A DNA stretch of 64,000 nucleotides from positions 434,001 through 498,000 of the forward strand of contig NZ_JAJTWW010000001.1 of the NCBI RefSeq assembly GCF_021729135.1. Reading direction: 5' to 3'. The notes under the pieces were generated by a model that saw only the letters and a list, made by a program, of their open reading frames with translations, did not search any database and had not been told where the DNA came from. Every line of letters begins with the position of its first letter. Positions within the stretch are counted from its first letter, which is position 1. Position numbers and translations under genes: made by a program. Source of the DNA: Brevibacterium daeguense. Lineage in GTDB: Bacteria > Actinomycetota > Actinomycetes > Actinomycetales > Brevibacteriaceae. Shown here one piece after another: positions 1 through 64,000 of this stretch.

Positions 1-1239
1 GTGGCATCCCTCCTCGGCGACTCCCCATCGGTGCTGCGCGGCGTTCCCCGGATCCGCGACGTCGAGGTCGTCACCGGGCTGCTGGAAGTCCACGGGGTGA
101 CCGTGACCTCCGCTCCCGACGCGGGCTACCCGGACGGCGAGCTGATCCTCGATCCGGCCGATGTCGCCCAGGGGTCGATCGTCGACATCGACGCCCACGC
201 GGGATCCTCGCGCATCCCGATCCTGTTCTGCGGGCCGCTGCTCCACCGCCTGGGCCAGGCGTTCATCCCCGACCTCGGCGGCTGCCGGATCGGTGATCGC
301 CCGATCGACTTCCACCTCGACGTGCTGCGTCGGTTCGGAGCCACGGTCGACAAGACTCCCGGCGGAATCAAGCTCGAGGCCCCGCAGCGGCTGCGGGGAG
401 CGAAGGTCGAGCTGCCGTACCCCTCGGTCGGCACCACCGAGCAGGTGCTGCTGACGGCCGTGCGGGCCGAGGGCATCACCGAGCTCAAGAACGCCGCGAT
501 CGAACCGGAGATCATGGATCTGATCGCGGTGCTGCAGAAGATGGGCGCGATCATCACCGTCGACACCGACCGGGTGATTCGGATCGAGGGCGTGGATTCC
601 CTGTCGGGCTATGTCCACCGGGCGCTGCCCGACCGGATCGAGACGGGCTCCTGGGCTTCGGCTGCGCTGGCGACGGGCGGGGAGATCTTCGTCGAGGGCG
701 CCAACCAGCCCGACATGATCACCTTCCTCAACGTCTTCCGCAAGATCGGCGGGGCATTCGAGGTCTGTGAGACCGGGATCCGGTTCTGCCATCCGGGCGG
801 GGAGCTCAAGTCGAGCGTCCTGGAGACCGACGTCCATCCCGGCTTCATGACCGACTGGCAGCAGCCGCTCGTCGTCGCGCTCACCCAGGCCTCGGGAGTC
901 TCCATCATCCACGAGACCGTGTACGAGAACCGCTTCGGCTTCACGGATGCGCTCAATCGGATGGGCGCGCGGATCCAGCTGTACCGCGAATGCCTGGGCG
1001 GCACCCCCTGCCGATTCGGTCGCCAGAACTACCAGCACTCCGCCGTGGTGTCAGGTCCCACCACGCTGCACGGGGCAGACATCGAGGTGCCGGACCTGCG
1101 GGGCGGGTTCTCCCACCTCATCGCAGCCCTGGCGGCCGACGGCACATCGCGGGTCGGCGGCATCGAGCTCATCAACCGCGGCTACGAGGACTTCCTCGAC
1201 AAGCTCGCGGGTCTGGGTGCCCGGGTGGATATGGCATGA
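1..1239 (+). CDS. murA: UDP-N-acetylglucosamine 1-carboxyvinyltransferase, 5' truncated by window
   Basis: First committed step of peptidoglycan synthesis in the cytoplasm: transfer of enolpyruvate from PEP to UDP-GlcNAc. The visible 412 codons carry the EPSP-synthase fold. The active-site cysteine is codon 95 (bases 283-285), in a loop reading GGCRIG then RPIDFHL. Family members usually have about 30-35 more N-terminal residues ending in a GAKN motif just before the ASLL where this frame opens. The GTG at base 1 is therefore almost certainly an internal valine, and the gene starts before the window. The Cys (not the Asp of mycobacteria) is the form that fosfomycin can alkylate in known enzymes. 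The stop overlaps the start of the next gene (ATGA), so the two are probably translated together. Confidence 0.95.
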   Translation: MASLLGDSPSVLRGVPRIRDVEVVTGLLEVHGVTVTSAPDAGYPDGELILDPADVAQGSIVDIDAHAGSSRIPILFCGPLLHRLGQAFIPDLGGCRIGDRPIDFHLDVLRRFGATVDKTPGGIKLEAPQRLRGAKVELPYPSVGTTEQVLLTAVRAEGITELKNAAIEPEIMDLIAVLQKMGAIITVDTDRVIRIEGVDSLSGYVHRALPDRIETGSWASAALATGGEIFVEGANQPDMITFLNVFRKIGGAFEVCETGIRFCHPGGELKSSVLETDVHPGFMTDWQQPLVVALTQASGVSIIHETVYENRFGFTDALNRMGARIQLYRECLGGTPCRFGRQNYQHSAVVSGPTTLHGADIEVPDLRGGFSHLIAALAADGTSRVGGIELINRGYEDFLDKLAGLGARVDMA

Positions 1240-1994
1240 GCGGGAGCGAATCGCGGAAGGCTGCGGAATATCACGTCGAGTTCGACTCCGCGACGCTGCG
1301 GCGGCAGTACCGGAGAGCTCCGTGGATCGCCAACCCCGTCGGAGTCCTGATGAACCTGTTCGGCCGGATCAGGGCGGAGGACACGGAGAAGATTCCGGCC
1401 GCCGGCCCCGCGATCATCGTGCCCTATCATTCGAGCTACCTCGACCCCCTGGTCGTCGGTCTCGTCGTCTGGCGGACCGGGCGCCTGCCTCATTACCTTG
1501 CGAAGTCCAGTCTCTTCTCCGGCGTCGTCGGCCGGGCCCTGAGGGGCATCGGCCAGATCCCCGTGCTGCGCTCCTCCGCGCAGGCAGGGGACTCGCTGCG
1601 CTATGCAGAGGAGGCCCTCGCCGCCGGTGAGATCGTCGTCATCTACCCCCAGGGCACCCTGACCAAGGACCCGGAGATGTGGCCCGAATCGTCGAAGACC
1701 GGCGCCGCCCGCCTGGCGCTGCGCACCGGAGTCCCGCTGATCCCGATCACGCACTGGGGACTGCACACCCCCATGCCCGTGGGAGCGAAGGTGCCCAAGC
1801 CGGCGCCTCGGACCCGGATCAGAGTCCTGGTCGGCGATCCGATCGACTACCAGGACCTGGCGGACGGCCGTGACGGGATCGCCCGACTCACCGAGCGGAT
1901 CACCGCCCACATCGCACTCGACGTCTCGCGGCTGCGAGGAGAGCCCATGCCGGAGCGGTTCCAGGCGGATCTCGGTCCCGGAGCCGCAGTATGA
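1236..1994 (+). CDS. plsC: 1-acyl-sn-glycerol-3-phosphate acyltransferase (PlsC family)
   Basis: 252 residues. It would acylate lysophosphatidate at the sn-2 position to make phosphatidate at the inner face of the membrane. The acyltransferase block I, HX4D, is at His65-Asp70. Block III reads PQGT at 138-141, where most members have PEGT, so the usual Glu is Gln. The start is the ATG that overlaps the murA stop by four bases. The stop in turn overlaps the gpsA start by four bases. The plsC-gpsA pair makes biochemical sense because GpsA supplies the glycerol-3-phosphate backbone. The family call is firm; exact acyl acceptor specificity is inferred. Confidence 0.88.
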   Translation: MSGSESRKAAEYHVEFDSATLRRQYRRAPWIANPVGVLMNLFGRIRAEDTEKIPAAGPAIIVPYHSSYLDPLVVGLVVWRTGRLPHYLAKSSLFSGVVGRALRGIGQIPVLRSSAQAGDSLRYAEEALAAGEIVVIYPQGTLTKDPEMWPESSKTGAARLALRTGVPLIPITHWGLHTPMPVGAKVPKPAPRTRIRVLVGDPIDYQDLADGRDGIARLTERITAHIALDVSRLRGEPMPERFQADLGPGAAV

Positions 1995-2995
1995 GCGCGA
2001 CGGTGCTGGGAGCCGGCTCCTGGGGCACCACCTTCGCGAAGGTCATCGCCGACGCCGGGCACGACGTCGTGCTGTGGGCGCGCCGGGCCGAGGTCGCCGA
2101 CGAGATCAACGCCGGCCACACGAACTCCGCCTACCTCGGTGACATCGAGCTCAGCGACCGGATCCGCGCCACCGCGGACATCGGATCGGCACTGGCCGAC
2201 GCCCGGGTCGTCGTGCTCGCGGTGCCCGCCCAGTCGCTGCGCGCGAACCTCGCGCGCTGGCGCCCACTGCTGCGCGAGGACGTCGTGCTGGTGAGCCTGA
2301 TGAAGGGAATCGAGGTGGAGACGGGCCTGCGGATGAGCCAGGTGATCGCGGAGGTCGCCGAGGTGTCCCAGGAGCAGGTGGCGGTTGTGTCCGGCCCCAA
2401 TCTCGCCAAGGAGATCGCAGTCGGCCAGCCCACGGCCACAGTCGTCGCCTCGGCCGGCGGGGAGACCGCGGAGCTCATCGCCGAGCTCTGCGCGAACAGC
2501 TACTTCCGGCCGTACACCAACACCGACGTGGTCGGCGTGGAGATCGGCGGCGCGATCAAGAACGTCATCGCGCTGGCCGTCGGGATCGCCGACGGGCAGG
2601 GACTGGGAGACAACTCCAAGGCCTCGATCATCACCCGCGGTCTTGCGGAGACCTCGCGGCTCGCGCTGGCGATGGGCGCCGAGCTCCACACCCTGTCCGG
2701 GCTCGCAGGGCTGGGCGATCTGGTGGCGACCTGCGCCTCGCCGCTGTCGCGCAATCGCTCCTTCGGCCGGCTGCTGGGCGAGGGGCTGTCGCTGCAGGAG
2801 GCGATCACCGCCACCACCCAGACCGCCGAGGGCGTCAAGACCGCAGCCGCGGTGCTCGAGCTCGGGCGGGCCAACGGGGTCGATCTGCCGATCACCCAGG
2901 CCGTCGTGGCGGTCCTCACCGACAGGCTCCGTGTTGACGAACTCGCCGGTTTGCTATTGGCTCGAAAGCGCAAGACAGAAGGACCCGCTCACTAG
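1991..2995 (+). CDS. gpsA: Glycerol-3-phosphate dehydrogenase [NAD(P)+]
   Basis: 334 residues, the usual length. It reduces dihydroxyacetone phosphate to sn-glycerol-3-phosphate for phospholipid synthesis. The N-terminal Rossmann motif GAGSWGT is at residues 7-13. A conserved block with the catalytic lysine follows near residue 195 (IGGAIKN), and the C-terminal domain is all helical as in the family. The start codon overlaps the plsC stop (ATGA), indicating coupled translation in a murA-plsC-gpsA run. Confidence 0.95.
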
Positions 2996-3018
2996 GAGCC
3001 GACCCCAGAGGAGTCGAA

Positions 3019-3567
3019 ATGACCGCATCGATCGATGTCCACAACTCGCCCTTCGCCCAGCTCAAGGACCTGCCGCGCTTCGAGCTCACCAGCACCGACA
3101 TCACCGAGGGCGCGCAGCTGACCGAGCCGCAGCTGTCCGGCAGCATGGGAGTGCCCGGTGGCCGGGACGTGTCCCCGCAGCTGTCGTGGTCGGGCTTCCC
3201 CGACGAGACCAAGGCGTTCGCCGTGACCTGCTTCGACCCCGATGCGCCCACCGGCTCCGGCTTCTGGCACTGGGTGGTCGCCGACGTGCCCGGCGACGTC
3301 ACCGAGCTGCCGACGGACGCGGGCAATCCCGAGGCCGGGCTGCTGCCCGAAGGCGCGGTGACCATGCGCAACGATGCCGGCGAGCCGCGCTTCGTCGGAG
3401 CCGCCCCGCCGGCAGGCCACGGCCCGCACCGCTACTACTTCATCGTCCACGCGCTGTCGGAGCCGCTCGGCCTCGACGACTCGGCCTCGCCCGCCTTCGT
3501 GGGCTTCAACATCTTCCACAAGTCGATCGGGCGCGCCTGGATCGAAACGAGCTACGAGGCCAAGTAA
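3019..3567 (+). CDS. YbhB/YbcL family (PEBP-like) protein
   Basis: 182 residues, similar to bacterial Raf-kinase-inhibitor/phosphatidylethanolamine-binding-like proteins (YbhB/YbcL). Recognisable features are the central SPQLSW-type strand, a [13 protein letters not shown] block that forms the anion-binding pocket, and a GPHRYYF block. There is no signal peptide, so it is probably cytoplasmic. The start is ATG with a good AGAGGAG upstream. Its cellular role is not known for most bacterial members; the position between gpsA and ddl gives no clear hint. Confidence 0.85.
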
Positions 3568-3570
3568 TCT
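3565..3570 (+). promoter_or_regulatory. -10 box of probable leaderless ddl promoter
   Basis: TAATCT followed by seven bases and then the ddl ATG. This spacing would put the transcription start on the A of the start codon. There is no Shine-Dalgarno sequence between the box and the ATG. The same layout recurs at other genes in this window. Confidence 0.5.
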
Positions 3571-3577
3571 TGGGCGC

Positions 3578-4699
3578 ATGACATCCCAGGACTCCCGCCC
3601 CCTCGTGGTCGTGCTCTTCGGCGGCCGCTCCTCCGAGCACTCCGTCAGCTGCGTGACCGCTGCCGGAGTGCTCGGCGCGATCGACACCGACAAGTACCGA
3701 GTGCTGCCGGTGGGGATCACGAGGGGCGGAACCTGGCGCTTGGTCGAGGACTGGCAGAGCTTCCGCTTCGATCCGGAGAACATGCCCGAGGTGGTGGAGG
3801 CCGGTCCCGAGGTGCTGCCTCCCGTGGCCGCCGGCCGCGCCCCGCTGCGGATGCGCAGCGCCGACGGCGAGGTCAGCGAGCTGGGTCCGGCCGATGTCTG
3901 CTTCCCCCTGCTCCACGGTCCCTACGGCGAGGACGGGACGATCCAGGGGTTCTTCGAGCTCTCGGACACCCCCTATGTGGGCTCCGGGGTGTTCGCCTCG
4001 GCGGCCAGCATGGACAAGCACTTCATGAAGATCGTGCTGCGCGCCGCCGGACTGGCCGTCTGCCCGTGGACGCTGATCACCCGCCGCGACTGGGGCACCC
4101 AGCGCGAGGATGCGCTGGAGCGGATCGGCGAGCTCGGCTTCCCCGTCTTCCTCAAGCCCGCCCGCGCCGGGTCCAGCGTCGGGGTCTCCAAGGTCGCCGA
4201 CGCCTCGGGCCTGGACCGCGCGTTCGCCCTGGCGTTCGAGCACGACAGCAAAGTCCTCGTCGAACCGGCTGTCACCGGCCGCGAGATCGAGTGCGGCGTG
4301 CTGGGCTCCCTGCACAACGAGCCCGCCCGCGCCAGCGTTCCCGGCGAGATCATCGTCACCGGCGACCACGACTTCTACGACTTCGAAGCCAAGTACCTCG
4401 ACGACGATGCAGTCGTGCTCAGCTGCCCGGCGGACCTGCCCGATGAGGTCGTCGCCCGGGTGCAGGACGCCTCGGTGCGCGCCTTCGAGGCCATGGAATG
4501 CACCGGCCTCGCCCGCGTCGACACCTTCGTCACCGCAGCGGGCGAAGTCATCATCAACGAGATCAACACGCTGCCCGGGTTCACTCCCAGCTCGATGTTC
4601 CCGCGGATGTGGCAGGCCTCCGGCGTGGACTACCCGGCTCTCGTCGAGACCCTCATCACCACGGCTCTGGCCGACTTCGCCTCCGCTCACGGGGAATGA
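3578..4699 (+). CDS. ddl: D-alanine--D-alanine ligase
   Basis: 373 residues, ATP-grasp ligase that makes the D-Ala-D-Ala dipeptide of peptidoglycan. The N-terminal glycine-rich strand FGGRSSEHSVS is at residues 13-23. The ATP-grasp block KPARAGSSVGVSKV and the metal-binding region INEINTLPGF near the C-terminus are intact. The start is the ATG at the end of a TAATCT-N7 arrangement, and no ribosome binding site is visible. It is convergent with the DUF3515 lipoprotein, the ddl-DUF3515-thiL order known from other actinobacteria. Confidence 0.95.
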   Translation: MTSQDSRPLVVVLFGGRSSEHSVSCVTAAGVLGAIDTDKYRVLPVGITRGGTWRLVEDWQSFRFDPENMPEVVEAGPEVLPPVAAGRAPLRMRSADGEVSELGPADVCFPLLHGPYGEDGTIQGFFELSDTPYVGSGVFASAASMDKHFMKIVLRAAGLAVCPWTLITRRDWGTQREDALERIGELGFPVFLKPARAGSSVGVSKVADASGLDRAFALAFEHDSKVLVEPAVTGREIECGVLGSLHNEPARASVPGEIIVTGDHDFYDFEAKYLDDDAVVLSCPADLPDEVVARVQDASVRAFEAMECTGLARVDTFVTAAGEVIINEINTLPGFTPSSMFPRMWQASGVDYPALVETLITTALADFASAHGE

Positions 4700-4756
4700 G
4701 GCGCTGCCCGTGGCCGCCGCGCCGCCGCGGACATCTGTCCTCCGGCGCCGCGGGCG

Positions 4757-5251
4757 TCAGTCCTCCGGCACCTCGGGAACGCCCTCCTCGGTGACCTCAT
4801 CGGGACCCACGCACGAGGCGTAGGGCTCGATCTGCGCGACAGCCGGAGACACCTCCGCCAGCACGGTCGCCCCCGGCACAGCCGTCGGATCGACGAGCAC
4901 CTCGACCGCGGGCTCGCGGCCGTAGCTGACGAATGTCCAGGACTCGTCGGTCTGCCCCGTCGAGATCCAGTCGACCCCGTCCACACTGACGCACCTGTCC
5001 GTCGTGGGCGCCGGCGGCTCCATTCCGCACCGCGCGATCGCGATCGCCGGGTCGCCCCAGGCCTCCGTGCCCTGGGACGAGGTGTCACGATCGGGCTGAC
5101 CGTCGACCTCGTGCGGCATCCGCAGCATGATCTCGGCGCAGGCAGGGTCGGCCGCGTTCGGAGCCGGCTCCACCACGAGGGCGGGCGTGCAGCCGGCAAG
5201 CACCGGAAGCAGCAGGGCGAGCGGGCCGAGGGCGCGGGGAGAGCGGGTCAT
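4757..5251 (-). CDS. DUF3515 family lipoprotein
   Basis: 164 residues. The N-terminus has a lipoprotein signal with lipobox LAGC (Cys21), followed by an extracytoplasmic domain with several cysteines, so it should be a membrane-anchored exported protein. DUF3515 genes lie between ddl and thiL in many actinobacteria, which supports the family call; function is unknown. I chose the ATG at 5251 because it begins a proper signal peptide and is preceded by TACCCT-N7, a leaderless promoter pattern. A longer frame reaching to about 5338 lacks a better start. Confidence 0.78.
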   Translation of the reverse strand: MTRSPRALGPLALLLPVLAGCTPALVVEPAPNAADPACAEIMLRMPHEVDGQPDRDTSSQGTEAWGDPAIAIARCGMEPPAPTTDRCVSVDGVDWISTGQTDESWTFVSYGREPAVEVLVDPTAVPGATVLAEVSPAVAQIEPYASCVGPDEVTEEGVPEVPED

Positions 5252-5258
5252 GCCGACC

Positions 5259-5264
5259 AGGGTA
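5259..5264 (-). promoter_or_regulatory. -10 box of probable leaderless DUF3515 promoter
   Basis: On the minus strand this reads TACCCT and is followed by seven bases and the ATG of the lipoprotein gene. No Shine-Dalgarno sequence lies between. Confidence 0.45.
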
Positions 5265-5349
5265 GTCCGCTCCTTCTCGGAAGGGTGATCGCGGGTCGGA
5301 TGGAGCAAGCCTGGGGTCATGTCCGCGGTCCTTGGCATACTGGGGAGTC

Positions 5350-6357
5350 ATGACCACCTCCGACAGCGTGACCACACTCGACGACCTCGGGGAGGACGGT
5401 GTGCTGCGCCGGCTGCTCGACCGGCTGCCCCGGACGCCCACGCCCGGGCTCCTGGTAGGCCCCGGGGACGACGCCGCGGTCTCCGCGCCTTCCGGGCGGC
5501 TGGTGTCGACGACGGACATGCTGGTCGAGGGTGAGGACTTCAGGCGCGACTGGCTCGACCCTCGGCTCCTGGGCATCAAGGCCGCTGCCCAGAACCTCGC
5601 CGATGTCGCCGCGATGGGCGCCACCCCGCACGGCCTGCTGCTCTCGATCGCCGCGCCGGGGGACACCCCGGTGGAGCTGCTCACCGAGCTCATGGACGGC
5701 TTCGCAGCGGAGGCGCAGCGCGCAGGCGCCGCCGTGTTCGGCGGCGATCTGTCGGGTGGACCGTGCATCGTCGTCTCCGTCACCGCGCTCGGCTCCCTCA
5801 CGAGGCCGCCGGTGCTGCGGTCGGGCGCTCAGCCGGGCGACGCGGTGGTGCTCGCCGGGACCATCGGCCACGCCGCCGCCGGCCTGGAACTGCTGTTCGC
5901 GCGCGTCGCGCCGGGGGAGGACCGCACCCTGGACCCCGTCATCGAGGTGCAGCGCGCTCCGTCCCCGGACTACTCGGCGGCGCTGCGAGCGGCACCGGTG
6001 GCGCACGCCATGATAGACGCCTCCGACGGCCTGTCCGGTGATCTCGGCAGGCTTGCCGTCGCCTCGGGCGTGCGGGCAGCGCTCGACCGGGACGCCCTCG
6101 AAGAACTCGCACGGCCGCTGCTTCCCGCAGCGCGGGCGCTCGCGGCCCGCGGGGCCCCGGGACGCCCCGAGGAGCGCGCGCTGCGCTGGGTCCTCGATGG
6201 AGGCGAGGACCACGGGTTCATCGCGGCGATGCCGGGGCAGAGCGTTCCGGTAGGCTGGGTCCGCATCGGCACATGCCGCGCCGGACAGCCCGGGGTCGAA
6301 CTCGACGGGACCCCACTGACCGCTCGCGCGTTCAGTCATTTCACGGGGGACAGGTGA
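5350..6357 (+). CDS. thiL: Thiamine-monophosphate kinase
   Basis: 335 residues. It phosphorylates thiamine monophosphate to thiamine diphosphate with ATP. The N-terminal GDDAA metal/ATP motif is at about residues 39-43. The second aspartate-rich block (DASDGLSGDLGRLA) lies in the C-terminal half, as in the AIR synthase/ThiL fold. The start is the ATG preceded by GGGGAG; an in-frame TTG at 5332 is less likely. The stop overlaps the GTG of the next gene by three bases (GTGA). No TPP riboswitch core was seen upstream. Confidence 0.92.
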   Translation: MTTSDSVTTLDDLGEDGVLRRLLDRLPRTPTPGLLVGPGDDAAVSAPSGRLVSTTDMLVEGEDFRRDWLDPRLLGIKAAAQNLADVAAMGATPHGLLLSIAAPGDTPVELLTELMDGFAAEAQRAGAAVFGGDLSGGPCIVVSVTALGSLTRPPVLRSGAQPGDAVVLAGTIGHAAAGLELLFARVAPGEDRTLDPVIEVQRAPSPDYSAALRAAPVAHAMIDASDGLSGDLGRLAVASGVRAALDRDALEELARPLLPAARALAARGAPGRPEERALRWVLDGGEDHGFIAAMPGQSVPVGWVRIGTCRAGQPGVELDGTPLTARAFSHFTGDR

Positions 6358-8012
6358 GCACGCAGGAGGATCCGGTCCGCCTCAACGGACGTCTTGCGGC
6401 CCGTTGGGCTCGCCGCACCGTCGAACGGCTGCGCCGTCAGCGCAACGACATCAACGCCATCAACGTCTTCCCGGTGCCGGACGGAGACACCGGCACCAAC
6501 CTCTACTACACGGTGCGCAGCGCCTACCGTGCCGTCGAAGGGCTCAGCGGTTCGGTCACCCTGCCGGAAGTCCTGGGAGCGATGGCCACGGGTGCGCTGC
6601 GCGGGGCGCGCGGCAATTCCGGGCTCATCCTGTCGGTGGCCCTGCGCGGGGTCGCAGATGCCCTCGACGGCGTCACCGTCCTCGACGCTCCCACCTTCGC
6701 AGGCGCCCTCGAGCTCGCGTCCGCTCGTGCCCGTGACGCGGTCGCGGAGCCGGTCGACGGAACCATGCTCACGGTCCTCGACGCCATGGCGGATGAAGCG
6801 CGGGCGCAGGCGGACTCGGGCGCGGATCTGGTCGAGCTCATCGAAGCCGTGCGGGGCCGGTCGAGGACGGCGCTGCGGGAGACCACCGGACAGCTCGACG
6901 TGCTGTTCGAGGCCGATATCGTCGACGCCGGCTCAACCGGCATCGTCGAGCTCTTCGATCTCCTGTATCTGACCATCACCGGGCGGCAGGCCGTGGAGAG
7001 CGCCGGGGACACCGGAACGGATCTTGAGTCCGACAGCGGCCGGGCCGGCCGGAAGCCCTCGCCCCGGCCCGGGTTCCTCCAGCAGCTCAGCCAGGTCACC
7101 CACACGCGCACCGGGCACGCGGCGGAGGCCACCGGCCTGGAGCTCGTCTTCCACCTGGGCGATGTCAAGGACCGCACCCGCATCGTCAAACGGCTGCTCG
7201 CGAAGGCCAGGGGCACCTCGGTCGTGGTGTCCTGGCCGATGGTGCACGTCCACGTCGCCGACGAGCAGTCCGCCCTGCAGGTCCTGGTCGACTGCGGTGA
7301 ATACGGGATCACCGACCTGCGGGTCGAGGACCTGTCGCTGGTCGGCGGCAGGGACCCGCAGACCGTGGTCATCGCACTCGCCAGCGGAGTCGGGCTGCTG
7401 CTGGCCTGCGCGCTTCAGGAGGTCATCGCGGTCGATTCGGAGGCGCCCGGAGTCGACGAGCGCATCGCCGAGCTCGCTGAGGCTCAGGAGCGTCCGGTGA
7501 TCCTGGTGCCCGACAGCGGGGCTGCGCTCAAGCGGCTCCGGGACCGCTGTGAGCGCTTGCCGGAAGGGGAGTCCGACAGCACGATCACCCTGGTGCGCTC
7601 GCGCTCTGTCGCGGCGGTGCTGTCGGCTCTCGCCGTATACGATCCGGCGGCGGAGTTCGCCTCGGTCCTCGAGGACATGTCCGAGGCGGCCGCGGCCACT
7701 CGGATCGGCGCAGTCGTGCAGGCGGAGAGCGGATCGGCCGGCCCATTGATATACCAGCGCGGCGACCTGCTCACCGTCATCGACGGGCGGGTGCGGGCCG
7801 TCGACACCGAACCCGAAGCCGCAGTGATGACGCTGGCCGACAGGCTGCTCGGGGCGGGCGGGGAGCTGCTCACCGTGATCACCGGTGCCCGCCTGCCGGC
7901 GAATGCGGTCACTGCGCTGCTGAACCGAGTCCGCGTCGAGCACCCGGACGTCGTCACCGAGGTCGTGCACAGTCTGCACCCGCGCGGCTGCGCGGTGCTG
8001 GGAGTCGAGTAG
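6354..8012 (+). CDS. DAK2-domain protein, fatty acid kinase (FakA)-like
   Basis: 552 residues. The N-terminal DhaL/DAK2 domain has the ATP/Mg motif NVFPVPDGDTGTN at about residues 37-49. The C-terminal half is the Dak-phosphatase-like DUF1949/FakA region. In firmicutes FakA phosphorylates fatty acids bound to FakB; in actinobacteria the gene sits next to recG as here. The GTG start overlaps the thiL stop and has GGGGA upstream. Its FakB partner is not in this window, so the activity is inferred from the family. Confidence 0.85.
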   Translation: MSTQEDPVRLNGRLAARWARRTVERLRRQRNDINAINVFPVPDGDTGTNLYYTVRSAYRAVEGLSGSVTLPEVLGAMATGALRGARGNSGLILSVALRGVADALDGVTVLDAPTFAGALELASARARDAVAEPVDGTMLTVLDAMADEARAQADSGADLVELIEAVRGRSRTALRETTGQLDVLFEADIVDAGSTGIVELFDLLYLTITGRQAVESAGDTGTDLESDSGRAGRKPSPRPGFLQQLSQVTHTRTGHAAEATGLELVFHLGDVKDRTRIVKRLLAKARGTSVVVSWPMVHVHVADEQSALQVLVDCGEYGITDLRVEDLSLVGGRDPQTVVIALASGVGLLLACALQEVIAVDSEAPGVDERIAELAEAQERPVILVPDSGAALKRLRDRCERLPEGESDSTITLVRSRSVAAVLSALAVYDPAAEFASVLEDMSEAAAATRIGAVVQAESGSAGPLIYQRGDLLTVIDGRVRAVDTEPEAAVMTLADRLLGAGGELLTVITGARLPANAVTALLNRVRVEHPDVVTEVVHSLHPRGCAVLGVE

Positions 8013-8029
8013 GCGCCGGGGAGGGGCAC

Positions 8030-10189
8030 ATGGTGGAGATCCCGCTGTCGCGGCTGGTTTCGCGCAAGTCGGATGTGACCGACCTCGAGCGGCTGGAGCT
8101 GTACTCCGTCGAGGACGCGCTCCGATACTTCCCGCGCACCTATCTCAATCCCGGCGAGCTCACCCCGCTCGACCAGCTGCAGCCGGACACTACAGCCGTG
8201 ATCAGCGCCACCGTGGTCAGCGTGACGAAGCGGCAGGTCGGCCCGAACCGGAGGCAGGCGCTGGTGGACGTGCTCGTCTCCGACGGGCTGACGGATGTGC
8301 ACGCCCCGTTCTTCAATCAGCCGTGGCTGGCCGCACAGCTCCGGCCCGGCAGACAGGTGGCGCTGATCGGCAAGGTCAAACTGTTCCGCGGCGAACCGCA
8401 GATCAGCTCCCCCCGGTGGCTCAACCCCACGGGAACCGAATCGCTCGACGAGGAGGACCTGTCGATGCCGATCCCGATCTACCGGGCCACGGGCAAGGTC
8501 ACCACCACCCGGATCCAGCGGCTGCTCCGAGTCCTCCTCGACACGGCCCCGCCGGAGTGCTTCGCAGATCCGATCGCGGAGGAGATCCGCGCGATGCACG
8601 GCCTGCCCGACTACCGGACGGCGCTGGAGTGGACGCATCGACCCTCGGACGCCGACCAGCCGAAGCGAGCCATGGAGCGCTGGAAGTTCGAGGAGGCGTA
8701 CGCCCTCCAGACCGAGCTGCTGTCCCGCAAGGCGCAGATCGCCGAGGACAGCGCCGTGCCGCTCGAAGGCGCGATGGACGGCGCCCTCATGGCCTTCGAC
8801 TCCGCACTGCCGTACGAACTCACCGGAGCGCAGAAGAAGGCCGCGCTGGAGATCTCGGTGGACCTCGCCTCCGGTCGTCCCATGAACCGCCTGCTGCACG
8901 GCGACGTGGGCAGCGGCAAGACGCTGGTGGCGCTGCGGGCGATGCTGCAGGCGGTCGATTCGGGCGCGCAGGCGGCGATGCTCGCACCCACCGAGGTGCT
9001 CGCCGCGCAGCACCACCAGTCGCTGCTGGGCTACCTCGGCGAACTCGGAACGGATTCGGGACTCGGTGCGGACGGGTCCCGGGTCCGGATCGCGCTGCTG
9101 ACCGGTTCATTGCCGGCCAAGGAGCGCCGCCAGCTGCTGCTCGAACTCGTGTCCGGTCAGATCGACATCGTCGTGGGCACTCATGCGCTGCTGTCGGAGA
9201 CGACGATGTTCGCCCGCCTCGGCCTCATCGTCGTCGACGAGCAGCACCGGTTCGGAGTCCGGCAGCGCGAGGCGCTGCGGTCCAAGGGCGACGGGCAGAC
9301 GCCGCACGCCCTCGTGATGACGGCGACCCCGATCCCGCGCACCGTCGCGATGACCGTGTTCGGAGATCTCGACACAACCGTTCTCGACGAGATGCCGAAC
9401 GGCTCCCGGAACATCACGACGCATGCGGTCTCGCTGGCCGCGCATCCGCGCTGGCTGGAGCGGATCTGGGAAGTCGTCGGAGAAGGCGTCGAACGGGGAG
9501 AGCAGGCGTTCGTCGTCGCCTCCCGGATCGACACGCAGGAGCCGCAGGTCGACGACAACGGGGTGACGGCTCCCGAGCTGCTGGGGGTGGAGGACCTCGC
9601 AGAGATCCTGCGTGCCGAACCCAAGCTCGTCGGGAGGAGCATCGAAACGCTGCACGGCCGGCTGGACCCGGTGGACAAGGACGCCGTGATGAGCCGCTTC
9701 GCCTCCGGGGCCACCGACGTGCTGGTGGCCACCACCGTGATCGAGGTCGGCATCGACGTGCCGAATGCGCGGACCATCGTGATCTATGACGCCGACCGCT
9801 TCGGAGTCGCGCAGCTGCATCAGCTCCGCGGTCGGGTGGGCCGGGACGGCTCGCAGGCAGTGTGCTTCCTCGTCACCCAGCAGTCCGAGGACTCGCCGAC
9901 GATGGAGCGGCTCGAGAAGGTCGCCGGCACCCTCGACGGCTTCGCGCTGGCAGTGTACGACGTCGAACAGCGCAGAGAGGGCGATGTGCTCGGTCGGTCC
10001 CAGTGGGGTGGCAGCTCCTCATTGCGCTACCTGTCGGTGATCCGGGACGAGAATGTGATCCTGGCGGCCAGGGAAGCGGCGGAGCAGATAGTACTCGCCG
10101 ACCCCCGGCTCACCCGGCAGCCGGAGCTGCGGAGGTACATCGACCGGATCCTGGTGACCGTCGCCGAGGACTGGATCGAAGCAGGATGA
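8030..10189 (+). CDS. recG: ATP-dependent DNA helicase RecG
   Basis: 719 residues. It remodels stalled replication forks and Holliday junctions. The N-terminal wedge/OB region occupies roughly residues 50-160. Walker A (GDVGSGKT) is near residue 291 and the DEQH-box (DEQHRFG) near 402. The C-terminal helicase motifs (GRVGRDG) follow. ATG start after GGGGAGGGG. The downstream rsmD begins seven bases after the stop, and recG-rsmD-coaD is a conserved actinobacterial order, broken here by a transporter operon. Confidence 0.95.
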   Translation: MVEIPLSRLVSRKSDVTDLERLELYSVEDALRYFPRTYLNPGELTPLDQLQPDTTAVISATVVSVTKRQVGPNRRQALVDVLVSDGLTDVHAPFFNQPWLAAQLRPGRQVALIGKVKLFRGEPQISSPRWLNPTGTESLDEEDLSMPIPIYRATGKVTTTRIQRLLRVLLDTAPPECFADPIAEEIRAMHGLPDYRTALEWTHRPSDADQPKRAMERWKFEEAYALQTELLSRKAQIAEDSAVPLEGAMDGALMAFDSALPYELTGAQKKAALEISVDLASGRPMNRLLHGDVGSGKTLVALRAMLQAVDSGAQAAMLAPTEVLAAQHHQSLLGYLGELGTDSGLGADGSRVRIALLTGSLPAKERRQLLLELVSGQIDIVVGTHALLSETTMFARLGLIVVDEQHRFGVRQREALRSKGDGQTPHALVMTATPIPRTVAMTVFGDLDTTVLDEMPNGSRNITTHAVSLAAHPRWLERIWEVVGEGVERGEQAFVVASRIDTQEPQVDDNGVTAPELLGVEDLAEILRAEPKLVGRSIETLHGRLDPVDKDAVMSRFASGATDVLVATTVIEVGIDVPNARTIVIYDADRFGVAQLHQLRGRVGRDGSQAVCFLVTQQSEDSPTMERLEKVAGTLDGFALAVYDVEQRREGDVLGRSQWGGSSSLRYLSVIRDENVILAAREAAEQIVLADPRLTRQPELRRYIDRILVTVAEDWIEAG

Positions 10190-10196
10190 GCCGGTA

Positions 10197-10757
10197 GTGC
10201 GCATCATCTCCGGGACGCATCGCGGTCGAACCCTGCGCGCACCCGCGGGCGACCTCACCCGCCCCACCTCCGACCGGGTGCGCGAGTCGCTGTTCGCCTC
10301 CCTGGACTCCCTCGGGGTGATCAGGGACGCCCGGGTGCTCGACGTCTTCGCCGGCTCCGGAGCTCTGGGGCTGGAAGCGCTCAGCCGCGGAGCGAGCCAC
10401 GCCACCTTCGTCGAACGGGCCGCCCCGGTGAGCAGGCTGCTCGTGCAGAACATCTACGCCCTGGGGGAGGCGGACAGGACGACGGTTCTCACCCGCTCGG
10501 CAGCGGCCGCCCTGCAGGGGATGCCGGCTCGGTCCGCGGACCTCGTGTTCGCGGATCCGCCGTATCCGCTCGGCGAGGCGGAGCTGACCGAAGTCCTCAC
10601 CGCGGTCGCCGCGCTGCTGCGGGACGAGGACTCGCTCATCGTCCTCGAGCGTTCGGCGCGCTCACCGGCGCCGACCCTGCCCGGCCGGCTCGAGGCCTTC
10701 CGCGACAAGACGCTGGGGGAGACGCGCCTGTGGTTCCTCCAGCTGCGCGCTCACTGA
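10197..10757 (+). CDS. rsmD: 16S rRNA (guanine(966)-N2)-methyltransferase
   Basis: 186 residues. SAM-dependent methylation of G966 of 16S rRNA. The SAM-binding motif DVFAGSGALGLEA and the catalytic DPPY (from about residue 120) are present. The start is GTG, seven bases after the recG stop. Its last seven bases overlap the end of the convergent ehuA gene. In related genomes coaD follows directly; here the ehu operon intervenes. Confidence 0.93.
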   Translation: MRIISGTHRGRTLRAPAGDLTRPTSDRVRESLFASLDSLGVIRDARVLDVFAGSGALGLEALSRGASHATFVERAAPVSRLLVQNIYALGEADRTTVLTRSAAAALQGMPARSADLVFADPPYPLGEAELTEVLTAVAALLRDEDSLIVLERSARSPAPTLPGRLEAFRDKTLGETRLWFLQLRAH

Positions 10758-11581
10758 TCCAGCACAGCTGAGAGAAACTTCGCCGTCCGCTCGTGTCGGG
10801 GGTTGGTGAAGATCTCCTCCGGCGGGCCGTCCTCGAGGATCGCCCCGTTGTCGAACATCATCACGCGCTGGGAGACGTCCTTGGCGAACTGCATCTCGTG
10901 GGTCACAATCAGCATGGTGATGTCGGTCTCCCCGGCGAGCCTGCGCAGCACGTTGAGGACGTCATCGACGAGCTCGGGATCCAGCGCCGAGGTGACCTCG
11001 TCGAGCAGCAGGATCTCCGGATCCATCGCCAGGGCCCGGGCGATCGCCACCCGCTGCTGCTGACCGCCGGAGAGCCGGGACGGATGCTCGTTCTCCTTGT
11101 CCGCCAGTCCGACCTTGTCGAGCAGTCCGCGCGCCTTCGCGAGGGCGTCGGCCTTGCTCATGCCGAGCACATGCATGGGCGCCTCGATGAGGTTCTCCGC
11201 GACAGTCATATTGGGGAACAGGTTGAACTGCTGGAACACCATGCCGATCTGCCTGGTCTTGCGCCGAACCTCCCGCGGCGGCAGCGCTGTCCGCCTGCCG
11301 TTGCGCTCCTCGTGCGTGAGCGGCGAGCCGTTGATGTAGATGAAGCCGTCGGTGAGCGACTCCAGGGTCATGATCAGCCGCAGGATCGTGGTCTTGCCGG
11401 AGCCGCTCGGGCCGATCAGCGTGACGCGCTCCCCGGGCTGCACGCTGAAGTTCAGATTCTTGAGCACGACGTTGTCGCCGAAGCGCTTCTCCACATCCTG
11501 GAAGCGGATGGCGGGATCGCTGCCGACGGAGCCTGGGCCGGTGGAGCCTGGGGCGGTGAGGCCGGAGTCAGTACTGGGCAA
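10751..11581 (-). CDS. ehuA: Ectoine/hydroxyectoine ABC transporter, ATP-binding protein
   Basis: 276 residues. Walker A GPSGSGKTT at 57-65, signature LSGGQQQR, Walker B ILLLDEVTSALD. The overall sequence, including the HEERNG stretch after the first strands, resembles EhuA more than generic polar amino acid ATPases. The N-terminal 20 residues are Gly/Pro/Ser rich. The only plausible start is TTG, preceded by GGAGAAG and overlapping the ehuD stop. It energises import by the two permeases encoded upstream. Substrate is inferred from similarity of all four components. Confidence 0.82.
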   Translation of the reverse strand: MPSTDSGLTAPGSTGPGSVGSDPAIRFQDVEKRFGDNVVLKNLNFSVQPGERVTLIGPSGSGKTTILRLIMTLESLTDGFIYINGSPLTHEERNGRRTALPPREVRRKTRQIGMVFQQFNLFPNMTVAENLIEAPMHVLGMSKADALAKARGLLDKVGLADKENEHPSRLSGGQQQRVAIARALAMDPEILLLDEVTSALDPELVDDVLNVLRRLAGETDITMLIVTHEMQFAKDVSQRVMMFDNGAILEDGPPEEIFTNPRHERTAKFLSAVLDQ

Positions 11582-12248
11582 GGGACTTCTCCATTCGTCG
11601 GATCAGCAGGGAGGTCGGATAGCTGGCCGCCAGGAAGATCAGGCCGGCGAGCGTGAACGCCTCGGTGTAGGCGAAGTTCCGGGCTCCGTACTGCTGAGCG
11701 GAGGTGACCAGCTCGACGACGCTGATGGCGAACAGGAAGGGCGTGTCCTTGAACATCGCCACGGCGTAGTTGCCGAGAGAGGGGATGGTGGCCCGGAGCG
11801 CCTGCGGCAGCACGACCGAGCGGAAGGCGCGACCAGGGGGCAGCGAGAGGGCGCTGATCGCCTCCCACTGGCCCTTCGGCACCGAATCAATTCCGGCCCG
11901 GTAGCTCTCCGACATGTACGTCGCGTAGTGCACGCCGATCATCGCGGTGCCGATCACCAGTGCCGGAACCTCGATGAGCACCGGATTCATCGCGAACAGG
12001 TAGTACACGAACAGCAGCTGGACCACCAGTGGTGTGTTGCGCACGAATGCCACCGCCAGCTTGAGGAGCCAGTCGATCCACCCGGGCAGGACCCGCAGCA
12101 GCACAGCGATGAGCAGCCCCAGGATCGCAGCGATGATGGTGCCGAGCACGGTGGCGATCAGAGTGTTTCCGAAGCCGCGCAGGAGGATCGGGAGCGCTTC
12201 GAAGGCCCGCTCCCAGCTCCAGAAGTCCGAGAAGTCCGGGAAGTTCAT
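11568..12248 (-). CDS. ehuD: Ectoine/hydroxyectoine ABC transporter, permease EhuD
   Basis: 226 residues, polytopic inner-membrane permease of the HisM/polar amino acid type. An EAA-type cytoplasmic loop (EAISALSLPPGRAFRSVVLPQA) contacts the ATPase. ATG overlaps the ehuC stop (ATGA) and the gene's own stop overlaps ehuA, so ehuC-ehuD-ehuA is a tightly coupled operon. Confidence 0.82.
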   Translation of the reverse strand: MNFPDFSDFWSWERAFEALPILLRGFGNTLIATVLGTIIAAILGLLIAVLLRVLPGWIDWLLKLAVAFVRNTPLVVQLLFVYYLFAMNPVLIEVPALVIGTAMIGVHYATYMSESYRAGIDSVPKGQWEAISALSLPPGRAFRSVVLPQALRATIPSLGNYAVAMFKDTPFLFAISVVELVTSAQQYGARNFAYTEAFTLAGLIFLAASYPTSLLIRRMEKSLAQY

Positions 12249-12976
12249 GACACCGCCTCCGCCTGGGGCTTCTGCATCCTCACGATCGACCGGAGACCGC
12301 CGGCCGTCCGGTCGACGCGTCCCAGCCGCGCCCGCGCCCGCTGCTCGAGTGCATTCATCCCGATCTGCAGCAGCCAGGCCAGCACGAAGTAGATCAGCAG
12401 ACCGACGCTGTAGGCGAAGAAGGTGTCCCCGCTCGCCTGGCGCAGCTGCTCGATCCTCTCCGTCAGGTCCTGCAGGGTGATGAAGGACACGACTGCGGTG
12501 CCCTTGAGCAGCTGGATGAGGAGCGTGGCCAGGGAGGGGATCATGAGCGCCCAGGCCTGCGGGAAGATGACCCGGCGGACCAGGTGGGCGGGCGACAGGC
12601 TGAGCGCCCGCGATGCCTCCCACTGTCCGCGGTCGACGTGATTGATCGAGGAGCGGACGACCTCGGCGGAGTAGGCACCATAGTTGAGTGCCAGCGCCAG
12701 GATGCCGCAGGTCATCGGGTCCAGCTGCACACCGAGCAGGGGCAGCACGTAGAACAGCCAGAACAGCTGCACAAGCAGCGAGGTGCCCCGGAAGAACTCC
12801 ACGATGATCTTCGCGGGCACACCCAGCCACCCGTACGGCGTGACCATCGCCAGGCCGAGCACCAGCGCGATGACGAACGCGCCGGCCGCCCCGCCGAGCG
12901 TGAGGAGGACCGTGGTGACTATGCCGTCGCTGAGCTGCGGCCCGAAGGCGAACAGGGCCGAGAGCTTCTCACCCAT
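12245..12976 (-). CDS. ehuC: Ectoine/hydroxyectoine ABC transporter, permease EhuC
   Basis: 243 residues, second permease subunit with about five membrane segments. The EAA loop reads EASRALSLSPAHLVRRVIFPQA. It begins 18 bases downstream of the ehuB stop and ends in a four-base overlap with ehuD. The C-terminal 30 residues are a basic cytoplasmic tail. Assignment to Ehu rests on operon composition and similarity of the binding protein and ATPase. Confidence 0.82.
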   Translation of the reverse strand: MGEKLSALFAFGPQLSDGIVTTVLLTLGGAAGAFVIALVLGLAMVTPYGWLGVPAKIIVEFFRGTSLLVQLFWLFYVLPLLGVQLDPMTCGILALALNYGAYSAEVVRSSINHVDRGQWEASRALSLSPAHLVRRVIFPQAWALMIPSLATLLIQLLKGTAVVSFITLQDLTERIEQLRQASGDTFFAYSVGLLIYFVLAWLLQIGMNALEQRARARLGRVDRTAGGLRSIVRMQKPQAEAVS

Positions 12977-12994
12977 GACGAGTCAGCCGATCGC

Positions 12995-13906
12995 TCAGGA
13001 GCTTTCGGCTGTCGGCAGCTCCCCGGCGCACAGCTGCTCGGTCGAGATGGAGCCGTCCGGGCGCTCTTCGGCGGTGAATCCGTAGTCGCCGACAATCGAC
13101 AGGTAGCGCTCCTCGTCGTTGACGATCTTGTCGAGCTCTTCGTTGTAGGCGTTCAGCAGCTCGGTGTCCTCGGTCCGGAACACGGTCGCGCCGGCACCCA
13201 CCTGGGGTACGCCGTCGATCTCCTGGACGAAGGACTCCGTGACCTCGACAGCCGCATCCGGGTTGTTGTCGGCCATCCAGTTCAGCGAGATTCCCGTGAG
13301 CGCGAAGGCGTCGGCGCGGCCGGAGGTCACGGCGTCCATGCCGTCCTGCGGGGTGCCGACCTCGCTGTGATTGGAGATCTCGAGCTGAGAGGCGTAGTCG
13401 CTCTCGATGGCGCCGGTCATGGTCACCAGCGAGACGTCGTCACTGGCGGCGACGTCGTCGAGGGTCTGGAGGTTCTTGGGGTTGCCCTCGGCGACCATCA
13501 GCGCGGTGGTGTACATGAACTCCGGATTCGAGAACGCGGCCTGCTCGCAGCGCTCGGGGAGAATCGACATGCCGGCGGAGACGACGTCGAAGCGATTCGC
13601 GGTCAGCCCGGGGATCAGCGAGCCGAACTCGGTGTTGACGCCATCCAGATTCTCCACGCCGAGCGCGGAGAAGATCTCTCGGTGCAGCGCCACGGTGGCG
13701 CCGGTGAGCTCGCCGTCCTCCTCGAAGCTGTAGGGAGCCTCACCGGCGAAGCCGACGGTGATCGTGCCGGCATCGATCGCCTGCTGCAGAGTGCTCTCCT
13801 CCTCGCCTCCCGATCCTCCCGATCCGCCGCCGCATCCGGCGGTCAAGCCGAGCACCCCCACCGAGAGGAGTGCTGCGAGACTGTATGCGATGCGCGTACG
13901 TGCCAT
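12995..13906 (-). CDS. ehuB: Ectoine/hydroxyectoine ABC transporter, substrate-binding lipoprotein
   Basis: 303 residues. Signal peptide with lipobox LTAGC (Cys25), a glycine/serine linker, then a family 3 solute-binding domain. Phrases such as VGFAGEAPYSF, FGSLIPGLTANRFDVVSAGM and PERCEQAAFSNPE match EhuB proteins. It would capture ectoine or hydroxyectoine outside the cell. ATG start with AAGGAT upstream. It leads the four-gene operon and is transcribed away from coaD. No ectoine catabolic genes (eut/doe) are nearby, so the role could be osmoprotection rather than feeding. Confidence 0.85.
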   Translation of the reverse strand: MARTRIAYSLAALLSVGVLGLTAGCGGGSGGSGGEEESTLQQAIDAGTITVGFAGEAPYSFEEDGELTGATVALHREIFSALGVENLDGVNTEFGSLIPGLTANRFDVVSAGMSILPERCEQAAFSNPEFMYTTALMVAEGNPKNLQTLDDVAASDDVSLVTMTGAIESDYASQLEISNHSEVGTPQDGMDAVTSGRADAFALTGISLNWMADNNPDAAVEVTESFVQEIDGVPQVGAGATVFRTEDTELLNAYNEELDKIVNDEERYLSIVGDYGFTAEERPDGSISTEQLCAGELPTAESS

Positions 13907-13937
13907 GGTGGATCCTTCGTTCGGCCGCCGGGGGGCG

Positions 13938-13966
13938 GTGTGGACTCGGGTCAGCGTTATCCACAC
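13938..13966. promoter_or_regulatory. Inverted repeat upstream of ehuB, containing a perfect DnaA-box 9-mer
   Basis: GTGTGG (13938-13943) and CCACAC (13961-13966) are separated by 17 bases, 32 bases upstream of ehuB. TTATCCACA, identical to the DnaA box consensus, occupies 13957-13965. The 242-bp divergent spacer to coaD contains no gene. The repeat could be an operator for the ehu operon; the DnaA box may be chance. Confidence 0.4.
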
Positions 13967-14136
13967 TAAGGACCAACCTGCGGCGTGCGTCACATTCATG
14001 CAGAGCGTTAGTCATTCGTTACCTTTTTCGGCGGGCGCTGTTCCCGGTTCAGAAGGCACTGTCGTCGGTTCAACAGGCGCTGTGATCGCGAGTCCGCTTC
14101 TGCTCGGGTCGCAGTCGTGTCCTTCGTCGTCCGTCG

Positions 14137-14142
14137 TACGAT
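14137..14142 (+). promoter_or_regulatory. -10 box of probable leaderless coaD promoter
   Basis: TACGAT, then six bases, then the coaD ATG; no ribosome binding site between. Confidence 0.5.
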
Positions 14143-14148
14143 GGCGGC

Positions 14149-14652
14149 ATGAAGGTTGTCTGCCCCGGTTCCTATGATCCCGTCACGGTCGGTCACATCG
14201 ACGTCGCCGCCCGCGCCTCCGTCCTGTTCGACGAGGTCGTCATCGCCGTCGTCCACAACCCTGCGAAGAGCGGCAATTTCCCGGTCGCACAGCGAGTCGA
14301 GCTGATCGAGCGGGGGCTGGCCGAGGATCCCCGGAGTGCGAATGCCGACAACATCTCCATCGATGATGTACCGGGCGGACTGCTCGTCGACTACTGCGCC
14401 CGGATCGGCGCCTCCGCCGTCGTCAAAGGCTTGCGCTCGGGCACCGACTTCGCCTACGAGCTGCCGATGGCGCTGATGAACCGGCACCTCACCGAGCTGG
14501 AGACGATCTTCATCCCCGGCGATCCGCGCTATGAGCATGTCTCGTCGTCGCTGATCCGGGAGGTCCACTCGCTTGGCGGTGACGTCGCAGGGCTGGTGCC
14601 AACCGCAGTCCTCGAGGCGATGGACGAGAAGCTCAGCCTCAGACGGGGATGA
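14149..14652 (+). CDS. coaD: Pantetheine-phosphate adenylyltransferase
   Basis: 167 residues. Coenzyme A biosynthesis: adenylation of 4'-phosphopantetheine. The nucleotidyltransferase motif GSYDPVTVGH is at residues 7-16, and the C-terminal SSSLIRE matches the ISSTxIR motif. No Shine-Dalgarno precedes the ATG, but TACGAT-N6 does, suggesting a leaderless mRNA. The stop overlaps the start of the MFS gene (ATGA). Confidence 0.95.
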   Translation: MKVVCPGSYDPVTVGHIDVAARASVLFDEVVIAVVHNPAKSGNFPVAQRVELIERGLAEDPRSANADNISIDDVPGGLLVDYCARIGASAVVKGLRSGTDFAYELPMALMNRHLTELETIFIPGDPRYEHVSSSLIREVHSLGGDVAGLVPTAVLEAMDEKLSLRRG

Positions 14653-15875
14653 GCTCGGACCTCCCGGACTCCGGAGGCGCGGGGGCGCGCGGCTGGTTCC
14701 TCGCCCTCATCGGCTTCACCGTGGTCGTGCAGGCCGCGTTCAACGGGATTCGCGTGCTCATCTCCTACCGCACGCTCGAACTGGGCGGGGGAGCCGCGGT
14801 GCTCGGCCTGGTCGCCGCGACGTTCTCCCTCATGCCGCTGCTGGCCGCGATCCCCATCGGACGGTGGGTCGACCGCGGCTACGCGGCTCCGGTGATGTGG
14901 GTGGGCACGGGACTGACGATCATGCCGGCTGCGCTCGCCGCGGCGGCCGAGAACATCCCCGTGCTGCTGCTGGCGAACATGGCGCTGGGCATGGGCCAGA
15001 TCCTCACCACGGTCTCCGGCCAGGCGCTCATCCCGCAGAGCTTTCCGACTGCGGAGCTCAATCGGCGATTCGGCTCCCTGACGATCGGGGTGTCCTGCGG
15101 ACAGGCGCTCGGGGTGCCGCTGGCGGGATTCGTGGCAGGAGCCGGCGAGGAGCCGCAGGTGCAGGTGGCCCTCTGGGTGATGGCGGCGATCTCCGTGCTC
15201 GCGGTTCCGCTGATGCTCGGCGTCGCCACCCGTCCCGCGCCTCGCCACATCAGCCGCTCGGAGGCGAAGTCGACGTCGCAGTCGCCGCCGGCGCTCCTGG
15301 GGATCAAGGGGATGAAACCGGCGATCTTCGCCTCGATGGCGACCCTGGCCGCCGTCGACATCATGACGGCCTACCTTCCCCTGGTCGGACAGAGCTACGG
15401 CCTCGGAGTCCAGCTCGTCACCCTGCTGCTGACCGTCCGGACTCTCGCGTCGATCGTGTCCCGGCTCTTCATCGGGCAGCTCACCCGGCGCTTCGAGTTC
15501 CGCGCACTGCTGGGCCTGGCAAGCCTGGCCGGAGGGGTCGCGCTGGTGCTCATCCCGGTGCTGCCGCGATTCTGGTTCCTGGCGATTCTCATGCTGATCG
15601 CGGGCTTCGCATTCGGGCTCACCCAGCCGATGACCATGACGTGGGTCTCGATGCTGGCCGACCCCGCCAACCGTGCGGCGGTGCTGTCGATCAGGCTGGC
15701 AGGCAATCGGCTGAGTCAGGTCGTCATCCCGGCGCTGGCTTCCGCCGTCGCCGTGGTGGCGCCGGCGGGATCGGTGTTCCTGATGTCCGGAGCGCTGCTG
15801 GGCATGGCCTCGCTGACGACGCTCACGTCGGGTCGGCCTCCGATTGGAAGATCGAAACGCAAGCGGTTAGAATAG
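14649..15875 (+). CDS. Major facilitator superfamily transporter
   Basis: 408 residues with about twelve hydrophobic segments and a basic C-terminus (SKRKRLE). An MFS loop 2-3 motif reads GRWVDRGYAAP. Loop 8-9 has SRLFIGQLTRRFEFR. Substrate cannot be told. ATG overlaps the coaD stop, so the two are likely cotranscribed, an arrangement unusual for coaD. Confidence 0.8.
   Translation: MSSDLPDSGGAGARGWFLALIGFTVVVQAAFNGIRVLISYRTLELGGGAAVLGLVAATFSLMPLLAAIPIGRWVDRGYAAPVMWVGTGLTIMPAALAAAAENIPVLLLANMALGMGQILTTVSGQALIPQSFPTAELNRRFGSLTIGVSCGQALGVPLAGFVAGAGEEPQVQVALWVMAAISVLAVPLMLGVATRPAPRHISRSEAKSTSQSPPALLGIKGMKPAIFASMATLAAVDIMTAYLPLVGQSYGLGVQLVTLLLTVRTLASIVSRLFIGQLTRRFEFRALLGLASLAGGVALVLIPVLPRFWFLAILMLIAGFAFGLTQPMTMTWVSMLADPANRAAVLSIRLAGNRLSQVVIPALASAVAVVAPAGSVFLMSGALLGMASLTTLTSGRPPIGRSKRKRLE
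15844..15873 (+). promoter_or_regulatory. Probable promoter of the DUF177-rpmF operon
   Basis: TTGGAA (15844-15849), 18 bases, then TAGAAT (15868-15873), lying across the end of the MFS gene. It would give a short leader of about 55 bases before the DUF177 start. Confidence 0.45.
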
Positions 15876-15935
15876 CTTCTTGCGTCATCCGCGGGGTTCG
15901 CCGCCGGGTGTGCAGCGTCGATCGGAGGTGGACGG

Positions 15936-16457
15936 ATGAGGATCAAATCGGAACTCGTGCTCGACCTCCGCAAGCTCGGGCTCATCGGCAGCCCGGGCGA
16001 ATGGTCGAAGCTGGACTTCACGGTGTCGGCCCCCGAGGACCTGCGGCTCGAAATGATCGGAGTGCCTGTCGGCTCTCCTCTGCATCTCGCCCTGCAGCTC
16101 GAGAGCGTCGTCGAGGGGATCTACGTCTCCGGCAGCGTGCGGGCTGTTGCACGGGGTCAGGACGCTCGGACCCTCGAGGATCTGGAGCTGCCGCTGGATG
16201 TGGCCATCACGGAGCTCTTCGTCTACGAGGCGGAGCCGGAGGACGAGGAGTCCTACCGGGTCGATCGGGGCCGGCTCGACCTGGAGCCGGCAATCCGGGA
16301 CGCAGTGGTGATGGCTCTGCCGTTCCGTCCGCTCAAGGACGAGGACGGGGAGGACTTCCGGTACACCGTCGGCGAGGAGATCGACGACGATGATGCCGAG
16401 GCCGACCCCCGCTGGTCGGCACTGAAGAGTTTGTTAGACGAGAAGAAAGAGAGCTAG
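15936..16457 (+). CDS. DUF177 (YceD) family protein
   Basis: 173 residues, acidic C-terminal third. DUF177 genes almost always precede rpmF, as here (two bases between). In plants and bacteria the family is linked to 23S rRNA or L32 handling, but the biochemical role is not settled. Two strands containing [26 protein letters not shown] match the family core; the zinc-type cysteines of some members are absent. ATG start after GGAGGTGG. Confidence 0.85.
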
Positions 16458-16459
16458 AC

Positions 16460-16663
16460 GTGGCTGTTCCGAAGCGCAAGAAGTCGCGCAGCAACACCCG
16501 CCACCGTCGTTCGCAGTGGAAGGCCCAGGTTCCGACCCTGGTCAAGACTGTGGAGAACGGTCGCGTTGTGTACTCGCGCCCCCACCAGGCCAAGGTCGTC
16601 GAGGATTCGGCCGGCACCCCGCTGTTCCTTGAGTACAAGGGACGCAAGGTCGCCGATATCTGA
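16460..16663 (+). CDS. rpmF: 50S ribosomal protein L32
   Basis: 67 residues with the typical [20 protein letters not shown] start. This copy lacks the four zinc-binding cysteines of C+ L32 proteins, so it is the zinc-free type. GTG start two bases after the DUF177 stop. It is followed by rnc after 13 bases. Confidence 0.97.
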
Positions 16664-16676
16664 TCATCGGCACCTG

Positions 16677-17387
16677 ATGGTGGTGTCCTCACAGGACCTG
16701 CATGATCTCAACGAGCGTCTCGGGGTGGATATCGACCCCGAGACGCTTCGTCTTGCCCTGACCCACCGCAGCTACGCCTTCGAGCACGGGGGGATCCCGA
16801 CGAACGAGCGGCTCGAGTTCCTCGGTGACGCTGTGCTTCAACTGGTGGCCACGGAGTCTCTTTACATCGACAATCCGGAGCTTCCGGAGGGCCGGCTCGC
16901 CAAGATGCGCTCAGCAGTGGTCAATACGCGTGCGCTGGCCTCGGTGGCGCGACGGCTCGGCGTCGGCGGATTCCTGCTGCTCGGCAAGGGCGAGGAGCTG
17001 ACTGGGGGTCGGGACAAGGACTCCATCCTGGCCGACTCGGTCGAATCGCTCATCGGCGCCGCCTACGTCAGCTGCGGTCGCCAGCCTGCATTCGACCTCG
17101 TCCAGCGGCTCGTCGGCGGGATGCTGGCCGAAGCGGTCACCCTCGGTGCCGGAATGGACTACAAGACGACCCTGCAGGAGGCGGCCGCCGACCTGGAACT
17201 CGGTTCCGTCTCCTATGTGCTCGAATCACGAGGACCGGATCACGCGCGCGTCTTCACCGCTACCGCAGTCGTCGGCGGCACGGCCTGGGGGACGGGCGAA
17301 GGAAGCTCGAAGAAGAGCGCGGAGGCGCAGGCGGCGGAGTCCGCGGTCCAGACCATCCGGCAGCAGCATCCGGAATACCAGCGCTGA
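16677..17387 (+). CDS. rnc: Ribonuclease III
   Basis: 236 residues. The signature NERLEFLGDAVLQLV holds catalytic acidic residues, and the second acidic cluster is DSVESLIGAAY. The C-terminal double-stranded RNA binding domain starts near residue 160 (DYKTTLQEAAADL). It processes rRNA precursors and structured mRNAs. The ATG used lies just after the rpmF stop; adjacent in-frame GTG codons are alternatives. Followed by mutM after three bases. Confidence 0.95.
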   Translation: MVVSSQDLHDLNERLGVDIDPETLRLALTHRSYAFEHGGIPTNERLEFLGDAVLQLVATESLYIDNPELPEGRLAKMRSAVVNTRALASVARRLGVGGFLLLGKGEELTGGRDKDSILADSVESLIGAAYVSCGRQPAFDLVQRLVGGMLAEAVTLGAGMDYKTTLQEAAADLELGSVSYVLESRGPDHARVFTATAVVGGTAWGTGEGSSKKSAEAQAAESAVQTIRQQHPEYQR

Positions 17388-17390
17388 GCA

Positions 17391-18329
17391 GTGCCCGAAC
17401 TCCCTGAGGTCGAAAGCGTCCGCCGTGGTATCCAGGCGTGGGCGCAGGGCGCCCGAGTGGACCGCGTGCGCATTCTGGACCCCCGCATCCTCGGCACCAC
17501 CTCGAACCGGCTGATCGCCCCCGAGGCGCCCGCCCGGCTCACCGCCGAGCTGACCGGCCGCGAGCTCGCATCCGTGGAGCGCCGCGGCAAGTTCATGTGG
17601 CTGCCCCTTCGCCACTGTTCCGATGACACTGCTTCCGGGTCGGCGGGAGGGGACGCGGTGGCCGAACCGTCGCCGGCCCGCGCGCTGTCGGTGCACCTGG
17701 GCATGAGCGGACAGTTCCGCGTGCACGAGTCAACTGACCCGATGCACCGGCACACCCGGGCGATCCTGGGCCTCGAGCGAGCAGGCCGGGAGCGGCTGGA
17801 GCTGCGATTCGTCGATCAGCGCATCTTCGGCCACCTCGGCGTCGACGATCTCGTCGACTCCCACGGCGCTTCGGTCCCCCGTTCGGTGTCCCATATCGCG
17901 CTCGACCCGCTCGATCCGCTGTACGACCCGGAGCGCACTGCCCGCCGCATCCAGGCGAAGCGGACCGGCATGAAGTCGGCGCTGCTGGACCAGACGGTGA
18001 TCAGCGGGATCGGCAATATCTATGCAGACGAGGCGCTGTTCGCCGCCCGTGTCCATCCACTCGCGCCGACGCAGACGACCAGGATCTCCCGGATCCGGAC
18101 AGTGCTGGCGAAGGCCGAGGCAGTGATGCGGGACTCCCTGGCCCAGGGCGGGACGAGCTTCGATGCGCTCTACGTCCATGTCAATGGCGAATCCGGCTAT
18201 TTCGAGCGAAGTCTGCAGGTCTACGGGCGCGGCGGCTTGCCCTGCAACCGCTGCGAGACCCCGATCGTACGCGAGCGGTTCATGAACCGCTCGAGCCACT
18301 TCTGCCCGGTCTGCCAGCGAAAACCGTAG
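17391..18329 (+). CDS. mutM: Formamidopyrimidine-DNA glycosylase
   Basis: 312 residues. Removes oxidised purines from DNA. The mature N-terminus PELPEVE gives catalytic Pro1 and Glu2 after Met removal. The C-terminal zinc finger has Cys285, Cys288, Cys305 and Cys308. It is longer than most family members because of a Ser/Gly/Ala-rich insert at about residues 78-98 in the N-terminal domain. GTG start three bases after rnc. Confidence 0.95.
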   Translation: MPELPEVESVRRGIQAWAQGARVDRVRILDPRILGTTSNRLIAPEAPARLTAELTGRELASVERRGKFMWLPLRHCSDDTASGSAGGDAVAEPSPARALSVHLGMSGQFRVHESTDPMHRHTRAILGLERAGRERLELRFVDQRIFGHLGVDDLVDSHGASVPRSVSHIALDPLDPLYDPERTARRIQAKRTGMKSALLDQTVISGIGNIYADEALFAARVHPLAPTQTTRISRIRTVLAKAEAVMRDSLAQGGTSFDALYVHVNGESGYFERSLQVYGRGGLPCNRCETPIVRERFMNRSSHFCPVCQRKP

Positions 18330-18334
18330 CTGAG

Positions 18335-18358
18335 CCGCGGCGCCGAGCGGCGCGGCGG
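18335..18358 (+). terminator. Possible terminator after mutM
   Basis: GC-only hairpin (outer CCGC/GCGG, inner GCGCCG/CGGCGC, one mismatch) right after the mutM stop. There is no T-tract, so the call is weak. Confidence 0.3.
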
Positions 18359-18426
18359 ACGCCACTGATCCCTCGGATACAGTAAAGAATGACAGCAGCA
18401 ATACCAGCCGAAAGGTGCCTGGCCCG

Positions 18427-19200
18427 ATGGCAAGACTCGCCTACTCGATCATCAACGACGCCGATCCCGCGGCCCCCGTCCTCATACTCGGCCCCTCCCT
18501 CGGAACCACCTACGCTCTCTGGGCGGCTGCGGCTTATCGCCTTGCCGACGACTTCCGGATCGTCGCCTTCGACCTGCCCGGCCACGGCAGGAGCCCCCGG
18601 ATCCCGGACGTGACGATCGACCGGATCGCTGATTCCGTCCTGGAGATCGCCGACGAACTCGGCGCGGAGAGCTTCTTCTACGCCGGCATTTCGATCTCCG
18701 GAGGCCTTGCCCTGACCCTGGCGCTCAAGGCACCTGAGCGCGTCCGCGCGATCGGGGCGCTGTGCTGCGGAGCGAAGTTCGGCGATCCCGGCATGTGGAA
18801 GCAGCGCATTGCCGACGTGCGCTCCGGAGGCACGCGCTCTCTGGTACCCGCCACTGCCGATCGCTGGTTCGCCGCAGGGTTCGTCGACGAGGACAACGCC
18901 GCAGGCCCGATGGCCCTGGAGATGCTCGCCGGCACCGACGATGACGGCTACATCGACTGCTGCGAGGCTCTTGCGCAGTTCGACCTCGACAGCTCCATCG
19001 AATCGATCAAGGTGCCGACGCTGTTCCTCGCCGGGTCGCAGGACCCGTCGAACCCACCCGAGACGATGCGCGCGCTTCACGAGCGGGTGGACGGCTCCCA
19101 GTTCACGGTGGTCCCGGACTCCGCGCATCTGCCGGTGGTCGAGCACCCCGAACTGGTCGCGGACCGTCTCAAGACTTTCTTCAACTCCCACCTGGGGTGA
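18427..19200 (+). CDS. pcaD: 3-oxoadipate enol-lactonase
   Basis: 257 residues, alpha/beta hydrolase. It opens 3-oxoadipate enol-lactone to 3-oxoadipate, the last of the four steps encoded here. Triad candidates are Ser89 (in GISIS, where the usual fifth-position Gly is Ser), Asp206 and His234. The PGHGRS loop is intact. I chose the ATG with AAAGG about 11 bases upstream rather than the earlier GTG at 18415. It is convergent with catA, and a strong shared terminator separates them. Called catD in some genomes. Confidence 0.85.
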   Translation: MARLAYSIINDADPAAPVLILGPSLGTTYALWAAAAYRLADDFRIVAFDLPGHGRSPRIPDVTIDRIADSVLEIADELGAESFFYAGISISGGLALTLALKAPERVRAIGALCCGAKFGDPGMWKQRIADVRSGGTRSLVPATADRWFAAGFVDEDNAAGPMALEMLAGTDDDGYIDCCEALAQFDLDSSIESIKVPTLFLAGSQDPSNPPETMRALHERVDGSQFTVVPDSAHLPVVEHPELVADRLKTFFNSHLG

Positions 19201-19243
19201 GAGCTCCGGCCTGCCGGCCGGAGAGCTGCCGGAGCAGGATGAA

Positions 19244-19300
19244 CCGACGGCGAAGGCCGGGTCTCCTGCGCGGAGCAGGAGACCCGGCCTCGGCCGTCGG
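19244..19300. terminator. Bidirectional terminator between pcaD and catA
   Basis: Nested perfect stems: outer CCGACGGC (19244-19251) with GCCGTCGG (19293-19300), and inner 14-bp arms 19255-19268 and 19276-19289 around a 7-base loop. It lies in the 111-bp gap between convergent genes and can serve both. Confidence 0.8.
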
Positions 19301-19311
19301 TGCTGGATGCG

Positions 19312-20154
19312 TCAGCGCACCGGGTCGAGGACGAAGTCGTAGTTCGTCCGCTGTGTACCGTCCTCGGTCTCCTCGATGTCCAGGAGGAGCTCCGGCTTGA
19401 CGGCGCCGGCGATGTCGTCGTCGTTGTGCTCGTCACCCGGAAAGTAGAGCTGCGCGGTCAGCAGCTCGTGTCCTGGTGCCGACACCTTCACGTGCAGGTG
19501 AGCTGGGCGCCACGCGTGCCAGCCGGCGGCGGCGATGAGCTGGCCGCAGGCACCGTCGGTGGGAATCTGGTACGGAGCGGGCCGCATCGTGTCGATCTGG
19601 TAGCGACCTTCGTCGTCGACGAGGAATGCGCCGCGGAGATTCCATTCCGGGATATCCGGTGCGAACTGCGAATAGAACCCGTCCTCGTCGGCATGCCAGA
19701 GTTCGACCCTGGCGTCGGTCAGCGGGGTGCCGTTCACGCTGCTGACCTGACCTTCGAAACGCAGGGGGATGCCCTTCTCATCGGGTCTCATCGGGATTCT
19801 CGCGGGGGACCGGTGCTCCGGGGCATCCGGGACGTAGTACGGTCCTTCGATCGTGCCCTTGCTGCCCTCGCGATGGGAGGTGGCGACCTCCTCGACGCTG
19901 TGCTCCAGGAAGACATCGAGGAAGAGCGGCCATTCGCCGTCCTCGCCGACCTTGATGAGCCAGGCCTTGAGTGCGTTGAATTCGTCGTAGGTCACCCGGT
20001 CTTCGAGCACGATGTCGTTGGCGGCCTTGATGAGCTTCCCCGCCAGGCTGCTCACCCTCTCCTGCGAAGCCTCGACATGGGCCAGCTTGCCGGATTCGCG
20101 GAAGCGGTCCGTTGCGGCGTTGCCGGATGCAGCTGCGGTGGCTTCAGTGGTCAT
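19312..20154 (-). CDS. catA: Catechol 1,2-dioxygenase
   Basis: 280 residues. Non-haem Fe(III) intradiol enzyme that cleaves catechol to cis,cis-muconate. Iron ligands by position are Tyr161, Tyr195 (in APYQIPTDG), His219 and His221 (in RPAHLH). The N-terminal helical dimerisation domain of about 100 residues and the GPYY motif (104-107) are typical. I chose the ATG at 20154 because AAGGAG lies eight bases upstream. It is last in the catR-catB-catC-catA series, after a 150-bp gap that holds a LysR-type site, so it probably also has its own promoter. Confidence 0.95.
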   Translation of the reverse strand: MTTEATAAASGNAATDRFRESGKLAHVEASQERVSSLAGKLIKAANDIVLEDRVTYDEFNALKAWLIKVGEDGEWPLFLDVFLEHSVEEVATSHREGSKGTIEGPYYVPDAPEHRSPARIPMRPDEKGIPLRFEGQVSSVNGTPLTDARVELWHADEDGFYSQFAPDIPEWNLRGAFLVDDEGRYQIDTMRPAPYQIPTDGACGQLIAAAGWHAWRPAHLHVKVSAPGHELLTAQLYFPGDEHNDDDIAGAVKPELLLDIEETEDGTQRTNYDFVLDPVR

Positions 20155-20226
20155 CAGAGAACTCCTTCGTTCGAGCCGTCCCGGCCGGGACGGTGCCATT
20201 GATGTCATTCACCGTAGTGAGGGAAA

Positions 20227-20274
20227 TCCACTGCGTGAAATATGCGTTCTGCTCGTATTCATCTCTGGAGAATA
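20227..20274 (-). promoter_or_regulatory. LysR-type (T-N11-A) site and shared motif upstream of catA
   Basis: TATTC (20256-20260), nine bases, GAATA (20270-20274) form a dyad of the T-N11-A kind bound by LysR regulators. A third half-site ATTC follows at 20278-20281. TCCACTG-N2-TGAAATAT at 20227-20243 nearly repeats upstream of catR. The region is AT-rich against its GC-rich surroundings. CatR binding is inferred. Confidence 0.55.
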
Positions 20275-20304
20275 TAAATTCGTATGACAGGCCCTGGGCA
20301 GCAG

Positions 20305-20583
20305 TCAGCTGATGGAGTTGGGGTGTTTGGCCAGGGGGGTGACCTTGATCTTCATGTAGGGGAACATCGGGAAGCCGCTGAGGACCTCGTGCAGGGTGTC
20401 GTTGTCCGGGACGTCGAACAGGCAGTGGTTCGCATACTCCCCGACTATGCGCCAGATCCCGACAATCGTTCCCTCCCTTTGGAGGTTGCCGGAGTACTCC
20501 TTCTCCCGGGCCTGGAAGTCCGCGATCTGCGCCGCGCTGAGGTGGGGAGGGAAGGCGACGTCCATGCGCGTCATGTACAGCAT
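20305..20583 (-). CDS. catC: Muconolactone delta-isomerase
   Basis: 92 residues, the normal size. Converts muconolactone to 3-oxoadipate enol-lactone. The N-terminus MLYMTRMDVAFP and the later GIWRIVGEYANHCLFDV match the family. ATG at 20583 with AAAGGAA upstream. It follows catB by 44 bases on the same strand and shares its transcript. Confidence 0.93.
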   Translation of the reverse strand: MLYMTRMDVAFPPHLSAAQIADFQAREKEYSGNLQREGTIVGIWRIVGEYANHCLFDVPDNDTLHEVLSGFPMFPYMKIKVTPLAKHPNSIS

Positions 20584-20627
20584 TGTGTTCCTTTCGGGTG
20601 TTGGTCCGGCTTCAAAGCTCGTCCGGC

Positions 20628-21731
20628 TCACCTGTCCTGGCGGTAGCGGGCCAGCTTCTCCTCGTCGATCTCCGCGCCGACGCCGGGCGCGTCGCGGACG
20701 GAAACCCGGCCGTCGACGATCGAGATCGGCTCGGCCAGCAGGTCATCGGCCATGTCGAGGAAGTTCGAGAGTTCTCCTGCTCGGCGGCCCGTCGCCTCGT
20801 GCGCCGCGCCGAACGCGACGGTGGCCAGCGTCCCCACCTGGGTGTCGATCTGGTTGCCCATGGTCACGTCGACTCCGAGTCCCGTGCACAGGCCGAGAAT
20901 CTCTCGAGCTTCGGTGAAGCCGCTGCGCGCGGTCTTGATGCAGATCGCGTTGCAGCCGCCGGAGAGGAGCTCGCGAGATGCATCGCCGGCGGTGGGCACG
21001 GACTCATCGCCGACCACCGGGATGGGGGACTTCTCCACCAGGCGCCGCCGGCTCATGGCCTCGTGGGCATCGCACGGCTCCTCCAGAAGGGTGAGCCCGA
21101 GGCCGTCAGTGGCTCGCAGCACCTCCCACGCTTCGTTCGCTGTCCACCCCCGGTTGGCGTCCAGATAGAGCTCCGCCTCATCACCGAGGCCCTCGCGCAG
21201 GACGTGGCAGGCTTCGATGTCGAGGGCCAGCGGACGGCGGCCGACCTTGAGCTTGAAGGTGGTGATTCCATACTCCGCGCCGAATCGCTGCGCCTCGGCG
21301 AGAAGCTCCTGAGCGGGCCTGAAGCCGAGCATGTGGCTGACCCGCAGATGATCCCCGTAGCCGCCGAGCAGACGGTGCACGGGCTGGCCGAGGCTCTTGC
21401 CGATCGCATCCCACAAGGCGATGTCGAGAGCGCCTTTGGCGACCTGATTGTGGATCGTGCGCCCGAGCACGGCGTGGATGCGCTCACGGTCGAGGATGCC
21501 GAAGCCGACCACCTGTGGGGCGAACAGCCCGGTTATGACCTCCACGATCGACCGCTGGGTCTCCCCATAGGTGTAGGGCCGCGGTGGTGCATCGGCAACA
21601 CCGACCACTCCCTCGTCGGTGTGCACCCGGACGAGCACGTGGTCAGCGGTGTGCACCTCGCCCGATGCGAAGCGCAGGGGGTGGGTGTAGGGAATCGCGT
21701 AGGGGATCGCCTCGATGCGGGTGATGTTCAT
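20628..21731 (-). CDS. catB: Muconate cycloisomerase
   Basis: 367 residues, enolase superfamily. Cyclises cis,cis-muconate to muconolactone. Catalytic lysines Lys160 and Lys162 (in FKLKVG) and Lys266, with metal ligands Asp191, Glu217 and Asp242, fit the muconate-lactonising subgroup. The N-terminal capping domain is complete. Its ATG overlaps the catR stop by four bases, so regulator and enzyme are translated together. Chloromuconate activity cannot be excluded from sequence, but the catA/catC context favours plain muconate. Confidence 0.92.
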   Translation of the reverse strand: MNITRIEAIPYAIPYTHPLRFASGEVHTADHVLVRVHTDEGVVGVADAPPRPYTYGETQRSIVEVITGLFAPQVVGFGILDRERIHAVLGRTIHNQVAKGALDIALWDAIGKSLGQPVHRLLGGYGDHLRVSHMLGFRPAQELLAEAQRFGAEYGITTFKLKVGRRPLALDIEACHVLREGLGDEAELYLDANRGWTANEAWEVLRATDGLGLTLLEEPCDAHEAMSRRRLVEKSPIPVVGDESVPTAGDASRELLSGGCNAICIKTARSGFTEAREILGLCTGLGVDVTMGNQIDTQVGTLATVAFGAAHEATGRRAGELSNFLDMADDLLAEPISIVDGRVSVRDAPGVGAEIDEEKLARYRQDR

Positions 21732-22666
21732 GATCGCTCCTGAGCAGATGCGGGTCCGGAGTCGGCGACGTCCGGCAAGCTGCCGGACGGTCCGGGCTCG
21801 AGAATGTCGAACAGGGAGATGAATCTGCGAACCAGGGCGGTCTCGGCGGTCCGGCGCCAGGCGAGAGCGAGGTCCACCACAGGAGCACTGTCGAGGGGGC
21901 GGAAGACGACGCCCTGCACGGAGAAGCCGCGCTGGGTCATGGGCACCAGCGCGACGCCCATGCCGGCGGCGACGAATGCCAGCAGCGTGGAGGTCTCACC
22001 GGCCTCCTGCGCGATGTGCGGCCGGAAGCCGGTCCGGCGGGTTGCCTCGAAGGTCGCGGCGGCGACGGCGGAGCCCTGGGGATAGCACACGAACGGATCG
22101 TCGGCGAGGTCCGACAGCGCGATCGACGAACTGTCGGCCAGGGAGTGGTTGCCGGGCAGTGCGACCATCAGCTCGTCCTGTTCGAGCAGCTTCACCTCGA
22201 GGTCCTCGGAGCGGACCGGGGGGCGCAGCACCGCGACGTCGATGCGGCCGGTCTCCAGCGCCTCGGTGAGTTCCGGAGTCAGCATCTCTGCCTGCACGTG
22301 CATGTGCAGGCTCGGCATCCTGGTCCGAGCTGCCTGGACGATCTCGGGCATCAGCCGGTAGGCCGCCGAGCCGACGACACCGACGCGGACCACCCCTGCC
22401 GCGCCCTCGGCGACGAGGCGGACATCCTGGACCATGCGGTCGACCTCTGTCAGGAGCGCCTGAGCGCGCGTGAGCATGAGCTCGCCGGCCGGAGTGAGGT
22501 CCACCCGGCGGGTCGTCCGCTCGAGGAGCGCAGCGTCGAGCTCGTCCTCGAGCTGCTTGATCTGCTGGGACAGCGGCGGCTGTGCGACGTGGAGGCGGTC
22601 GGCGGCCCGGGAGAAGTGGCGCTCTTCGGCGACTGCGACGAAATAGCGCAGATGGCGAAGTTCCAT
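21728..22666 (-). CDS. catR: LysR-type regulator of the catechol genes
   Basis: 312 residues. N-terminal winged helix-turn-helix (MELRHLRYFVAVAEERHFSRAA) and C-terminal effector domain similar to CatR/BenM, which sense muconate. The start has GAGGAGG upstream. It is unusual in being the first gene of the operon on the same strand as catB, with an ATGA overlap; CatR genes are normally divergent from their targets. Autoregulation of the whole operon is therefore likely. Confidence 0.85.
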   Translation of the reverse strand: MELRHLRYFVAVAEERHFSRAADRLHVAQPPLSQQIKQLEDELDAALLERTTRRVDLTPAGELMLTRAQALLTEVDRMVQDVRLVAEGAAGVVRVGVVGSAAYRLMPEIVQAARTRMPSLHMHVQAEMLTPELTEALETGRIDVAVLRPPVRSEDLEVKLLEQDELMVALPGNHSLADSSSIALSDLADDPFVCYPQGSAVAAATFEATRRTGFRPHIAQEAGETSTLLAFVAAGMGVALVPMTQRGFSVQGVVFRPLDSAPVVDLALAWRRTAETALVRRFISLFDILEPGPSGSLPDVADSGPASAQERS

Positions 22667-22707
22667 GGCCCTCCTCGGTCCGGTTCCTGCCCCATCGTAG
22701 AGGCGAG

Positions 22708-22726
22708 TCCACTGGCCCTGAAATAT
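22708..22726 (-). promoter_or_regulatory. Motif upstream of catR repeated upstream of catA
   Basis: TCCACTG-N4-TGAAATAT, 42 bases before the catR start. The same two blocks with a 2-base spacer occur at 20227-20243 before catA. It is a possible shared promoter or regulator site. Confidence 0.4.
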
Positions 22727-22856
22727 CGATCCCGGCGGCATTGAGATGTGCGGAGTCTGAATCCCTCGACGCGCAGCCATCGGCCGGGACTCCACGAAGC
22801 CGGCGCTCTTCGCTCCTCGATCGAGCCACGCCGACAGGATCAGCCAGTGGGGCCGA

Positions 22857-23504
22857 TCAACGGGCGCCCTCCGGCCGGTGGGTGTGCAGCGTCAGAGCCT
22901 GGCGCTTGACGTGCACAGTGAGGTACTTCAGGCCGTCCTGGCCGGCGGTGAACTGCCGCTCGGATCGGCGGGGCATCCACAGCAGGTCGCCGGGCTGCAG
23001 CTCCAGCTCCTCCGCCTCCGTGGACAGTGTCCCCGAGCCGGTCAGGACGTGGATGAGCACATCGTTGTCCGGGCCGCGGTGGGCGTCGATCCGTCCCTCG
23101 GGAGGCAATGCGATGATGTTCGAGTCGAGGTCCCGACCGCGGGCCTGCAGCTTCCAGACTGCCCCGGTGAAGTCCGGTTCGATCTCTGCGGCGCTGACGC
23201 GTCGGGTGTTGACGAGGATCCGCGGCAGGGACGTGCTGGTGGTCTTGGTGATGCGAAACCGCCAGACGCTCTCCGCCCGGCCGAGCTCCTCCCTCGCGTA
23301 GGCACCGGACAGGTCGGCCTCGAGCTCCTGCCAGAGATGCTCGGGGTCATGATCGTTGACCAGTACGAATGAGCCGCCCGCCGGGAGCTCGTCGAGTGTG
23401 CGGAAGACTTGCGGATGGCGCTGAGGCCTGGGCAGCTGCCTCAGGTCCAGGACGGTCTCCTCGGCGGCGGTCTCGGGGACAGTGCGGTGGTCGTCGGCGG
23501 TCAC
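22857..23504 (-). CDS. DUF2249-cupin fusion protein
   Basis: 215 residues. Residues 15-90 look like DUF2249 (LDLRQLPRPQRH, then GGSFVLVNDHDPEHLW), a domain often met in nitrogen-oxide and hemerythrin settings. The second half is a cupin (GRIDAHRG...DNDVLIHVLTGSGTL then LQPGDLLWMPR). The first His of the cupin metal site is present. GTG start chosen for AAGGGAG six bases upstream; a TTG at 23519 is possible. It lies 190 bases upstream of catR on the same strand. Function unknown; perhaps a metal-bound sensor or oxygenase-like protein. Confidence 0.7.
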   Translation of the reverse strand: MTADDHRTVPETAAEETVLDLRQLPRPQRHPQVFRTLDELPAGGSFVLVNDHDPEHLWQELEADLSGAYAREELGRAESVWRFRITKTTSTSLPRILVNTRRVSAAEIEPDFTGAVWKLQARGRDLDSNIIALPPEGRIDAHRGPDNDVLIHVLTGSGTLSTEAEELELQPGDLLWMPRRSERQFTAGQDGLKYLTVHVKRQALTLHTHRPEGAR

Positions 23505-23673
23505 GGCGGCTCCCTTCAAAGGTCTTCAGTGGTCTTCCGCAAGCGGGATGTCGGGTGGACGTTCGTGGTCACCACACTGGCTGCAAACCTGATCGGCGTC
23601 CAGGGGTGATTTCCGCGGCGGCCTTTGTCCGAGACGATTCTTCAAGGCGTGCAGAAACCAGGTTAGTCCGACC

Positions 23674-23860
23674 CAAGTCGATGCCGGGGCGATGGCTGCC
23701 GATGCCGTCGCAGCCTTGGCCTCGGGCCGGCGCTATGACCGGATCGGGCTCAAGGTCCTCTTCGCCCTCCCATTCCTGGCCGCGGCGATCCCGTGGCTTG
23801 ATTCCAGCGATTACGGCGCCGACGGTAGCAGGTGTGCTTCTCTGGGGCGCTGCCATGGGC
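23674..23860 (+). pseudogene. Decayed fragment of an MFS transporter
   Basis: From about 23674 one frame reads like an MFS membrane segment and loop (AADAVAALASGRRYDRIGL then VLFALPFLAAAIPW). The homology continues in another frame at 23822-23860 (TVAGVLLWGAAMG), so there is a frameshift near 23810-23820. No N- or C-terminal remainder is visible. It ends ten bases before the stop of the metal ATPase, suggesting that arrival of the ATPase-regulator pair destroyed the gene. The rest of 23505-23870 holds only a GGTCTTC direct repeat (23521-23527 and 23531-23537). Confidence 0.65.
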
Positions 23861-23869
23861 TGCCCGGGG

Positions 23870-25834
23870 TCAGACCCGGACAATGGACGAGGATCGCGGT
23901 TCCGCAGCAGCGGTCAGCGCGGCCTGCTTGGTGCGGGCGGCGCGCAAGCCGTTGGCGATGACGACGACCTCGGCGATCTCGTGCACCAGCACCACGGCGG
24001 CGAGGCCGAGGACGCCGGTGATGGCCAGCGGCAGGAGCACGGCGATGATGGCCAGCGACAGCACGATGTTCTGGTTCATGATCGTCCGGCCGCGACGCGC
24101 GTGGCGCAGCGCCTGCGGGATGAGACGCAGGTCGTGGCCGGTGAATGCGACGTCGGCTGACTCGATCGCGGCGTCCGAGCCGGTTGCTCCCATGGCGATC
24201 CCGACGGTGGCCGAGGCCAGGGCGGGCGCGTCGTTGATGCCGTCGCCGATCATGCCGGTCGGGCGCTCCTTCGCCCACGCCGCGACTGCGGCGGCCTTGT
24301 CCTCGGGACGCAGCTCGGCGCGCACGTCGGAGATGCCCGCGATCCTGGCCAGCGCGTCCGCGGTGCGGGTGTTGTCGCCGGTGAGCATGACGACCTCAAC
24401 GCCCTGCGCTTGAAGGGCAGCGATCGCTTCGGGCGCTTCGGACCGCAACTCGTCGCGGACGCCGACCGCCCCGACCACTGCACCGTCGCGAGCGACCATG
24501 ACGCAGGTCTGCCCGTCGGACTCCATGGCCGCGACCCGGCCGGCCAGCTCGCCGGGGGCGATCCAGCGCGGGCTGCCGACGGTGATCTCGTGGCCGTCCA
24601 CCCGACCGGTCACGCCGTGGCCGGGCTGCTCTGTCACGTCATCCGCCGCGGGCGCCTCGGGCGCGGCAGCGGAGATCGCCGTCGCGAGGGGGTGGGTGCT
24701 GCGCTGCTCCAGTGCCGCCGCCCAGTCCAGGACCTCCTCGTGCGAGGCGCCGGGGACGACTGCGACCTCCGTGACGGCGGGCTCGTTGCGCGTGAGGGTG
24801 CCGGTCTTGTCGACGGCGAGCCGGCGCAGGGAGCCCAGTCGCTCGAACGCGGCCCCGCTCTTGATGATCACCCCGAATCGGCTCGCAGCGCCGATCGCCG
24901 AGACCACGGTCACCGGGACGGCGATCGCCAGCGCGCAGGGCGAGGCGGCCACGAGCACGACGAGGGCGCGGGTGATCCATGTCTGCGGATCGCCGAGCAG
25001 GGAACCGAGGACGCCGACGAGCACGGCGAGGACCATCACTCCGGGCACCAGCGGACGGGCGATCCGGTCCGCGAGGCGGGCCCGTCGACCGCGGTCCTGC
25101 TGGGCCTGCTCGACCAGCCCGACGAGGGTGGTCAGCGAGTTGTCCGTCCCGTCGGCGGTGGCGATGATCTCCAGCGCGCCGGAGGTGTTGATCGACCCGG
25201 CGGCGACCTCGTCGCCTTCGGCGACTTCGACGGGGATCGATTCCCCGGTGATCGCGGAGGTGTCCAGGCTGCTGCTCCCCGACGACACAGCGCCGTCAGT
25301 GGCGACGCGCTCACCGGGGCGGACCCGCAGCACGTCGCCGGCCTCCACCTCGCGGGCGGGGACCTCGACCGCGCCGCCCGCCCTGACCACGGTTGCGGTC
25401 TCGGGGACGAGCTTGAGCAGAGCTCGCAGCCCTGAGCGGGCGCGGTCCATCGCCCTGTCCTCCAACGCCTCGGCGATGGAGTACAGGAATGCCAGAGCGG
25501 CGGCCTCCTCGACGTAGCCGAGGATCACCGCGCCGACGGCGCTGATCGTCATCAGCAGCGAGATCCCCAGCCTGCCCTTGGCGAACAGCCCGCGCAGCGC
25601 GCCGGGGACGAAGGTCCACGCGCCCAGCAGCAGGCCGGTCCAGAACAGCACCAGAGCGGTCACATCGGCGGCGGCGCTTTCCCCTGTCGCCCATTCGGTG
25701 ATCAGCCCGGCGAGGAAGAAGGCGCCCGAGGCGATCGGAGCCAGGATCGTCGGATCGCGCCACCACGGGCGCTCGACCTCCTCGCTGTCCTCCGCCGCGG
25801 CAGGTTTCGAGTGGTCGCAGCAGTCGTCGCTCAT
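23870..25834 (-). CDS. ctpG: Heavy-metal P1B-type ATPase (CtpG-like)
   Basis: 654 residues. Motifs in order: TGES 196-199, SPC 298-300 in the metal-transport helix, DKTGT 342-346 with the phosphorylated Asp, HP of the nucleotide domain, and GDGINDAP. There is no separate N-terminal metal-binding domain, only a short Cys/His segment (DDCCDHSK, residues 3-10). The SPC type pumps Cd/Zn/Pb or Cu; the CmtR-like regulator next to it points to Cd/Pb, as for mycobacterial cmtR-ctpG. ATG overlaps the regulator's stop (ATGA). Confidence 0.88.
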   Translation of the reverse strand: MSDDCCDHSKPAAAEDSEEVERPWWRDPTILAPIASGAFFLAGLITEWATGESAAADVTALVLFWTGLLLGAWTFVPGALRGLFAKGRLGISLLMTISAVGAVILGYVEEAAALAFLYSIAEALEDRAMDRARSGLRALLKLVPETATVVRAGGAVEVPAREVEAGDVLRVRPGERVATDGAVSSGSSSLDTSAITGESIPVEVAEGDEVAAGSINTSGALEIIATADGTDNSLTTLVGLVEQAQQDRGRRARLADRIARPLVPGVMVLAVLVGVLGSLLGDPQTWITRALVVLVAASPCALAIAVPVTVVSAIGAASRFGVIIKSGAAFERLGSLRRLAVDKTGTLTRNEPAVTEVAVVPGASHEEVLDWAAALEQRSTHPLATAISAAAPEAPAADDVTEQPGHGVTGRVDGHEITVGSPRWIAPGELAGRVAAMESDGQTCVMVARDGAVVGAVGVRDELRSEAPEAIAALQAQGVEVVMLTGDNTRTADALARIAGISDVRAELRPEDKAAAVAAWAKERPTGMIGDGINDAPALASATVGIAMGATGSDAAIESADVAFTGHDLRLIPQALRHARRGRTIMNQNIVLSLAIIAVLLPLAITGVLGLAAVVLVHEIAEVVVIANGLRAARTKQAALTAAAEPRSSSIVRV

Positions 25835-26196
25835 GCTCCGGCCTCCTCGGCCGTGTCCCAGCAGCCCGGCACGGAGCACTCCGGGTCCATGCACGGAGCG
25901 TTCTCGTCCACCGCGAGCGTCACGTCCACCAAGGCGGTCAGGGCGGCGGCGATGTGCGGGTCGGCGATCTCGTAGCGCGTCTGGCGGCCCTCGGGCTCGG
26001 CGACCACGATCCCGCAGCCCCGCAGGCAGGACAGATGATTCGAGACGTTTGTCCGCGTCAGATCCAGATCACGGGCGAGCTTCGCGGGGTAGCCCGGTTC
26101 GGAGAGCAGGGACAGGAGGATGCGGGAGCGGGTCGGGTCGGCCATGGCCCGACCGAGCCGGTTCATGACGTCCACCCTCGAAGCAATGGTCAGCAT
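25831..26196 (-). CDS. cmtR: Cd/Pb-sensing ArsR-family repressor, CmtR type
   Basis: 121 residues. Winged-helix ArsR fold with recognition helix TRTNVSNHLSCLRGCG. Cys57, Cys61 and Cys102 fall at the same numbers as the metal ligands of mycobacterial CmtR. Two more cysteines follow (106 and 112), giving extra thiols at the C-terminus. The ATG at 26196 is six bases after a TATAGT -10 box, so the mRNA is probably leaderless. An inverted repeat over the -10 is the likely operator. It heads a two-gene operon with the ATPase. Confidence 0.88.
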   Translation of the reverse strand: MLTIASRVDVMNRLGRAMADPTRSRILLSLLSEPGYPAKLARDLDLTRTNVSNHLSCLRGCGIVVAEPEGRQTRYEIADPHIAAALTALVDVTLAVDENAPCMDPECSVPGCWDTAEEAGA

Positions 26197-26197
26197 C

Positions 26198-26213
26198 CAG
26201 TGACTATACACTG
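26198..26213 (-). promoter_or_regulatory. cmtR promoter -10 and overlapping operator
   Basis: CAGTG (26198-26202) and CACTG (26209-26213) flank six bases that read TATAGT on the minus strand, a good -10 box. Six bases separate that box from the cmtR ATG. Binding of a dimeric repressor would cover the -10 and the start codon. No clear -35 was seen. Confidence 0.65.
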
Positions 26214-26227
26214 AGCGCTGACCTGTC

Positions 26228-26280
26228 GTCGAGCAGGCTTCGCCGCCGTCGAGCAGGCCCCGCCGCCGTCGAGCAGGCCT
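26228..26280 (+). repeat. Tandem 20-bp repeat, about 2.6 copies
   Basis: Units start at 26228, 26248 and 26268 with GTCGAGCAGGC followed by a CGCCGCC-type tail; the third copy is partial. It sits in the 238-bp gap between cmtR and smc, just past the cmtR promoter. The rest of the gap shows only a possible smc -10 (TAGAAT, 26390-26395). Confidence 0.8.
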
Positions 26281-26434
26281 GGCTGCTGGGTCTGCGCCCC
26301 TCCCATGTGTGCCCGCACTGCCGCAAGGCGCCGCGCCACTGTTGCCCGTGGCTCCGGCGAGCTTCGGCAGGCGAGTGCGGCGGGCTGGATAGAATGTGCC
26401 ATCATCCCCCGTCATCCGCCAGGAAGGAGCCGGC

Positions 26435-29400
26435 ATGTACTTGAAGTCGCTGACCATGCGCGGCTTCAAGTCCTTCGCATCCGCCACCCGGATCGAGCTG
26501 GAGCCGGGCATCACGTGCGTCGTCGGCCCGAACGGCTCCGGCAAGTCGAACGTCGTCGACGCTCTGGCCTGGGTGATGGGCGAGCAGGGCGCCAAGAACC
26601 TGCGCGGCGGCAAGATGGACGACGTGATCTTCGCCGGCACCTCCTCCCGGCAGGCGCTCGGCCGCGCCGAGGTGAGCCTGACGATCGACAACACCGACGG
26701 TGCGATCCCGATCGACTACACCGAGGTCACGATCTCCCGGACGCTGTTCCGCACCGGCGGCAGCGAGTATGCCGTCAACGGAGCGCCGGCCCGGCTGCTC
26801 GACATCCAGGAGCTGCTCAACGATTCGGGGCTCGGCAAGGAGATGCACGTCATCGTGGGCCAGGGCCGGCTCGACGAGATCCTGCACGCCGATCCGGTCG
26901 AACGCCGCGGGTTCATCGAGGAGGCGGCCGGCGTCCTCAAGCACCGGCGCCGCAAGGACAAGGCGCTGCGCAAGCTCACGGGCCTGCAGACCAACCTCGA
27001 CCGGCTCGCCGATCTGCGCGCCGAGCTGGCCCGCCAGCTCGGTCCCCTCGGAAGACAGGCCAAGGCCGCGAAGCGAGCGGCGGTCGTCCAGGCGACCCTG
27101 CGCGATGCCTCGGCCCGCCTGCTCGCCGACGACATCGTCCAGGCCCAGGCGCGCCTCGCCTCGGCGGCCGGACCCGAGCAGGCCCCGGTCCGCGCCCGCG
27201 AACTCGAAGCCCGCATCGCCGAACTCGACAGCACCGTCGCCTCGCACGAGGCCGAGCTGAAGAACCACGAGGCCCGCACCGAGACGGTCCGCACCCGGCT
27301 GCGCTCCGCGGGCACCCTCGCGGCTCGGGCCGGCGCCCTGGCCCAGCGAGCGGCCGACCGGGTCGGCTTCCTCCGGCAGATGCCGCCGGAGCGGACGGGC
27401 AATGATTCCCCGGAGACGCTGCGCGAGCGCGGCGCCCGGTTCGCCGCCGAGCTCGCCGACGTGCGCGCCGAGGTCGAGGCACGTCAGACCGCGCTGGCCG
27501 AGCTGACCGAGGCGCGGGATTCCGCCCAGCAACGGCTGCAGGCGGCCGAGACTGCGCTCACGGAGCTGCGCGCACGGATCTCCGCGCAGCTGCGCAAGCG
27601 GGCCGGACTGGAGAGCTCGCGGGAGGTGGCCCGGAAGACGCTCACCGACGCCGAGGCGGGTCTCGCCGAGCTCGATGACGAGGAGTCCCAGCTCGACGAC
27701 CGGCTGGCCGCGGCCCGCACGCGGCTGACGGACGCGCAAGCGGCCGCCGCCTCGACGGAGTCGGGGGAGTCGGAGCTCGACGCCGCGCACGAGGACGCGC
27801 TCGCCCGCCTGCGGGAGCTGGAGGACCGGAACCGCAGCCTGCAGTCGGAGCTCGACACCGCGGAGTCGGAGCTCGGGCGGGCCCGGGCACGCGCTGATGC
27901 GCTGCGGATCGGAACCCGGCTGGCCGCGGAGACCGCCGACATCCTCGACTCCGGAATCAGCGGGGTGCGGGAAGCCGTCGGCAACCTGCTGCGGATCGCC
28001 CCCGGATACGAGACGGCGGTCACGGCAGTGCTCGACCACGTCTCGGAGGCCGTCCTCGTGGATTCCCCGCAGACTGCGCTGGCAGTCCTCGATCACATCG
28101 CCGAGGACTCCCTCGTCGACCTGGCGGTGGCACCCGGATCCACTGCGTCCCCCGACGCAACCGGTGAAGCACCCGCGCCGCCGCCTGCCGATCATCCGCT
28201 GCCGACTGTCGAGGCCGGGGAGCCCATTCCCGTGCGCCGCCTGGTGCGGACCAGCGACCGCGGCCTGTCGGCGCTGCTCGACTCCGCGCTCGCCGAAGTG
28301 GTCACCGCCCCCGACGCCGCGGCCGCGGTCGCGGCGCTGCGGCAGGACCCCGCATGCACCTTCGTGACTCCCACCGGCGAGGTGATCTCGGCCGAGCGGA
28401 TCCGGCGCACCGGGTCGACCGAGGGTGCGCGGATCGCCACTCGAGCGGCATTGGAGGAGACCGAGGAGCAGACCGCCGTGCTCGGCGCGCGGACCCGCGA
28501 ACTCGCCGCCGCGCTGACCGAGCTCGCGCCGGACATCGACACGGCCCGCGCCGCGGTCGACCGAGCGCTGTCCGCACTCCACGAATCGGACGCCCGCATC
28601 ATGGCAGTCGGCGAGGAGCTGTCGCGGGCGGCAGAGGAGGTCGCCGGGCTCGAGGCCTCCCGCACTCGGATCGCCGATTCCCGCCGGCGCCTGACCGCGG
28701 AGGCCGCGACCGCACGGGCGACCCTCGCCAATGCCGAATCCGCGCTCGCGGTCAACAGCGAGACCATCGACAGCGAACCGGACAGCGGCGAGCGGGACGG
28801 ACTCGCCGAGCAGGTCCGCGCGCTCGGCGAGGAGGTGATGGAGGCACGCATCGGACTGCGCGCGGTGGAGGACCGGGCGAAGTTCCTCACCGACCGCGTC
28901 GCCTCCCTCCACCGGCAGGCCGATGCCGAACAGCAGGCCCGCGAGCGCGCCGCCCGAGCCGCCGCCCGCCGCGCCGCTCAGGCCGACAGGGCCGCTGAAC
29001 TCGCCGCCGTCGCCGCATCCCTCGCCGACCACCTGCGGAGCCTGGAGGTCCGGGCGGAGCAGGAGATCGGTGCCGCGCGCGGCCGCCGCGCCGAGCTGGA
29101 GTCGACCCTGGAGCAGACCCGGACCGACCGGCAGCAGCGCGCGGCGGAGCTGGCCGAGCTCACCCGCGCCGAGCACGAGGCGCAGCTGCTGCGGGAGCGC
29201 CACGTGATCCAGCTCGAAGAGCTGACCCGCCGGGCGCAGGCGGAGATCGGGCTGTCGGCAGAACACCTCGTCGAGCAGTTCGGACCGCATCTGCCGGTGC
29301 CCGCCGAGGACGGAGACGTGCCGTTCATCCGCTCCGAGCTCGAGCAGGCCAAGGCGGCGGCCGAGCGGTCGCTGAAGTCGATCGGCCAGGTCAACCCGCT

Positions 29401-29983
29401 CGCCCTCGAGGAGTATGCCGCGCTGACCGAACGCCACGACTTCCTCGAGAAGCAGCTCAACGACATCGAGGACAGCAGGCGCGACCTGCTGGGACTCGTC
29501 AGGGACGTCGACGCGCATGTCCGGGAGGCCTTCACCGCGGCCTTCGCCGACACCCAGCGGGAGTTCGAGGTGATCTTCGCCCGGCTGTTCCCGGGAGGGG
29601 AGGGGTCGCTGAGCCTCACCGACCCGGAGGACATGCTCACCACCGGGGTTGAGGTCCACGCCCGGCCCGCCGGCAAGAAGGTCAAGCGACTCTCGCTGCT
29701 CTCCGGCGGAGAGCGGTCCCTGGTCGCCGTCGCGCTGCTGGTGGCGATCTTCAAGGCGCGGCCCAGCCCCTTCTACGTCATGGACGAGGTGGAGGCCGCT
29801 CTCGACGACGTCAACCTGTCGCGGCTTCTCACCGTCTTCCGCGAGCTGCAGGAGGCCTCCCAGCTCATCGTCATCACACATCAGAAGCGCACCATGGAGA
29901 TCGCGGATGCGCTCTACGGCGTGACGATGTCCGGCGACGGCATCTCCAAGGTCATCTCCCAGCGAATTCACCGCACCGACTGA
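26435..29983 (+). CDS. smc: Chromosome segregation protein SMC
   Basis: 1182 residues, full length. N-terminal Walker A GPNGSGKSN near residue 32, long Ala/Glu/Arg coiled coils, hinge around residues 500-660, second coiled coil, then signature LSGGERSLVAVALL and Walker B YVMDEVEAALDD. It forms the SMC-ScpAB condensin. ATG at 26435 has AAGGAG upstream. In related genomes smc follows mutM closely; here 8 kb of accessory genes intervene. Confidence 0.97.
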   Translation: MYLKSLTMRGFKSFASATRIELEPGITCVVGPNGSGKSNVVDALAWVMGEQGAKNLRGGKMDDVIFAGTSSRQALGRAEVSLTIDNTDGAIPIDYTEVTISRTLFRTGGSEYAVNGAPARLLDIQELLNDSGLGKEMHVIVGQGRLDEILHADPVERRGFIEEAAGVLKHRRRKDKALRKLTGLQTNLDRLADLRAELARQLGPLGRQAKAAKRAAVVQATLRDASARLLADDIVQAQARLASAAGPEQAPVRARELEARIAELDSTVASHEAELKNHEARTETVRTRLRSAGTLAARAGALAQRAADRVGFLRQMPPERTGNDSPETLRERGARFAAELADVRAEVEARQTALAELTEARDSAQQRLQAAETALTELRARISAQLRKRAGLESSREVARKTLTDAEAGLAELDDEESQLDDRLAAARTRLTDAQAAAASTESGESELDAAHEDALARLRELEDRNRSLQSELDTAESELGRARARADALRIGTRLAAETADILDSGISGVREAVGNLLRIAPGYETAVTAVLDHVSEAVLVDSPQTALAVLDHIAEDSLVDLAVAPGSTASPDATGEAPAPPPADHPLPTVEAGEPIPVRRLVRTSDRGLSALLDSALAEVVTAPDAAAAVAALRQDPACTFVTPTGEVISAERIRRTGSTEGARIATRAALEETEEQTAVLGARTRELAAALTELAPDIDTARAAVDRALSALHESDARIMAVGEELSRAAEEVAGLEASRTRIADSRRRLTAEAATARATLANAESALAVNSETIDSEPDSGERDGLAEQVRALGEEVMEARIGLRAVEDRAKFLTDRVASLHRQADAEQQARERAARAAARRAAQADRAAELAAVAASLADHLRSLEVRAEQEIGAARGRRAELESTLEQTRTDRQQRAAELAELTRAEHEAQLLRERHVIQLEELTRRAQAEIGLSAEHLVEQFGPHLPVPAEDGDVPFIRSELEQAKAAAERSLKSIGQVNPLALEEYAALTERHDFLEKQLNDIEDSRRDLLGLVRDVDAHVREAFTAAFADTQREFEVIFARLFPGGEGSLSLTDPEDMLTTGVEVHARPAGKKVKRLSLLSGGERSLVAVALLVAIFKARPSPFYVMDEVEAALDDVNLSRLLTVFRELQEASQLIVITHQKRTMEIADALYGVTMSGDGISKVISQRIHRTD

Positions 29984-30068
29984 CACACGCTCCCCGGGAG
30001 CTCAGCCCTTCACATATACACTTGTCGGAAGATTGATCGAACCCGTTGACCGAAGGAGCGCCACGCCG

Positions 30069-30110
30069 ATGTCCTCTCCTATTGCGATGCGGGGGCCTGG
30101 ATGGATCTAG
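30069..30110 (+). CDS. Possible 13-codon leader ORF
   Basis: ATG at 30069 with GAAGGAG ten bases upstream, ending TAG at 30108-30110. The frame overlaps the start of the following membrane protein gene by ten bases. It could couple translation to the next gene. Evidence is only the good ribosome binding site; it may be meaningless. Confidence 0.3.
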   Translation: MSSPIAMRGPGWI

Positions 30111-30493
30111 GGGCCGGCATCGTCATCTTCATCGCGCTCGCGGTGTCGTTCGGGATCGGATTGGTCATCGTGCTCCTCGTCGCACTTCCCGGACTCCGGG
30201 CCGAAGGCAGGATCAGGCCCAGCGACCGCCAGCTGTTCCGACTGCCCACCGAGTGGACCGGGTTGGACGACGACATCCACGGGTTCTTCGGGCATGATGA
30301 CGACACCTCGCACCTGGCGACCCGTGAGCAGGCAGCCGTCACCGCCATGCGCGAGCACTCGTATGTGCTGCGCCCGCAGCCGAGGCGCCACGCCGCTCCG
30401 CCCCTTGCCACCTTCCGACCGCGGACTCGACACTGGAAGGTGCCCGACACCGGCACCGGCTTCCGGACGACGCTGATTCTGCTGTTCGGCTGA
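30101..30493 (+). CDS. Small membrane-anchored protein of unknown function
   Basis: 130 residues. One hydrophobic segment at about residues 4-31, then a charged cytoplasmic tail with several Arg/His clusters (RPQPRRHAAPP). I do not recognise the family. It lies between smc and ftsY on the same strand. The ATG has only a G-run upstream, so translation may depend on the overlapping 13-codon ORF. Confidence 0.6.
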   Translation: MDLGAGIVIFIALAVSFGIGLVIVLLVALPGLRAEGRIRPSDRQLFRLPTEWTGLDDDIHGFFGHDDDTSHLATREQAAVTAMREHSYVLRPQPRRHAAPPLATFRPRTRHWKVPDTGTGFRTTLILLFG

Positions 30494-30586
30494 ACCGCGC
30501 CCGATCGGGGCCGCACGCAGCGCCGTCCCAGTTCCCTCTCCCCTGAAGTTCCCAATCCGGCCTCACCCGCCGAGTAGGAGTTGATC

Positions 30587-31783
30587 GTGGATCCAGTCAG
30601 CCTCATCGTCATCCTCGGCGCTCTGATCGCCGCGCTGGTGGTCTCCGGAGTCGCCCTCTACGGGCCCCCCAAGCCGAAGAGGCCGGCGGTCGAGGACCTG
30701 CCGACCACCGTTCCCGACCTGACAGCGCCCCCGGAGGAACGGGTGCGCGAGGACGAGCTCGAGGCGCCGGTCGCGGAGCCGGAGACCATCGTCGTCGAGC
30801 AGCCCGAGGCGCCGGCCCGCGAGCTCGAGGTCCCCACCGAACCGCGCACCCGCCTCGCCCGGCTGCGGGCACGGCTGGCGAAGTCGAACAGCGCGCTCGG
30901 CCGCGGCCTGCTCGGCCTGCTCTCCCGCGACACCCTCGATGAGTCCACCTGGGAGGACATCGAGGACACCCTGATCCTCGCCGACCTCGGCGTCGCCCCG
31001 GCCACCGAGCTCGTCGATGCGCTGCGCGAGCGCGTGCGGGTGCTGGGGACCCGCGACCCGGAGGCGGTGCGCGATCTGCTCCGCGAGGAGCTGATCAAGG
31101 TCGTCGATCCCACGATGGACCGCGAGCTCAGCGTCGCTCGCACGGACGGGGATCCGGCGGTCGTGCTGGTCGTGGGCGTCAACGGCTCGGGCAAGACGAC
31201 CACCGTCGGCAAGATCGCCCGCGTGCTCGTCGCCGAGGACAAGTCCGTCCTGCTCGGCGCGGCGGACACGTTCCGCGCGGCCGCCGCCGAGCAGCTGACC
31301 ACCTGGGGTGAACGGGTGGGAGTGGAGACCGTCCGCGGCAGCGAGGGGGCCGACCCCGCATCCGTGGCCTTCAGCGCCGTCGAGCGCGGCATGAAGGAGG
31401 ACACCGACGTCGTCCTCATCGACACCGCCGGGCGGCTGCAGAACAAGAAGGGGCTGATGGACGAGCTCGGCAAGGTCAAGCGGGTCGCGTCCCGCCCGCT
31501 GTCCGACGGCCACGAGCTCGATGAGGTGCTGCTCGTCCTCGACGCCACCACCGGACAGAACGGCATGCAGCAGGCCAAGGTCTTCTCCGAAGCCGTCAAC
31601 ATCACCGGCATCGTGCTGACCAAGCTCGACGGCACCGCCAAGGGCGGAATCGTCGTCGCCGTGCAGCGTGAGCTGGGCGTGCCGGTCAAGCTCATCGGCC
31701 TGGGTGAGGGCGCCGACGACCTCGCGCCCTTCGACGCCGCCGGCTTCGTCGACGCGCTGCTCGCGGACGCAACACAGCTTTAA
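30587..31783 (+). CDS. ftsY: Signal recognition particle receptor FtsY
   Basis: 398 residues. N-terminal hydrophobic helix (residues 2-23), an acidic Pro/Glu-rich linker to about residue 85, then the NG GTPase domain with GVNGSGKTTTVGKIA, DTAGR and TKLDGTAKGG. It docks the SRP-ribosome complex at the membrane. GTG start chosen because AGGAG is six bases upstream; an in-frame TTG at 30581 is too close to it. The intact N-terminal membrane segment is typical of actinobacterial FtsY. Confidence 0.95.
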   Translation: MDPVSLIVILGALIAALVVSGVALYGPPKPKRPAVEDLPTTVPDLTAPPEERVREDELEAPVAEPETIVVEQPEAPARELEVPTEPRTRLARLRARLAKSNSALGRGLLGLLSRDTLDESTWEDIEDTLILADLGVAPATELVDALRERVRVLGTRDPEAVRDLLREELIKVVDPTMDRELSVARTDGDPAVVLVVGVNGSGKTTTVGKIARVLVAEDKSVLLGAADTFRAAAAEQLTTWGERVGVETVRGSEGADPASVAFSAVERGMKEDTDVVLIDTAGRLQNKKGLMDELGKVKRVASRPLSDGHELDEVLLVLDATTGQNGMQQAKVFSEAVNITGIVLTKLDGTAKGGIVVAVQRELGVPVKLIGLGEGADDLAPFDAAGFVDALLADATQL

Positions 31784-31799
31784 CATCCCGGGCGCTCCC

Positions 31800-31837
31800 G
31801 TAACCTCCCGGCAATGTCACCGGTCACACGGGGAAAC
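31800..31837 (+). promoter_or_regulatory. GlnR-like tandem half-sites upstream of amt
   Basis: GTAAC (31800), GCAAT (31811), GTCAC (31823) and GAAAC (31833) are spaced 11, 12 and 10 bases apart, near the GTnAC-N6-GnAAC repeat recognised by actinobacterial GlnR. They lie about 92 bases before the amt ATG in a 145-bp spacer after ftsY. Two of the steps deviate by one base, so the call is tentative. Confidence 0.4.
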
Positions 31838-31928
31838 AGCCGAAGTCGACACTGAATCCAGCGAAGAGCCTCTTCGTCCGGTGGGGGACCGTCCCGCACC
31901 GCTGAGAGTCCGAACGGCTGGAACGAAA

Positions 31929-33236
31929 ATGGAAATCTCCGCAGTCGACGTATGGGTGATGGTCTCTGCCGCGCTCGTACTGCTCATGACACCCGGCGTG
32001 GCCTTCTTCTACAGCGGGATGACCCGCGCCAAATCCGTCCTCAACATGCTGATGATGTGCTTCTCAGCGCTTGCCGTGGTCGCCGTCGTCTGGACGCTCT
32101 GGGGATACTCCATGAGCGGCGCGACCGGGATCGCGCAGCTGTTCGGCAACCCCTTCGAAGCCTTCGGGCTCAGCTCGCTGCTGGGCTCCGGGGACCTGAT
32201 CTCCGCGGGATTCAGCGCGACCTTCGCCATCATCACCGTCGCCCTGATCGCCGGTGGCATCGCCGACCGCGCCAAGTTCTCCGGCTGGCTGGTGTTCGTG
32301 CCGATCTGGGTGACCCTCGTCTACTGCCCCTTGGCCTTCATGGTCTGGGGCGGGGGCCTGCTGTCCGCGGAGGGGGAATTCGGCCAGGTCTTCGGTGAGG
32401 CGATCGACTACGCCGGCGGCACCGTCGTGCACATCAACGCGGGAGTCGCGGCACTGGTGCTCGCGCTCATCATCGGCAGGCGGCGCGGCTTCGGCGTCGA
32501 TCCCGCCCAGCGCCCGCACAACATCCCGCTGGTGATGCTCGGCGCCACCCTGCTGTGGTTCGGCTGGTTCGGCTTCAACGGGGGAGCCGCGACCGACGCG
32601 GCCGAAGCGGGTGTCATCTGGATCAGCACCATGGTCGCACCCGCCGCGGCCTTCATCGCGTGGATCGGCGTGGAATGGATCCGCGACGGCAAGCCGACCA
32701 GCCTCGGGGGCGCCTCGGGAATCGTCGCCGGTCTGGTGGCGATCACCCCGGCCTGTGCGAACGTGTCCCCGCTGGGAGCCCTCCTGATCGGTCTGCTGGC
32801 CGGAGTCGCCTCGGCGCTGGCGGTGGGTCTGAAGTACCGGCTGGGATACGACGACTCGCTCGACGTCGTCGGCGTGCATCTCGTGTCCGGGCTGGTCGGC
32901 ACCCTGGCGCTGGGCTTCTTCGCCCTCCCGGTCGACGGCGAGGGCGGAGGGCTGTTCTACGGCGGCGGAGCAGACCAGCTCATCGCGCAGTCGGCTGCAG
33001 CCGCATTCGCCATTCTGTTCACTGGAATTCTCACCACCATCATCGGCATACTCATCCATAGGACGGTCGGGATGCGGGTCGCCGAGGAGGACGAGATCAC
33101 CGGCGTCGACCTCACCGAGCACGCCGAGACCGGCTACGAGTTCGGCGGGCTGGGCACCGGCGGGTCGTTCCGACCGCATCCGTCCAGCCCTGCCGCCCAC
33201 CGCCGCACCCCCGAAGCCGAAAGGGTGAACTCATGA
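31929..33236 (+). CDS. amt: Ammonium transporter
   Basis: 435 residues, eleven membrane segments expected. Typical Amt stretches include TPGVAFFYSGMTRAKSVLNM, AGGTVVHINAGVAALVLA and FGWFGFNGG. The twin pore-lining histidines fall in the VHINAG and VHLVSG segments. It conducts ammonium and is normally gated by PII. The glnB ATG overlaps its stop (ATGA). No strong ribosome binding site before the ATG (GAACGAAA). Confidence 0.95.
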   Translation: MEISAVDVWVMVSAALVLLMTPGVAFFYSGMTRAKSVLNMLMMCFSALAVVAVVWTLWGYSMSGATGIAQLFGNPFEAFGLSSLLGSGDLISAGFSATFAIITVALIAGGIADRAKFSGWLVFVPIWVTLVYCPLAFMVWGGGLLSAEGEFGQVFGEAIDYAGGTVVHINAGVAALVLALIIGRRRGFGVDPAQRPHNIPLVMLGATLLWFGWFGFNGGAATDAAEAGVIWISTMVAPAAAFIAWIGVEWIRDGKPTSLGGASGIVAGLVAITPACANVSPLGALLIGLLAGVASALAVGLKYRLGYDDSLDVVGVHLVSGLVGTLALGFFALPVDGEGGGLFYGGGADQLIAQSAAAAFAILFTGILTTIIGILIHRTVGMRVAEEDEITGVDLTEHAETGYEFGGLGTGGSFRPHPSSPAAHRRTPEAERVNS

Positions 33237-33571
33237 AGCTCATCACCGCGATCATCCGCCCCGACAAGCTCGCCGATGTCAGGTCCGCACTCGAGGAGTT
33301 CGGGCTCCAGGGGCTCACCGTCTCGGAGGCCAGCGGCTACGGCCGGCAGAAGGGGCACAGGCAGTTCTATCGCGGCGCGGCCTATACACAGGACCTGGTG
33401 CCCAAGCTGCGGCTGGAGATCCTCGCGGAGGACTTCGATGCACTCCGGATCCTCGAGATCGTCCTGGAGAGCGCCTCGACCGGCGAACCCGGGGACGGGA
33501 AGGTCTGGGTGACCACGGCGGATCAGGTGATCCGGGTCTCCGACCGCGCGGAGGGCGCGGAGGCGCTCTGA
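33233..33571 (+). CDS. glnB: Nitrogen regulatory protein PII
   Basis: 112 residues. PII trimer that binds 2-oxoglutarate and ATP/ADP and controls Amt. Tyr51, the usual uridylylation or adenylylation site in the T-loop, is present (AAYTQD). The QKGH motif before the T-loop and the GDGKVWV B-loop are intact. Start overlaps amt. In many actinobacteria glnD follows, but here only 115 bases separate it from ffh and no glnD is present. Confidence 0.95.
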   Translation: MKLITAIIRPDKLADVRSALEEFGLQGLTVSEASGYGRQKGHRQFYRGAAYTQDLVPKLRLEILAEDFDALRILEIVLESASTGEPGDGKVWVTTADQVIRVSDRAEGAEAL

Positions 33572-33685
33572 GCGAGCACGGACCGGCACGGGCCGGGATG
33601 CTCCCCCGAGTCGGGCGGTGACGAGAACTTGGTACCCTGGGGTGTTGACTTGATGTGCATCCGTAGACGAAAGCTGTAGACCTCA

Positions 33686-35290
33686 GTGTTCAATTCACTC
33701 TCCGAACGGCTGACAACGACCTTCAAGAACCTGCGCGGCAAGGGCAGGCTCTCGGAGGCCGATGTCGACCAGACGATCCGGGAAATCCGGCGCGCGCTGC
33801 TCGACGCCGACGTCGCTCTGCCGGTCGTGCGGACCTTCACCGGCAAGGTGCGTGAACGAGCGCTCTCCGCTGAGGTGTCCGAGGCGCTCAACCCCGGCCA
33901 GCAGGTCGTCAAGATCGTCAACGACGAGCTCGTCGGGATCCTCGGCGGGCAGACGCGGCGGCTGAACTTCGCCAAGCGGCCCCCCACGGTGATCATGCTC
34001 GCCGGCCTCCAGGGTGCGGGCAAGACCACGTTGGCGGGCAAGCTCGCCCACTGGCTCAAGTCCGAGGGCCACCGGCCGATGCTCGTCGCCGCTGACCTGC
34101 AGCGACCCAATGCGGTCAACCAGCTCCAGGTGGTCGGTGAACGCGCGGGTGCCTTCGTCTACGCCCCGGAGCCCGGCAACGGCGTGGGCGACACGGTCCA
34201 GGTCGCCACCGACTCGATGGATGTGGCCCGGTCCAAGCTCTACGACGTGGTCATCGTCGACACCGCCGGGCGGCTGGGCATCGACGAGGTGCTCATGCAG
34301 CAGGCTGCGGACATCCGCGCCGCGGTGGAGCCCGACGAGGTCCTGTTCGTCATCGACGCGATGATCGGACAGGACGCGGTCGTCACCGCCGAGGCCTTCC
34401 TCGAGGGCGTCGATTTCACCGGCGTCGTGCTGACCAAGCTCGACGGCGACTCCCGCGGCGGCGCGGCGCTGTCGGTGGCGCAGGTGACCGGCAGGCCCAT
34501 CATGTTCGCCTCCACCGGCGAGGGGATGAAGGATTTCGAGCAGTTCCATCCCGACCGGATGGCCGACCGCATCCTCGACATGGGCGACATCCTCACCCTG
34601 ATCGAGCAGGCGGAGAAGACCTTCGACCAGAAGGAGACCGAGAAGCTCGCGAAGAAGGTCGAGTCCGGCGAGGACTTCGACCTCGATGACTTCCTCACCC
34701 AGATGGCAGCGATCAAGAAGATGGGATCGCTGAAGAAGATGCTGGGCATGCTGCCCAACGCCGCCCAGTTCCGCGAGCAGCTCGAAGCCTTCGACGAGCG
34801 CGAGATCGACCGGGTCGAGGCGATCGTGCGCTCGATGACCCCGCAGGAGCGGGCCAACCCGCGAATCCTCAACGGCTCGCGGCGTGCCCGCATCGCCAAG
34901 GGCTCGGGCAGCACCGTGACCCAGGTCAACCAGCTCATGGAGCGGTTCGCCCAGGCCCAGAAGATGATGCGCCAGATGCGCAAGGGCGGAGGCCGCGGCG
35001 GCCCCGCCGGAGCGATGCCGGGCATGCCCGCGATGCCGCAGATGCCCGGTGCGAGCGGGCCGGGCGGAGCGCGGAAGAAGAAGGGCAAGAAGAAGCCCGT
35101 CGCGAAGTCCGGGAACCCGGCCAAGCGTGCTGAGCAGGCGCGCCTGGCCGAGCTCAAGAGGCAGGGCAAGGCGCCGGAGCCGGCGGGCTCGGCGTTCGGC
35201 GGGATCGACCTGGATCAGGACGAGGAGCTCGATCTCAGCAAGCTCCCGAAGGGATTCGGAGGCATCTTCGGCTCAGGTGGAAAGTCCTAG
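33686..35290 (+). CDS. ffh: Signal recognition particle protein Ffh
   Basis: 534 residues. N domain, GTPase G domain (GLQGAGKTTLAGKLA, DTAGR, TKLDGDSRGG) and methionine-rich M domain (MERFAQAQKMMRQMRKGGG). The C-terminal 100 residues add a Gly/Pro/Met and Lys-rich tail (ARKKKGKKKP) beyond the family core. GTG start. A possible promoter TTGACT or TACCCT lies in the 115-bp gap after glnB, but neither has a convincing partner. Confidence 0.95.
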   Translation: MFNSLSERLTTTFKNLRGKGRLSEADVDQTIREIRRALLDADVALPVVRTFTGKVRERALSAEVSEALNPGQQVVKIVNDELVGILGGQTRRLNFAKRPPTVIMLAGLQGAGKTTLAGKLAHWLKSEGHRPMLVAADLQRPNAVNQLQVVGERAGAFVYAPEPGNGVGDTVQVATDSMDVARSKLYDVVIVDTAGRLGIDEVLMQQAADIRAAVEPDEVLFVIDAMIGQDAVVTAEAFLEGVDFTGVVLTKLDGDSRGGAALSVAQVTGRPIMFASTGEGMKDFEQFHPDRMADRILDMGDILTLIEQAEKTFDQKETEKLAKKVESGEDFDLDDFLTQMAAIKKMGSLKKMLGMLPNAAQFREQLEAFDEREIDRVEAIVRSMTPQERANPRILNGSRRARIAKGSGSTVTQVNQLMERFAQAQKMMRQMRKGGGRGGPAGAMPGMPAMPQMPGASGPGGARKKKGKKKPVAKSGNPAKRAEQARLAELKRQGKAPEPAGSAFGGIDLDQDEELDLSKLPKGFGGIFGSGGKS

Positions 35291-35443
35291 CCTGATCTGA
35301 CACAATGGTCCCTTGAACTCGACCGGTAGCGGACCCTCTCAACCGTCTGCCGGTCTTGTCCACGTAATGCACGAGTCGCGTCCAGCCCCACGGACGACCG
35401 AGCGGCATTCGAAATCGATATCCACAAAGGAGACACCACTACA

Positions 35444-35875
35444 GTGGCAGTCAAGATTCGACTCACCCGCATGGGAAAGATCCGTGCACCCTTCTACCGC
35501 GTAGTCGTCGCCGACTCGCGGATCCGCCGCGATGGCAAGCACATCGAGGAGATCGGCAAGTACCACCCCACCGAGGAGCCTTCGGTCATCGAGATCGACT
35601 CCGAGCGTGCGCAGTACTGGCTGTCCGTGGGCGCCCAGCCGACCGACCAGGTCAAGGCCCTGCTCAAGCTGACCGGGGACTGGCAGAAGTTCACCGGCGA
35701 GGGCGAGGCCGTCAGCACCGTCAAGGGACAGACTGCCAAGGCCACGTTCGAGCCCCCGGCCGCCAAGTCGGTGGTCAAGGACGCGATCACCCCGAAGGGC
35801 GGCGACAGCGCTCCTGCTGAGGCTCCCGCCGAGGATGCCGCCGAGCCGGCTTCCGAGGAGAAGGCCGAAGGCTGA
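35444..35875 (+). CDS. rpsP: 30S ribosomal protein S16
   Basis: 143 residues; the ribosomal core ([26 protein letters not shown]) covers the first 80. The remainder is an actinobacterial extension ending in an Ala/Glu-rich acidic tail. GTG start after AAAGGAG. First gene of the rpsP-khpA group; the 153-bp leader upstream shows no obvious hairpin of note. Confidence 0.96.
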
Positions 35876-35877
35876 TC

Positions 35878-36108
35878 ATGCTGGGCCAGGCACTGGAACA
35901 CCTCGTCCGGGGGATCGTGGATCATCCCGAGGACGTCTCCGTGCGGGCGCGGACCTCGCAGCGCGGCAAGACGCTCGAGGTCCGCGTCCATCCCGAGGAT
36001 CTCGGCCGGGTCATCGGCCGCTCGGGGCGCACCGCGAAAGCCCTGCGGACAGTGATCGGTGCGCTCGCCGGTCGGGAGAGCGTCCGGGTGGACCTCATCG
36101 AGGCCTGA
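35878..36108 (+). CDS. khpA: KH-domain RNA-binding protein KhpA
   Basis: 76 residues, a single KH domain with GXXG loop IGRSGRTA. Binds RNA and, in firmicutes, partners with KhpB/Jag. It begins two bases after the rpsP stop and belongs to the rpsP-khpA-rimM-trmD group. Confidence 0.93.
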   Translation: MLGQALEHLVRGIVDHPEDVSVRARTSQRGKTLEVRVHPEDLGRVIGRSGRTAKALRTVIGALAGRESVRVDLIEA

Positions 36109-36150
36109 GCAGGTCCGAGCAGGTCCCGGAGACTTGAGGGACGGCCCGTC

Positions 36151-36215
36151 GAGGCCCCGTCACCACAGCGGTGGGCGGGGCCTCGTGCTGTCCGCCGGTG
36201 TGGTGACGGGGCCTC
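36151..36215 (+). promoter_or_regulatory. 17-bp inverted repeat with a competing third arm, before rimM
   Basis: Arm A 36151-36167 is perfectly complementary to arm C 36199-36215 (17 bp, 31-base loop). Within the loop, CGGGGCCTC at 36176-36184 (arm B) is also complementary to the first nine bases of A, with CACC/GGTG extending it. A-B and A-C cannot form together. This gap of 175 bases has no gene; the structure could be a terminator or an attenuator switching read-through from khpA to rimM. Confidence 0.65.
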
Positions 36216-36283
36216 CGGTAGCCTGGACCGGTATCCGCCCGGGCCCGAACCGGTGGTCGCCGGAAGCAGACGAGGAGTGAACG

Positions 36284-36781
36284 TTGAGCACAGTGGTGGC
36301 CCGCTTGGGCAAGCCCCATGGAATCCGCGGCGAGATGAGCGTCGAGGTCCGCACGGACGACCCTGATTCGCGGTTCGTGCCCGGTGCCGAGTTCACGACG
36401 GATCCGGACATCGGCTCCCTGACGCTGACGCGCGCCCGGTGGCACCGCGATCGGCTGCTCCTGACCTTCGAGGAGGTCGGTGACCGCACTCGCGCCGAGG
36501 AGATCCGCAACACCCTGATCGCGACGGCAGAGGATGTCGAGGAGGACGAGGCCTGGTACATCGACGATCTGGTCGACGCGGAGGTCTACGTCGGAGACGA
36601 GCGGATCGGCACCGTCACCGCGGTGACACCGGGAGCCGCACAGGATCTGCTGCACGTCGGCCTGCTCTCCGGGGCCGAGGTGCTGGTTCCCTTCGTCGAG
36701 CAGATCGTGCCCGAGGTCGACGCCGAGGGCGGGCGCATCGTGCTCGACCCGCCGCCCGGCCTGCTCGACGTGGAGGGCTGA
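36284..36781 (+). CDS. rimM: Ribosome maturation factor RimM
   Basis: 165 residues. Assists 30S subunit maturation with S19. N-terminal RimM barrel ([20 protein letters not shown]) and C-terminal PRC-barrel ([10 protein letters not shown], then [12 protein letters not shown]). The TTG start is supported by GAGGAG six bases upstream. The stop overlaps the trmD start by one base. Confidence 0.93.
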
Positions 36782-37584
36782 TGCGGCTCGACGTCATCTC
36801 GATCTTCCCCGAGTATCTCGCTCCGCTGCAGCTGTCCCTCATCGGCAGGGCCGTGCGGGACGGAGCGCTCGACCTTGCGGTCCACGATCTGCGGGACTGG
36901 ACCCACGATCGGCATCGCACGGTCGACGACACGCCCTATGGCGGGGGAGCCGGGATGGTGATGCTTGCCGAACCCTGGGCGGAGGCGCTCACGGAGATCT
37001 CCGATCGTGCAGAGGAGGACGCCGAGGCGCCCGCGGATCGCCCCGTGCTGCTGGTTCCCAGCCCGGCCGGGATTCCCTTCACTCAGCGGATGGCAGAGGA
37101 GCTCGCCGGGCGCGAGCATCTGGTGATCGCCTGCGGGCGCTACGAGGGCATCGACCAGCGGGTGGTGGATTGGGCCGACGAGCGCTTCGAGGTGCGGCTC
37201 GTCTCGATCGGGGACTACGTCCTCAACGGCGGGGAGGTCGCCGCGCTCGTGATGATCGAGGCAGTCGCGCGGCTCATCCCGGGCATCATCGGCAACCCGG
37301 AATCCCTCACCGAGGAATCCCATGAGGACGGTCTGCTCGAATACCCCGTCTACACGAAGCCGGCCGTGTGGCGCGGTCGTGAGGTCCCGGAGATCCTGCT
37401 CAGCGGCAATCATGCGGCCATCGATCGCTGGCGGCGCGATCAGCGACTGAAGCGGACCGCGCAGGTGAGGCCGGATCTGATCGCCGCGCTCGGCGCCGAC
37501 GCGCTGGATCCGCGCGACCGTGCCGTCCTCGCTGAGCACGAACTCGACCGGGCCGATTTGTCCGAAGGGGAGTCGAAGCCCTAG
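36781..37584 (+). CDS. trmD: tRNA (guanine(37)-N1)-methyltransferase
   Basis: 267 residues. SPOUT methyltransferase with the deep trefoil knot: [11 protein letters not shown] and [11 protein letters not shown] bind SAM. Methylates G37 of tRNAs and prevents frameshifting. ATG start overlaps the rimM stop. Confidence 0.96.
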
Positions 37585-37778
37585 ACTTGGCTCTTGCGTT
37601 TGCTGACATCATCCTGCCTCGGGGGGTGTGATGTCTGGCCGAACCGCCTTCGCTCGCGCGAGCGGCGGTCCGGAGTTCTGGAGGAGCGATCGCTCCGGCA
37701 GACGAATCCACTGATCCGGCGTCGCCGGCCAGAGCAATGTCGTGCCGACCCGGGGCGCGCAGACAGGAGAAGACGAAC
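37585..37778 (+). promoter_or_regulatory. Structured leader of rplS
   Basis: 194 bases without a gene. Two stable hairpins: CGCTCG/CGAGCG at 37651-37664 with an outer CCGC/GCGG stem (37644-37668), and the 14-bp palindrome at 37683-37696. CCGGAG (37670-37675) and CTCCGG (37694-37699) offer an alternative pairing. L19 leaders with autoregulation are known in firmicutes; this is a candidate by analogy only. Confidence 0.4.
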
Positions 37779-38120
37779 ATGCAGAAGCTTGATGCAGTTG
37801 ACTCGCAGTCGCTGAGATCCGACATCCCGGAGTTCCGCTCCGGGGACACCCTCAATGTCCACGTCCGCGTGATCGAGGGCAGCCGCACCCGTGTCCAGGT
37901 GTTCAAGGGCATCGTGATCCGCCGCCAGGGCCAGGGCATCCGTGAGACCTTCACCGTCCGCAAGGTCAGCTTCGGAGTCGGCGTGGAGCGCACCTTCCCG
38001 GTCCACTCCCCGGTGCTGGAGAAGATCGAGGTGCTGACCCGCGGCGACGTCCGCCGTGCCAAGCTGTACTACCTGCGCGAGCTGCGCGGCAAGGCTGCTC
38101 GCATCCGCGAGAAGCGCTGA
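37779..38120 (+). CDS. rplS: 50S ribosomal protein L19
   Basis: 113 residues, normal size. Typical core [23 protein letters not shown] and the C-terminal [15 protein letters not shown]. Sits at the 30S-50S interface. AGGAG nine bases before ATG. Followed by a strong hairpin. Confidence 0.97.
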
Positions 38121-38125
38121 GCTCC

Positions 38126-38755
38126 TTGACGGCACGAGGCGCGACCCGGTCCGGGTCGCGCCTCTTTCGTGCTCCGCAGCTGTGGCGTGGGCTTGTGGCT
38201 GTGCTCATCCTGGCGCTGCTGACAGCCGGCGGGATCCGAGCTCTGGGGGTGCAGAACTTCAGCGTCTCATCCGGTTCCATGCAGCCCGCGCTGCAGGGCG
38301 GTGACACCGTCACCGTGTGGCGGCCCGACGCGCTGCGCGATGACGTCGACCGGGGCGACATCGTCGTCTTCGACGGGCGCGGCTCGTTCATCGCCTCGGC
38401 TCCTCCCAGCGGGCCGGAGCAGCTCGGCTCGTGGTTCGGCATCGGACCCCGGGACGTGTTCTTCGTCAAGCGCGTCATCGCAGTGGCGGGGGACACACTG
38501 GAGTGCTGCGACGACTCCGGGCGCCTGCTGCTCAACGGTGAGCCGCTGGACGAGCCGTATCTGGACCCGGGCATCAGTGCGTCCGAGATCGAGTTCGCCG
38601 CCGTCGTGCCGCCTGAGAGGCTCTGGGTGATGGGCGACAACAGGCCGGGATCGACGGACTCCCGCGCTCTGCTCGGACGCCCGGGCGGCGGGATGATCCC
38701 CATCCAGCGGGTGCTCGGCACCGTCATCGGACACGGCTCGTCGATCGACCGCTGA
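38126..38755 (+). CDS. lepB: Signal peptidase I (first copy)
   Basis: 209 residues from the TTG at 38126. Membrane helix at about 21-40, then catalytic Ser51 (SSGSMQPAL) and Lys115 (VKRVIAV), followed by GDNRPGSTDSR. Cleaves signal peptides at the outer face of the membrane. The start is doubtful: the codons 4-13 coincide with a terminator-like hairpin, the TTG has a poor ribosome binding site, and GTG at 38195 would still keep part of the helix and the active site. Paired with a second copy 37 bases downstream. Confidence 0.85.
   Translation: MTARGATRSGSRLFRAPQLWRGLVAVLILALLTAGGIRALGVQNFSVSSGSMQPALQGGDTVTVWRPDALRDDVDRGDIVVFDGRGSFIASAPPSGPEQLGSWFGIGPRDVFFVKRVIAVAGDTLECCDDSGRLLLNGEPLDEPYLDPGISASEIEFAAVVPPERLWVMGDNRPGSTDSRALLGRPGGGMIPIQRVLGTVIGHGSSIDR
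38136..38164 (+). terminator. Terminator-like hairpin after rplS, overlapping the 5' end of lepB
   Basis: Perfect 13-bp stem from 38136-38148 and 38152-38164 with a 3-base loop, followed by TTTC. It begins 16 bases after the rplS stop but falls inside the first codons of the downstream lepB frame. Confidence 0.7.
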
Positions 38756-38779
38756 GGATCGGCTCGCTGCAGGTCGGGC

Positions 38780-38785
38780 TAGACT
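38780..38785 (+). promoter_or_regulatory. -10 box of probable leaderless promoter for second lepB
   Basis: TAGACT, seven bases, then the GTG start; no Shine-Dalgarno between. Confidence 0.45.
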
Positions 38786-38792
38786 GCCACTC

Positions 38793-39473
38793 GTGAACCA
38801 GGACAGCCGGCAGCCCCGATCGAAGCGCTCGATCTGGGGGATTCTCCGAGAGATCGCGCTCATTCTCATCATCGCGCTGCTGATCTCGACGGTGGTCCGG
38901 ACCTGGGTCGTGCGGTCCTTCTTCATTCCCTCGGCCTCGATGGAGCAGACGCTGCAGATCGGCGATCGGATCCTGGTCAATCAGCTGCCCTGGCCGGATG
39001 TCGAACGCGGGGACGTCATCGTGTTCGACGATCCGGGCGGATGGCTCGACCCGACGCTGACTCAGCAGTACCAGCCGAACCCGGTCCTGGAGTTCCTCGG
39101 GCTGGTTCCCGCCGACGCCGGACAGCAGCTCATCAAGAGGGTCGTCGGGGTCGGCGGAGACACCGTCGAATGCTGCGACGACCAGGGGCGGATCCTCGTC
39201 AACGGAGAGCCGATCGACGAACCGTACCTGGCGCCGGGCGCCGAGGCGTCGTCCACCTCGTTCCAGGTCACCGTCCCCGACGGCCACTACTGGGTGATGG
39301 GCGACAATCGCCCCAATTCGCTCGACTCCCGCTACAACGTCGACTCCGAGGGCGGGCCGTACGTGCCGGAGGATGACGTGGTGGGCATAGTATTCTTCAT
39401 CAACTGGCCGCTCGAGCGGATCCGAGGAATGGGAACGCCGGAGGAAGTCTTCGCAGGGGTGCCGCAGCCGTGA
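38793..39473 (+). CDS. lepB: Signal peptidase I (second copy)
   Basis: 226 residues. Membrane helix 17-37, catalytic Ser49 (PSASMEQTL) and Lys115 (IKRVVGV), and the GDNRPNSLDSR box. It is about as similar in layout to the first copy as signal peptidases generally are, so an old duplication is likely. A basic N-terminus (RQPRSKRS) precedes the helix. GTG start. Its stop overlaps rnhB. Confidence 0.93.
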   Translation: MNQDSRQPRSKRSIWGILREIALILIIALLISTVVRTWVVRSFFIPSASMEQTLQIGDRILVNQLPWPDVERGDVIVFDDPGGWLDPTLTQQYQPNPVLEFLGLVPADAGQQLIKRVVGVGGDTVECCDDQGRILVNGEPIDEPYLAPGAEASSTSFQVTVPDGHYWVMGDNRPNSLDSRYNVDSEGGPYVPEDDVVGIVFFINWPLERIRGMGTPEEVFAGVPQP

Positions 39474-40192
39474 GCAGGGGACCAGGATTCGCGGATGCCG
39501 GCAGCGCCGGCGGCCGTTCCGCACCGGTCAAGGGGCTGCGAGACCTCAGCGTCGAACGAGAGCTGCTCGCCTCAGGAATCCGCTCGGTGATCGGGATGGA
39601 CGAGGTGGGACGCGGCTGCATCGCCGGTCCCGTGGGAGTGGGCGCCGTGCACTTCGACCTCGCCGCACTCGTCCGCGCCGAGGTGCCCGCCGGGATCCAT
39701 GACTCCAAGCAGCTCACCATCCTGGCCCGCACCGAGATCTGCGAGGTCGTCACCCGGTGGCAGCCTGCGCACGCCGTCGGCTATGCGACCGTCGATGAGA
39801 TCGACCGCGTCGGTCTGAGCTCAGCACTGTGCCTGGCCGGCCGCCGCGCCCTGGAGAGTCTGCCGGCCGCGGACCTGGTGCTCCTGGATGGGTCCTTCGA
39901 CTGGCTGTCCCAGGCACTGACCTTCGAAGCGCTGGAGGTGTACGGCCCGGCGGCAGACGTGAGTGTTCCTCGCGTGCGGACATTCGTCAAGGGCGACGGT
40001 TCGCTGGTCACCATCGCCGCGGCCAGTGTGATTGCGAAGGTCCGGCGGGACGGGCTGATGACTGAGCTGGCGCAGCACCACCCCCAGTACTCCTGGGAGC
40101 GCAACGTCGGCTACCCGACCCCGGAGCACAGGGCCGCAGTGGCCGAGCACGGACCGAGCCCGCATCATCGCCGCACTTTCCGACTGCTCTAG
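39470..40192 (+). CDS. rnhB: Ribonuclease HII
   Basis: 240 residues. Removes ribonucleotides from DNA. Catalytic Asp44 and Glu45 in MDEVGRG, further acidic residues in HDSKQL and LLDGSFDW. The GTG start overlaps the lepB stop by four bases. Confidence 0.95.
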   Translation: MSRGPGFADAGSAGGRSAPVKGLRDLSVERELLASGIRSVIGMDEVGRGCIAGPVGVGAVHFDLAALVRAEVPAGIHDSKQLTILARTEICEVVTRWQPAHAVGYATVDEIDRVGLSSALCLAGRRALESLPAADLVLLDGSFDWLSQALTFEALEVYGPAADVSVPRVRTFVKGDGSLVTIAAASVIAKVRRDGLMTELAQHHPQYSWERNVGYPTPEHRAAVAEHGPSPHHRRTFRLL

Positions 40193-40195
40193 GAT
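40190..40195 (+). promoter_or_regulatory. -10 box of probable leaderless DUF2469 promoter
   Basis: TAGGAT, six bases, then ATG of the DUF2469 gene; the box overlaps the rnhB stop codon. Confidence 0.45.
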
Positions 40196-40201
40196 TAGTT
40201 C

Positions 40202-40519
40202 ATGAGTGCCGAGGACCTGGAAGACTATGAAGCCGACCTGGAGCTCCAGCTCTACCGGGAGTACCGGGATGTCGTCGGACTGTTCACCTACGTGGTGGAG
40301 ACCGAGCGCCGCTTCTACCTGGCCAACAAGGTCGATCTCAAGGCGCACCACGATTCTGGGGACGTGTACTTCGAGGTCACGCTGCGTGACGCCTGGGTCT
40401 GGGACACCTATCGGACGGCGCGCTTCGTCAAGCAGGTGCATGTGCTGACGTTCAAGGACGTCAACATCGAAGAGATCGCGAAGTCCGACCTCGAGCCGCC
40501 GTCCTCATTGCAGAAGTAG
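40202..40519 (+). CDS. DUF2469 family protein
   Basis: 105 residues. Strongly conserved actinobacterial family of unknown function, typically between rnhB and yraN. Recognised by the N-terminal MSAEDLEDYEADLELQLYRE and the central VVETERRFYLAN. Acidic, no membrane segment. The following 225 bases (40520-40744) hold no gene, only the regulatory elements listed next. Confidence 0.92.
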   Translation: MSAEDLEDYEADLELQLYREYRDVVGLFTYVVETERRFYLANKVDLKAHHDSGDVYFEVTLRDAWVWDTYRTARFVKQVHVLTFKDVNIEEIAKSDLEPPSSLQK

Positions 40520-40608
40520 TGCGCGACCGTCTTTCCGCGCGAGTCTGCGGATCGTTCTGATCCCGCCCGAATCGGATGCTTCGCATCGCTCCGTCGCTGG
40601 TCAAGCGG

Positions 40609-40624
40609 GTTACCCTACAGTAAC
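40609..40624. promoter_or_regulatory. Inverted repeat upstream of the PHA synthase operon
   Basis: GTTAC-N6-GTAAC, perfect 5-bp arms, 120 bases before the first gene of the PHA operon. A possible -10 (TATTAT, 40661-40666) follows, but no clear -35 was found. Confidence 0.4.
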
Positions 40625-40744
40625 GGTGCGTGCGGAGTCAAGTCGTTCGCTGCTTCTATGTATTATGGGAGCGGACAACCGGATGAACTGGCGGCGCAGC
40701 GACTCTGGAGTCGGCGCCGACTCTGCGAGGATGAGGATACTTGT

Positions 40745-41188
40745 ATGGCTGAGGAGCCCCGCTCGAACAATGCGCACCCGATGCGTCAGTACGTCGATGA
40801 TTTCCTCTCGGTGGCTGCCCCGGGGCTGCAGGAAGTGGTCAACTCGAAGTCCTTCGGCGCAATGGTCTCCCAGACCGCCAGCAATCTGGTCGCTGTGCAG
40901 CGGATCGGCCATGAGGTGTCGGATCTGGTCCTGCGCAATGCGCGGATTGCCGGCCGCGCGGATGTGACGTCCTTGCATCGGCAGCTCGCCCGCACCGAGG
41001 ACAAGCTCGAAGCTGTGCTCGAGACCGTCGAGCGGCTCGAGGACGAACTGGCCGATGAGCGTCGCCGGAGCACCGAGCCGACGAGCGGGTCCGCGGCTGA
41101 CGGCTCTCCGGGCGCGAAGCCCGCAGGCCGGTCCGGCCGGTCGTCGAGCAGTCCCTCGCCGCGACGAGTCGACAATCAGGGTGAGTGA
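40745..41188 (+). CDS. Possible PHA synthase partner subunit (PhaE/PhaR-like position)
   Basis: 147 residues. A helical region with heptads (LHRQLARTEDKLEAVLETVERLEDELADERRR at about 80-111) predicts a coiled coil, followed by a disordered Ser/Gly/Pro-rich tail. It overlaps the start of the class III-like PhaC by eight bases. Class III and IV synthases need a small helical partner encoded next to phaC, so this gene fits that role; sequence similarity to known PhaE/PhaR was not evident to me. Confidence 0.5.
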   Translation: MAEEPRSNNAHPMRQYVDDFLSVAAPGLQEVVNSKSFGAMVSQTASNLVAVQRIGHEVSDLVLRNARIAGRADVTSLHRQLARTEDKLEAVLETVERLEDELADERRRSTEPTSGSAADGSPGAKPAGRSGRSSSSPSPRRVDNQGE

Positions 41189-42296
41189 CGAAGTGCGGTC
41201 GCTGCTCAGGAATATGATCACTCTGCCCTCCGCGCTCGCCGAGTACACGAATATCTGGCTCACCACCCCCGAGGCAGTCGTCGGCGCCACACCGAAAGAG
41301 GTGGTCTGGACATATCGGAAGACCACTCTCTACCGGTATCGGAGCAGCCGACGGTCGCACGCTGTGCCCATCCTGCTGACCTTCGCACTCATCAATCGTC
41401 CTGACATCTTCGACCTGCGCCCGGGAAACTCCTTCATCGAGTTCCTGCTGGAGGAGGGTTTCGATGTCTTCCTCGTCGACTGGGGGTATCCCGACGAGGA
41501 GGACGCCGACACGGGACTGGACGACTACGTTCTCGAGCATCTCCCGAGGGCGATCAGGAAGGTGCTCCGAACCAGCGGCGCCGAGGAGATCACCTTGGTC
41601 GGCTGGTGCATCGGTGCTGCCCTCACCGGGATGTACCTGGGCGTGACTCCGGATGCGCCGGTGCGCAACTGGGTGCCGTTGACGATGCCGTTCGACGCTT
41701 CCAACACCACCTACCAGACATTGCTCGACAACGACGAGATGGACGTCGAGTGGCTGGCCCAGCGAACGGGGTATTTGCCGGGTGCCCACGTCGACACGGT
41801 CAACAAGCTGCTGAAGCCGGTGCCCAACTTCGTGGGGACGCCATTGCGGCTGTTCCGCGAGGTCCAGGACGGCACGGCCGACAAGATCGCGTATCAGTCG
41901 ATGTCCAAGTGGGTGGCCGACAACCCGAATTTTCCGATGCGGGCATTCCGCCAGTGGGTGACCTGGATCTACCAGGAGAATCGGCTGGCCACTGGGCGGC
42001 TGCGCCTCCGCGGGCACCGGGTGGACCTGTCCAGCATTCAGCAGTCGACTCTCGTGGTGACCGCCAGCAACGACCACATCGCGCCGCGTGACGGCACCGT
42101 GCCGCTGTTCGACGTCCTCACCACCCAGGATCTCGAACATCTCGACGGCGTCGGCGGTCACATCGGGCTGATGGCCGGTTCCCGAGCCCGGAGAGACATC
42201 TGGCCTCGCATCCGTGACTGGCTCGCGCCCCGCAGCCACGAGCGCCGACCGAGCAGCACCAGGAGTGAGACACCGGTGACGGGAAGGATGGCATGA
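41181..42296 (+). CDS. phaC: Poly(3-hydroxyalkanoate) synthase, class III-like
   Basis: 371 residues. Alpha/beta hydrolase with lipase-like box GWCIG, nucleophile Cys143; Asp298 (SNDHI) and His327 (GGHIGL) complete the triad. The numbers are close to Cys149/Asp302/His331 of the class III enzyme of Allochromatium. Polymerises hydroxyacyl-CoA on the granule surface. GTG start overlapping the upstream gene; the stop overlaps phaB. Confidence 0.85.
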   Translation: MSDEVRSLLRNMITLPSALAEYTNIWLTTPEAVVGATPKEVVWTYRKTTLYRYRSSRRSHAVPILLTFALINRPDIFDLRPGNSFIEFLLEEGFDVFLVDWGYPDEEDADTGLDDYVLEHLPRAIRKVLRTSGAEEITLVGWCIGAALTGMYLGVTPDAPVRNWVPLTMPFDASNTTYQTLLDNDEMDVEWLAQRTGYLPGAHVDTVNKLLKPVPNFVGTPLRLFREVQDGTADKIAYQSMSKWVADNPNFPMRAFRQWVTWIYQENRLATGRLRLRGHRVDLSSIQQSTLVVTASNDHIAPRDGTVPLFDVLTTQDLEHLDGVGGHIGLMAGSRARRDIWPRIRDWLAPRSHERRPSSTRSETPVTGRMA

Positions 42297-43111
42297 TGCC
42301 ACAGCAGGCAGCAGGACCCAAAGGCAGCAAGCTGGCCGGCCGTGTCGCCCTGGTCACCGGAGGCACCCGCGGTATCGGTGCAGCGATCAGCCGGAGCCTG
42401 GCCGCTCAGGGCGCCGATGTGGCGCTGGGCTACGGACGTGACCGTGAGCGCGCCCGACAGTTCCGCGACGAGTTGCAGGCGCAGTTCCCGGGAGCGACAT
42501 TCACCCTGCATCAGGGCAATGTCGGCGTGTCCACGGAGGCACGCGAGACGGTCGCAGGCGTCGTCGAGGAACACGGCAAGTTGGACATCCTCGTGAACAA
42601 TGCCGGCATCACGCGTGACCGGACCGTGCTGAAGATGGAGGACTGCGACTGGGATGACGTCCTGCAGGTCAACCTCTCGGGCACGTTCTACATGGCGCAG
42701 GCAGGCCTCAAGCACATGCTGGAGCGAGGCACGGGGCGCATCATCAATGTGTCCTCGATCATCGGGGAGATGGGCAATATCGGCCAGGCCAATTACGCCG
42801 CCTCCAAGTCCGGGCTGTTCGGACTGACCAAGACCCTGGCCCGCGAGGCGATGTTCCATCTGGACCGCGCCGGCAAGCTGAACGACGACTCGATCGGACT
42901 CACCGTCAATACGGTCACCCCGGGTTACGTGAATACCGAGATGGTCGAGGCAGTTCCGGAGAAAGTGCTCGAGAAGATCAAAGGCAGGATCCCGATGGCC
43001 CGGTTGGCCAATCCGGACGAGATCGCCAGGGTCGTGCATTTCCTGTGCGCCGACAAATCCTCCTACATCACCGGCCAGATCTGGGGCGTCAACGGCGGCA
43101 TGGACATGTGA
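42293..43111 (+). CDS. phaB: Acetoacetyl-CoA reductase (SDR family)
   Basis: 272 residues. Rossmann motif TGGTRGIG near residue 22, NNAG, and the Ser-Tyr-Lys triad (SSIIG...YAASKSG). Reduces acetoacetyl-CoA to (R)-3-hydroxybutyryl-CoA, the PHB monomer. The ATG overlaps the phaC stop by four bases. The role is inferred from the adjoining synthase and phasin; FabG-like activity is the alternative. A short insert (HLDRAGKLNDDS) precedes the substrate loop. Confidence 0.82.
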   Translation: MMPQQAAGPKGSKLAGRVALVTGGTRGIGAAISRSLAAQGADVALGYGRDRERARQFRDELQAQFPGATFTLHQGNVGVSTEARETVAGVVEEHGKLDILVNNAGITRDRTVLKMEDCDWDDVLQVNLSGTFYMAQAGLKHMLERGTGRIINVSSIIGEMGNIGQANYAASKSGLFGLTKTLAREAMFHLDRAGKLNDDSIGLTVNTVTPGYVNTEMVEAVPEKVLEKIKGRIPMARLANPDEIARVVHFLCADKSSYITGQIWGVNGGMDM

Positions 43112-43136
43112 CGTGAAGCAGCGGCCGAGCTGTCGG

Positions 43137-43165
43137 TTGACGAGTTAGCAGAATCTTGCTAACTT
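43137..43165 (+). promoter_or_regulatory. Phasin promoter with operator in the spacer
   Basis: TTGACG (43137-43142), 17 bases, TAACTT (43160-43165). The inverted repeat GTTAGCA-N6-TGCTAAC at 43144-43163 fills the spacer and enters the -10. GTTAAC at 43168-43173 repeats the core. This is the classic arrangement for repression of a phasin gene until granules appear. Confidence 0.65.
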
Positions 43166-43229
43166 TAGTTAACACCGGCAGTTGCACACTGTCGCTGAAG
43201 AATACCCCAGAGACTTTAAGGAGTCATCC

Positions 43230-43592
43230 ATGACTGCCAACCCGAACCCCGAGAGCAACGCCGGCAAGCCCAACTTCAACAGGTCCAAGGAGAGCGCGGA
43301 CAAGGTGACCCAGGATGCTGCCAAGATGGTTGAGGAAGCCACCAAGCGTTTCGAGGAGAGCACCGAGCGGATGAAGGAATTCACCTCCGCGATGATGGAA
43401 TCATCCAAGACCAGCGGCCGTGTGGTCGTCGACAACTACGAGACCGCCGCCAACAGCATCTTCTCGATGCAGCGTGAGATGGCCGGAACCAGCCAGGTCG
43501 ACTGGGTTCGCGACACCGCGAACACCCAGATCCAGTTCGCCGAGGAAGTCACCGGGGCCTGGGTCAAGGCAGCGCGCGAACTGCTGAAGTGA
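43230..43592 (+). CDS. phaP: Phasin-like granule-associated protein
   Basis: 120 residues, helical and amphipathic with many Lys/Glu and few aromatics (KESADKVTQDAAKMVEEATKRFEE), resembling phasins that coat PHA granules. ATG with TAAGGAG upstream. It has its own regulated promoter and a strong terminator, so it can be expressed more highly than its neighbours, as expected for a coat protein. Confidence 0.75.
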   Translation: MTANPNPESNAGKPNFNRSKESADKVTQDAAKMVEEATKRFEESTERMKEFTSAMMESSKTSGRVVVDNYETAANSIFSMQREMAGTSQVDWVRDTANTQIQFAEEVTGAWVKAARELLK

Positions 43593-43634
43593 CAGGCGGA
43601 GTCTCGTACTCGACGCCTGGGTAGACTGCGTAGG

Positions 43635-43664
43635 ACGGTCCCGCCGAAGTTTCGGCGGGACCGT
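43635..43664 (+). terminator. Terminator after phasin gene
   Basis: 13-bp perfect stem (43635-43647 with 43652-43664), loop AGTT, then TCGTCTTG. It isolates the phasin transcript from the hydrolase gene; a possible new -10 TACAAT is at 43698-43703. Confidence 0.8.
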
Positions 43665-43770
43665 TCGTCTTGCCCTCGCCTGAGCCGTTATTGCCGCTAC
43701 AATAAGCCGAACGACGTGAAACGCGTCGTCGATCAGGGCGCGAAGTGTGCCCCGTCCAGCAGGAGGACAT

Positions 43771-45276
43771 GTGCGCGACTCACACTCACCCACCAGCTCG
43801 TCCGGGATATTCGACTCCTTGGTGTCTGCCACGGTCGGGGCCTGGACAGCATACAGCACGGCCACGATCGACTACTGGTGGGGGGCAGTGAGGAGGGGGG
43901 CGACTCCTCTGGACCTGGCGTCTGATCTGATGTCCTGGTCGATCACGATGTCCGACCGGAAGCGTCCGGAATGGGCGCATGAGAACCGTGTGATCAAGGA
44001 ATGGCCGCTTGCACGGCTGCGCGACTACTCGGCCCCGGACGCGGACCCCGATATGATCGCGACGGTCATTCTGCCTCCGCAGGCCGGGCACGATTCGAGC
44101 ATCATCGACTTCACCGCAGACCAGAGCCAGGTGGTGGTCGGCCGTGAAAGCGGGTGTCACCGGATATATTGCCTCGACTGGATCGGCGCGACTCAGGAGA
44201 CCAAGGACGCCGGAATCGACGACTACATGGCAATCCTGCGTGAGACCGCCGAACTGCTGGGTGGCAAGGTCAATCTCGTCGGTGATTGCCAGGGCGGCTG
44301 GACCGCAACCATCTTCACCGCTCTCTATCCCGAGCGGGTCAACACCCTGGCCATCGCCGGGGCGCCGATCGACTTCCATGCCGGCGAGCCGCTGATCCGC
44401 GACTGGGTGGATGCAATCGCCCCGGGCGGCGACATGACCATCTACCGTTCCGTGGTCGAGGCCAACAACGGGGTGCTGCCGGGCCGGTTCCTGCTCGACG
44501 GATTCAAGGCACTGCAGCCGGATCAGGAGTTCAGCCGGTCGATTCAGCTGCTGGCCAATCTGCACGATGCCGAGCACGTGGAGCGCTATCGGCAGTTCGA
44601 GGACTGGTTCCAGTGGACCCAGGCGCTGCCGGGCGTGTTCTACCTCTGGGTCGTCGAGCACCTGTTCATCCGCAATTCGCTGATCAAGGGCGAATTGGTC
44701 GTCGAGGGCCGCATTGTCGACCTGGCGGCGATCGAGTGCCCGCTGTTCCTGATGGCGGGACAGACCGATCACATCACGCCGGCCGACCAGGTGTGGGCAC
44801 TGGCTGATTACGCGTCGACTCCTGCCTCGATGATCGGACGCCAGTCCTCGACCGGCGGTCACCTCGGCCTCTTCATGGGCCATGAATCGCTGCGGAATCA
44901 TTGGCAGGTGATCTTCAAGGAGATGGCCGGCCTGTCCACGCCGACCCCGGACGATGACCCCGAGGTGCTCACCGACGAACCGTCACAGCCAGTCGCGTCC
45001 AAGGCGACTTCTGCCCGGAAGACTCCTCGCAGGAAGTCTGCGGACGTGAAACCTGCTGCCGTCAGCAAGCCCGCCGAGGAAGCCCCGGATGCCGAGGCGG
45101 CAGCCACACGGATTTCGACGACCAGGGTGCCCGCCAAGCGGACGCCGACCGAGGAGAGTGCTGCGTCGCCGAAGCCGAAGCCACCTGCCGTGGGGTCCGT
45201 CGGTGCCGCGGAGTCGGCGACGGGCATTCGCCGGCAGACCTCTCCGGTCGAAGAGCCCCGGAGTCACGAGGACTGA
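43771..45276 (+). CDS. Second Cys-nucleophile PHA (de)polymerase-like hydrolase with basic tail
   Basis: 501 residues. Alpha/beta hydrolase with GDCQG box, nucleophile Cys173; Asp333 (GQTDHI) and His364 (GGHLGL) complete the triad. This fits either a PHA synthase homologue or an intracellular depolymerase/DUF3141-like enzyme; I cannot decide. Residues from about 400 form a disordered Lys/Arg/Pro/Ala-rich tail reminiscent of DNA-binding tails of PHA-granule proteins such as PhaF/PhaM. GTG start chosen for AGGAGG six bases upstream. Confidence 0.7.
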   Translation: MRDSHSPTSSSGIFDSLVSATVGAWTAYSTATIDYWWGAVRRGATPLDLASDLMSWSITMSDRKRPEWAHENRVIKEWPLARLRDYSAPDADPDMIATVILPPQAGHDSSIIDFTADQSQVVVGRESGCHRIYCLDWIGATQETKDAGIDDYMAILRETAELLGGKVNLVGDCQGGWTATIFTALYPERVNTLAIAGAPIDFHAGEPLIRDWVDAIAPGGDMTIYRSVVEANNGVLPGRFLLDGFKALQPDQEFSRSIQLLANLHDAEHVERYRQFEDWFQWTQALPGVFYLWVVEHLFIRNSLIKGELVVEGRIVDLAAIECPLFLMAGQTDHITPADQVWALADYASTPASMIGRQSSTGGHLGLFMGHESLRNHWQVIFKEMAGLSTPTPDDDPEVLTDEPSQPVASKATSARKTPRRKSADVKPAAVSKPAEEAPDAEAAATRISTTRVPAKRTPTEESAASPKPKPPAVGSVGAAESATGIRRQTSPVEEPRSHED

Positions 45277-45320
45277 TCCGCTGAAAGGACGGGCTGCGCG
45301 TTTGGAGTACCGTCTGCCGC

Positions 45321-45360
45321 CTGACTGACGCCCTGCAAGCCCGTGTGGGGAGTCAGTCAG
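45321..45360. terminator. Possible bidirectional terminator
   Basis: CTGACTGAC (45321-45329) and GTCAGTCAG (45352-45360), 22-base loop, in the 80-bp gap between the convergent hydrolase and XRE genes; the right arm includes the XRE stop. Confidence 0.45.
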
Positions 45361-45797
45361 CTGATTCCCGTGTCGGTGTCCTGCTCGTCGTCTTCAGCCG
45401 GACGATCCCGAGTCGTGCGGTCCTGGTTGTCGTCCTGAGCCGCGGCATCGGTCGTCCGGTTCCCGTCATTGGCGCGGACGAATGATCGGTAGATCTCTGC
45501 GAGGGAAGCCTGCTGGGCGGGCGTGAGCTCGGCGGCGTTCTCGATGGCCTCCAGCAGATCCGAGCGTTCGTCGCCGGAGTCGTAGCGAGCATGGAACTCC
45601 TCGACGCTGATCCCCAGGGCAGAGGCGATACCGGCAGCGACCGCCTCGGAGGGAGACCGCAGCCCCCGCTCGATCTGTGACAGGTACGGGTTGGAGATCC
45701 CGACCATCGCAGACACCTGGCGCATCGACAGATCCGCCAGCTTCCGCTGCTGGCGGATATAGGCTCCCATGAGATTGCGCTGTTCTCGGCTGACCAT
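45357..45797 (-). CDS. XRE-family transcriptional regulator
   Basis: 146 residues. N-terminal HTH_3 domain (LGAYIRQQRKLADLSMRQVS-like helix pair, then ISNPYLSQIERGLRSPS). C-terminal third is an acidic disordered tail (DNQDRTTRDRPAEDDEQD). Similar short XRE proteins accompany phasin/HBHA-like genes in mycobacteria. It may be the repressor of the phasin promoter, an inference from position. The ATG lies six bases after a TAGAAT -10, so its mRNA is probably leaderless. Confidence 0.8.
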   Translation of the reverse strand: MVSREQRNLMGAYIRQQRKLADLSMRQVSAMVGISNPYLSQIERGLRSPSEAVAAGIASALGISVEEFHARYDSGDERSDLLEAIENAAELTPAQQASLAEIYRSFVRANDGNRTTDAAAQDDNQDRTTRDRPAEDDEQDTDTGIS

Positions 45798-45803
45798 GGA
45801 CTC

Positions 45804-45809
45804 ATTCTA
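45804..45809 (-). promoter_or_regulatory. -10 box of probable leaderless XRE promoter
   Basis: Reads TAGAAT on the minus strand, six bases before the ATG of the XRE gene. Confidence 0.55.
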
Positions 45810-45919
45810 CGACCGGCGCTGCTGAGGATGAGCGGAGGGGCCGGCCGACGAGTGGTCACAGCCGCTCATGGCCGATGCTCGACAGCAGTGGAAGAACCGT
45901 CATCGGGAGAATGCCCGCG

Positions 45920-45947
45920 CTGTGGACAGGGAGCCGGTCGTCCACAG
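45920..45947. promoter_or_regulatory. 8-bp inverted repeat between XRE gene and yraN
   Basis: CTGTGGAC (45920-45927), 12 bases, GTCCACAG (45940-45947). It lies in the divergent spacer; nothing else is recognisable in these 199 bases. Confidence 0.4.
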
Positions 45948-45996
45948 TGAGGCCACGAGTGATGTCTCGGGGTGCCGTCGGTGATTGTCTCGGGGC

Positions 45997-46347
45997 ATGG
46001 ACACGAAGACACTGGGCCGCCGGGGCGAGCTGATCGCCGTCGAGCACCTGATCGATCAGGGCTGGGAGATCATCGCGACCAACTGGCGCTGCCGCCATGG
46101 AGAGATCGACGTGATCGCCGACGACGGGGACTCGCTCGTCTTCGTCGAGGTCAAGACGCGGACGAGCGCACGCGCCGGTCACCCGCTCGAAGCGGTCACG
46201 GCAGGGAAGATCGCGACGATGCGCGGTCTCGCCCTGCGCTGGCTGGCCGAGCAGCCGGAGTGGATTCCGCGGTTCCGGATCGACGTCATCGGAATCCTGT
46301 GGAATGGCGGCCGGCCGGAGATCTCCCATGTCCGCGATGCGCGATGA
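45997..46347 (+). CDS. yraN: UPF0102 (YraN) nuclease-like protein
   Basis: 116 residues. PD-(D/E)XK-like core: GRRGELIAVEHL, then EIDVIADDGDSLVFVEVKTR, with acidic residues in nuclease spacing. Function unproven. First of yraN-comM-dprA, a natural-competence related trio. ATG at 45997; the stop overlaps comM. Confidence 0.9.
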   Translation: MDTKTLGRRGELIAVEHLIDQGWEIIATNWRCRHGEIDVIADDGDSLVFVEVKTRTSARAGHPLEAVTAGKIATMRGLALRWLAEQPEWIPRFRIDVIGILWNGGRPEISHVRDAR

Positions 46348-47879
46348 CCGGCAATCTCGGACGCACCGAGTCGATCGCGCTGCTCGGCATCTCCGGAACC
46401 CCGGTGATCATCGAGGCGAGCGTCAACGACGGTCTGCCGGGCATCGACATCGTCGGTCTGCCCGACACCGCGGTGAGTGAATCCCGGAAACGGATCCGCG
46501 CGGCGATCTCCAACCTCGGAATCACCCTGACCTCGCGCCGGGTCACCGTCAATCTTCTGCCCGGCGGCGTGAAGAAGGTCGGCACCGCCTTCGACCTCGG
46601 GATCGCCGTGGCGATCCTCGCTGCCGAGGGGCTGTTCCCCGCCGAGCGTGCACGCGGGATCGTCCACTGCGGAGAACTGGGGCTCGACGGCCGCCTCCAC
46701 CCCGTGCGGGGCGTGCTGCCGAGCGTGCTGGCGGGACTCCGGTCGGGCTTCACCCGCTTCGTTGTGCCCCGCGCCAATGCCGCAGAAGCCCGTCTCACCG
46801 GAGATGCGGTGGTGTGCGGGGCGGGCAATCTGGCCGAGGTCGTCAACACGCTCGGCGGCCATGTCCCAGTCCCGCTGCTGCCGGCCGTGGAATCCGTGGA
46901 CACCGATGCACTGCCGCCGGCTGCCACTCATGACCTGGCAGACGTGCAGGGGCAGGACGACGCCCGCCATGGGCTCGAGGTCGCGGCCGCCGGCGGTCAC
47001 CACCTTCTGATGACCGGCACTCCCGGCGCCGGCAAGACGCTCCTGGCCGGCTGTCTGCCGGGTCTGCTGCCGGCCCTCGACGAGGAAGCGGCGTGTGAAG
47101 TGGTCGCTCTCCGGTCGCTGGACGGCACCCTCGACGTGTCCGCGGGCCTCGACCGCACGCCGCCGTTCGAAGCTCCCCATCATCGAACGACCGCGGCTGC
47201 GATGGTGGGCGGGTCGAAACCGGGGATGATCGGCGTCTTCTCCCGCGCTCACCGGGGTGTGCTCTTCATGGACGAGGCACCGGAGTTCAGCCGCGATGTT
47301 CTTGAAGCGCTTCGCCAGCCCCTGGAGAACGGGCGCTGCGACATCCACCGGGCATGGGGCTCCGTCGTCCTGCCCTCGCGATTCCAGCTCGTGCTTGCCG
47401 CCAATCCCTGTCCCTGCGGCGCCGGAATCGGGAGCTCATCACGCTGCCGCTGCACGCCGCTGAACAAGCGGCGCTATCGGAACCGCCTCTCGGGACCCCT
47501 GCTCGACCGGGTCGACATCCAGCTCGAGCTCATGCCGCTGGGCCCGGCGGACCTGCACAGCGCACAACCGCGGGAGGGATCAGCGGAGGTCGCAGGCCGG
47601 GTCGCAGCCGCGAGGGAGCGGCAGACTGCACGGTACCGCGAACTGGAGTGGTCGGCGAACGCGCAGGCGCCGGGCAGCTGGCTGCGCGAGGCTTTCGAGT
47701 TCCGCCGCTCGGAGACGGCCCCGTTGGACAGCGCACTCGAACGCGGAGTGCTCACCATGCGCGGCTACGACAGAGTCATTCGAATCGCGACCACTCTGGC
47801 CGACCTCGACGGGCGGAACAGACCGGGTGCGGACGATCTGCTCAGCGCTCTGCTGCTGCGAATCAGGGAGGGAACATGA
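46344..47879 (+). CDS. comM: Mg-chelatase-like ATPase ComM (YifB)
   Basis: 511 residues. N-terminal Lon-type ChlI domain, AAA+ Walker A GTPGAGKT, Walker B GVLFMDEAPEF, C-terminal chelatase lid. ComM is a hexameric helicase aiding branch migration in transformation. Cysteines in the NPCPCG block (about residues 354-358) are typical. ATG overlaps the yraN stop, and its stop overlaps dprA. Confidence 0.93.
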   Translation: MTGNLGRTESIALLGISGTPVIIEASVNDGLPGIDIVGLPDTAVSESRKRIRAAISNLGITLTSRRVTVNLLPGGVKKVGTAFDLGIAVAILAAEGLFPAERARGIVHCGELGLDGRLHPVRGVLPSVLAGLRSGFTRFVVPRANAAEARLTGDAVVCGAGNLAEVVNTLGGHVPVPLLPAVESVDTDALPPAATHDLADVQGQDDARHGLEVAAAGGHHLLMTGTPGAGKTLLAGCLPGLLPALDEEAACEVVALRSLDGTLDVSAGLDRTPPFEAPHHRTTAAAMVGGSKPGMIGVFSRAHRGVLFMDEAPEFSRDVLEALRQPLENGRCDIHRAWGSVVLPSRFQLVLAANPCPCGAGIGSSSRCRCTPLNKRRYRNRLSGPLLDRVDIQLELMPLGPADLHSAQPREGSAEVAGRVAAARERQTARYRELEWSANAQAPGSWLREAFEFRRSETAPLDSALERGVLTMRGYDRVIRIATTLADLDGRNRPGADDLLSALLLRIREGT

Positions 47880-49117
47880 CAGCGCCTGACAACGTGCACC
47901 AACCCCGGGACGAGATGATCGATCCCCGTCGAAACCCGATGGCTGACGATCCCCGAGTGGTCGCCGAGCTGATGCGACTCTCGGAACCCGGCGACAGGCT
48001 GCTGAGCGCGGCTATCAGGTACGCCGGTGCGGAAGCCGTGCGCTCCCTGGTCGAGTCCCGGACAGGCGCTGCGGCGCAGATCCTGCACGAGGCGGCGACC
48101 GAGTTCGGCATCGTGACCGGAACCGATGCCATCGGACGAGCACTCGGCCGCTGGCAGAGTCGACTGCCCGAAGCGGACGGAGACCGTGATCTGCGGATCA
48201 TGGGAAAGCTGGGCGCCCGCCTGCTGCTCCCGGAGGCCGCAGGGTGGCCGGACGGTCTCACCGAGCTCGGGCTCGACGAGCCGATCGGGCTGTGGGTGCG
48301 CGGTCCGGCGGATCCGGCTGCAGTCCTCTCCGGTTCGGTCGCGCTTGTCGGTTCGCGCGCCGCCGATGCGTACGGCCTGCATGTGGCGAAGACACTGGCC
48401 TGGGACCTGGTCAGCCACGGTCGCACCGTCGTCTCCGGGGGTGCCTACGGAATCGACGCGGCAGCACATGCGGCGGCATTCGCGGCAGCCGAACACGCCG
48501 CCGTCGGCACCGTGGCATTCATGGCCGGAGGCGTCGACAGGTACTATCCACGGTCGAACGCCGAGCTGATGGCCCAGATTGCCGAGAGGTACGTCGTGAT
48601 CTCGGAAGCCGCACCGGGATGCACCGCCATGCGACACCGCTTTCTCATGCGCAACCGGTTGATAGCAGCCGTCTCGGCCGGAACCGTGGTCGTGCAGGCG
48701 GGGTGGCGTTCCGGGGCGATCAATACAGCCAACCGGGCCGCTGAGCTCATGCGCCCTGTCGGCGCCGTGCCCGGCCCCGTCACCACTCCGGACTCTGCGG
48801 GCTGCCACCGGCTGATTCGAGAGGGCGCAGCGACCTGCGTGACCTCGAGCGACGACGTGCTGGAACTCGTCGGGTCTTACGCAGCCGGCCCTGCGTCGCC
48901 GGGGCCGGAGCAGGGCCGGCTGCGCATCACCGACGACATGAGCGACGACCAGCTGCGCGTGTACGGCGCCCTGCCGCCCCGGCGCGGTGCTGAGGTCGCC
49001 GCGATCGCGCTCAGGGCTGGTCTCGACACTGCAGCGACGATGGCCGCTCTGGCGGGCCTGGAACTCGCAGGCGCTGCATCCCGACAGTCTCACGGATGGA
49101 TCAAGCTGGCAGAGTGA
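47876..49117 (+). CDS. dprA: DNA-processing protein DprA
   Basis: 413 residues. Rossmann-like DNA-binding core (ALVGSRAADAYG, VSGGAYGIDAAAH, FMAGGVDRYYP), with a C-terminal winged helix from about residue 350. Loads RecA on incoming single strands. The N-terminus to about residue 20 is variable, and the ATG at 47922 or 47942 could also be used. ATG overlaps comM. Confidence 0.93.
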   Translation: MTAPDNVHQPRDEMIDPRRNPMADDPRVVAELMRLSEPGDRLLSAAIRYAGAEAVRSLVESRTGAAAQILHEAATEFGIVTGTDAIGRALGRWQSRLPEADGDRDLRIMGKLGARLLLPEAAGWPDGLTELGLDEPIGLWVRGPADPAAVLSGSVALVGSRAADAYGLHVAKTLAWDLVSHGRTVVSGGAYGIDAAAHAAAFAAAEHAAVGTVAFMAGGVDRYYPRSNAELMAQIAERYVVISEAAPGCTAMRHRFLMRNRLIAAVSAGTVVVQAGWRSGAINTANRAAELMRPVGAVPGPVTTPDSAGCHRLIREGAATCVTSSDDVLELVGSYAAGPASPGPEQGRLRITDDMSDDQLRVYGALPPRRGAEVAAIALRAGLDTAATMAALAGLELAGAASRQSHGWIKLAE

Positions 49118-49194
49118 CGGGAAGTCGGCCCAGCATCGGCAGGCGGAGCAACCGGAAGCGCAGCGAGAACGCCGTCGTGCCGCGGGCGGTGGAC

Positions 49195-49200
49195 TACAGT
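49195..49200 (+). promoter_or_regulatory. -10 box of probable leaderless xerC promoter
   Basis: TACAGT, six bases, then the xerC ATG; supports the short start rather than an upstream one. Confidence 0.5.
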
Positions 49201-49206
49201 GATGGC

Positions 49207-50163
49207 ATGTCGGCTTCCCCCCTTCCCGGCGAGTACACCGAGGCTCTCGCCGCCTTCATCGAGGATCTTCGGGTCCAGAGCAACGCGTCGGAGCACACCG
49301 TGCGCGGCTACTCGGCAGACGTGCGATCGCTGCTGGAGCACCTCACCGAGGCAGACGGTCAGGGGTTGGCGCTCGCCGACCTCGAGATCGGCAATCTCCG
49401 GCAGTGGCTGCTGGACCAGACGCGCGGCGGCGCCGCCGCGGCGACGACCGCCCGCAGGATCGCAGCAGCCCGGGCCTTCTGCGTGTTCTGCACCCGCACG
49501 CATCGCATGCAGCGGAATCCCGCCGCCCGGCTGTCGTCCCCGCGGAAGGCCTCGCGGCTGCCGGCGGTGCTCCAGCAGAAGCAGACGACGGCGGTTCTCG
49601 ACCGCTCGCACGCGGCTGCGCGGGAGGAGCTGACGGGCAAGGACCTGGCGGTGGCACTGCGGGACACTGCAGTGGTCGAAGTTCTCTATGCGACAGGCAT
49701 GCGAGTGTCGGAGCTCGCTGCCCTCGACGTGGATGACATCGATGACCACAGCCGGCTCATCACCGTGCTCGGAAAGGGCAGCAAGGAGCGGCGCGTCCCC
49801 TTCGGGATTCCGGCAGCGGACGCGCTGGAGGACTGGCTCCGGCGCGGCCGCCCCGAACTGGTCGTGCCCGGCGCGGCGGGGGAGACTCCAGCGGTCTTCC
49901 TCGGCGTCCGCGGAGGACGGATCAATGTCCGACAGGTGCGCGAGATCGTCCACCGGGCAACCCGTGCAATCGACGGTGCTCCCGAGCTGGCGCCGCACGG
50001 GCTGCGCCATTCCGCGGCCACGCACATGCTCGAGAACGGCGCAGATCTGCGCCAGGTCCAGGAGTACCTGGGGCACTCGACGCTGAGCTCGACCCAGATC
50101 TACACCCACGTCTCCCTCGGCAGGCTGTCCGAGAGCTACTTCCGAGCGCACCCTCGGGCCTGA
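49207..50163 (+). CDS. xerC: Tyrosine recombinase XerC
   Basis: 318 residues. Resolves chromosome dimers at dif with XerD. Catalytic Arg166 (GMRVSEL), Lys in GKGSKERR, His264 and Arg267 (HGLRH), and Tyr299 (IYTHV). The N-terminal SAM-like domain begins about residue 10. The stop at 50163 is followed by the convergent NAD(P)-binding gene. Confidence 0.95.
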   Translation: MSASPLPGEYTEALAAFIEDLRVQSNASEHTVRGYSADVRSLLEHLTEADGQGLALADLEIGNLRQWLLDQTRGGAAAATTARRIAAARAFCVFCTRTHRMQRNPAARLSSPRKASRLPAVLQQKQTTAVLDRSHAAAREELTGKDLAVALRDTAVVEVLYATGMRVSELAALDVDDIDDHSRLITVLGKGSKERRVPFGIPAADALEDWLRRGRPELVVPGAAGETPAVFLGVRGGRINVRQVREIVHRATRAIDGAPELAPHGLRHSAATHMLENGADLRQVQEYLGHSTLSSTQIYTHVSLGRLSESYFRAHPRA

Positions 50164-50166
50164 GGA

Positions 50167-50838
50167 TCAGCTCCCCAGGTGCGCGTCCAGCGCGTCGCCG
50201 AGCGGCTGCTCCCCGTCGAGGATGTCGAAGTCCCGACCGAAGGTCCGTTCGTCGTCGAGGATGTGAGCGATGAATCGGGCAACGTCCCCACGCCGCGTGG
50301 TGCCGCCGCGCTCGAGGTTCTCGCCCACCTCAAGCTCTCCGGTGGCCGGATCGTCGGTGAGGCCGCCCGGGCTGACGATTGTCCAGTCGAGATCCGCGGC
50401 GCGCAGGGCGTTGTCCGCCTCCCGCTTGCACGCCCAGTACGCTGCGAAGACTTCCTCCGCGTCCGGCTGGGTGGGCTGCTTTGCGCCGATGAAGGAGATC
50501 TGCACGAAGCGCTGGATGTTCGCCGCGAGCGCGGCCTGAATCGATCGGACGGATCCTGCGAGATCCATGGTGTACTTCCGGAACGCCCCGGAAGCGCCGC
50601 CGGCGCCTGCGGCGAAGACGACGGCCTCGGCGTCACCGAAGGCCTCCTGCAGCTCCGCGACGGATGCGTTCTCCGCATCGCACACAACGGGATCGCCGCC
50701 GATGCCGCGGATCTCCTCGGCCTGATCCGGATTGCGGATGATCGACCGAACCGCGACGTCCTTCTCGGCGAGCAGCTCGGTCAGGAGGAGGGCGATCTTT
50801 CCGTGTCCGCCGACTACGGCGATGCGTGAAATGGTCAT
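50167..50838 (-). CDS. NAD(P)-binding (atypical SDR) protein
   Basis: 223 residues. Rossmann motif VVGGHGKIA at residues 8-16, an NAD(P)-binding family of the NmrA/UDP-epimerase-like type (PF13460). Substrate unknown. ATG with GGAAGGGGG upstream. Convergent with xerC (3-bp gap) and transcribed in the direction opposite to the dprA-xerC run. Inserted between xerC and the peptidase gene. Confidence 0.82.
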   Translation of the reverse strand: MTISRIAVVGGHGKIALLLTELLAEKDVAVRSIIRNPDQAEEIRGIGGDPVVCDAENASVAELQEAFGDAEAVVFAAGAGGASGAFRKYTMDLAGSVRSIQAALAANIQRFVQISFIGAKQPTQPDAEEVFAAYWACKREADNALRAADLDWTIVSPGGLTDDPATGELEVGENLERGGTTRRGDVARFIAHILDDERTFGRDFDILDGEQPLGDALDAHLGS

Positions 50839-50901
50839 ACCCCCTTCCTAACAGTTCACGGGCTGAGGTCAAGGCGCACCTGCCTCAGCTGCCCATCAGC
50901 C

Positions 50902-51921
50902 TCAATTGCGCGCCTGGTACTCCCAGTGCCAGGGCTCGGGCAGTGAGCCGGTGCTGCGCGCCCAGCTCGGATGTATCCATCCGTAGCGAGGGGCGTTCGC
51001 CCGCATCCACTCGTGCTGCACCGTTCCGAACGAGTTGATTCCGCCGCCCAGGTCCACGGCCAGCCCCCAGCCGTGATTCGAGGTTCCCGGAGTGGCGGCC
51101 ATCCGCCCCTTCCGACGCTTGAGCACCACCTGGGTGGCGTAGTCGCGGTAGGAGTCGGTCACGGAGATGCGCGTTCCGAAGCGCTGGGAGTAGGCCGTCG
51201 CCAGCGTCTCGAACGCCGCAGCGGCGTCGCAGCGCAGCAGATGCCCCGGCGCCGCGGCGACCGGACACAGTGCCACAGCGGGGATCCTGCCGTTCTGATG
51301 ACCGCCCCAGGCTCCGGCGCCGCTGCTGGCGTCACCCCCGGCCGGCGGCGGCAGCTCGGCAAGCGCGTTCGCCTCCGGAAGGAGCACTGTCGCATCCGCG
51401 GAGAAGAACTGCGCCGGATTGAGATAGTCCTTCTCGGCGTCCGCGCGCCACACACCGACGTGCACGCAGCCGTCATCGCAATGGGAGGGTTCGGCAACCG
51501 TGCCGATCGGATGACCGGCGAACACCTCGTCGCCGGCGCGCAGATCCGACTCGACCGGCTCGAACGACACCACATGACCGTCGACGTGCAGGCTGAGCAC
51601 CGATCTGCCGGCCACGCTGCCGGAGAATCGCACGGTGCCGGACTGCGGAGCGCGGATCGGCTCGCCGGGCAGCGCGGCGACGTCGATGCCTCGGTGACCC
51701 TGCTGCCAGTTCTGCGCCGGCTTGTCGAATGCCCGGACGATCTCGAACCCGGGCACCGGCGTGAACCAGGTGCGACGATCGTCGATCGCCTGCGCCGGCA
51801 TCGCCAGCCCGGCGGCGAGCACGACTGCTGCGAGCACGACTGCTGCGAGCAGAGCGGTCAGCACAGAGGCACGGAACCGCAGGAGGTGAGCGAGTTGGGA
51901 AGCAGAAGGGGATACGACCAT
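50902..51921 (-). CDS. Bifunctional M23 (LytM) and VanY/M15 peptidase, exported
   Basis: 339 residues. Signal peptide (residues 1-45) includes a tandem 15-bp DNA repeat. Residues 70-175 are an M23 domain with His76/Asp80 (HRGID) and His154 (CVHVGV); the first His of the usual HxH motif is Cys152, as in many actinobacterial members. Residues 220-339 are an M15/VanY D,D-carboxypeptidase domain with His283 and Asp290 (SNHGWGLAVD) and His332 (EPWHWE). The pair would act on cell-wall crosslinks and D-Ala termini. Confidence 0.82.
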   Translation of the reverse strand: MVVSPSASQLAHLLRFRASVLTALLAAVVLAAVVLAAGLAMPAQAIDDRRTWFTPVPGFEIVRAFDKPAQNWQQGHRGIDVAALPGEPIRAPQSGTVRFSGSVAGRSVLSLHVDGHVVSFEPVESDLRAGDEVFAGHPIGTVAEPSHCDDGCVHVGVWRADAEKDYLNPAQFFSADATVLLPEANALAELPPPAGGDASSGAGAWGGHQNGRIPAVALCPVAAAPGHLLRCDAAAAFETLATAYSQRFGTRISVTDSYRDYATQVVLKRRKGRMAATPGTSNHGWGLAVDLGGGINSFGTVQHEWMRANAPRYGWIHPSWARSTGSLPEPWHWEYQARN

Positions 51922-52051
51922 GCCCCTCACCTTCGCCTGGGCGACGATGCCGCGCCACGACGATTCACCAGCTGTGGACGGGCGACGAGGATCCACAAGG
52001 TGGTGGACGCGGTCGAGGGACGACAATCCACAGCCTGCCTCGCCGTGCGGT

Positions 52052-52080
52052 TTGGCCCTGTTGGCTGCCCGTCGTAGAAT
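52052..52080 (+). promoter_or_regulatory. rpsB promoter
   Basis: TTGGCC (52052-52057), 17 bases, TAGAAT (52075-52080), giving a leader of about 240 bases before rpsB. Confidence 0.6.
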
Positions 52081-52086
52081 GAGCCC

Positions 52087-52326
52087 AGCGGAAGTGTCTT
52101 CGCTTCCGACTACGCGTATTCGACTTCCCGTCGGCTGCCGCCGGTGCGAATCCACCTGACTTCCTGACAGTGCACTGCTGTGCGCAGACAGAGTCACGGG
52201 CTTCGTGGGCAGCCGCGGCGGATACCAGGAATCAACCGAAACGTCGCCGGTGAAGCGCATGTCGTCCAGCCGGGGACTCGACAGTGCGGCTGCCACGAGC
52301 GGCCGCCATGAAAGGAGTGCGTCGGC
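52087..52326 (+). ncRNA. Structured 5' leader of rpsB
   Basis: GGCAGCCG at 52208-52215 can pair with CGGCTGCC at 52132-52139 or with the identical CGGCTGCC at 52287-52294; the second adds one more pair (52216 with 52286). The later partner is close to the AAAGGAG at 52311-52317. A local hairpin GGAAG/CTTCC lies near 52090-52107. Ribosomal protein S2 autoregulates rpsB in other bacteria; this leader is a candidate for a different structure doing so. The rest of the gap (51922-52051) shows short TGTGGA/TCCACA repeats only. Confidence 0.45.
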
Positions 52327-53280
52327 ATGGCCGTCGTCACCACTCGCCAGCTGCTCGACAGCGGCGTCCACTTCGGGCATCAGACCCGTCGCTGGAACCC
52401 CAAGATGAAGCGCTTCATCTTCACCGAGCGCAACGGCATCTACATCATCGACCTGCAGCAGACCCTGGGCTACATCGACTCGGCATTCGAGTTCGTCAAG
52501 GAGACCGTGGCCCACGGCGGCTCGATCCTGTTCGTCGGCACCAAGAAGCAGGCCCAGGAAGCCATCGAGGAGCAGGCCAAGCGCGTCGGCCAGCCCTACG
52601 TCAACCAGCGCTGGCTGGGCGGCATGCTGACCAACTTCCAGACCATCTCGGGCCGTCTGCGCCGCCTCAAGGAGCTTGAGGAGATCGACTTCGACGACGT
52701 CGCGGGCTCCGGTCACACGAAGAAGGAGCTTCTCATCCTCAGCCGTGAGAAGGAGAAGCTCGAGAGGACCCTCGGCGGCATCCGCGACATGCAGCGGACT
52801 CCGTCGGCAGTGTGGATCGTCGACACCAAGAAGGAGCACCTGGCCGTCGACGAGGCGAAGAAGCTGGGCATCCCGGTGATCGCGATCCTCGACACCAACT
52901 GCGACCCCGACGACGTCGACTACCCGATCCCGGGCAACGATGACTCCATCCGCTCGGTCAACCTGCTCACCCGCGTCGTCGCCGACGCTGTCGCCGAGGG
53001 CCTGATCAAGCGCCACTCGTCGGACGACAAGGGCGAGAAGAATGTCTCCGCCGTCGAGCCGATGCCCGAGTGGGAGCGGGAGCTCCTCGAGGGCAAGTCC
53101 GAGGGCGAAGCCCAGCAGACAGCCTCGGACGAGGCGGCCGCTGAGCCTGCCGAAACACCGGCCGAGGCCGCCGAGGTGTCCGCTGAGTCCGCCGAAGCGC
53201 CGGCCGAATCCGCCGAGGCGTCCGCTGGGGCGACCACCGAATCCGCCGAAGCCGACAGCACCGAGTCGACCCAGGCCTGA
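52327..53280 (+). CDS. rpsB: 30S ribosomal protein S2
   Basis: 317 residues; the core ([23 protein letters not shown]) ends near residue 240. The rest is an Ala/Glu/Ser-rich extension with imperfect repeats of the [10 protein letters not shown] type, low in complexity. ATG after AAAGGAG. Confidence 0.96.
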
Positions 53281-53289
53281 GCTGATCCG

Positions 53290-53321
53290 GGCCGCGCCCG
53301 CAGGATCCTGTGGGCGCGGCC
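53290..53321 (+). terminator. Hairpin between rpsB and tsf
   Basis: 10-bp arms 53290-53299 and 53312-53321 surround another palindrome (CAGGATCCTG), giving a nearly continuous 32-base palindrome; no T-tract. It may attenuate tsf. Confidence 0.55.
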
Positions 53322-53351
53322 TTCCACACATCTCGTGACTTAAGGAGATCC

Positions 53352-54179
53352 ATGGCAAATTACACAGCTGCTGACATCAAGGAACTGCGCGAGAAGACCG
53401 GCGCCGGGATGATGGACGTCAAGAAGGCTCTCGAAGAGGCGCAGGGAGATCAGGCCAAGGCCGTCGAGATCCTGCGGGTCAAGGGACTCAAGGGAGCCAC
53501 CAAGCGCGAGGGACGATCGACCTCGGACGGACTCGTCGCCACGCACGTCGCCGACGGTGTCGGCACCATGATCGAGCTGAACTCGGAGACCGACTTCGTC
53601 GCGAAGTCCGACAAGTTCATCGAGCTCGCCGATCAGGTGCTCGATCTGGCAGTGCAGAACTCGGCCGCCTCGGCCGAGGATCTCCTCGCTGCCGAGGTCG
53701 ACGGCAAGCCGGTATCGCAGATCATCACCGAGGGTGGCGCGGCTCTGGGCGAGAAGGTGGACCTGCGCCGCGTCGGCCGGATCGAAGGCGCGAACATCGA
53801 GTCGTACCTCCACCGCACCAACAAGGATCTGCCGCCGCAGGTCGGCGTGCTGCTCGCCTTCGAGGGCGACGACACCGAGGTTGCCCACGATGTCGCGGTT
53901 CACATCGCAGCACTGACGCCGAAGTACTTCTCCCGTGACGACGTACCTGCCGACATCGTCGAGAAGGAGCGTGAGATCGCTCTGGAGACGGCCAAGAACG
54001 AAGGCAAGCCCGAACAGGCGCTGCCGAAGATCGTCGAAGGCCGCGTCAACGGGTTCTTCAAGGAGAACTGCCTGCTGGACCAGGGCTTCGCCAAGGAGCC
54101 CAAGAAGTCCGTGGCATCGGTGCTCGAAGAGGCTGGCGTCAAGGCGACCGGCTTCCTGCGCTTCCGCGTGGGCAGCTGA
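53352..54179 (+). CDS. tsf: Elongation factor Ts
   Basis: 275 residues. UBA-like N-terminus (MANYTAADIKELREKTGAGMMDVKKALEEA) and the paired core domains. Exchanges GDP for GTP on EF-Tu. ATG at 53352 with AAGGAG. Ends before a strong terminator. Confidence 0.97.
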   Translation: MANYTAADIKELREKTGAGMMDVKKALEEAQGDQAKAVEILRVKGLKGATKREGRSTSDGLVATHVADGVGTMIELNSETDFVAKSDKFIELADQVLDLAVQNSAASAEDLLAAEVDGKPVSQIITEGGAALGEKVDLRRVGRIEGANIESYLHRTNKDLPPQVGVLLAFEGDDTEVAHDVAVHIAALTPKYFSRDDVPADIVEKEREIALETAKNEGKPEQALPKIVEGRVNGFFKENCLLDQGFAKEPKKSVASVLEEAGVKATGFLRFRVGS

Positions 54180-54239
54180 GCTCGGACACAGCAGAGCACA
54201 GCACAGCAGAGCTGACGGCGCCTGAGCCGTGAGCCGCCG

Positions 54240-54271
54240 GCAGAGGGCGGGGCGATTGCCCCGCCCTCTGC
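54240..54271 (+). terminator. Rho-independent-like terminator after tsf
   Basis: Perfect 14-bp stem, 4-base loop GATT, followed by TCGTTCC. Upstream there is also a direct repeat of CACAGCAGAGC (54187-54197 and 54202-54212) in the 253-bp gap; a possible pyrH -10 TACACT lies at 54350-54355. Confidence 0.8.
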
Positions 54272-54433
54272 TCGTTCCCGGCGAAGTCCGCAGCGCCTCG
54301 GATGCGCGAGTGCCCAGCGAGGGCCGCCACGGGACCGGGAGCGGACCGCTACACTGGTCGATGGCTCCCGCGCCCACCTGCCCCCGGCACCCCGGTGAGC
54401 AGCAGCCATTCCGGACACTGAGGAAGAGAGCAA

Positions 54434-55243
54434 ATGTCAGACGTCCCTGTGCACGCCTCCAGCCACCAGCGAATCCCGACCAGGACGCATCGCCGACGGG
54501 TGCTCCTCAAACTCTCCGGAGAGGTCTTCGGCGGAGGTGAGGTGGGCGTCAATCCCGATGTCGTCGCCTCGGTCGCACGCCAGATCGCCCCGGTGGTGCC
54601 CGAAGTGGAGATCAGCATCGTCGTCGGCGGCGGCAACTTCTTCCGCGGCGCGGAACTGTCGCAGCGCGGAATGGACCGCACGCGCGCAGACTACATGGGC
54701 ATGCTCGGCACCGTGATGAACTGCCTGGCACTGCAGGACTTCCTGGAGCAGGCGGGAGTCGACACCCGCGTGCAGACTGCCATTCCGATGACCCAGGTCG
54801 CCGAGACCTACATCCCGCGGCGGGCCATGCGGCACATGGAGAAGGGCCGTGTGGTGATCTTCGGAGCCGGAGCCGGCCTGCCGTTCTTCTCGACCGACAC
54901 CGTGGCCGCCCAGCGAGCGCTGGAGATCCGCGCTGACGTCGTGCTGATCGCGAAGAACGGCGTCGACGGCGTCTACACCGACGATCCGAAGAAGAATCCG
55001 AACGCGCAGAAGATCGATCGCATCACCTATGAGGAGGCGCTGGCGCGGGGACTCAAAGTCGTGGACTCGACGGCATTCTCCCTGTGCATGGACAACAAGC
55101 TGCCGATGCTCGTCTTCGGCATGGAAGGGGACCGCACCCTGCAGCGTGCGATCGCCGGCGAGGAGATCGGCACGATCGTCGAGTCGGCAGAGGAGAAGGC
55201 GCCCGCGATCGCCGCCGAGCGCAGCGCCACGGAAACTGCCTAG
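54434..55243 (+). CDS. pyrH: Uridylate kinase
   Basis: 269 residues. Phosphorylates UMP to UDP. Amino acid kinase fold: [23 protein letters not shown], and the [11 protein letters not shown] loop. About 20 extra residues at the N-terminus and a short acidic tail ([18 protein letters not shown]). ATG with GAGGAAGAG upstream. Confidence 0.95.
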
Positions 55244-55246
55244 AAT
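55241..55246 (+). promoter_or_regulatory. Possible -10 box of frr
   Basis: TAGAAT overlaps the pyrH stop codon, 36 bases before the frr GTG. No clear -35. Confidence 0.35.
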
Positions 55247-55282
55247 AGTCAGCAACACCACCAGCGAGCGAAAGAGTACCCC

Positions 55283-55840
55283 GTGATCAAGGAAACCCTG
55301 ACCGAAGCCCGGCAGAAGATGGACAAGGCCGTCGAAGTCACCCAGGATGCCTTCGGATCCGTTCGGACCGGCCGCGCCAACCCCGCTCTCTTCGCGAACC
55401 TCCTGGTCGACTACTACGGTGCCCCGACTCCGATGCAGCAGCTCGCGTCGTTTCAGGTTCCCGAGGCCCGCACCCTGCTCATCACCCCCTACGACCGCGG
55501 TGCGCTGAGCAACATCGAGACCGCCCTGCGCAACTCCGACATCGGCGCCAACCCTGCCAACGACGGCAATGTGATCCGCGTGGTGCTGCCGGAGCTCACG
55601 GAGGAGCGCCGCAAGGAATACGTCAAGGTCGTCAAGGGCAACGCCGAGGAGGGCCGGGTCTCCGTCCGCAACATCCGGCGCCGCGCCAAGGAGTCGCTGG
55701 AGAAGATCCAGAAGGACGGAGACGCCGGCGAGGACGAGGTCCGCGCGGCGATCCAGGAGCTCGAGGACCTGACGAAGAAGAAGGTCGACGAGATCGACAC
55801 GCTGCTCGTCGCCAAGGAAGCCGAACTCCTCGAGGTGTGA
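55283..55840 (+). CDS. frr: Ribosome-recycling factor
   Basis: 185 residues, full length. Three-helix bundle and beta/alpha domain; conserved VRTGRANPALFANLLVDYYGAPTP. GTG start. The stop abuts cdsA. Confidence 0.97.
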   Translation: MIKETLTEARQKMDKAVEVTQDAFGSVRTGRANPALFANLLVDYYGAPTPMQQLASFQVPEARTLLITPYDRGALSNIETALRNSDIGANPANDGNVIRVVLPELTEERRKEYVKVVKGNAEEGRVSVRNIRRRAKESLEKIQKDGDAGEDEVRAAIQELEDLTKKKVDEIDTLLVAKEAELLEV

Positions 55841-55845
55841 GGACG

Positions 55846-56958
55846 ATGTCCCCGGACGAGCTGCCGACCTCTCCGGCAGATCGCGGACGCCCCGCCGGCT
55901 CCGGTGACGCCCGGGCGGGCGCCGTCCCCTTCCCCAAGCGCCGGGATCTGCGCCGAGCCGAACAGGCTCGACTTGATACCCCGTCTCCACCCGACTCCGC
56001 CTCGGACCCGGGTGAGGTCGAGCTGGGCTACGGCCACGGATTGGTGACCCCGCACCCGCAGGCGGAAGTGGACGCCGAGGCGGTCGCTGCCGCACAGACC
56101 GCCGGCACCTCCACGACGGTCGAGGAGCCGGCGAAGAAGGACTACGGCCGGGCCGGCCGCAACCTGCCGGCGGCCATCGGCGTCGGCGTCGTGCTCGGCG
56201 GGTCCGTGCTGGCCTCGCTGCTGTTCTACCCTCCGTCCTTCGTCGTGCTCACCCTCATCGGGGTGATGGCGGCCATGTGGGAGCTGGCGAACGCGCTCTC
56301 CCGCTCCGGTTCGGTCGTCGCACGGGTGCCGACGATGACTGCCGCGGCGTGCATGCTCGCCGCGACCTACTTCGGCGGACGAGAGGCCCTGTGGGTGACG
56401 TTCACCGTCGGCACGGGAGCAGTGCTCCTGTTCACCCTCTTCGAACACCGGGCCAATCCCGTCAAGGACGTCTGCCTGAGCCTGTTCGCCCTGACCTACG
56501 TCGGCCTGGGCGCCTCCTTCGTCGTCCACATGCTGACCTTCGAACAGGGAAACCTGCTCGCCATCTGCTTCCTGGCCCTGGTCGTCGCCTCCGACATCGG
56601 CGGGTACGCCTTCGGCGTCATGTGGGGAAAGCACCCCATCGCCCCGAGCATCTCGCCCAAGAAGTCCTGGGAGGGCTATGCCGGCTCTGCGCTGCTGTCG
56701 ACAGCAGTCGCGATCGGCATGGCCTGGTGGGTATTCGACGCGCCGCTGTGGACGGGCGTGGTCCTCGGAGTCGTGATCCCGGCGGTCGCCACTCTGGGCG
56801 ATTTCTCCGAATCGATGATCAAGCGCGACCTCGACCTCAAGGACATGGGCACGCTGCTGCCCGGGCACGGGGGAGTGATGGACCGGCTCGACTCGATCCT
56901 GCCGACCGCCCCCGTCGCGCTCATTTTGTTCAGCTTCCTGCCGGGCTACGCGACCTGA
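55846..56958 (+). CDS. cdsA: Phosphatidate cytidylyltransferase
   Basis: 370 residues. Makes CDP-diacylglycerol. About 105 disordered N-terminal residues (Pro/Ala/Glu) precede roughly eight membrane segments. The C-terminal signature SPKKSWEGYAGS and GDFSESMIKRDLDLKDMGTLLPGHGGVMDRLDS holds catalytic Asp residues. An earlier GTG at 55837 overlapping the frr stop is an alternative start. Confidence 0.93.
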   Translation: MSPDELPTSPADRGRPAGSGDARAGAVPFPKRRDLRRAEQARLDTPSPPDSASDPGEVELGYGHGLVTPHPQAEVDAEAVAAAQTAGTSTTVEEPAKKDYGRAGRNLPAAIGVGVVLGGSVLASLLFYPPSFVVLTLIGVMAAMWELANALSRSGSVVARVPTMTAAACMLAATYFGGREALWVTFTVGTGAVLLFTLFEHRANPVKDVCLSLFALTYVGLGASFVVHMLTFEQGNLLAICFLALVVASDIGGYAFGVMWGKHPIAPSISPKKSWEGYAGSALLSTAVAIGMAWWVFDAPLWTGVVLGVVIPAVATLGDFSESMIKRDLDLKDMGTLLPGHGGVMDRLDSILPTAPVALILFSFLPGYAT

Positions 56959-57053
56959 TCCCCAGGGCCTGTGACAGCGCTGCGAGCGGCAGCCCGGCGT
57001 CGACCCCAGAACCGCACTTCTGCAAGACCTGCGCCGGTGATAGAACTGGAGGC

Positions 57054-58466
57054 GTGACCACCATCGAATCGCTGTCCCGCGCGCTGCCTGCCGACATCAT
57101 CATCACCGACCCCGATGTGATGGAGCGCTATCTCCACGACGACGCGGAGTGGGCACCCTTCGAACCCGCGCTGGCGGTGATCCGCCCGCGCAGCACGGAC
57201 CAGGTGCTCGCCGCTGTCACCTGGTGCATCGACAACCGGGTCGCGGTCGTGCCTCGGGGATCGGGCACCGGCCTGTCCGGTGGCGCCAACTCCCTCGCCG
57301 GCAGCCTCGTGATCTCGCTCGACGCGATGGACCGGGTGATCGACGTGGACCCGGTCGAGCGCACGGCGCGCGTCCAGCCCGGAGTCATCAACGAACACCT
57401 CCGCACTCGGGTCGCCGAGGACGGCCTCTGGTACCCGCCGGACCCCGCATCCGCGCCGTGGTCGTCGATCGGCGGCAACGTGGCCACGAACGCGGGCGGC
57501 CTGTGCTGCGTCAAATACGGCGTGACCGGCGAATACGTCATCAGCCTGGAGATGGTGACCGGCACCGGCAAGCTCGTCCGCCTGGGCAGGCGAACCACCA
57601 AGGACGTCGCCGGCTACGACCTGCGAGGCCTCGTCGTCGGCTCCGAAGGCACCCTCGGCGTCATCACCGAGATCACCGTGCGCCTGCTGCCACTGCCGCC
57701 CGTGGGGACGGCGATCGTCGGCTACTTCGACAGCCTCGTCGCCGCCGGGCAGGGCGTCGCCAACGTCACCGCCGCCGGGGTCATTCCCTCCGCGCTCGAA
57801 CTCGTCGACAAATACTGTCTGAAAGCGGTCGACGACTGGAAGAACATGGGTCTGTCGGCCGACGCCGAGGCGATCCTGCTGGCCGCGACCGACGCTCCCG
57901 GCGCCGCGGGCGTCGAGGAGGCGCGCACCATCGTCGAGGCCTTCGAAGCAGCCGGCGCGACATTCGCCGCGGTCAGCGAGAACGACGAGGAGGCCGACGC
58001 GTTCTTCGCCGCCAGGCGCCTGGCCTACCCGGCGCTCGAACGCCTGGGACCGGTGCTGACCGAGGACATCTGCGTGGCTCGCTCCAAGGTTCCCGAGGTG
58101 CTCGCGCGGATCCAGCAGATCGCGCAGTCCCACGACACGGTGATCGCCCAGATCGCCCACGCCGGCGACGGCAACCTCCACCCGCTGCTCGTGACCCCGC
58201 CCGGCGATGACGAAGCACGGCAGCGTGCCCAGGCAGCCTTCGAGGAGATCATCGCGGTGGCGCTCGAGTTCGGCGGAACCGTCAGCGGCGAGCACGGGAT
58301 CGGGCTGCTCAAGCGCGATGGGCTGGCGGCAGAGCTTTCGCCGGACGTCATCGACATGCACGTCGCGGTCAAGCGAGCACTCGACCCCCACGGCATCATG
58401 AACCCCGGCAAGGTGTTCGAGTCGAGGCCGGCGACCACCTCGCAGGCAGCATCCGAGCAGCTCTGA
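57054..58466 (+). CDS. FAD-linked oxidase (glycolate oxidase GlcD / D-lactate dehydrogenase type)
   Basis: 470 residues. N-terminal PCMH FAD-binding domain (PRGSGTGLSGGANSL, then GGNVATNAGGLCCVKYGVTG) and C-terminal FAD_oxidase_C with the conserved AHAGDGNLHP and SGEHGIGLLK. Oxidises a 2-hydroxy acid such as glycolate or D-lactate; the exact substrate cannot be read. GTG start after GGAG. No glcE/glcF subunits nearby, so it may work alone or with quinone. Confidence 0.88.
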   Translation: MTTIESLSRALPADIIITDPDVMERYLHDDAEWAPFEPALAVIRPRSTDQVLAAVTWCIDNRVAVVPRGSGTGLSGGANSLAGSLVISLDAMDRVIDVDPVERTARVQPGVINEHLRTRVAEDGLWYPPDPASAPWSSIGGNVATNAGGLCCVKYGVTGEYVISLEMVTGTGKLVRLGRRTTKDVAGYDLRGLVVGSEGTLGVITEITVRLLPLPPVGTAIVGYFDSLVAAGQGVANVTAAGVIPSALELVDKYCLKAVDDWKNMGLSADAEAILLAATDAPGAAGVEEARTIVEAFEAAGATFAAVSENDEEADAFFAARRLAYPALERLGPVLTEDICVARSKVPEVLARIQQIAQSHDTVIAQIAHAGDGNLHPLLVTPPGDDEARQRAQAAFEEIIAVALEFGGTVSGEHGIGLLKRDGLAAELSPDVIDMHVAVKRALDPHGIMNPGKVFESRPATTSQAASEQL

Positions 58467-58516
58467 GCGCCGCCTGACAGACGAGGCAGGCCCGGTCATG
58501 CGATACTGGACACCAC

Positions 58517-59842
58517 ATGACTGAGCACACTTCACGCAGACAAGTCCGTCCCGTCGTCGAGAACGCCGACGGGACCACTTCGAGCACCCCGCAGCGCGAT
58601 GGTCGTCCGCTGCTCAACTTCGGCTCACGCCGGGTCACTCAGCCGCCTGCTCACCTGGCGGACATGTCGATGACCGAGCGGATCGCCGCGGTCGAGGAGA
58701 TGGGACTGCCCGGGTTCCGCGCCAAGCAGCTGTCCACGCACTACTTCGTCCACCACACTGTCGACCCGGAGCAGATGACCGATCTGCCCAAGGATCGGCG
58801 CGCGGAGCTGACGGAGAAGTTCTTCCCGCCGCTGCTCCGCGAGGTCCGGCGGCTGAAGAGCGGCGAGGGTGACACCATCAAGTTCCTGTGGCGGCTGTTC
58901 GACGGCGCGCTCGTCGAATCGGTGCTCATGCGCTACCGCAATCGGATCACACTGTGCGTGTCCTCGCAGTGCGGCTGCGGAATGAACTGCCCGTTCTGCG
59001 CCACCGGCCAGCAGGGGCTGACCCGCAACATGTCGACGGCGGAGATCGTCGAGCAGGTGATCCGCGCCAACCAGGCCATCGCGGCCGGAGAACTCGCCGC
59101 GACCAGTGGGCAGGACACGGACATGCTCGGCAATCCCACTGCCGGAGTCGGCTCCGAGGCCGATGAGGAGCAGGGTCTCCCACCCGCCGGCGCAGTTCCC
59201 GGTCCCGCATCAGCCGGAGCCGGGGCAGGCGCCTCGGCTCCGGCCGAACGCGTCACCAACATCGTCTTCATGGGGATGGGGGAGCCGCTGGCCAACTACC
59301 GGCGAGTGATGAATGCGGTGCGTCGCTTCGTCGCCCCCGCCCCGGAGGGATTGGGTATGTCCGCCCGCCGGATCACGATCTCGACAGTGGGGCTGGTGCC
59401 GGGGATCAACAAGCTCTCCGCGGAGGACATCCCGGTCACCTTCGCGCTTAGCCTGCACGCCCCCGATGACGGCCTGCGCGACGAGATGATCCCGGTCAAC
59501 ACCCGCTGGAAGGCCGACGAGGCGATCGACGCCGCCTACAACTACTACCGGACCACCGGGCGCCGGGTGAGCATCGAATACGCGCTCATCAAGGACATGA
59601 ATGATCATGCCTGGCGCGCGGACCTGCTCGCCAAGAAGCTCAACGCGCGTGGTCGGGGCTGGGCGCACGTCAATCCGATTCCGCTCAACCCCACTCCGGG
59701 TTCCGTGTGGACCGCCTCCGATCCCGGGGTGGCGGCGGAGTTCGTGCGTCGCCTGCGGGACGCCGGAGTTCCCACGACCATCCGCGACACGCGTGGCAAG
59801 GACATTGACGGGGCGTGCGGCCAGCTGGCCGCCGCCGAGTGA
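58517..59842 (+). CDS. rlmN: 23S rRNA/tRNA adenine C2-methyltransferase
   Basis: 441 residues. Radical SAM enzyme with cluster Cys154, Cys158 and Cys161 (CGMNCPFC) and FMGMGEP. It carries a Gly/Ala-rich insert of about 60 residues (188-249) just before FMGMGEP, longer than the usual enzyme. ATG start. The DivIVA-repeat gene begins at the stop. Confidence 0.93.
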   Translation: MTEHTSRRQVRPVVENADGTTSSTPQRDGRPLLNFGSRRVTQPPAHLADMSMTERIAAVEEMGLPGFRAKQLSTHYFVHHTVDPEQMTDLPKDRRAELTEKFFPPLLREVRRLKSGEGDTIKFLWRLFDGALVESVLMRYRNRITLCVSSQCGCGMNCPFCATGQQGLTRNMSTAEIVEQVIRANQAIAAGELAATSGQDTDMLGNPTAGVGSEADEEQGLPPAGAVPGPASAGAGAGASAPAERVTNIVFMGMGEPLANYRRVMNAVRRFVAPAPEGLGMSARRITISTVGLVPGINKLSAEDIPVTFALSLHAPDDGLRDEMIPVNTRWKADEAIDAAYNYYRTTGRRVSIEYALIKDMNDHAWRADLLAKKLNARGRGWAHVNPIPLNPTPGSVWTASDPGVAAEFVRRLRDAGVPTTIRDTRGKDIDGACGQLAAAE

Positions 59843-59868
59843 GTGAGAACCCCGAGGAGAACACGACC

Positions 59869-60426
59869 GTGGACACCAACTTCCCCAGGATGTCGGGCTG
59901 GAAGACCGGCTACGATCCTGTTCAGGTGGACAGCTTCTTCAAGCGCGCACGAGAGTCTTTCGAGCGCGAGGCGCCCCAGCCCGGAGACCTCGATGCGCGC
60001 GCGGTCCGCACCGTCGGCTTCGATCTGGTGCGCAAGGGCTATCACGTGGGCGTCGTCGATGCCGCCCTCGACCGGCTCGAAGACGCGTTCGCCAAGCGGT
60101 CGCGCGATCGGCTGATCGCCAAGGCCGGCAAGGATTCCTGGGTGCAGGAGCTGACCCGAGCGGCCAGCTCGCTGCGCGGCCGCCTCACCCGACCGGCCGG
60201 GGAGCGGTTCAACCACGCGGCCAAGGGTGAGATCGGCTACGACATCGAAGAGGTCGACGCGCTCTGCGATCGCATCAGCGGGTACTTCACGCAGGGCGAG
60301 GCGATGAGTGTCGACGAGGTCCGCCGCGTGCTGTTCCGCGTCCGCAAGGGCGAGCGAGCCTACGACGAGGATCAGGTCGACGCGTTCATCGACCGGGTGG
60401 TCGAGGTCATGGCCAGTGTCGACTGA
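59869..60426 (+). CDS. DivIVA-repeat protein
   Basis: 185 residues. Three segments resemble the short DivIVA N-terminal motif: GYDPVQVDSFFKRARESFE, IGYDIEEVDALCDRISGYF and RAYDEDQVDAFIDRVVEVM. It has no long coiled coil, unlike DivIVA/Wag31 itself. Likely polar or division-site peripheral protein, function unknown. GTG at 59869 has GAGGAG upstream; an earlier GTG at 59839 overlapping the rlmN stop is possible. Confidence 0.75.
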   Translation: MDTNFPRMSGWKTGYDPVQVDSFFKRARESFEREAPQPGDLDARAVRTVGFDLVRKGYHVGVVDAALDRLEDAFAKRSRDRLIAKAGKDSWVQELTRAASSLRGRLTRPAGERFNHAAKGEIGYDIEEVDALCDRISGYFTQGEAMSVDEVRRVLFRVRKGERAYDEDQVDAFIDRVVEVMASVD

Positions 60427-61033
60427 ACCGCGCTGGTTCGCGCGCCCGGGCGTGCTCGACCCCGACCATCCCGGCACGCTCAACCCGGTCTACGAGGTGC
60501 TCGACTACCCGATCGTGCTCGGTCGGGCGGACGAGACCTGCATGACCGCGGAGGCCTCCGCCGGGGCCGCACCTGCGGAGCTGAGCTACGAGACCGTGCT
60601 CGAACGGGTGGCCAAGCTCGCAGGTGTGCTGCGCCTGCTGGACGTGAGGCCGGGAGTCCCGGTGCGGATCGGCTCCGACGTCCCCGCGCTGCCCGCCCGG
60701 CTCGCCCGGCTGGCCGTGATCCGGATCGGCGGGCTGCTCGTGGAGGATCCCGCAGCCGAGGCGCGCGTCGCCTTCTCGGCAGCCGAGGACGAGCCGACCC
60801 GAGACGTGCATCAGGCGTTCAGCAAGCCGGTTCGCAGGCTTCCCAGCTATTACGAGGGTGTGCAGATCGCCACGGCGGAGAGATCCGTTGCCTTGGATCC
60901 GGTGGTGCGGGACCCGCGCATCGAACCCGGCGCGGCAGCTCAGCTTCCGGCCGATCTCGTCGTGATCCGGCGTGCCGACGGCACCGAGGTCACCGCGCGC
61001 GAGCTGATCGGCGAGCTCGACCTGCACAGCTGA
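60416..61033 (+). CDS. Truncated acyl-CoA-synthetase-like protein
   Basis: 205 residues. Resembles only the N-terminal part of acetyl/propionyl-CoA synthetases (NPVYEVLDYPIVLGRADETC, ARLAVIRIGGLLVEDPAAEARVAF). The glycine-rich adenylate motif and the catalytic lysine region are absent, so it cannot form an acyl-adenylate alone. GTG start overlaps the DivIVA-repeat gene by 11 bases, so it is translated with it. Either a repurposed domain or a decaying gene; the intact reading frame favours the first. Confidence 0.55.
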   Translation: MSTEPRWFARPGVLDPDHPGTLNPVYEVLDYPIVLGRADETCMTAEASAGAAPAELSYETVLERVAKLAGVLRLLDVRPGVPVRIGSDVPALPARLARLAVIRIGGLLVEDPAAEARVAFSAAEDEPTRDVHQAFSKPVRRLPSYYEGVQIATAERSVALDPVVRDPRIEPGAAAQLPADLVVIRRADGTEVTARELIGELDLHS

Positions 61034-61076
61034 GCCGGCTCCGGCTCACGCCTCGGGGATGATCCGGTGCCCGTGC

Positions 61077-61592
61077 CTACGGTCGTCTCGCGTCCCAGCC
61101 CAGGGCGCCGCGGACGAAAGCCGCCTGCCCGGCGTGCTGGGCGGCGTCGTCGATGATCGAGACCAGGCGGACGCCCCGGGTGACCGGCGGATCCCAGCTC
61201 TCGTCGATCACCTCGGCGAGGTCCTCCGGCGTCAGCCCGGCCACGCAGTCCTGCACGAACTCGGCAACCTCGTGGAGGTAGCCGAGCAGCACCTCGGGAC
61301 CGGACACGCGAAAGGCCGCGACGTCCTCAGGCGTGTCGCCGAATCCGAAGTCGTCCGCGGGCTTCCCGAACTGCTCGTGCCAGCCCCGCGCGGTCCACAC
61401 CTGCTCGCGTCCGGCCAGCGGCGCGATCTGCACGTCCTGCTCGCGAGCCAGGTGCCACACCAGCCAGGCGATGGAGTTGCTGGTCTCCGTCAGCCTCGCG
61501 TGGAGGGTCTCCTCATCGATGCCGTCGAGCACCATCTCGCAGACCTCGACCGGCCGCGAGAATCCGTCCAGCAGCACTTCGTCGACGTTCAT
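61077..61592 (-). CDS. DinB-family protein
   Basis: 171 residues, four-helix DinB/DUF664 type (mycothiol-dependent isomerase-like fold). Possible metal-binding His near residue 48 (WHLAREQD) and in DDAAQHAGQAAFVRG. Function unknown; such proteins often bind divalent metal. ATG with GAGGAG upstream. Convergent with the preceding gene. Confidence 0.8.
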   Translation of the reverse strand: MNVDEVLLDGFSRPVEVCEMVLDGIDEETLHARLTETSNSIAWLVWHLAREQDVQIAPLAGREQVWTARGWHEQFGKPADDFGFGDTPEDVAAFRVSGPEVLLGYLHEVAEFVQDCVAGLTPEDLAEVIDESWDPPVTRGVRLVSIIDDAAQHAGQAAFVRGALGWDARRP

Positions 61593-61676
61593 CCGATCAG
61601 CTCCTCGATCGCAGGGGGTCATCGGCTCCGGGCACGGGCGGCTTCGGATGTCGCCTGAGCCGGCCCTGAGAACGGC

Positions 61677-61707
61677 GGAAGGACGCAGACCGGGTCCGCG
61701 TCCTTCC
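61677..61707. terminator. Terminator downstream of acyl-CoA dehydrogenase
   Basis: 10-bp arms 61677-61686 and 61698-61707 with an inner GAC/GTC extension; 70 bases after the acyl-CoA dehydrogenase stop on the minus strand. Confidence 0.6.
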
Positions 61708-61777
61708 GACTATCGCACACTCGGCATCGCTGGCCTCGGATGCTCGGCCTCAGAGGTGCGAGTGCACCCGGCTCCGC

Positions 61778-62974
61778 TCAGTTCGCGAAGGCATTGATGC
61801 CGGTGAGCGCCCGGCCCAGCGTGAGCTGGTGCACCTCATGGGTGCCCTCGTAGGTGAGCACGGTCTCCAGGTTGATCGCATGCCGCAGCGGGGAGTACTC
61901 GCTGGTGATGCCGGAGCCGCCGAACAGGGCCCGCAGATCGCGGCAGATGTTCATCGCGGTGTCGACGCCCACCATCTTGCCCAGGCTGATCTGCTCCGGG
62001 CTCACACCGGTGGTGTCCTTGATCTTGCCGATATGGGCGGCCAGCAGGGTGATCGACGAGTACTGGCCGAATGCCTTCGCGATCTTCTGCTGGGTGATCT
62101 GGAAGGACGAGATGGGCCGGTCGAACTGGATGCGGGTGCCGGTGTAGTCGAGTGCCGATTCGATGGCGTCGCGGGCCGCTCCGGTGACGCCGAAGACGAT
62201 GCCATAGCGGGCCTCGGAGAGGCAGGACAGGGGGCCGCGCAGGCCCTTGGCCTTCGGAAGCATCGCGGAGGCCGGCAGGCGGACGTTGTCGAGGACGATC
62301 TCGCCGGTGATCGACGCGCGCAGGGACAGCTTGCGCTTGACGACGGGCACCTCGACGCCGGGGGTGGCGGTGGGAATGACGAAGCCGCGGACGACGTTCC
62401 TGCCCTGGTCGTCGGTCTCCTCGGTCTTGGCCCACACGACCATGACATCGGACACCGGCGAGTTGGTGATCCACATCTTCGCGCCGTTGAGGACCCAGTC
62501 GTCGCCGTCCTTCTTGGCGAAGGTGCGCATCCCGCTCGGGTCGGAGCCGACGTCGGGCTCCGTCAGCCCGAAGCAGCCGATCGCGGTGCCGGCCGCCATC
62601 TGCGGCAGCCATTCCTCCTTCTGCTCCTCCGATCCCCAGTGGTGGATGGCGAACATCGCCAGCGAGCCCTGCACGCTGACCAGCGAGCGCAGCCCGGAGT
62701 CCACGGCTTCGAGCTCGCGGCAGGCCAGACCGTACTGGGTGGCCGAGGCGCCTGGGCACCCGTAGCCCTCCAGGTGCATGCCGAGCACGCCGAGCTCACC
62801 CAGGCCCACAGCCAGCTCGCGAGCAGGAATGGTCCCTTCGAGGTAGTAGTCGCCGATGTGGTCGCGGACATTGTCGTCGAGCCACTTGCGGACGATGCCG
62901 GCCCATTCGAGGTCCTCCTTCGAGAAGACGGAGTCGAGGCCGAGCAGGTCATCGGGAGTCACAGTCTTGCTCAT
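61778..62974 (-). CDS. Acyl-CoA dehydrogenase, glutaryl-CoA dehydrogenase-like
   Basis: 398 residues. FAD-binding acyl-CoA dehydrogenase: [22 protein letters not shown], and the C-terminal [18 protein letters not shown] with catalytic Glu. The last block is typical of the glutaryl-CoA dehydrogenase subgroup. It would oxidise glutaryl-CoA or a similar acyl-CoA, feeding electrons to ETF. ATG chosen at 62974. Divergent from dxr. Confidence 0.85.
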
Positions 62975-63093
62975 CACAGTTCTTTCACTCGAGGTCGAAG
63001 CGGAACGCGCGCCGCTGTCTGCCGGGACCGGTGCGCGACGGCGTCGGATCAGTGCCGCGGCGCCGTCGGACCTCACCGTACTCTAAGGAAGCG

Positions 63094-64000
63094 GTGACAT
63101 CATCGGTCAGCGTGAGCGTGCGTGAGATCATTGTAATGGGGGCCACAGGCTCGGTCGGCACTCAGGCCGTGGAGGTGGTCCTCGGCAACCCGGAGCTGTT
63201 CTCCGTGACGGGGCTGACCGCCGGGTCGAACCTCGGACTGCTCGCCGAACAGGCGGTGCGCCTCGGCGCCTGTCGGATCGGCCTCGCGCAAGCTCCCGCG
63301 GGCGGTGAGCCGGAGGTGCGCCAGGCGCTGACCGAGGTCGCGCAGCGCCTGGGGCTGCCGGACCGGGTCGAGCAGATCGAGCTCGGACCGGAGGCGGGAG
63401 TCCGCATCGCCGGGACCCCCGCGGACATGGTCCTCAACGCCGTCACCGGAGCCGTCGGACTGCGCTCCACGCTGGCTGCGCTCGACGCCGGCACCGACGT
63501 GGCGCTGGCCAACAAGGAATCGCTCATCGTGGGCGGTCCGCTCGTGCTCGAGGCCGCCGCACGCACCGGAGCACGGCTGATCCCCGTCGACAGCGAGCAC
63601 TCCGCGATCGCCCAGGCCCTGCGAGCCGGCCGCGCCGAGGAGGTCGACAGGCTCGTCATCACCGCCTCGGGCGGGCCGTTCCGGGGCATGCGCCGGGCCG
63701 AGCTCGACGCGGTCACGCCGGCACAGGCGCTCGCCCACCCGACGTGGACCATGGGCTCGGTGATCACGACCAACTCCGCGACCCTGGTCAACAAAGGCCT
63801 CGAGGTCATCGAGGCCCAGCTGCTGTTCGGGGTCGACTACGACCGGATCGACGTCGTCGTCCACCCGCAGTCGCAGATCCACTCCATGGTCCAGTTCGTC
63901 GACGGGTCGACGATCGCCCAGGTCTCCCCGCCCGACATGAAGCTGCCCATCGCCTACGCACTCGGGACCCACGGCGCCGGGGAACCGCGCCGGATCAGCG
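63094..64000 (+). CDS. dxr: 1-deoxy-D-xylulose-5-phosphate reductoisomerase, 3' truncated by window
   Basis: At least 302 codons visible. MEP pathway of isoprenoid synthesis. NADPH motif GATGSVGTQ at about residues 16-24, NKES ([12 protein letters not shown]) and DSEHSA active-site blocks are intact. GTG at 63094 has AAGGAA upstream; later in-frame GTGs at 63112 and 63118 are alternatives. Runs off the right edge; about 85-100 residues are missing. Confidence 0.94.

Follow-up and report, generated by a model that had tools for sequence, protein, structure and literature searches.

A putative PHA-granule depolymerase of Brevibacterium with a disordered C-terminal arm, a possible nucleoid tether in two branches of its family

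Introduction

Can an enzyme that degrades a PHA granule also hold that granule to the chromosome? The question is raised by a gene in the window, by which we mean the whole 64-kb stretch of Brevibacterium daeguense DNA analyzed here, whose product joins an alpha/beta hydrolase core to a long C-terminal extension. A sequence-only reading had described a triad enzyme with a basic, DNA-binding-like tail and had regarded an enzyme that tethers granule to chromosome as a novelty. A review names PhaM, PhaF, and PhaH as PHA tethers, all of them from proteobacteria (PMC13052382; this and the other publications are cited from excerpts of their text). We propose that the protein is a PHA-granule depolymerase with a disordered arm that may have been elaborated into a nucleoid tether in two branches of its family; judged from sequence, this reading as a whole has about an even chance of being right.

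Results and Discussion

The Hydrolase Gene Closes a PHA Cluster

The hydrolase is the final gene of a cluster that runs PhaE-like, PhaC, reductase, phasin, and hydrolase on the forward strand, followed by an XRE-type regulator on the reverse strand (Table 1), and the PHA-cluster setting of the earlier reading is thereby confirmed. The PhaE-like protein matches no family model above its cut-off, and the uncertain start of PhaC probably lies downstream of 41055. A promoter scan of positions 40400-46000 returned 1 site against 0.9 expected, and a terminator scan of the same region 0 sites against 2.2 expected. The hairpin upstream of the hydrolase gene (z -3.06, computed over 43590-43720) is without a T run, which the terminator scan requires, and is missing from that scan; it could act in termination, in attenuation, or in protection of the phasin mRNA. 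We found no tRNA within the window.

The open reading frame comprises 501 codons, from the GTG at 43771 to a stop at 45274-45276. The catalytic residues Cys173 (in GDCQGG), Asp333 (in TDHI), and His364 (in GGHLG) stand at the positions previously claimed for the triad and are invariant in all 37 aligned sequences, that is, the window copy and 36 relatives. A structure model built from this alignment is confident in its catalytic part, where 10-residue blocks over residues 11-390 average pLDDT values of 74-99, and falls below 50 at residues 1-7 and 393-501.

Table 1. Features of the PHA cluster and of the hydrolase gene, in window positions
Feature	Position	Strand	Remarks
PhaE-like synthase partner	40658..41188	+	named from its place before PhaC and conservation there in relatives; start uncertain
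Class III-like PHA synthase PhaC	41055..42296	+	TIGR01836 282 bits, model cut-off 365
Short-chain reductase, acetoacetyl-CoA/3-oxoacyl reductase (PhaB-like)	42293..43111	+	
Phasin-like protein	43182..43592	+	weak Phasin_2 match, E 0.088, under cut-off
Hairpin, 15 pairs including one G-U	43633..43666	+	between phasin and hydrolase genes
Hydrolase gene	43771..45276	+	GTG start, 501 aa; DUF3141-related alpha/beta hydrolase plus C-terminal extension
Nucleophile Cys173 codon	44287..44289	+	motif VGDCQGGW
Asp333 codon	44767..44769	+	motif DHITPxxQ
His364 codon	44860..44862	+	motif GGHLGLFMG
C-terminal tail, residues 392-501	44944..45273	+	predicted disordered, net charge -1
Acidic linker ending LTDEP, residues 393-404	44947..44982	+	
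Most basic tail part, residues 405-434	44983..45072	+	net +7
XRE-type HTH regulator	45357..45797	-	relative present in 47/80 loci

Active-Site Motifs and Co-occurrence Favor a Depolymerase over a Second Synthase

The hydrolase matches the Pfam family DUF3141 (PF11339) with 88.3 bits against a gathering cut-off of 29.7, over profile positions 52-355 of 582 only, and matches Abhydrolase_1 and PHB_depo_C more weakly, again above their cut-offs; it has no phasin match at E 1. On sequence grounds, we place it in a mainly actinobacterial family related to DUF3141. In the plasmid collection, the best 60 of 268 matching records comprise one tail-less relative on a Burkholderia cenocepacia replicon (L092, 5632-6957; 38% identity over 64% of the query) and 59 rows at 32% or less.

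The PhaZ model TIGR01849 scores the hydrolase at 64 bits, below its cut-off of 301, and filing the protein under PhaZ was rejected on this score. The class III synthase model TIGR01836 scores it at 114 bits, likewise below its cut-off of 365, which is a strict one (the cluster's own PhaC reaches 282 bits, and 0 of 396 genomes of the order reach 365). We built a tree of 51 rows: 25 hydrolase, 3 PhaZ, 3 DUF3141, and 20 synthase-side rows, the latter made up of 10 class III and 9 class I synthases and one Paracoccus protein without class assignment. The synthase-side rows form a single clade with support 100/100 and the hydrolases fall outside it, so membership in class I or class III was rejected as well. 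No single branch sets the hydrolase rows apart from all others (2 changes; 6% of bootstraps); the PhaZ rows join the hydrolase rows on an open fork with a long branch of 3.28, and the three DUF3141 rows sit on a long branch of 4.17, both placings being flagged as doubtful.

The family consensus reads VGDCQGGW around the nucleophile and mostly DHITPxxQ around the aspartate. From the three PhaZ rows compared we derived the motifs Cys-Gln and D-x-I-x4-Q, the second widened from D-x-I-[TS]-x3-Q, one of the three rows having Cys there. Cys-Gln is found at the nucleophile in 25/25 hydrolase, 3/3 PhaZ, and 3/3 DUF3141 rows and in 0/20 synthase-side rows, and D-x-I-x4-Q at the aspartate in 25/25, 3/3, 3/3, and 1/20 (L073), respectively. 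PhaZ and DUF3141 thus share the Cys-Asp-His positions and both motifs with the hydrolase and differ from it in the subthreshold TIGR01849 score and in their long branches.

Several observations point instead to a second PHA synthase or a synthase-modulating subunit, whose arm would bring it to DNA and thereby place granule nucleation at the nucleoid, a model already proposed for PhaC-PhaM. The synthase model outscores the PhaZ model, both below cut-off; the DHI at the hydrolase aspartate is common to most synthases; and both of the papers on DUF3141 associate it with PHA synthases, one of them a classification that groups DUF3141 with PHA synthase and PhaZ in a different cluster (PMC11878206), with no tested function for DUF3141 in the excerpts of these papers. 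The fold closest to the model is also PhaC (Z 32.8 over 345 residues at rmsd 4.7), with lower scores for a lipase (Z 24.4) and the serine-type PHB depolymerase of Bacillus thuringiensis (Z 20.0), a comparison that is one-sided because the one Cys-type PhaZ tried, from Azospirillum, lacks any sequence relative in the PDB at E 0.01. We nevertheless regard a synthase role as unlikely, given the position outside the PhaC clade, the Cys-Gln shared with PhaZ, and the distribution of the genes: a separate synthase occurs within the fetched DNA of 49 of the 80 loci (by score limits, class III-like in 17 and class I-like in 32), and if the hydrolase were a synthase, 15 of 15 carrier genomes would be left without any PhaZ-model match. 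The remaining 31 loci show no synthase within the fetched DNA, 10 of these pieces being shorter than 10 kb. Because it lies outside the class I and III clade and a separate synthase accompanies it in 49 loci, the window hydrolase is probably not the synthase of its cluster.

At E 1e-50, 7 of the 396 genomes of the order carry the hydrolase (the window's own genome counted), and the same seven are those in which TIGR01836 reaches 260 bits or higher; 8 further genomes have weaker TIGR01836 matches only (82-183 bits) and no hydrolase at this threshold. In 15/15 genomes, picked as hydrolase carriers, the hydrolase is the sole TIGR01849 match at E 1e-10 (52-79 bits), and none of these genomes has a match above the cut-off of 301 bits. 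Since it is the only PhaZ-like match in all of them, we infer that the hydrolase is most likely an intracellular PHA depolymerase, ahead of the synthase reading. Its fold, triad residues, cluster, family, and co-occurrence with synthases are given by sequence or model, and it most likely acts at the granule surface, most likely by hydrolysis. The secreted-type PHB esterase model TIGR01840, considered as an alternative depolymerase, hits 7 of the 15 carrier genomes at E 1e-10, 4 of them above its cut-off, and does not hit the window's own genome. In a strain of a different species, Brevibacterium casei, PHB accumulates and later declines slightly (PMC4149260).

The Tail of the Window Copy Is Probably Disordered and Is Close to Neutral

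An extension of about 100 residues had been noted in this protein, and some 110 residues are indeed present, with no Pfam match at E 0.1; because pLDDT is below 50 over residues 393-501, the model suggests that they probably form a disordered arm. The Lys/Arg-basic character ascribed to this tail is not borne out: residues 392-501 hold 17 K+R against 18 D+E, a net charge of -1. The charge is distributed in two parts, with net -6 over residues 387-404 through LTDEP and then +5 over the next 97 residues, of which the first 30 carry the +7 listed in Table 1. Compared with the last 110 residues of each of 51 window genes called by a codon-composition rule, the net charge of the hydrolase is ordinary, and its most basic 30-residue stretch ties for 2nd to 5th place. 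Its K/R/P/A/S/T content of 68% is the highest among the 18 genes listed, the other 17 having at most 47%.

Since an acidic linker is followed by only a weakly basic segment, any tether function of the window copy would be reduced, different, or absent, and from its sequence we put the chance of such a function here at about one quarter.

Long Basic Tails Appear in Two Branches of the Family

We surveyed tail length in 83 members: the 80 loci, minus L047, L068, L072, and L074 (incomplete) and L063 (a near-copy of L062), together with six new members, one Burkholderia row, and the window, duplicate loci being dropped. The loci come from a search with six peptide patterns, one of which (KPAEEAPD) is from the window's own tail and could favor tailed relatives; the genome searches of the order and of the relatives of L038 used tail-free queries. 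Tails range from 3 to 252 residues, with 49/83 at 15 or fewer, 22/83 at 16-44, and 12/83 at 45 or more; the tails of L006 and L038 run off their contigs, so that their lengths are minima. As tails are shorter than 45 residues in 71 of the 83 members, the arm is dispensable for the main function of the family.

Net charge reaches at least +10 in 7 of the 12 tails of 45 or more residues. Strongly basic tails, rich in Ala-Lys-Pro, 69-252 aa long and with net charges of +13 to +30, occur in 7/83 members (L005, L038, L105, L106, L108, L109, and L112). In five single-contig genomes the tails measure 203 aa (+25), 69 aa (+13), 252 aa (+29), 154 aa (+20), and 192 aa (+13), and contain stretches such as KKAPAKKAPAKKAP and KAKPAVKAKPVAKAKP. 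The proposed likeness to the DNA-binding tails of PhaF and PhaM therefore fails for the window copy, which is neutral and passes neither of the Ala-Lys-Pro scans described below, strict or relaxed, and survives in the sequences of these seven relatives. At E 0.1, Pfam finds the histone H1-like family HC2 on the L005 tail (E 0.00048, below cut-off) and nothing on the tails of L116, L117, and L038; the yeast repeat family DUF963 exceeds its cut-off on the L114 tail, which we took as a composition match.

On the tree, long tails amount to three changes, and the least-change reading is two gains and one loss. The first gain falls on a branch of six (L038, L056 from Kribbia, and four genomes of one family), all beside class I-like synthases; the second falls on a branch of seven beside class III-like synthases, consisting of the window copy, two Micrococcus MAGs, two Citricoccus, B. 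yomogidense, and G514, with a long tail in 6/7. Both branches have support 100/98. The apparent loss is in L009 (Citricoccus sp. CH26A), which looks tail-less and whose reading frame seems shifted near its end, so one of the three changes is possibly a sequencing error. A query with L038, chosen because its own protein has a tail, matched 10 of 186 genomes searched, and 7 of the 10, one of them L038's own, have tails of at least 45 residues.

Ala-Lys-Pro Segments Lie on Granule-Cluster Proteins within PHA Loci

Tails of this composition might equally be functionless low-complexity extensions, in which Ala/Pro/Lys stretches grow through slippage of GC-rich repeats and composition drifts. The wide range of tail lengths and the neutral charge of the window tail would suit such an origin, as would the DNA tandem repeats present in both of the Ala-Lys-Pro tails checked. 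We therefore asked how specific the segments are. A strict scan (40-residue segments, each with no fewer than 7 Lys, 70% Ala/Lys/Pro/Thr, and net +6) matched 7 of 6012 six-frame reading frames of at least 100 codons from the window and 91 loci, in which the window's own gene region is counted repeatedly (L001, L002, and L084); one match is a phasin, and the other six are hydrolase tails, of which three belong to a single B. yomogidense gene. In nine PHA neighborhoods the strict scan matched 6 of 879 frames, all hydrolase tails, and in 11 control stretches (220 kb) elsewhere in two of the same genomes it matched 0 of 1133.

We further applied a relaxed scan to the identified cluster proteins of 89 sources, with limits set after L015 had been seen, so that its counts are descriptive. 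Among hydrolase frames it matched 10 of 90, with one gene entering twice; it also matched 1 of 17 PhaE proteins and 1 of 37 phasins, and none of 64 synthases, 66 reductases, and 55 XRE proteins. Never did a source hold two arm bearers, and 77 of the 89 hold none. In L015, a Kineosporiaceae MAG, PhaE carries a 74-residue basic tail of net +13 (gene match 2616-2912), and the hydrolase tail has 10 residues. In L008 (Enemella dayhoffiae), a second phasin at 3271-3924, directly upstream of PhaE, has an N-terminal Ala-Lys-Pro arm, and the hydrolase tail has only 30 residues.

Against functionless extension stand the empty control frames, the restriction of the segments within PHA loci to granule-cluster proteins, the two gains on the same protein under the least-change reading, and the LTDEP linker. 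This linker was compared in seven rows, six from the window copy's branch (L009 left out) and L008, which lies just outside that branch; five rows retain it, and L005 and L008 do not. We consider functionless extension a possibility, on the doubtful side. A tether could leave such traces as repeated gain, confinement to cluster proteins, and no more than one bearer in a locus, for which neutral growth of repeats is a poorer explanation. Loci that lack a bearer are numerous, and granules there would have to be tethered by something else or not at all.

A Possible Tether and Its Nearest Published Relatives

The mechanism that we propose would start with a cytoplasmic cysteine alpha/beta hydrolase serving the PHA granule made by the neighboring PhaE-PhaC, in which Cys173, activated by His364 and Asp333, would attack the polyester bond. 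The C-terminal extension would form a disordered arm, elaborated in two branches into an Ala-Lys-Pro, histone H1-like arm through which the enzyme, itself bound to the granule, might be attached to the nucleoid or to polyphosphate, and granules would then be held and partitioned through their own degrading enzyme. For the strongly basic relatives, their sequences would put the chance of a tether function at about one half; a granule-nucleoid tether may thus be a reasonable proposal for part of the family, though a weak one as regards the window copy. A broader version is offered only tentatively and would be wrong more often than right. In it, part of the Actinobacteria would tether PHA granules to the nucleoid by an Ala-Lys-Pro arm that moves between proteins and is not one fixed protein: the hydrolase would have received this arm on two or more occasions, and a phasin or PhaE in other loci, with one bearer per bearer-locus, and the arm would couple partition to turnover where it sits on the hydrolase.

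The nearest published idea, as far as the excerpts go, is the PhaC2 synthase of Cobetia, whose extended basic C-terminus was proposed from sequence to bind granules to DNA and carries AAKP in some strains, with unspecific HC2 hits (PMC8686332). Cobetia PhaC2 and our family have in common that the tail of a PHA enzyme is long, disordered, and of high pI and gives HC2 hits (in our family on L005, below cut-off). Cobetia PhaC2 is a class I synthase, whereas the protein studied here is a depolymerase-like actinobacterial hydrolase that falls outside the PhaC clade and whose family acquired long tails twice if changes are kept to a minimum. The newness once claimed for an enzyme tethering granule to chromosome is thus reduced by the Cobetia proposal and may persist for a depolymerase-like bearer: in the open-access literature searched we found neither such a bearer nor movement of the arm between proteins, nor, at the level of titles, a PHA depolymerase with a histone-like tail.

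Judged from sequence, the tails of the relatives are Ala-Lys-Pro-rich like those of PhaF, AlgP, and histone H1. The arm of PhaF from Pseudomonas putida is histone-like, has AAKP-like repeats, and is disordered on its own (PMC3574117, PMC5658603); PhaF is a phasin with a PHA-binding helix, in contrast to the alpha/beta hydrolase and the non-basic window tail described here. PhaM of Cupriavidus necator and PhaH of Caulobacter each bind granule and nucleoid in one protein, as we propose, but are not described in the excerpt as enzymes of the polymer, and PhaH acts via a helix-hairpin-helix (PMC13052382). AlgP of Pseudomonas aeruginosa has a KPAA tail, similar to the arm of the relatives, that is needed for even spacing of polyphosphate granules (PMC9239181); unlike the hydrolase, it is not an enzyme of the polymer.

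The AlgP case also suggests that the basic arm of the relatives might bind polyphosphate or another polyanion, or drive condensation, and not bind DNA. The isolate name of L038 may, as a guess, mean activated sludge, where polyphosphate storage is common, which would fit. However, AlgP is itself called DNA-binding (PMC9239181), and the lysine-rich tails of PhaF and of the Rhodococcus lipid-droplet protein MLDS bind DNA (PMC5658603, PMC5504291), so that we hold a target other than DNA to be improbable, the most so of the alternatives weighed here. Returning to the nucleoid tether, some actinobacteria may pin PHA granules to the chromosome via the probable degrading enzyme. Such a depolymerase-like bearer would link the sharing of granules between daughters to their spending, and if the arm was gained repeatedly, selection would seem to act on the arm itself. 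Irrespective of the arm, the hydrolase family is a candidate for the unassigned intracellular depolymerase in PHA clusters of actinobacteria, and PHA biotechnology in these hosts has a gap at this point.

The Cluster Is Patchily Distributed in Brevibacterium

The PHA cluster (window positions 40520-45984) is flanked by a DUF2469 gene and yraN. Of six other Brevibacterium genomes inspected, five have these two genes side by side and cluster-free; in the sixth (G019), yraN was not found and there is only a short stretch at that place. Among the five is B. yomogidense (G054), the second carrier in the genus, whose cluster lies on a different contig. At E 1e-20, 2 of 60 genomes of the family carry the hydrolase, the window's own genome counted. 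Because of this patchy occurrence and of the DUF2469-yraN adjacency elsewhere in the genus, we infer that the cluster is probably a horizontally acquired insertion in the Brevibacterium chromosome.

The XRE-type regulator at the end of the cluster finds a counterpart in the MLDS/MLDSR system of Rhodococcus jostii. MLDS is an actinobacterial storage-inclusion protein with a Lys-rich DNA-binding C-terminus, its operon holds an XRE-type regulator (PMC5504291), and it serves lipid droplets, not PHA. The XRE proteins are alike in type, and by analogy the window's regulator is possibly akin to MLDSR, the regulator of MLDS.
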